From assembly GCA_937897085.1 (NCBI GenBank), contig CALCOR010000100.1, positions 1 through 13,198 on the forward strand: DNA of 13,198 nt, written 5' to 3'. The position numbers were made by a program, and so were the translations under genes. The stretch's first letter is position 1. The number at the start of each line of letters is the position of its first letter. This DNA is from an uncultured euryarchaeote. GTDB taxonomy: Archaea; Thermoplasmatota; Poseidoniia; Poseidoniales; Thalassarchaeaceae. The notes under the pieces are model-generated. The model did no database searches and was not told the DNA's origin. It worked only from the letters and a program-made list of their open reading frames with translations. Below, in pieces: positions 1 to 13,198 of the stretch.

Positions 1-226
1 GCCGCTTATCTCTCAACAAAACCTCAACACAAACCAAGAGCCTCTAACAGGGCCGACCCATTTTGTCAATTCGTATTGGAGACCGACCGCAGGATTGGAT
101 ATGCCCTTGAATGAGTATGAATAATCAATTAACAGACGAATCAATGGGTATCTGCTTAGGCCCATGCGATTGGATATAGCCAATCAATGGGCTTTCAGTT
201 GGCCGAACTAGACGCTAGCCTCTGAG
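1..226. other. Gene-free, comparatively AT-rich intergenic region with repeats
   Basis: No credible coding region, tRNA or rRNA is visible here. The stretch is visibly richer in A/T than the genes to its right. It contains two pairs of repeated 10-mers and a nested inverted repeat, listed separately. It lies downstream of the minus-strand gene ending at 227. The minus strand reads T-rich near bases 15-36, which could serve as an archaeal-type termination region, but this is weak. It may also hold the promoter of a gene lying outside the left edge. Confidence 0.6.
93..191. repeat. Interleaved short direct repeats with nested inverted repeat
   Basis: The 10-mer GATTGGATAT occurs at 93-102 and again at 168-177. 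The 10-mer AATCAATGGG occurs at 139-148 and again at 182-191. The second copies build a dyad: CCCAT (161-165) faces ATGGG (187-191), and inside it ATTGG (169-173) faces CCAAT (180-184), with a 6-nt loop at 174-179. CCCAT at 161-165 could instead pair with ATGGG at 144-148, so two mutually exclusive hairpins are possible. The role is unknown: a regulator binding region, a structured RNA leader and an element boundary are all possible. Confidence 0.55.
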
Positions 227-670
227 TCAATCTGGCATGCCACAGACGACGATGCAGACCGATTCCAAGGTCTCGAGCGGAATGATCTGGCCCCGGGAAT
301 ACATGCGCTTCTCCTTGTCGTCGAGGTCGCGGCGGGAGTGCTTCTCGTCAGCCCTGGCCTTCTTCAGAGCCTTCCACAACGCCTTGGTCGGCGCCACGTA
401 GACGGTGTGCGAGTTCGCCATCACCCAGTAGTGTGCCTGCTTGCGCGCCAGCCCGAATCCCGAAGCCTTCCACCGGCTCTCCCGGTCAGCCCGCTGTTCC
501 AGCTCGAGGAAATGCATGCCAGTCTCCTCTGAGATGACATCGAAGCGAATCGTGACTCGTGAACCGTCGGGAGTCACCATGTCCCAGCCTTCGGCCTTGT
601 GCTTGCCGTCAAGGTGGGTCCAACCGAACGTGTCGGCGACAGCGCGCTCACGTGCGAGGATGTCGTCCAT
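227..670 (-). CDS. Hypothetical protein with degenerate PD-(D/E)XK nuclease-like pattern
   Basis: A 147-aa protein of unknown role. I placed the start at the ATG at 670, where the protein-like sequence (MDDILARERA) begins; the upstream codons look non-coding, and an alternative ATG lies at 700. A G-run (TAGGGGGG) sits about 8 nt before the start and may act as a ribosome binding site. The layout resembles a small restriction-endonuclease-like family seen in phages and microbes: Trp-Asp (W29-D30), a strand that would normally carry ExK, then a TGxxFLE-type stretch (50-58), a Trp-x-x-Ser-Gly segment (67-71), a KxAHYWV strand (77-83) and an APTKALWKAL helix (93-102). Here the ExK position reads T40-I41-R42, so catalysis is doubtful. 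The C-terminal third is highly charged. The fold assignment is inference from remembered family patterns; the gene being real is more certain than its function. Confidence 0.6.
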   Translation of the reverse strand: MDDILARERAVADTFGWTHLDGKHKAEGWDMVTPDGSRVTIRFDVISEETGMHFLELEQRADRESRWKASGFGLARKQAHYWVMANSHTVYVAPTKALWKALKKARADEKHSRRDLDDKEKRMYSRGQIIPLETLESVCIVVCGMPD

Positions 671-786
671 CTGTGGCCCCCCTAACTTTCCAGAACCCAT
701 CACAGGATATGAGCGCCGCGCCGACGGCAACTGCGTACACTTGCCCGCAATGAGCCGTTCAGTCGCGCTTGTTCCAGTACTGAGCG

Positions 787-793
787 TTGATAA
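787..793 (+). promoter_or_regulatory. Putative TATA box of the eif1A cluster
   Basis: TTGATAA is centred 28 nt before the ATG at 818, where a TATA box would direct transcription to start at or next to the start codon. A GGTG at 804-807 could add a weak Shine-Dalgarno if the leader is longer. This is inference from position and composition only. Confidence 0.4.
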
Positions 794-817
794 GGGGTGC
801 TCAGGTGGAACCGGTGA

Positions 818-1298
<481 letters not shown>

Positions 1299-1318
<20 letters not shown>

Positions 1319-2339
1319 TCTTCGAGGTGCTTCCATCTCCCGCAAGCGGTCAACCAAACGCCGCAGCGGCAAGCGACGTGAATGGCAGGACCTGCGCGAC
1401 CAGCAGGCGTCGCAGAAAGCAGAGGAAGCGGGCATCGAAGGTGAGCCGGAAGGTCCGGAACTTGAACCGGAATACGATGACAAGTGGCTCGAGGAAGCGG
1501 AGCAGGAGCCCGAGGAGTTGCACAAGTCCTTGGAGAAGGCGGACAAGCGCTGGGGATGGATGGCAGAGAAGAGCAACGCCCGCATGTTCTCCGTGATCGA
1601 GGAGCGAATGGCCGGCGTGCTCGGCAAGGGTCTGTTCGAATGGGTCGACCGCCGTGTACTCGACGAGGTGTTCGATCAGTCCACTCTTCTGGCCATTTAC
1701 AAACTGATGACCCAAGGTCACATCGACACGCTAGAATGGCCGATAGCGCGCGGCAAGGAGGCACACGTCTTCCGCGGCGAGGGAGAGTCGGGACCGATAG
1801 CGGTGAAGATCTTCCACACCAGCAACGCGGTGTTTCGCGGATTGATGCAATACATCGAGGGCGACCCGAGATTCGGAGGACTCAGACGCCGTCATCGCCA
1901 ACTGGTCGATATCTGGGTGCGCAAGGAGCAGCGCAATCTGCTGCGCATGCGCAAGTGTGGACTGCGTGTCCCTGAGCCGTTCGCCCTGTTCAAGAACGTG
2001 CTCGTGATGAGTTACGTCGGTGACGACACCGGCCCCGCTCCTCGCCTGCGCGATGCAGATGTGGAATCCCCCCAGCCGGTCTACGATGAACTGCTGGAGT
2101 TCCTGAGGATACTCTGGAACGACGCAGGCATGGTCCACGCCGACTTCTCAGACTACAACATCCTCTGGCACGATGGTGAGCCGTGGGTGATAGACGCCGG
2201 TCAATCGGTCGTCGAGAGACATCCGAACGCCAATGAATTCCTCGTGCGCGACGCTACTCGTCTGGTGCAGTGGGCAAATCGCCAAGGGCTGGAAGTCGAA
2301 CTCGCCGACGCCATGGTGACGATTCTCGGTAGCGAATGA
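1299..2339 (+). CDS. rio1: RIO1-type atypical serine kinase/ATPase
   Basis: Rio kinases act as ATPases in late maturation of the small ribosomal subunit. The core shows the Rio1 landmarks: a flexible loop GKEAHVF (152-158) in place of a glycine-rich loop, ATP-binding lysine K170 in AVKIF, the HADFSDYN catalytic loop (280-287, catalytic D282, N287) and metal-binding D299 in VIDAGQSV. Many Rio1 proteins read ID(V/A)SQSV there; this one has Gly for the Ser. The start is the ATG at 1299, which overlaps the end of eif1A by 20 bp; a GTG at 1308 is the alternative. Codons further upstream in this frame only mirror the eif1A acidic tail. At 346 aa it is longer than usual archaeal Rio1 (about 250-260 aa), because of an Arg/Lys-rich then Glu-rich N-terminal extension of about 85 residues. 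The overlap implies co-transcription and translational coupling with eif1A. Confidence 0.94.
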
Positions 2340-2350
2340 GCACCGCCGAC

Positions 2351-2358
2351 TTCAATTA
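2351..2358 (+). promoter_or_regulatory. Putative TATA box before the KH-domain gene
   Basis: TTCAATTA is centred about 27 nt before the ATG at 2382, in the 42-bp gap after rio1. No Shine-Dalgarno is close to that ATG; the G-run at 2359-2362 is about 20 nt away. The gene may therefore have its own leaderless transcript besides read-through from rio1. Confidence 0.35.
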
Positions 2359-2381
2359 GGGGTCATTGGTCGGCAGCCAGC

Positions 2382-3113
2382 ATGCATGCGTCAGTACGGA
2401 TTCCGATGAACCGCGTGGCGGTGCTTATCGGCACAGGTGGTGAGACGCGCCGGGCGATTGAGAAGGCATCGGGCGCGGCCTTGGATGTCGACTCGCAGTC
2501 GGGTGAAATCAGCATCATCTGGAAGGAAGGGGATGATATCGACCCAATCATGCAGATGAAGTTGCCAGACATGATCAAAGCAATCGGCCGCGGGATGTCC
2601 CCCAAGCGTGCCCTCCGACTGCTCGGCGACGACCTGTTCTTCCAGTTGGTCGACATGCGCGATTGGGTCGGCAAGCGGGCTAACCAACAGCGGCGCATGC
2701 GCGGGCGGTTGATCGGCAGGAACGGTCGTATTCGCAAGTTGATCGAGGAGCACTCCGGCTGTGAGATGGCGGTCTACGGCAGCACAATCGTACTGGTCGG
2801 AGATGAGGAAGGTCTGCCTCTGGCGAGCAAGGCAGTAGAGCGCATCCTGTGCGGAGCAGAGCACAGCTCGGTGATCAAGCGCCTCGAACGAGAGCGACGT
2901 GAACGGCGCATACGGGCGCGTAAACTGGAGAACATGGAGGAGCGCACCGCTGAGGAAGGAGTGGAGTTCGAGGCACTGGTACCAGGGCTTGCCGATGCAC
3001 GCCGTCGCCAACGCCGTTACATGTCGAGTGAGGACGACCCTGACGATGAGCAGGAGTCCGACGAAGTGATGGAACTGGAAGAGGACGAGTCTGTCAATTG
3101 GTCTGAAGAGTGA
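2382..3113 (+). CDS. KH-domain RNA-binding protein (Dim2/Pno1-like)
   Basis: The 243-aa protein carries two KH domains in the arrangement of archaeal Dim2/Pno1/Krr1 homologues, which bind the 3' end of pre-16S rRNA during small-subunit assembly and contact aIF2 or Nob1 in studied species. KH1 spans about residues 4-75 with GxxG at 17-20 (GTGG). KH2 spans about 85-158 with GRNG at 112-115. A basic helix (165-182) follows, then a strongly acidic tail of about 60 residues that archaeal homologues often lack or have shorter. The start at 2382 leaves only a few residues before the first KH strand; a second in-frame ATG at 2406 would cut into that strand. Position behind eif1A and rio1 supports the ribosome-assembly role. 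Its last 20 bp overlap the end of the convergent surface-protein gene. Confidence 0.92.
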   Translation: MHASVRIPMNRVAVLIGTGGETRRAIEKASGAALDVDSQSGEISIIWKEGDDIDPIMQMKLPDMIKAIGRGMSPKRALRLLGDDLFFQLVDMRDWVGKRANQQRRMRGRLIGRNGRIRKLIEEHSGCEMAVYGSTIVLVGDEEGLPLASKAVERILCGAEHSSVIKRLERERRERRIRARKLENMEERTAEEGVEFEALVPGLADARRRQRRYMSSEDDPDDEQESDEVMELEEDESVNWSEE

Positions 3114-4881
3114 CTCGCCGCTTGTGACTCATCCAGATACTGATGAACAGCCCCGCCAAGATGACGGTCAGCATGTCTGGCATGAACCCGGGAACAACAC
3201 CGATCATTCCTGGCTCCGCGCCTTGTGCGACGACGTAGACCTCGTTGTTGCCCTCATCCTTCTCGTCGATCGCGTAATCGCCGTCGATCACGATTCGAAT
3301 GTCCAGTTCACCCGCGGAGAGAATGGTCACCGACCAGATCAGCGTCTCCTTCAGGTCGACCAGCGAACCGGAACTCAAGGTGCGCGTCTCGATAGTGGTC
3401 CAATTGACAGTGCTGTCCCTGTCGGCCGGCGCGGTCTGCAGGCTGACCGAAGGGCTTCCTGTCCACGGCTCGTTGCTGATGAGCACCGAGGTGATGTTCA
3501 CAATGCCACTACTACCGGCGCGCACGACCAGCCGATCCACCGAGGCGCTCTCCCAGGAGAGGTCGAGGCTCGGAAGCACGATGAAGTGCTGCACAGGTGA
3601 GGATGCGCTGTTGCTCGCATTGTCCTGCAGCACTGCTTTCAGGGACAGGTACTGCCCCTGCTTCGTGCTCCAGACGATCGATGAGGGAAGCGACGCTGTC
3701 TGTCCGGTGCCGAACTGAATCCAGGCATTGGTCAGGTCGGGTGGGTCGCCGATACCGTCTGCGTCGAATCCGTAGTAGAGTGTGGTGTTCGCCGCATCGA
3801 TGCCCGAGCGGTCGTCACTCGCCTGCACGCTCGCTGTGACTCCTCCGAAGAGGTTGGTGACGAGTTCAGGCAGCACCCAGCCACCGGCGACGGGATTCGT
3901 CTGGTCGACAGAGATGATCGCTGAGGTAGCGCTTCCAGCGTTGCCCAGAAGGTCCACAGCCCGGAATTCGATGGTTCGCACACCTTCCTGAAGTGCAATC
4001 GAGCCGCCTCCGGTGTTTCCGATGCCAGTCCATGTCGAGTCGGCTGAATCGCGCACTTCGTAGTGATCGATGCCGCAGCCGCCGTTGTCGCTCGCTCCGA
4101 TGTTCAGCCCACTGAACGAGAGCGAGGTGTCATCGGTCCATCCGCTGCCAACGGAGAGCGAAGGAGTTCCTACATCAGGACCGACTGTGTCGATGCCGAT
4201 GTAGAGGTCCGCGGTAGCTGAGTTCGACGCAGTATCGAACACCTTCAGTTGGGCTGTCCATGTACCCTGTGCCGGGAAGGAACCGGTGGTCCAGTCCCAG
4301 CGGTAGGCGAAGAAACCGGGCCCGTCATTGGAGGGCGCGCCAGGCCCAGGAACCCCCGTGAGAGCAGCATGGCTCAGGTGGGCGTCGGTGGCGTTCCAGG
4401 TGAACGACAGCACCCCGGTGCTCGGAATGTCAAACCAAGCGCGGTCAGAAATCGCCGACCCGCCCCCGAGGTCAGGCGAGAGCACGGCGAACTGCAGGTT
4501 GGCAGGATCGGTGTTGTCGACTGTGAAATTTCCACTCAGACTGGTTCCCAATGAAGCGCCACTGTCGAATCCTTCCATGCGCAGGCGGTAGTCACCGTCT
4601 ACCACTCCAGTGGTGTCCCAATTGTAGATCCATGGACTGGAACTCAGGTTCACGATGGTCGCCCAAACGCTGCCGTTCCATACCTCTAGCAACAGGGCAT
4701 CCACATCGGTGGTGTTGACCGCCACGATGGTGAACGAGCCACCGACGACATCACCTTCGTCCGGTCCGCTGCCGAAGTCTGGTGTGACAGCCCTTCCACC
4801 AGCAGCGATTGTGCTGGGGGCCAGCAGGCTAGCCAGCAGAACCAGAGCGAGCAGTATGACGCGTGTGGCGCAGCCTCTCAT
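3094..4881 (-). CDS. Secreted Ig-like repeat protein with C-terminal PGF-type membrane anchor
   Basis: A 595-aa exported protein of unknown binding partner. The start at 4881 gives a classic signal peptide: MRGCATR, then a leucine-rich core (8-21) and probable cleavage after AIA-like residues near 26-27. The longer reading frame to 4950 adds 23 residues that would bury the signal. The body consists of beta-sandwich modules typical of archaeal surface proteins: an Ig-like domain ending in GNFTVDNTDP, two modules with ATDAHLS/ASDNGGCGIDHYEV and AVDLLGNAG-type motifs, and a CARDB-like domain ending in DEKDEGNNEVYVV. Many N-x-S/T sites suggest N-glycosylation. The tail has Pro-Gly-Phe (564-566), a hydrophobic segment (567-584) and a basic end (HKRR), the layout of PGF-CTERM sorting signals processed by archaeosortases. 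It diverges from the CARDB/zinc-ribbon gene at 5021. Confidence 0.8.
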   Translation of the reverse strand: MRGCATRVILLALVLLASLLAPSTIAAGGRAVTPDFGSGPDEGDVVGGSFTIVAVNTTDVDALLLEVWNGSVWATIVNLSSSPWIYNWDTTGVVDGDYRLRMEGFDSGASLGTSLSGNFTVDNTDPANLQFAVLSPDLGGGSAISDRAWFDIPSTGVLSFTWNATDAHLSHAALTGVPGPGAPSNDGPGFFAYRWDWTTGSFPAQGTWTAQLKVFDTASNSATADLYIGIDTVGPDVGTPSLSVGSGWTDDTSLSFSGLNIGASDNGGCGIDHYEVRDSADSTWTGIGNTGGGSIALQEGVRTIEFRAVDLLGNAGSATSAIISVDQTNPVAGGWVLPELVTNLFGGVTASVQASDDRSGIDAANTTLYYGFDADGIGDPPDLTNAWIQFGTGQTASLPSSIVWSTKQGQYLSLKAVLQDNASNSASSPVQHFIVLPSLDLSWESASVDRLVVRAGSSGIVNITSVLISNEPWTGSPSVSLQTAPADRDSTVNWTTIETRTLSSGSLVDLKETLIWSVTILSAGELDIRIVIDGDYAIDEKDEGNNEVYVVAQGAEPGMIGVVPGFMPDMLTVILAGLFISIWMSHKRRVTLQTN

Positions 4882-5020
4882 GGTAACAGTGTCAGGACGC
4901 CTCGCCTCCGCTTCAACCCTTTCCACGAAGAACGAGGGGAATCGTCGCACATGAGGGCCTGAGAGCAGCGACCGGCGCGCGGGCGGGGGATTGAAGTGCT
5001 GCGCACTTCCTCATGCGTGC
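4882..5020. promoter_or_regulatory. Divergent promoter region between two surface-protein genes
   Basis: This 139-bp gap must hold promoters for both flanking genes. TTGAAG occurs facing each way: at 4991-4996 on plus, centred about 27 nt before the ATG at 5021, and at 4911-4916 on minus, centred about 32 nt before the ATG at 4881. Both are plausible but weak TATA-like elements. A perfect 7-bp hairpin (GAAGTGC 4993-4999, loop 5000-5002, GCACTTC 5003-5009) overlaps the plus-side element and may be an operator or a coincidental fold. Confidence 0.4.
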
Positions 5021-7732
5021 ATGCGCAGAGCGTCAGCCTTGGTTCTCCTGCTGTTGCTCATTCCGAGTTTACTCGCTCTCGCATCCGTGTCTGGAGAGGT
5101 TGCGGGTGACATCGTATTCTCCAGCGACAGCATCTCGTTGGCATCGAATAACCCGACAGAAGGCGATGACCTCGGCATGACGATCACGCTCACGAACAAT
5201 GCGACCGTTGAGGCCAGTGGCGTGCAGATATCCCTGCATCCTGACTCGACAGCCAACGCGGCGTTCCACTCTGAAACGGTCGTGGTGCCCGCCTCTGGAT
5301 TTCTGCAGGTCAGTGCGACCTGGCTGAATGTTCCGTTTGGAACACACCTTGTTGTCCTTCAGGTCACCCACTCGAGTGAAACCGCCTCCGTCAACAGGTC
5401 GTTCACTGCCTCCGGGTTGGCGGATCTGGTGGTCACATCGCTACAGATATCTCCCGCATCAGGCATGCACACCAACGACCTCGTGGACATCACTTGCGAC
5501 ATCAAAAATCAGGGTAATGCCGCCGCCGCGTCAAGCCATCTGCTTCTCGAACTCGACGGAATCTTGCTGGCGGAGTTGTCGGTCGCGATGCTCCCTACGA
5601 ATCAGACGGTGCAGGTGTCAACTTCGTTCAACGCCCCATCCTCAGGGGTTCACGAGTTGATTGCCACAGCGAACTCGCAGTCTGCAGACGGTGTCACCGA
5701 GAGTGATTCATCGAACAACAACAACGTACAACCAGTCCAATTCACTGTTCTTCCAGACCCTGATTACCACCACCATCCGCAGTCGGACCCAGATGTGCTG
5801 GTGTCGACCGCGACCGACGCGCTGGCAGGACCGTGGACGGTGTCCGGTCAGATCCTCAGGATGGGTGGGGAGGGTGACACCTCCATCGAGGTCGCAATCT
5901 CGGTCGTCGAGGCGGGCGGTGACAGGCTGGTCCGGCTGTTCTTCGTCAACTTCAGTGAAGCGGAGCCGCTGGCAAGCTGGTCGGAGTCCCTGACCACTCA
6001 GGAGTTGCAGATCAGTGATCCAGGCGATTACACCCTTCTGATCGATATCGATCCGGATGACATGGTGGCCCAGTCGATTACGTTCAACGATGTGACCACG
6101 ACCACGCTCACGCTACACGCCGAGCCCAACGCGGTCGTGTCGGGGTTCGCTCCGGCATCGAGCAGCACGGTGATGCCCGGAGATCCTGTTTCGTTCAACG
6201 TGACGGTCACCAATGTCGGCATATTGGCGGTGTTCGGCTCGCTGCACGCAACCTTCGATGGCACTCAACTCACCTCCAAACAGGGGCTGGCGCTTCCACC
6301 CGGGTCTGAGAGCACCTACACGTTCACCGCAACGGCTTCAGGAGATGCGAACGAGGTGCTGCAGTTCATATCCACCTGGGAGGCATCGGAAGGCTCCTAT
6401 GACTCAGCCAGCGATGACAACACTGCCACCGGCAGCGTGACGCTGCGCACTGACCTGCGCCTGCGCTTCCTGCAGGGCACAGAATCGTGGTCCCCGAATC
6501 CACCGCTGCGGCTGGGAGAGACCTATTCTTACACGATTGACATCATCTCTGACGACGGCTCCGGAACAGAGACGTTCACCTGCCTCGACCACACCCATGG
6601 AAAGGAGTTCGGCACTCGCACGCTCACGTTCTCCGAATCCGGTGATTCCGCCACCATGCTGTGTGAATTCACTGCCGAGCGCACAGGATCGTTCGAACTC
6701 TACGTGCTGCCCGATGGTGACACCGTAGCAGCCTGGACCTCTCCATGGTCGGTGACCGCGAGCGGCGTGGTGGTTCAGAACGAAGGTGGCGGCGGCTGGG
6801 GCGGCATCCTGCTGTTGTTCGCTGGCGCCCTGTTCCTCGGCGGAGTGCTGCTCGCTGCCGTGGTGCTCACCCGCGCAGGTGAGAGTGATGCAGAGCGAGA
6901 GACTTACGATTACTGTCCTGCATGCGAAGGAGAACTGACAGGAGAGGAGGACCAATGCCCTCACTGCGACTTCGACCTTCTCGAAGGATTGTCGCAGTTC
7001 CACGACTGTGAGGAGTGTGAGGCCTCCATCCCCGACTTGATGGAGCACTGCCCCTACTGCGGGGCGACGCAGGACATCAGCGATTACTACGAGAGGCGGG
7101 TGCGCAAGGAGGTGCCAATCGCCTCGGACCCTGAGCCAGAAGAGACCGAGGATGGTGAGGATGAGGATGACGATGAGGTCGTCCTCGGCACCGAGGATTT
7201 CTCGGAACAGTTGGAGTCGATGGGCTGGAGCGAGGAGCAGTATGAGAGCGAGTGGGACGATCAGTTGTCACGGGCCGAGGTGGAACTTGACGAAGCCGCT
7301 GCCTGGCACGCTACTCAGGAGGAGTTGACAGAAGAGGAGACAGAGGACACGATCACCGAAACCTCCCTGCGTCGTTCCGTCGAAGAGGAACGGGTCGACC
7401 TCGATGCGATGATTGGCAAGAAGGATGAGCGCCGCCATCTGCTCGACGAACAGGTCGACCTCACAGCATCTGATGCGGACATCCGCGCCGACATCTACGA
7501 CATCACCGGTGAGGACGGAGTGCTGCCCGGAGACGTGGTCAAAGTGGACATGGCTCCTGACTCCATGACCGGCGGCGAAGGCATGAAGGAAACCCACGAA
7601 GACGTTGATTTCGGTGTCGGGGATGACACGCCCGTCTCAAAGGGGCCATCTCCTAGTGAAGGGGGTCGCGGGAAGCAACGACGGACACCCAGCCGCAGGA
7701 AGCGGGACGGCGATGATTCCGACGCCTCCTGA
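5021..7732 (+). CDS. CARDB-repeat single-pass membrane protein with cytoplasmic double zinc ribbon
   Basis: A 903-aa type I membrane protein. The ATG at 5021 begins a clean signal peptide (MRRASALVLLLLLIPSLLAL); the frame extends to a TTG at 4991, which adds only unlikely residues. Outside the cell, at least three CARDB-like beta modules lie near residues 25-130, 133-245 and 365-475, with TLTNNATVEASG, DIKNQGNAAAAS and TVTNVGILAVFG motifs; further beta-rich sequence runs to about 585. After a glycine-rich hinge comes one membrane segment (about 594-617). The cytoplasmic side starts with two zinc ribbons: C632-x2-C635 with C646-x2-C649, and C663-x2-C666 with C677-x2-C680. About 220 residues of acidic, probably disordered sequence and a basic end (KQRRTPSRRKR) follow. 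The architecture suggests a sensor or adaptor linking the surface to a cytoplasmic partner, but no function is established. Confidence 0.82.
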   Translation: MRRASALVLLLLLIPSLLALASVSGEVAGDIVFSSDSISLASNNPTEGDDLGMTITLTNNATVEASGVQISLHPDSTANAAFHSETVVVPASGFLQVSATWLNVPFGTHLVVLQVTHSSETASVNRSFTASGLADLVVTSLQISPASGMHTNDLVDITCDIKNQGNAAAASSHLLLELDGILLAELSVAMLPTNQTVQVSTSFNAPSSGVHELIATANSQSADGVTESDSSNNNNVQPVQFTVLPDPDYHHHPQSDPDVLVSTATDALAGPWTVSGQILRMGGEGDTSIEVAISVVEAGGDRLVRLFFVNFSEAEPLASWSESLTTQELQISDPGDYTLLIDIDPDDMVAQSITFNDVTTTTLTLHAEPNAVVSGFAPASSSTVMPGDPVSFNVTVTNVGILAVFGSLHATFDGTQLTSKQGLALPPGSESTYTFTATASGDANEVLQFISTWEASEGSYDSASDDNTATGSVTLRTDLRLRFLQGTESWSPNPPLRLGETYSYTIDIISDDGSGTETFTCLDHTHGKEFGTRTLTFSESGDSATMLCEFTAERTGSFELYVLPDGDTVAAWTSPWSVTASGVVVQNEGGGGWGGILLLFAGALFLGGVLLAAVVLTRAGESDAERETYDYCPACEGELTGEEDQCPHCDFDLLEGLSQFHDCEECEASIPDLMEHCPYCGATQDISDYYERRVRKEVPIASDPEPEETEDGEDEDDDEVVLGTEDFSEQLESMGWSEEQYESEWDDQLSRAEVELDEAAAWHATQEELTEEETEDTITETSLRRSVEEERVDLDAMIGKKDERRHLLDEQVDLTASDADIRADIYDITGEDGVLPGDVVKVDMAPDSMTGGEGMKETHEDVDFGVGDDTPVSKGPSPSEGGRGKQRRTPSRRKRDGDDSDAS

Positions 7733-7793
7733 GCGGCTGGTGGCGGGCATGTCAGAGCAACGCCTATGATTGAGCAGTACACATCGGTGCGGG

Positions 7794-9011
7794 ATGGTCG
7801 GGTCAGAGCATGGATTCGAGGCCCGCGAGGACGGAAGCGAAGTCGACCCTCCTCGACCCAACACCCGCGGCATCTGGATTGATGCCGAGGGACATCCTTT
7901 ACCGCTGTCGGCCAGTGACTTGGAGCGGCATACGTACTGCCCGCTGTCATGGAAACTCTCCCGTGAGGGGGTGGGTGGTGAAGGGAAGGAGCTTGAACGG
8001 GGAATCGACAAGCATCAGAAGATTCACGAGGCGATACAGGATTACCATGTCGCTGACCTGAAGGCACGTCGAGAGATGATCATCTGGACATGGTGGTTCG
8101 CTGTGGTCGTCACCCTGTCGGTGGACGCAGCCGCCTTCTTCTTCGTTGGTGAGGGAGTCGTCGACGAACAGAACACCACCCGGCTCGCCCGCTACCTCGC
8201 CCTGCTCGCCCTCGTCTGGTTGCTGCTCGCCATACTCCTGCTCGCTCTTCCCTGGCGCCGCTTCATCGGTCGTCCGTTCGGGCTCGCCCAACCCCCCAAG
8301 TTCGAGGAGTACGATCTGCGAGCCGACGAATTGGAGGACCTGAAGTTGCAAGTCCCGCCAACAGGTGGCTGGATGGAGGCGGGACGCACTGAGGTGTGGC
8401 TGATGCTGGGCAGCGTCACCATCGCCTTGCACGCGTTCGCGCTGTTCAACGCCCGCGAGCGCACCGTCGCCACGTTCGTGCTGTTCGTGCTGGCGCTCGC
8501 TTGGACGTTCATCGCTGCATGGCGGCTGCACCGCGGCCTGTTGGCCACCTTCGAGGCGGAGTCAGCCCGGAATACCTCTGGGATGAAGGGCATGGGTGCG
8601 CTCGCCTATTCTGATGACCAGAAGGAATCCGGGTTGCTGGTGGACGAAGCCACTGGACTGCGCGGCAGGCCGGACCAGGTGGTGATCATCGATGGGCAGT
8701 ACATCCCTGTTGAGCAGAAGACAGGCAAGGTACCATTAGAGCCTCACCAATCACACAAGATGCAACTGCTCGCCTACCTGAAACTCGTGTCGGCCACCAC
8801 CAATTCACGCCCTTCCTATGGGATACTGCGCTACAGCGATGACACACTGTTCCAGGTTCCGTGGACCGAGGACGAGGAGCATCTGTTGCTGGAGAGCATC
8901 TGTGAGATTCAGCGGTTGATGGTGGAGGGGGGCGCGCAGCGGAACCACGAACGTCCGGGCAAGTGCCGCAACTGCTCCCGCCGTCACTCTTGCAGCGACT
9001 CGCTCGTGTAG
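7794..9011 (+). CDS. Cas4/RecB-like PD-(D/E)XK nuclease with four inserted membrane helices
   Basis: A 405-aa protein combining a Cas4/RecB-type nuclease with a membrane domain. Nuclease features: SASDLERHTYCP with C49 near the N-terminus, GRPD with D294, E307-Q308-K309 as the ExK motif, QLLAY (Q324, Y328) as the QxxxY motif, and a C-terminal cluster C391, C394, C400. One N-terminal plus three C-terminal cysteines is the pattern that binds a 4Fe-4S cluster in Cas4 and AddB relatives. Between C49 and D294 lie four hydrophobic segments at about 95-117, 134-154, 201-219 and 225-243. They form two hairpins separated by a polar stretch, so the nuclease should face the cytoplasm at the membrane. 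The start is the ATG at 7794, with CTATGATTG centred about 27 nt upstream; a TTG at 7770 is possible and an in-frame TGA at 7767 blocks anything longer. No cas genes or repeats are nearby. DNA end processing at the membrane is inference. Confidence 0.82.
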   Translation: MVGSEHGFEAREDGSEVDPPRPNTRGIWIDAEGHPLPLSASDLERHTYCPLSWKLSREGVGGEGKELERGIDKHQKIHEAIQDYHVADLKARREMIIWTWWFAVVVTLSVDAAAFFFVGEGVVDEQNTTRLARYLALLALVWLLLAILLLALPWRRFIGRPFGLAQPPKFEEYDLRADELEDLKLQVPPTGGWMEAGRTEVWLMLGSVTIALHAFALFNARERTVATFVLFVLALAWTFIAAWRLHRGLLATFEAESARNTSGMKGMGALAYSDDQKESGLLVDEATGLRGRPDQVVIIDGQYIPVEQKTGKVPLEPHQSHKMQLLAYLKLVSATTNSRPSYGILRYSDDTLFQVPWTEDEEHLLLESICEIQRLMVEGGAQRNHERPGKCRNCSRRHSCSDSLV

Positions 9012-9014
9012 TTC

Positions 9015-9623
9015 TCACATCGGGACGCACTCAGTCCCTCGGGGCTGTTCAGGGTAGAGAATGCAGGGACGCACGACGTTGACGATGACCTCGAACTCGT
9101 CGTGGAACGAGAACTGCTCGATTGGCGCTGTGAGACCATATCCCTGCGCCTCGACCTCGAGTACCCAGACACCAGGTTTGAACGGGGCGTAGCGTCGTTC
9201 TATTGGTGGATAGTGATCAGAGGTCGCGTTCTCCTCCCAGAACGGTTCATCGGTGTTGATGTTGGCTCCTGGTTCCCACAATCGGGCGTGGACGTAGCGG
9301 ATGGAGCCTGTGAGATTGTTCAGCCCGAACTCTCCTATCTCATCGAGATCCATCTGCACGCGGAAGTAGATGCTGATCTCCTTGACTTGTTCGTCGAACA
9401 GGATGTCCTGCGGTGCAGGCCTGTGGATGATCGCCTCGAGCTCGGTTGAATTGGAACTGAATGTGTGCTGGAACGAGTAGGACTCAGTCTGCTCAGAAGT
9501 CGTGGGAGTACCGCGCGACCATTCCATCAACTCCCGCGTCGCTACAAGCCCTAGACAGCCGCTGGTACTGCTCGCGAGCAGGATGAGCAGCATCGCGCTG
9601 ACGAGGAAGCGTGTCCGTCTCAT
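9015..9623 (-). CDS. Small lipoprotein of unknown function
   Basis: A 202-aa exported protein. With the ATG at 9623 it starts MRRTRFL, has a hydrophobic core (6-17) and a lipobox ending STSGC, with C23 the likely lipidated residue. The frame extends upstream to 9800 with no signal-like sequence, so the shorter start is preferred. The mature part looks like one beta-sandwich domain (EISIYFRVQMDLDE, GVWVLEVEAQGYG, DEFEVIVNVV) with several N-x-S/T sites and two C-terminal cysteines (C187, C199) that may form a disulphide. I do not recognise the family. It converges with the membrane nuclease gene, the two stop codons being 3 bp apart. A GTTGAAAT on the minus strand at 9647-9654 is centred about 27 nt before the start. 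Confidence 0.75.
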   Translation of the reverse strand: MRRTRFLVSAMLLILLASSTSGCLGLVATRELMEWSRGTPTTSEQTESYSFQHTFSSNSTELEAIIHRPAPQDILFDEQVKEISIYFRVQMDLDEIGEFGLNNLTGSIRYVHARLWEPGANINTDEPFWEENATSDHYPPIERRYAPFKPGVWVLEVEAQGYGLTAPIEQFSFHDEFEVIVNVVRPCILYPEQPRGTECVPM

Positions 9624-9646
9624 CGGTGGAAGCAGGGCACACCCCC

Positions 9647-9654
9647 ATTTCAAC
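9647..9654 (-). promoter_or_regulatory. Putative TATA-like element of the lipoprotein gene
   Basis: On the minus strand GTTGAAAT is centred about 27 nt before the ATG at 9623. No Shine-Dalgarno lies between it and the start, so a leaderless transcript is expected. Based on position only. Confidence 0.35.
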
Positions 9655-9676
9655 GGAACGCCCCCAGAAATCGATT

Positions 9677-9698
9677 CGGCAGCATTCAAGCGCTGCCG
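9677..9698. other. 7-bp perfect hairpin in the lipoprotein-rps2 gap
   Basis: CGGCAGC (9677-9683) pairs fully with GCTGCCG (9692-9698) around an 8-nt loop. Read on the minus strand it lies about 85 nt after the rps2 stop and is followed by AATCGATTTCT, so it could mark the rps2 transcript end. Read on the plus strand it lies 16 nt before the box C/D RNA candidate. Its role is undecided. Confidence 0.4.
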
Positions 9699-9714
9699 CC
9701 GACTGGCCTCGGTT

Positions 9715-9778
9715 GCCTGAATGATGACTGATGGGCGAGCCGAGAGTTCATTGACGAACCCTATGAGTGCTGACAGGC
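9715..9778 (+). ncRNA. Candidate box C/D guide RNA
   Basis: All elements of an archaeal box C/D sRNA occur in order on the plus strand. Box C is ATGATGA (9721-9727) and box D is CTGA (9770-9773). A perfect 5-bp terminal stem joins GCCTG (9715-9719) to CAGGC (9774-9778). One unpaired A before box C and none after box D gives the three-nucleotide loop of a kink-turn. Internally, a CCGA (9740-9743) can serve as box D' and TGACGA (9752-9757) as box C'. Both guide spacers are then exactly 12 nt: CTGATGGGCGAG before D' and ACCCTATGAGTG before D. Such RNAs direct 2'-O-methylation by fibrillarin, Nop5 and L7Ae at the target base opposite the fifth nucleotide upstream of D or D'. I could not assign targets. 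D' and C' are imperfect. It lies beside rps2 but on the opposite strand. Confidence 0.62.
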
Positions 9779-9781
9779 GCC

Positions 9782-10396
9782 TCAGAATGACGATTCCCAA
9801 TCCTCGATGTTCTGCGTGTGCTGCCAGGTTTCGTCGTCCATAAAACCGCGTGCCTTGAGCACCTCACGTGCGAGCAGCCAGTAGATGAGCGCTAGACTGC
9901 GCCGCCCCTTGTTGTTCGCCGGGATGCACAGATCGACGTTGCGCAGGTTGTTGTTGGTGTCACATATTCCTATCACCGGCATTTTGCTGCCTATCGCTTC
10001 GGAGAGCGCTTGATTGTCCGCCTGCGGGTCTGTCACGAAGATGATCTGCGGCTCGATGTATGTGCGCAGAAGGGGGTTGGTGAGAGTGCCTGGGATGAAA
10101 CGGCCGACGATGTGCCTGGCACCGACGGCCTGAGCGAACAGGCGCGCCGGACGCTGACCGTATTGTCGAGCGCTGACGACCAGGATGTCCCGCGCCTCGT
10201 ACATTCCGAGGAAGTTGGCCGCCAGTTGCAGCCGCTCATCGGTCTGTTCGATATCGATTAGGTGCAGACCAGTGCCATCAGCAGCCACCTCGTGGATGAA
10301 CTGCTGCATGTCCTGGCTCTTGGTCTGGGTGCCGATGTGTACTTTGTTGGACTGGTACTCCTCGTAAGGCATCAACGGGACGCTTTCACCCTCCAT
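9782..10396 (-). CDS. rps2: 30S ribosomal protein S2 (uS2)
   Basis: A structural protein of the small ribosomal subunit. The 204-aa sequence reads as archaeal/eukaryotic-type S2 end to end: VHIGTQTKSQDMQQFI (19-34), the DILVVSARQYGQRPA segment, GRFIPGTLTNP, PQIIFVTDPQADNQALSEA and the C-terminal VIGICDTNN with IPANNKGRRSLALIYWLLAREVL. Length fits archaeal homologues (about 200 aa). The ATG at 10396 is used; a second ATG at 10372 (MPYEEYQ) is a less likely alternative. Its upstream region is shared with the divergent dihydrouridine synthase gene. In many archaea rps2 sits in a cluster with rps9, rpoN/K and enolase; none of those is in this window. Confidence 0.96.
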   Translation of the reverse strand: MEGESVPLMPYEEYQSNKVHIGTQTKSQDMQQFIHEVAADGTGLHLIDIEQTDERLQLAANFLGMYEARDILVVSARQYGQRPARLFAQAVGARHIVGRFIPGTLTNPLLRTYIEPQIIFVTDPQADNQALSEAIGSKMPVIGICDTNNNLRNVDLCIPANNKGRRSLALIYWLLAREVLKARGFMDDETWQHTQNIEDWESSF

Positions 10397-10419
10397 GCGG
10401 CCCGCCCACCGGACCCCCG

Positions 10420-10426
10420 TAATTAA
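10420..10426 (-). promoter_or_regulatory. Putative TATA box of rps2
   Basis: On the minus strand TTAATTA is centred 27 nt before the rps2 ATG at 10396, inside an otherwise GC-rich gap. This is the best TATA-like sequence in the window. Because TAATTA is palindromic it could also serve the divergent gene at 10477, leaving that one a leader of roughly 25 nt. Confidence 0.5.
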
Positions 10427-10476
10427 CCGCTTCTACACCCCTTCACCGGTCACTCGCTGCCCCAACCGAGATAGGG

Positions 10477-11514
10477 ATGAGACTGGTCACGAGTCACATG
10501 ACCTCCGCGGAAGGAGTTCTCTCCCCAACACCGCTCCATCTGGCACCGATGGCCGGGGTATCCGACCTCGCCTTCCGGTTGCTCGCCAGAGAATGCGGAG
10601 CTGATGTCACAATCACCGAGTTCACCGCCGCCGCCGCACTCACGAGAGAGGACGCGCACAGTTGGATGAAGGTGGAGACAGACCCACGCGAGGTCCCGTT
10701 CATCCCGCAGATATTCGGTTCCGATGTAGATGAGATGGCCAATTGCACATACATGTTGCAGGATAGAGCAGACCTCATCGATCTCAACTTCGGTTGCCCC
10801 GCCCCCAAGGTGACCCGCCACTGCGCTGGTGCCGCCCTCATGGGGGAGCCGGACCTGCTGTTGGCGATGGTTCGTGGTTGCCTCGCGAAGAGCGAAGTTC
10901 CGGTGACCGTGAAGATGCGTCTGGGTACGGGGGCGAGCGTGAACAACGTGGTTGCTCTGGCGCAGGAGTTGGAGGCTGTCGGAGTGGCGCGCCTGTGCGT
11001 GCACGGGAGGACCCTCAAGCAGCGCTACGCGGGTGTAGCCGACTGGGAGACGATTCGAAGGGTGGTCGAGGCGGTCTCGATTCCAGTGGTCGCCAACGGT
11101 GATGTCGTCGACGCTGAGTCTGCGCGGGCGTGCCTGGAGATGACAGGTGCGGCCGGCCTGATGATCGGGCGCGGTGCGATTGGACGGCCGCACGTGTTCC
11201 ACGAGATTAAGCGAGATCTGGGATGGACGGATGTGCAGGCGCCGTGGGAAGAGGAGATTCCCGCAGGTGCGGATGCTCACGAACGGAGTCGGTCGGTGCG
11301 CTCATGGTGCTGGCGGCGGTATGTCGAACTCGATGACGAGGTGCATCCTGAACGTGGCAGCAAGAATCGCAAACGGCACGCGTTCTCTTTCACCAAGGGA
11401 CTGCGTGGGGGAAAGGCGCTGCGCGCAAGCCTGCATTCGCTTCGCGATCCAGCCGAATTGGGTCAGGCCGTCGAGAGATTCCTCGCCGGAGAGTCGGACG
11501 CGATTCACGCCTGA
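10477..11514 (+). CDS. dus: tRNA-dihydrouridine synthase
   Basis: An FMN enzyme that reduces uridines in the tRNA D-loop to dihydrouridine using NAD(P)H. The TIM barrel starts at LHLAPMAGVSD. Other landmarks are the NFGCP motif with catalytic C107, K146 in VKMRLG and H176 in CVHGRT at the FMN site, then VVANGDV and LMIGRGAIGRP for phosphate binding. The C-terminal part (about 245-345) is the helical tRNA-binding domain, ending in an RKRHAFSFTKGLRGGKALR-type segment. Length (345 aa) fits DusB-like proteins. The start at 10477 is the longest ATG; an ATG at 10498 still leaves the whole barrel and has AGATAGG about 28 nt upstream, so it is a real alternative. The gene diverges from rps2, and its last 10 bp overlap the convergent regulator gene. 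Confidence 0.94.
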   Translation: MRLVTSHMTSAEGVLSPTPLHLAPMAGVSDLAFRLLARECGADVTITEFTAAAALTREDAHSWMKVETDPREVPFIPQIFGSDVDEMANCTYMLQDRADLIDLNFGCPAPKVTRHCAGAALMGEPDLLLAMVRGCLAKSEVPVTVKMRLGTGASVNNVVALAQELEAVGVARLCVHGRTLKQRYAGVADWETIRRVVEAVSIPVVANGDVVDAESARACLEMTGAAGLMIGRGAIGRPHVFHEIKRDLGWTDVQAPWEEEIPAGADAHERSRSVRSWCWRRYVELDDEVHPERGSKNRKRHAFSFTKGLRGGKALRASLHSLRDPAELGQAVERFLAGESDAIHA

Positions 11515-12611
11515 GCGTCGCTGGCCAACGCCGTCTCCAGAGAGCTTGCCACCCGGATCATCCGGATGAACAGCCGGTCGACCCGTCCGATTACCGAAGC
11601 CGCCACATCCTCACCGCTGTCGCCGATTAATTGGTATCCGTATGGCAGTCGTCCTCCTAACAGGTTGAGCAGCAGCATCTGGTCGTCAGCGGGCACCGTA
11701 TTGAACAGTTCAGCGCACTCCTCCAAATCGAATTCCCCCTTGCCCAGTGCAACCAACACGGAGTCGGCGACATCTGACGGCAGGCGCCCGAATCCACCCT
11801 TGCCGCGCAGCCATTCCTCACCTCGCCGACCGTGCTGGCTGCAGATCGCATCCCACAGAATCACCGTGAGCCTGTCGAGGCGTGGTGCGCGAGTAGCCAT
11901 TCCTGCGGCTCGGAAGCGGTCGAGAGCTCGCTGGAGTCTTGGGCGCGTGACCTTCCATTCGCTGGCTCCCTCGTCGAGTGAGAGTGGCGAATCCGCCTCC
12001 AGCAGCCCGTCGAAGACGAGGCGCCCCAGCGGTACCTCTTCTCCTATCTTCACGCCCCGGTCACCGAACATCCCGGTGTCCGCGAGCAGTGCAGTGCGGG
12101 CATCCATGCCGTCAGTAGATGGAGACAACTCGCGCACGCGCAAGCGGAATGGGACGTCTGCATCACCTGCAGGTGCGTCTTGCCCTCCGCCTCCGGTGCG
12201 CCAGTCGGACAGCGGAGCGAGTCGCAACTCGAGAACTCCGCGCACCTCCCTGCGCAGCAGGTCGAGCGCGCCAGTGAATGAGCCGGTGCGCAAGAAGTGA
12301 CGGCGCCAGCCATCGTCGCCCGCTGTGCTGGCGACCAGACGACAGCCGTGGAGCCTGCTCAGGTGATGGTGCAGGGCGGTGCCGCTGATGCCGAGATCGT
12401 TGGCCAGAGTCGCTGCATCCCAGCCTGCACCCGCGTCGACGAGCAGGTGGTCGCGCAACAGACGCTGCAGCGGCCTCTGGTTCGCCTCATCTCCCCACGC
12501 CTCGTTCCTGCGCCGCACCAATCCGAGCGAGTCGAGCAGCCAGGCGAGCAGCATGTTGGGGTCGCGGCTGCCGGTGGGAGCGGGGTGCTCCTCGAGGCGC
12601 AGGTCGAGCAT
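11505..12611 (-). CDS. Winged-helix DNA-binding protein, uncharacterised
   Basis: A 368-aa protein with an ArsR/MarR-like winged helix-turn-helix near residues 50-108: WDAATLANDLGISGTALHHHLSRL forms the helix-turn-helix (64-87), and the wing holds VASTAGDDGWRRHFL. The LHHHL element matches recognition helices of archaeal ArsR-like regulators. The remaining 260 residues are unrecognised: a polar linker, a second small helical region (DSPLSLDEGASEWKVTRPRL, possibly another winged helix), and an acidic helical C-terminus. No membrane segment is seen. The ATG at 12611 is taken as start; an ATG at 12554 also keeps the whole DNA-binding domain. A palindrome about 60 bp upstream (12671-12687) is a candidate operator. 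It lies downstream of a second winged-helix gene on the same strand, and its stop overlaps dus by 10 bp. A transcription regulator is likely; its targets are unknown. Confidence 0.78.
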   Translation of the reverse strand: MLDLRLEEHPAPTGSRDPNMLLAWLLDSLGLVRRRNEAWGDEANQRPLQRLLRDHLLVDAGAGWDAATLANDLGISGTALHHHLSRLHGCRLVASTAGDDGWRRHFLRTGSFTGALDLLRREVRGVLELRLAPLSDWRTGGGGQDAPAGDADVPFRLRVRELSPSTDGMDARTALLADTGMFGDRGVKIGEEVPLGRLVFDGLLEADSPLSLDEGASEWKVTRPRLQRALDRFRAAGMATRAPRLDRLTVILWDAICSQHGRRGEEWLRGKGGFGRLPSDVADSVLVALGKGEFDLEECAELFNTVPADDQMLLLNLLGGRLPYGYQLIGDSGEDVAASVIGRVDRLFIRMIRVASSLETALASDAQA

Positions 12612-12670
12612 CAGTGAGTGGCCGATGGACGACGGCTCAAAGCCCTGCTGTCGCGAGAAGGTGAATCAGC

Positions 12671-12687
12671 CCTACATCTAACGTAGG
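12671..12687. promoter_or_regulatory. Candidate operator palindrome CCTAC-N7-GTAGG
   Basis: CCTAC (12671-12675) and GTAGG (12683-12687) form a perfect 5-bp inverted repeat with a 7-nt spacer, 60 bp before the start of the winged-helix gene. A third CCTAC is at 12727-12731. Spacing of half-sites is about one helical turn, as expected for a dimeric winged-helix regulator. A TATA-like GCTTTGAG (12636-12643, minus) lies between it and the gene, so the site would be upstream of the promoter. Confidence 0.4.
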
Positions 12688-12734
12688 ATGCACACGGCGA
12701 GCAACCGCGGAGAATCAAACTTGGAACCTACTGT

Positions 12735-13198
12735 TCAGCAGGCACGCGGGGATTCGTCAAGCCACTCATAGTCGAGCCGTCCTGTCTTGAGTCCTTGCAG
12801 GTGCGAGGCAAGATCGAGGCGAGAGTTGGCTAGAATACCCCTGCGGCGTAGCACCTGCACCGCGCTGTTCACCGAGGCGCGGCTGCGACCGAGATCGCGC
12901 GACATCGATGCTTGGCTCTGAGGCAGCGGGTCTCGGACCAGACGGGCCACGACCTCCCGCTGCACCTGTGAGAGACCTACCGGGAGCAACTCAGCCGCGC
13001 GGGAGTCCTCTACACCGAGATGCTTGATGATCTCCAGTTGGCTTGGTGCTCCGGCGTAGTAGCAAGAGCGACCATTGACGGGGATGATGGTGAGGGTTCG
13101 CTGTGAGACCAGGACGTCAAGGTGGTGTCTGAGAGTGCCGTTGGCGGCGTCCAATCGGCTCTGCAGTCGACGGTAACAGATTCCGGGGTTGGTCGCCA
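12735..13198 (-). CDS. Tandem winged-helix transcriptional regulator, 5' end outside window
   Basis: The frame stays open to the window edge, so the N-terminus is missing. A TTG at 13154 is only an internal codon: upstream residues in the same frame read NPGICYRRLQSRLDAANGTL, which is the start of a winged-helix domain of the HPGIsyrel-NGTL-HL type. That first domain continues LRHHLDVL and ends in a wing with NGRSCYYAG. A second helix-turn-helix follows (LSQVQREVVARL, then MSRDLGRSRASVNSAVQVLRRRGIL). Two consecutive winged helices without a ligand or catalytic domain are common in archaeal regulators of unknown signal. The visible part is about 154 residues. It is followed after 123 bp by another winged-helix gene on the same strand, so the two could be co-transcribed or cross-regulated. 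Confidence 0.75.
   Translation of the reverse strand, partial: ATNPGICYRRLQSRLDAANGTLRHHLDVLVSQRTLTIIPVNGRSCYYAGAPSQLEIIKHLGVEDSRAAELLPVGLSQVQREVVARLVRDPLPQSQASMSRDLGRSRASVNSAVQVLRRRGILANSRLDLASHLQGLKTGRLDYEWLDESPRAC

Follow-up and report, generated by a model that had tools for sequence, protein, structure and literature searches.

Cas4-like nucleases encoded outside CRISPR loci are widespread, and the work they do is an open question. The window analysed here, a 13,198-nucleotide stretch of DNA from an archaeon of the family Thalassarchaeaceae (order Poseidoniales), raises it for a protein in which four membrane helices appear to lie inside a Cas4/RecB-type fold. Is this an intact nuclease, and what would such an enzyme do at a membrane?

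A Cas4-type nuclease interrupted by predicted membrane helices

Inspection of the open reading frames showed that the 405-codon frame runs uninterrupted from an ATG at 7794 to 9011; an alternative in-frame TTG is present at 7770, and the orthologue alignment supports the start at 7794. The gene and its parts are as follows.

7794..9011, + strand: gene for the membrane-embedded Cas4-like nuclease, 405 aa (open frame; PF12705 and PF01930 matches)
7908..8072, + strand: N-terminal nuclease part, residues 39-93, with C49 (7938-7940) and motif I G70...H74 (8013-8015) (conservation 94/94; model alignment to Cas4)
8076..8150, + strand: predicted transmembrane helix 1, residues ~95-119 (hydropathy, model)
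8193..8249, + strand: predicted transmembrane helix 2, residues 134-152 (hydropathy)
8250..8390, + strand: inter-hairpin loop, residues 153-199 (model, loop comparison)
8391..8447, + strand: predicted transmembrane helix 3, residues 200-218 (hydropathy)
8463..8519, + strand: predicted transmembrane helix 4, residues 224-242 (hydropathy, model)
8598..8933, + strand: catalytic core, residues 269-380, with GRPD294, E307-x-K309 and Q324xxxY328 (Pfam, conservation, structure match)
8964..8993, + strand: C391, C394 and C400, predicted Fe-S ligands together with C49 (94/94; alignment to Cas4 chains)

Pfam assigned residues 287-400 to the RecB-type family PDDEXK_1 (PF12705; 44.9 bits, cut-off 22) and residues 290-400 to Cas_Cas4 (PF01930; 33.3 bits, cut-off 22.7). 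The latter match is confined to profile positions 53-158 of 160, the N-terminal part being set apart by the insertion. The NCBIfam equivalog for CRISPR-associated Cas4, TIGR00372, scored 58.9 bits, under its cut-off of 65, and was matched by all 94 phylum-level relatives at E <= 1e-5.

The catalytic residues (D294, E307-x-K309, Q324xxxY328) and cysteines (C49, C391, C394, C400) read from the sequence in the initial annotation are correctly placed, and none of them varies among 46 order-level orthologues. Among the 94 phylum relatives, C49, D294, K309, Y328, C391, C394 and C400 are each present in 94 and Q324 in 93; a check for homologues lacking D294, E307 or K309 found variation at position 307 only, with glutamate in 91 and aspartate in 3. 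Motif I (GxxxH), absent from the annotation, corresponds to G70 and H74 in the N-terminal half, ahead of the helices, and both residues occur in 94/94. The PD-(D/E)XK set of motif I, motif II (GxxD-like, D294), motif III (ExK) and QxxxY is thereby complete. All 94 relatives also carry the iron-staple arrangement of one N-terminal and three C-terminal cysteines, and C391/C394/C400 have aligned counterparts in the C-terminal cysteines of both Pcal_0546 and the 8d3l Cas4 chain. By analogy, the protein probably carries an iron-sulphur cluster and, judging from its relatives, would cut single-stranded DNA in a metal-dependent manner.

The cluster may serve structure, since cluster loss did not abolish DNA cutting by Pcal_0546 according to the available text of that report (PMC4176176). 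The same observation and the four cysteines found in all 94 relatives could also suit a redox or membrane sensor that relies on its Fe-S domain and has lost DNA cutting. We regard this as very improbable, given that the catalytic residues are conserved equally to the cysteines and that only one member, L103, has a recognised additional fused domain (TRAM).

C49 and D294 are 245 residues apart, in agreement with the roughly 240 residues and four hydrophobic segments originally described between the first cysteine and the core; the mean hydropathy of the segments predicted as helices is 1.65-2.92. In 240 relatives collected by two protein searches, four helices are predicted in 222, three in 8 and five in 3, and the seven proteins longer than 440 aa have eight (six proteins) or nine (one). 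The recurrence of four helices in 222/240 places them beyond chance, as does a comparison of the window gene with locus L032, which over a 210-codon portion gave dN 0.061 vs dS 0.272. Together with the conserved residues, these predictions support the view that membrane helices lie inside a Cas4/RecB-type nuclease fold.

The annotation proposed a structure prediction as a check on the fold, including whether C49 comes near the C-terminal cysteines and the active site. The predicted model matches Cas4 chains over residues 30 to 405, which includes both halves and indicates that they form one Cas4 domain. In the model, helix 1 is continuous with the motif I helix (residues 65-119) and helix 4 extends as a stalk to residue 262, while loop residues 163-191 have pLDDT < 50 and are unreliable.

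For the orientation in the membrane we compared K/R by density, as the plain K/R count (222/222) is biased by loop length. Of 102 four-helix proteins from outside the order, 101 have the higher density on the predicted inner side (means 0.237 inside and 0.056 outside). Within the order it is higher inside in only 54 of 120 (means 0.123 and 0.132), so that the topology there rests on homology and the even number of helices.

Variable hairpins and a two-gene form

The single odd protein of the initial annotation is real, but it proved to belong to a family whose members differ in helix number and can also be encoded by two genes. Proteins of ~280 aa from family f3 of the same class, probably Marine Group III, have two predicted helices in 3 of 4 loci, and the fourth has one above threshold. 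A size-limited search returned 259 proteins; among the 120 listed, 17 combine two helices with the N-terminal cysteine pattern, and 86 are 150-200 aa long with one helix and no such pattern. Names among these include Thermoplasmataceae, Cuniculiplasma, Methanothrix, Chloroflexia and Bellilinea.

In the 102 four-helix proteins from outside the Poseidoniales, hairpins 1 and 2 are homologous (hhalign probability 98.8, against 1.1 and 0.8 for reversed controls), from which we infer that the membrane part expanded by duplication. When Poseidoniales hairpins were compared with those from elsewhere, the values overlapped, with 85.8 and 55.8 for like pairs and 75.9 and 32.7 for unlike pairs. The inter-hairpin loop is longer in the order, averaging 48 residues vs 18 elsewhere. 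Members from genus g20 (L066, 874-2331; L067, 844-2328) have ~95 extra residues between helices 1 and 2, a stretch for which a Pfam search gave no family near its cut-off and whose position fits a loop on the outside. One eight-helix member (L103, 7142-8887) ends in a C-terminal TRAM (RNA-binding) domain, at 41.6 bits vs a cut-off of 21.

The frame is a single gene in the window, as first read, and in other families of the phylum two genes encode the same protein. The profile matches are split over two adjacent frames in families f16 and f27 and at one f6 locus. The N-terminal product (83-113 aa at nine loci) has the first cysteine, motif I and one terminal helix; the C-terminal product has one helix, the catalytic core and three cysteines. 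At L160 the helix of the C-terminal half precedes the first standard start codon. We examined 30 further loci and excluded L204, a fused gene, and L207, a contig-end match where no C-terminal frame was found. At 28 of the 28 usable loci, five of which had also contributed to the N-half model, the N-terminal gene precedes the C-terminal frame on the same strand and encodes a helix ending no more than 6 residues from the end of the protein, and at 28/28 the C-terminal frame encodes a helix. Stop-to-stop distances in these 28 pairs are 509-551 bp. A helix at the end of one half and another in the second half place the cut within the outer hairpin loop. Active site and cysteine set are thus divided between the two chains.

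Based on these patterns, we propose a Cas4-type PD-(D/E)XK nuclease tethered to the cytoplasmic membrane, its nuclease domain facing the cytosol. One half would supply C49 and the motif I histidine and the other D/ExK, QxxxY and three cysteines, each borne on a long helix emerging from the membrane. The membrane part would be an exchangeable set of one, two or four helical hairpins. In some lineages the outer hairpin loop would be cut to give two single-pass proteins, which should consequently need each other to complete a single active site and a single cluster.

Inheritance, neighbours and competing roles

Close proteins and loci carry the names Poseidoniales, Thalassarchaeaceae or Thermoplasmatota, and nuclease matches were found in 177 of 292 genomes of the order, 193 of 292 of the class and 245 of 389 of the phylum. 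The genome containing the window (contig C100) is 85% complete at 1.87 Mb, and a protein query gave one match, a single nuclease copy. A PF01930 search of this genome gave 0 matches, missing the window gene itself, and is uninformative on extra Cas4 copies. Genome G022 has an additional broken-looking copy with in-frame stops beside an intact one (contig C6, 85786-86948).

Two neighbours of the nuclease recur in the comparison of loci within the order.

4991..7732, + strand: exported CARDB protein with zinc ribbons (Pfam; 21/21 order nuclease loci)
9015..9605, - strand: lipoprotein gene, tail to tail with the nuclease (locus comparison)

The nuclease, the CARDB protein, the lipoprotein, RpsB, Dus and two HTH genes occur together in 21 of 21 order loci, and eIF1A, RIO1, a KH protein and an exported Ig-like protein in 20, the exception being L050. 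The CARDB neighbour is a 913-aa exported protein with one transmembrane segment in addition to its zinc ribbons. The window departs from the 20 other order loci, where RpsB and the lipoprotein flank the nuclease: its nuclease-lipoprotein pair (7794-9605) is inverted, which brings the lipoprotein beside RpsB. Elsewhere in the window, ARAGORN reported a tRNA-Gly at 3722-3807 within the coding region of an exported protein on the opposite strand, which is probably a false positive.

Among the 115 genomes listed for the family, 20 gave no nuclease match; they belong to genera g2, g3, g4, g6, g8 and g10 and measure 1.2-1.6 Mb. In 8 of 8 inspected, the lipoprotein, RpsB, Dus and both HTH genes remain in order with the nuclease missing, and in such relatives RIO1 and KH are found together in 10 of 10 inspected regions, with eIF1A in 9. 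Of 13 genomes that lack the nuclease, 12 retain the lipoprotein, which was therefore rejected as an obligate partner. For the CARDB protein, 11 of 13 nuclease-lacking relatives gave no match and 2 a weak one. The joint absence may reflect a single loss event, and the CARDB protein is a candidate partner of the nuclease.

The earlier remark that no CRISPR gene is in view holds: a Pfam scan of the window proteins found no cas gene besides the nuclease. A Cas1 search of the same 85% complete genome gave no match, and a CRISPR role was set aside for that genome. Within the phylum, 65 of 292 genomes are Cas1-positive, none of them labelled as the same class or nearer. The Cas4-like sequence and fold would also be expected of a CRISPR adaptation Cas4 working in trans without its neighbours; as the Cas1 search of the genome that carries it gave no match and no positive genome of the phylum is labelled so close, we consider this reading barely credible.

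The tabulation of neighbours proposed in the annotation placed the window gene among housekeeping genes and exported proteins, with no defence island. Scans of selected neighbours with Pfam likewise revealed no defence-island context in the loci inspected. A viral or mobile origin was rejected after two pattern-based viral_contigs scans gave no confirmed relative; phage records yielded one partial match (56% cover) and plasmids five (67-76% cover). The nuclease itself matches mainly Cas4 models and two DruK models in PADLOC, and solo-Cas4 proteins have been proposed to act in defence or repair, according to the available text of their survey (PMC5704561). A constitutive membrane-bound nuclease serving solely as an innate barrier against viruses and plasmids could account for both points. 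This nevertheless seems improbable to us, as the gene is single-copy, holds a conserved place in the order and shows the context just described.

Beyond the order, our context survey covered 62 loci from 32 families, including two loci from the order, with Pfam run on selected neighbours. At 10 loci from 6 families (L089-L093, L101, L215, L218, L219 and L224; Pfam on 4), the gene immediately upstream of the nuclease (position -1) is a co-directional TPD (PF14811) gene, with a gap of -14 to 58 bp. Genes for LTD-PLD proteins, predicted exported nucleases, occur at four loci (L086, L087, L098, L225) from 3 families (Pfam on 3). Other neighbours include an NTPase_1 gene, Trm1, L15e and, by sequence reading, an ABCE1-like gene. 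Since a convergent GlmS-like gene is kept in 8 families, gene order outside the order is partly inherited.

The TPD neighbourhood bears on a different role, that of a membrane-located repair or replication nuclease acting, in the manner of EXO5, Dna2 or AddB/AdnA, on DNA ends of the cell's own chromosome at its contact with the membrane, with TPD as a partner in some lineages. EXO5, Dna2, AdnA and AddB are among the structural matches of the model, and vertical inheritance within a conserved block suits such a role. AddB, AdnA and Dna2 are helicase-linked. The human TPD relative C15ORF41 is described, in the available text, as a PD-(D/E)XK protein that resembles Holliday junction resolvases and for which nuclease activity was not found (PMC7261414). 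Loss of the nuclease from a group of relatives argues against an essential repair step, and the GlmS-like gene implies that the TPD arrangement may merely be inherited. To our knowledge, a membrane anchor would also be unusual for enzymes of this kind. Overall, we judge the repair role rather unlikely.

Position and context weakly suggest that the anchored nuclease acts at the inner face of the membrane, where it would destroy or trim DNA ends, mainly of DNA from outside taken up as food, by transformation or by injection. The LTD-PLD link is confined to 3 of 32 families, which counts against this proposal, and steady inheritance in a housekeeping block with loss from smaller genomes fits many roles. 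We place the whole proposal, a membrane-anchored Cas4-type nuclease acting on DNA ends or incoming DNA at the inner face, at roughly 45%. Motifs, helices, family distribution, fold and split genes are computational results. We consider the membrane-anchored Cas4 fold itself much more likely than either role, incoming DNA or repair.

Relation to known nucleases and implications

The gene lies outside CRISPR context and is vertically inherited, and in this it resembles the solo-Cas4 genes, which the available survey text describes as encoding Cas4-type domains outside cas loci, mostly vertical and in genomes without CRISPR (PMC5704561). That text names many Chloroflexi as carriers (Hudaiberdiev et al. 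2017), but it is silent on membrane helices and two-gene halves, the word 'membrane' appearing once, in a gene name. Unlike the CRISPR adaptation Cas4 proteins (7mi4, 8d3l), the window nuclease has ~180 residues inserted in its fold, belongs to a family with a two- to eight-helix membrane part and comes from a genome without a Cas1 match. SSO0001 and Pcal_0546 (structures 4ic1 and 4r5q) have no membrane part, and DUF83 proteins are given as 171-221 aa in the available text of PMC4176176. The iron-staple nucleases EXO5, Dna2 and AddB/AdnA likewise differ in having no membrane helices in their fold. A phrase search of the open-licence literature found no paper on a membrane or transmembrane Cas4, and none was apparent from the titles and abstract openings that further searches listed.

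Membrane-fixed uptake nucleases of the ComEC and EndA type degrade DNA on its way in, acting on the outer side. The proposed enzyme would resemble them in placing a nuclease at the membrane to work on entering DNA; the folds are unrelated, and its nuclease domain is predicted to lie inside.

These comparisons point to a little-noticed class of membrane-bound Cas4-like DNA nucleases with 2, 4 or 8 helices or built from two one-helix proteins. We tentatively suggest, at somewhat short of an even chance, an unrecognised family of membrane-assembled nucleases in which the Cas4 fold is divided by 1, 2 or 4 hairpins, often into two single-pass proteins sharing cluster and active site, and which destroy DNA at entry. 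That the membrane location is kept through changes in helix number and through gene splitting strongly hints that DNA at the cell border is the target. The two-gene form lends itself to a direct test, because neither half should work on its own. If the suggestion is right and the C-terminal form reaches Methanothrix and Chloroflexota, entries listed there as plain Cas4 would represent only half of an enzyme, the other half being a small partner that lacks annotation. A number of proteins that databases call CRISPR-associated Cas4, from Thermoplasmatota and perhaps also from Methanothrix and Chloroflexota, would then be membrane proteins, in part half-enzymes.
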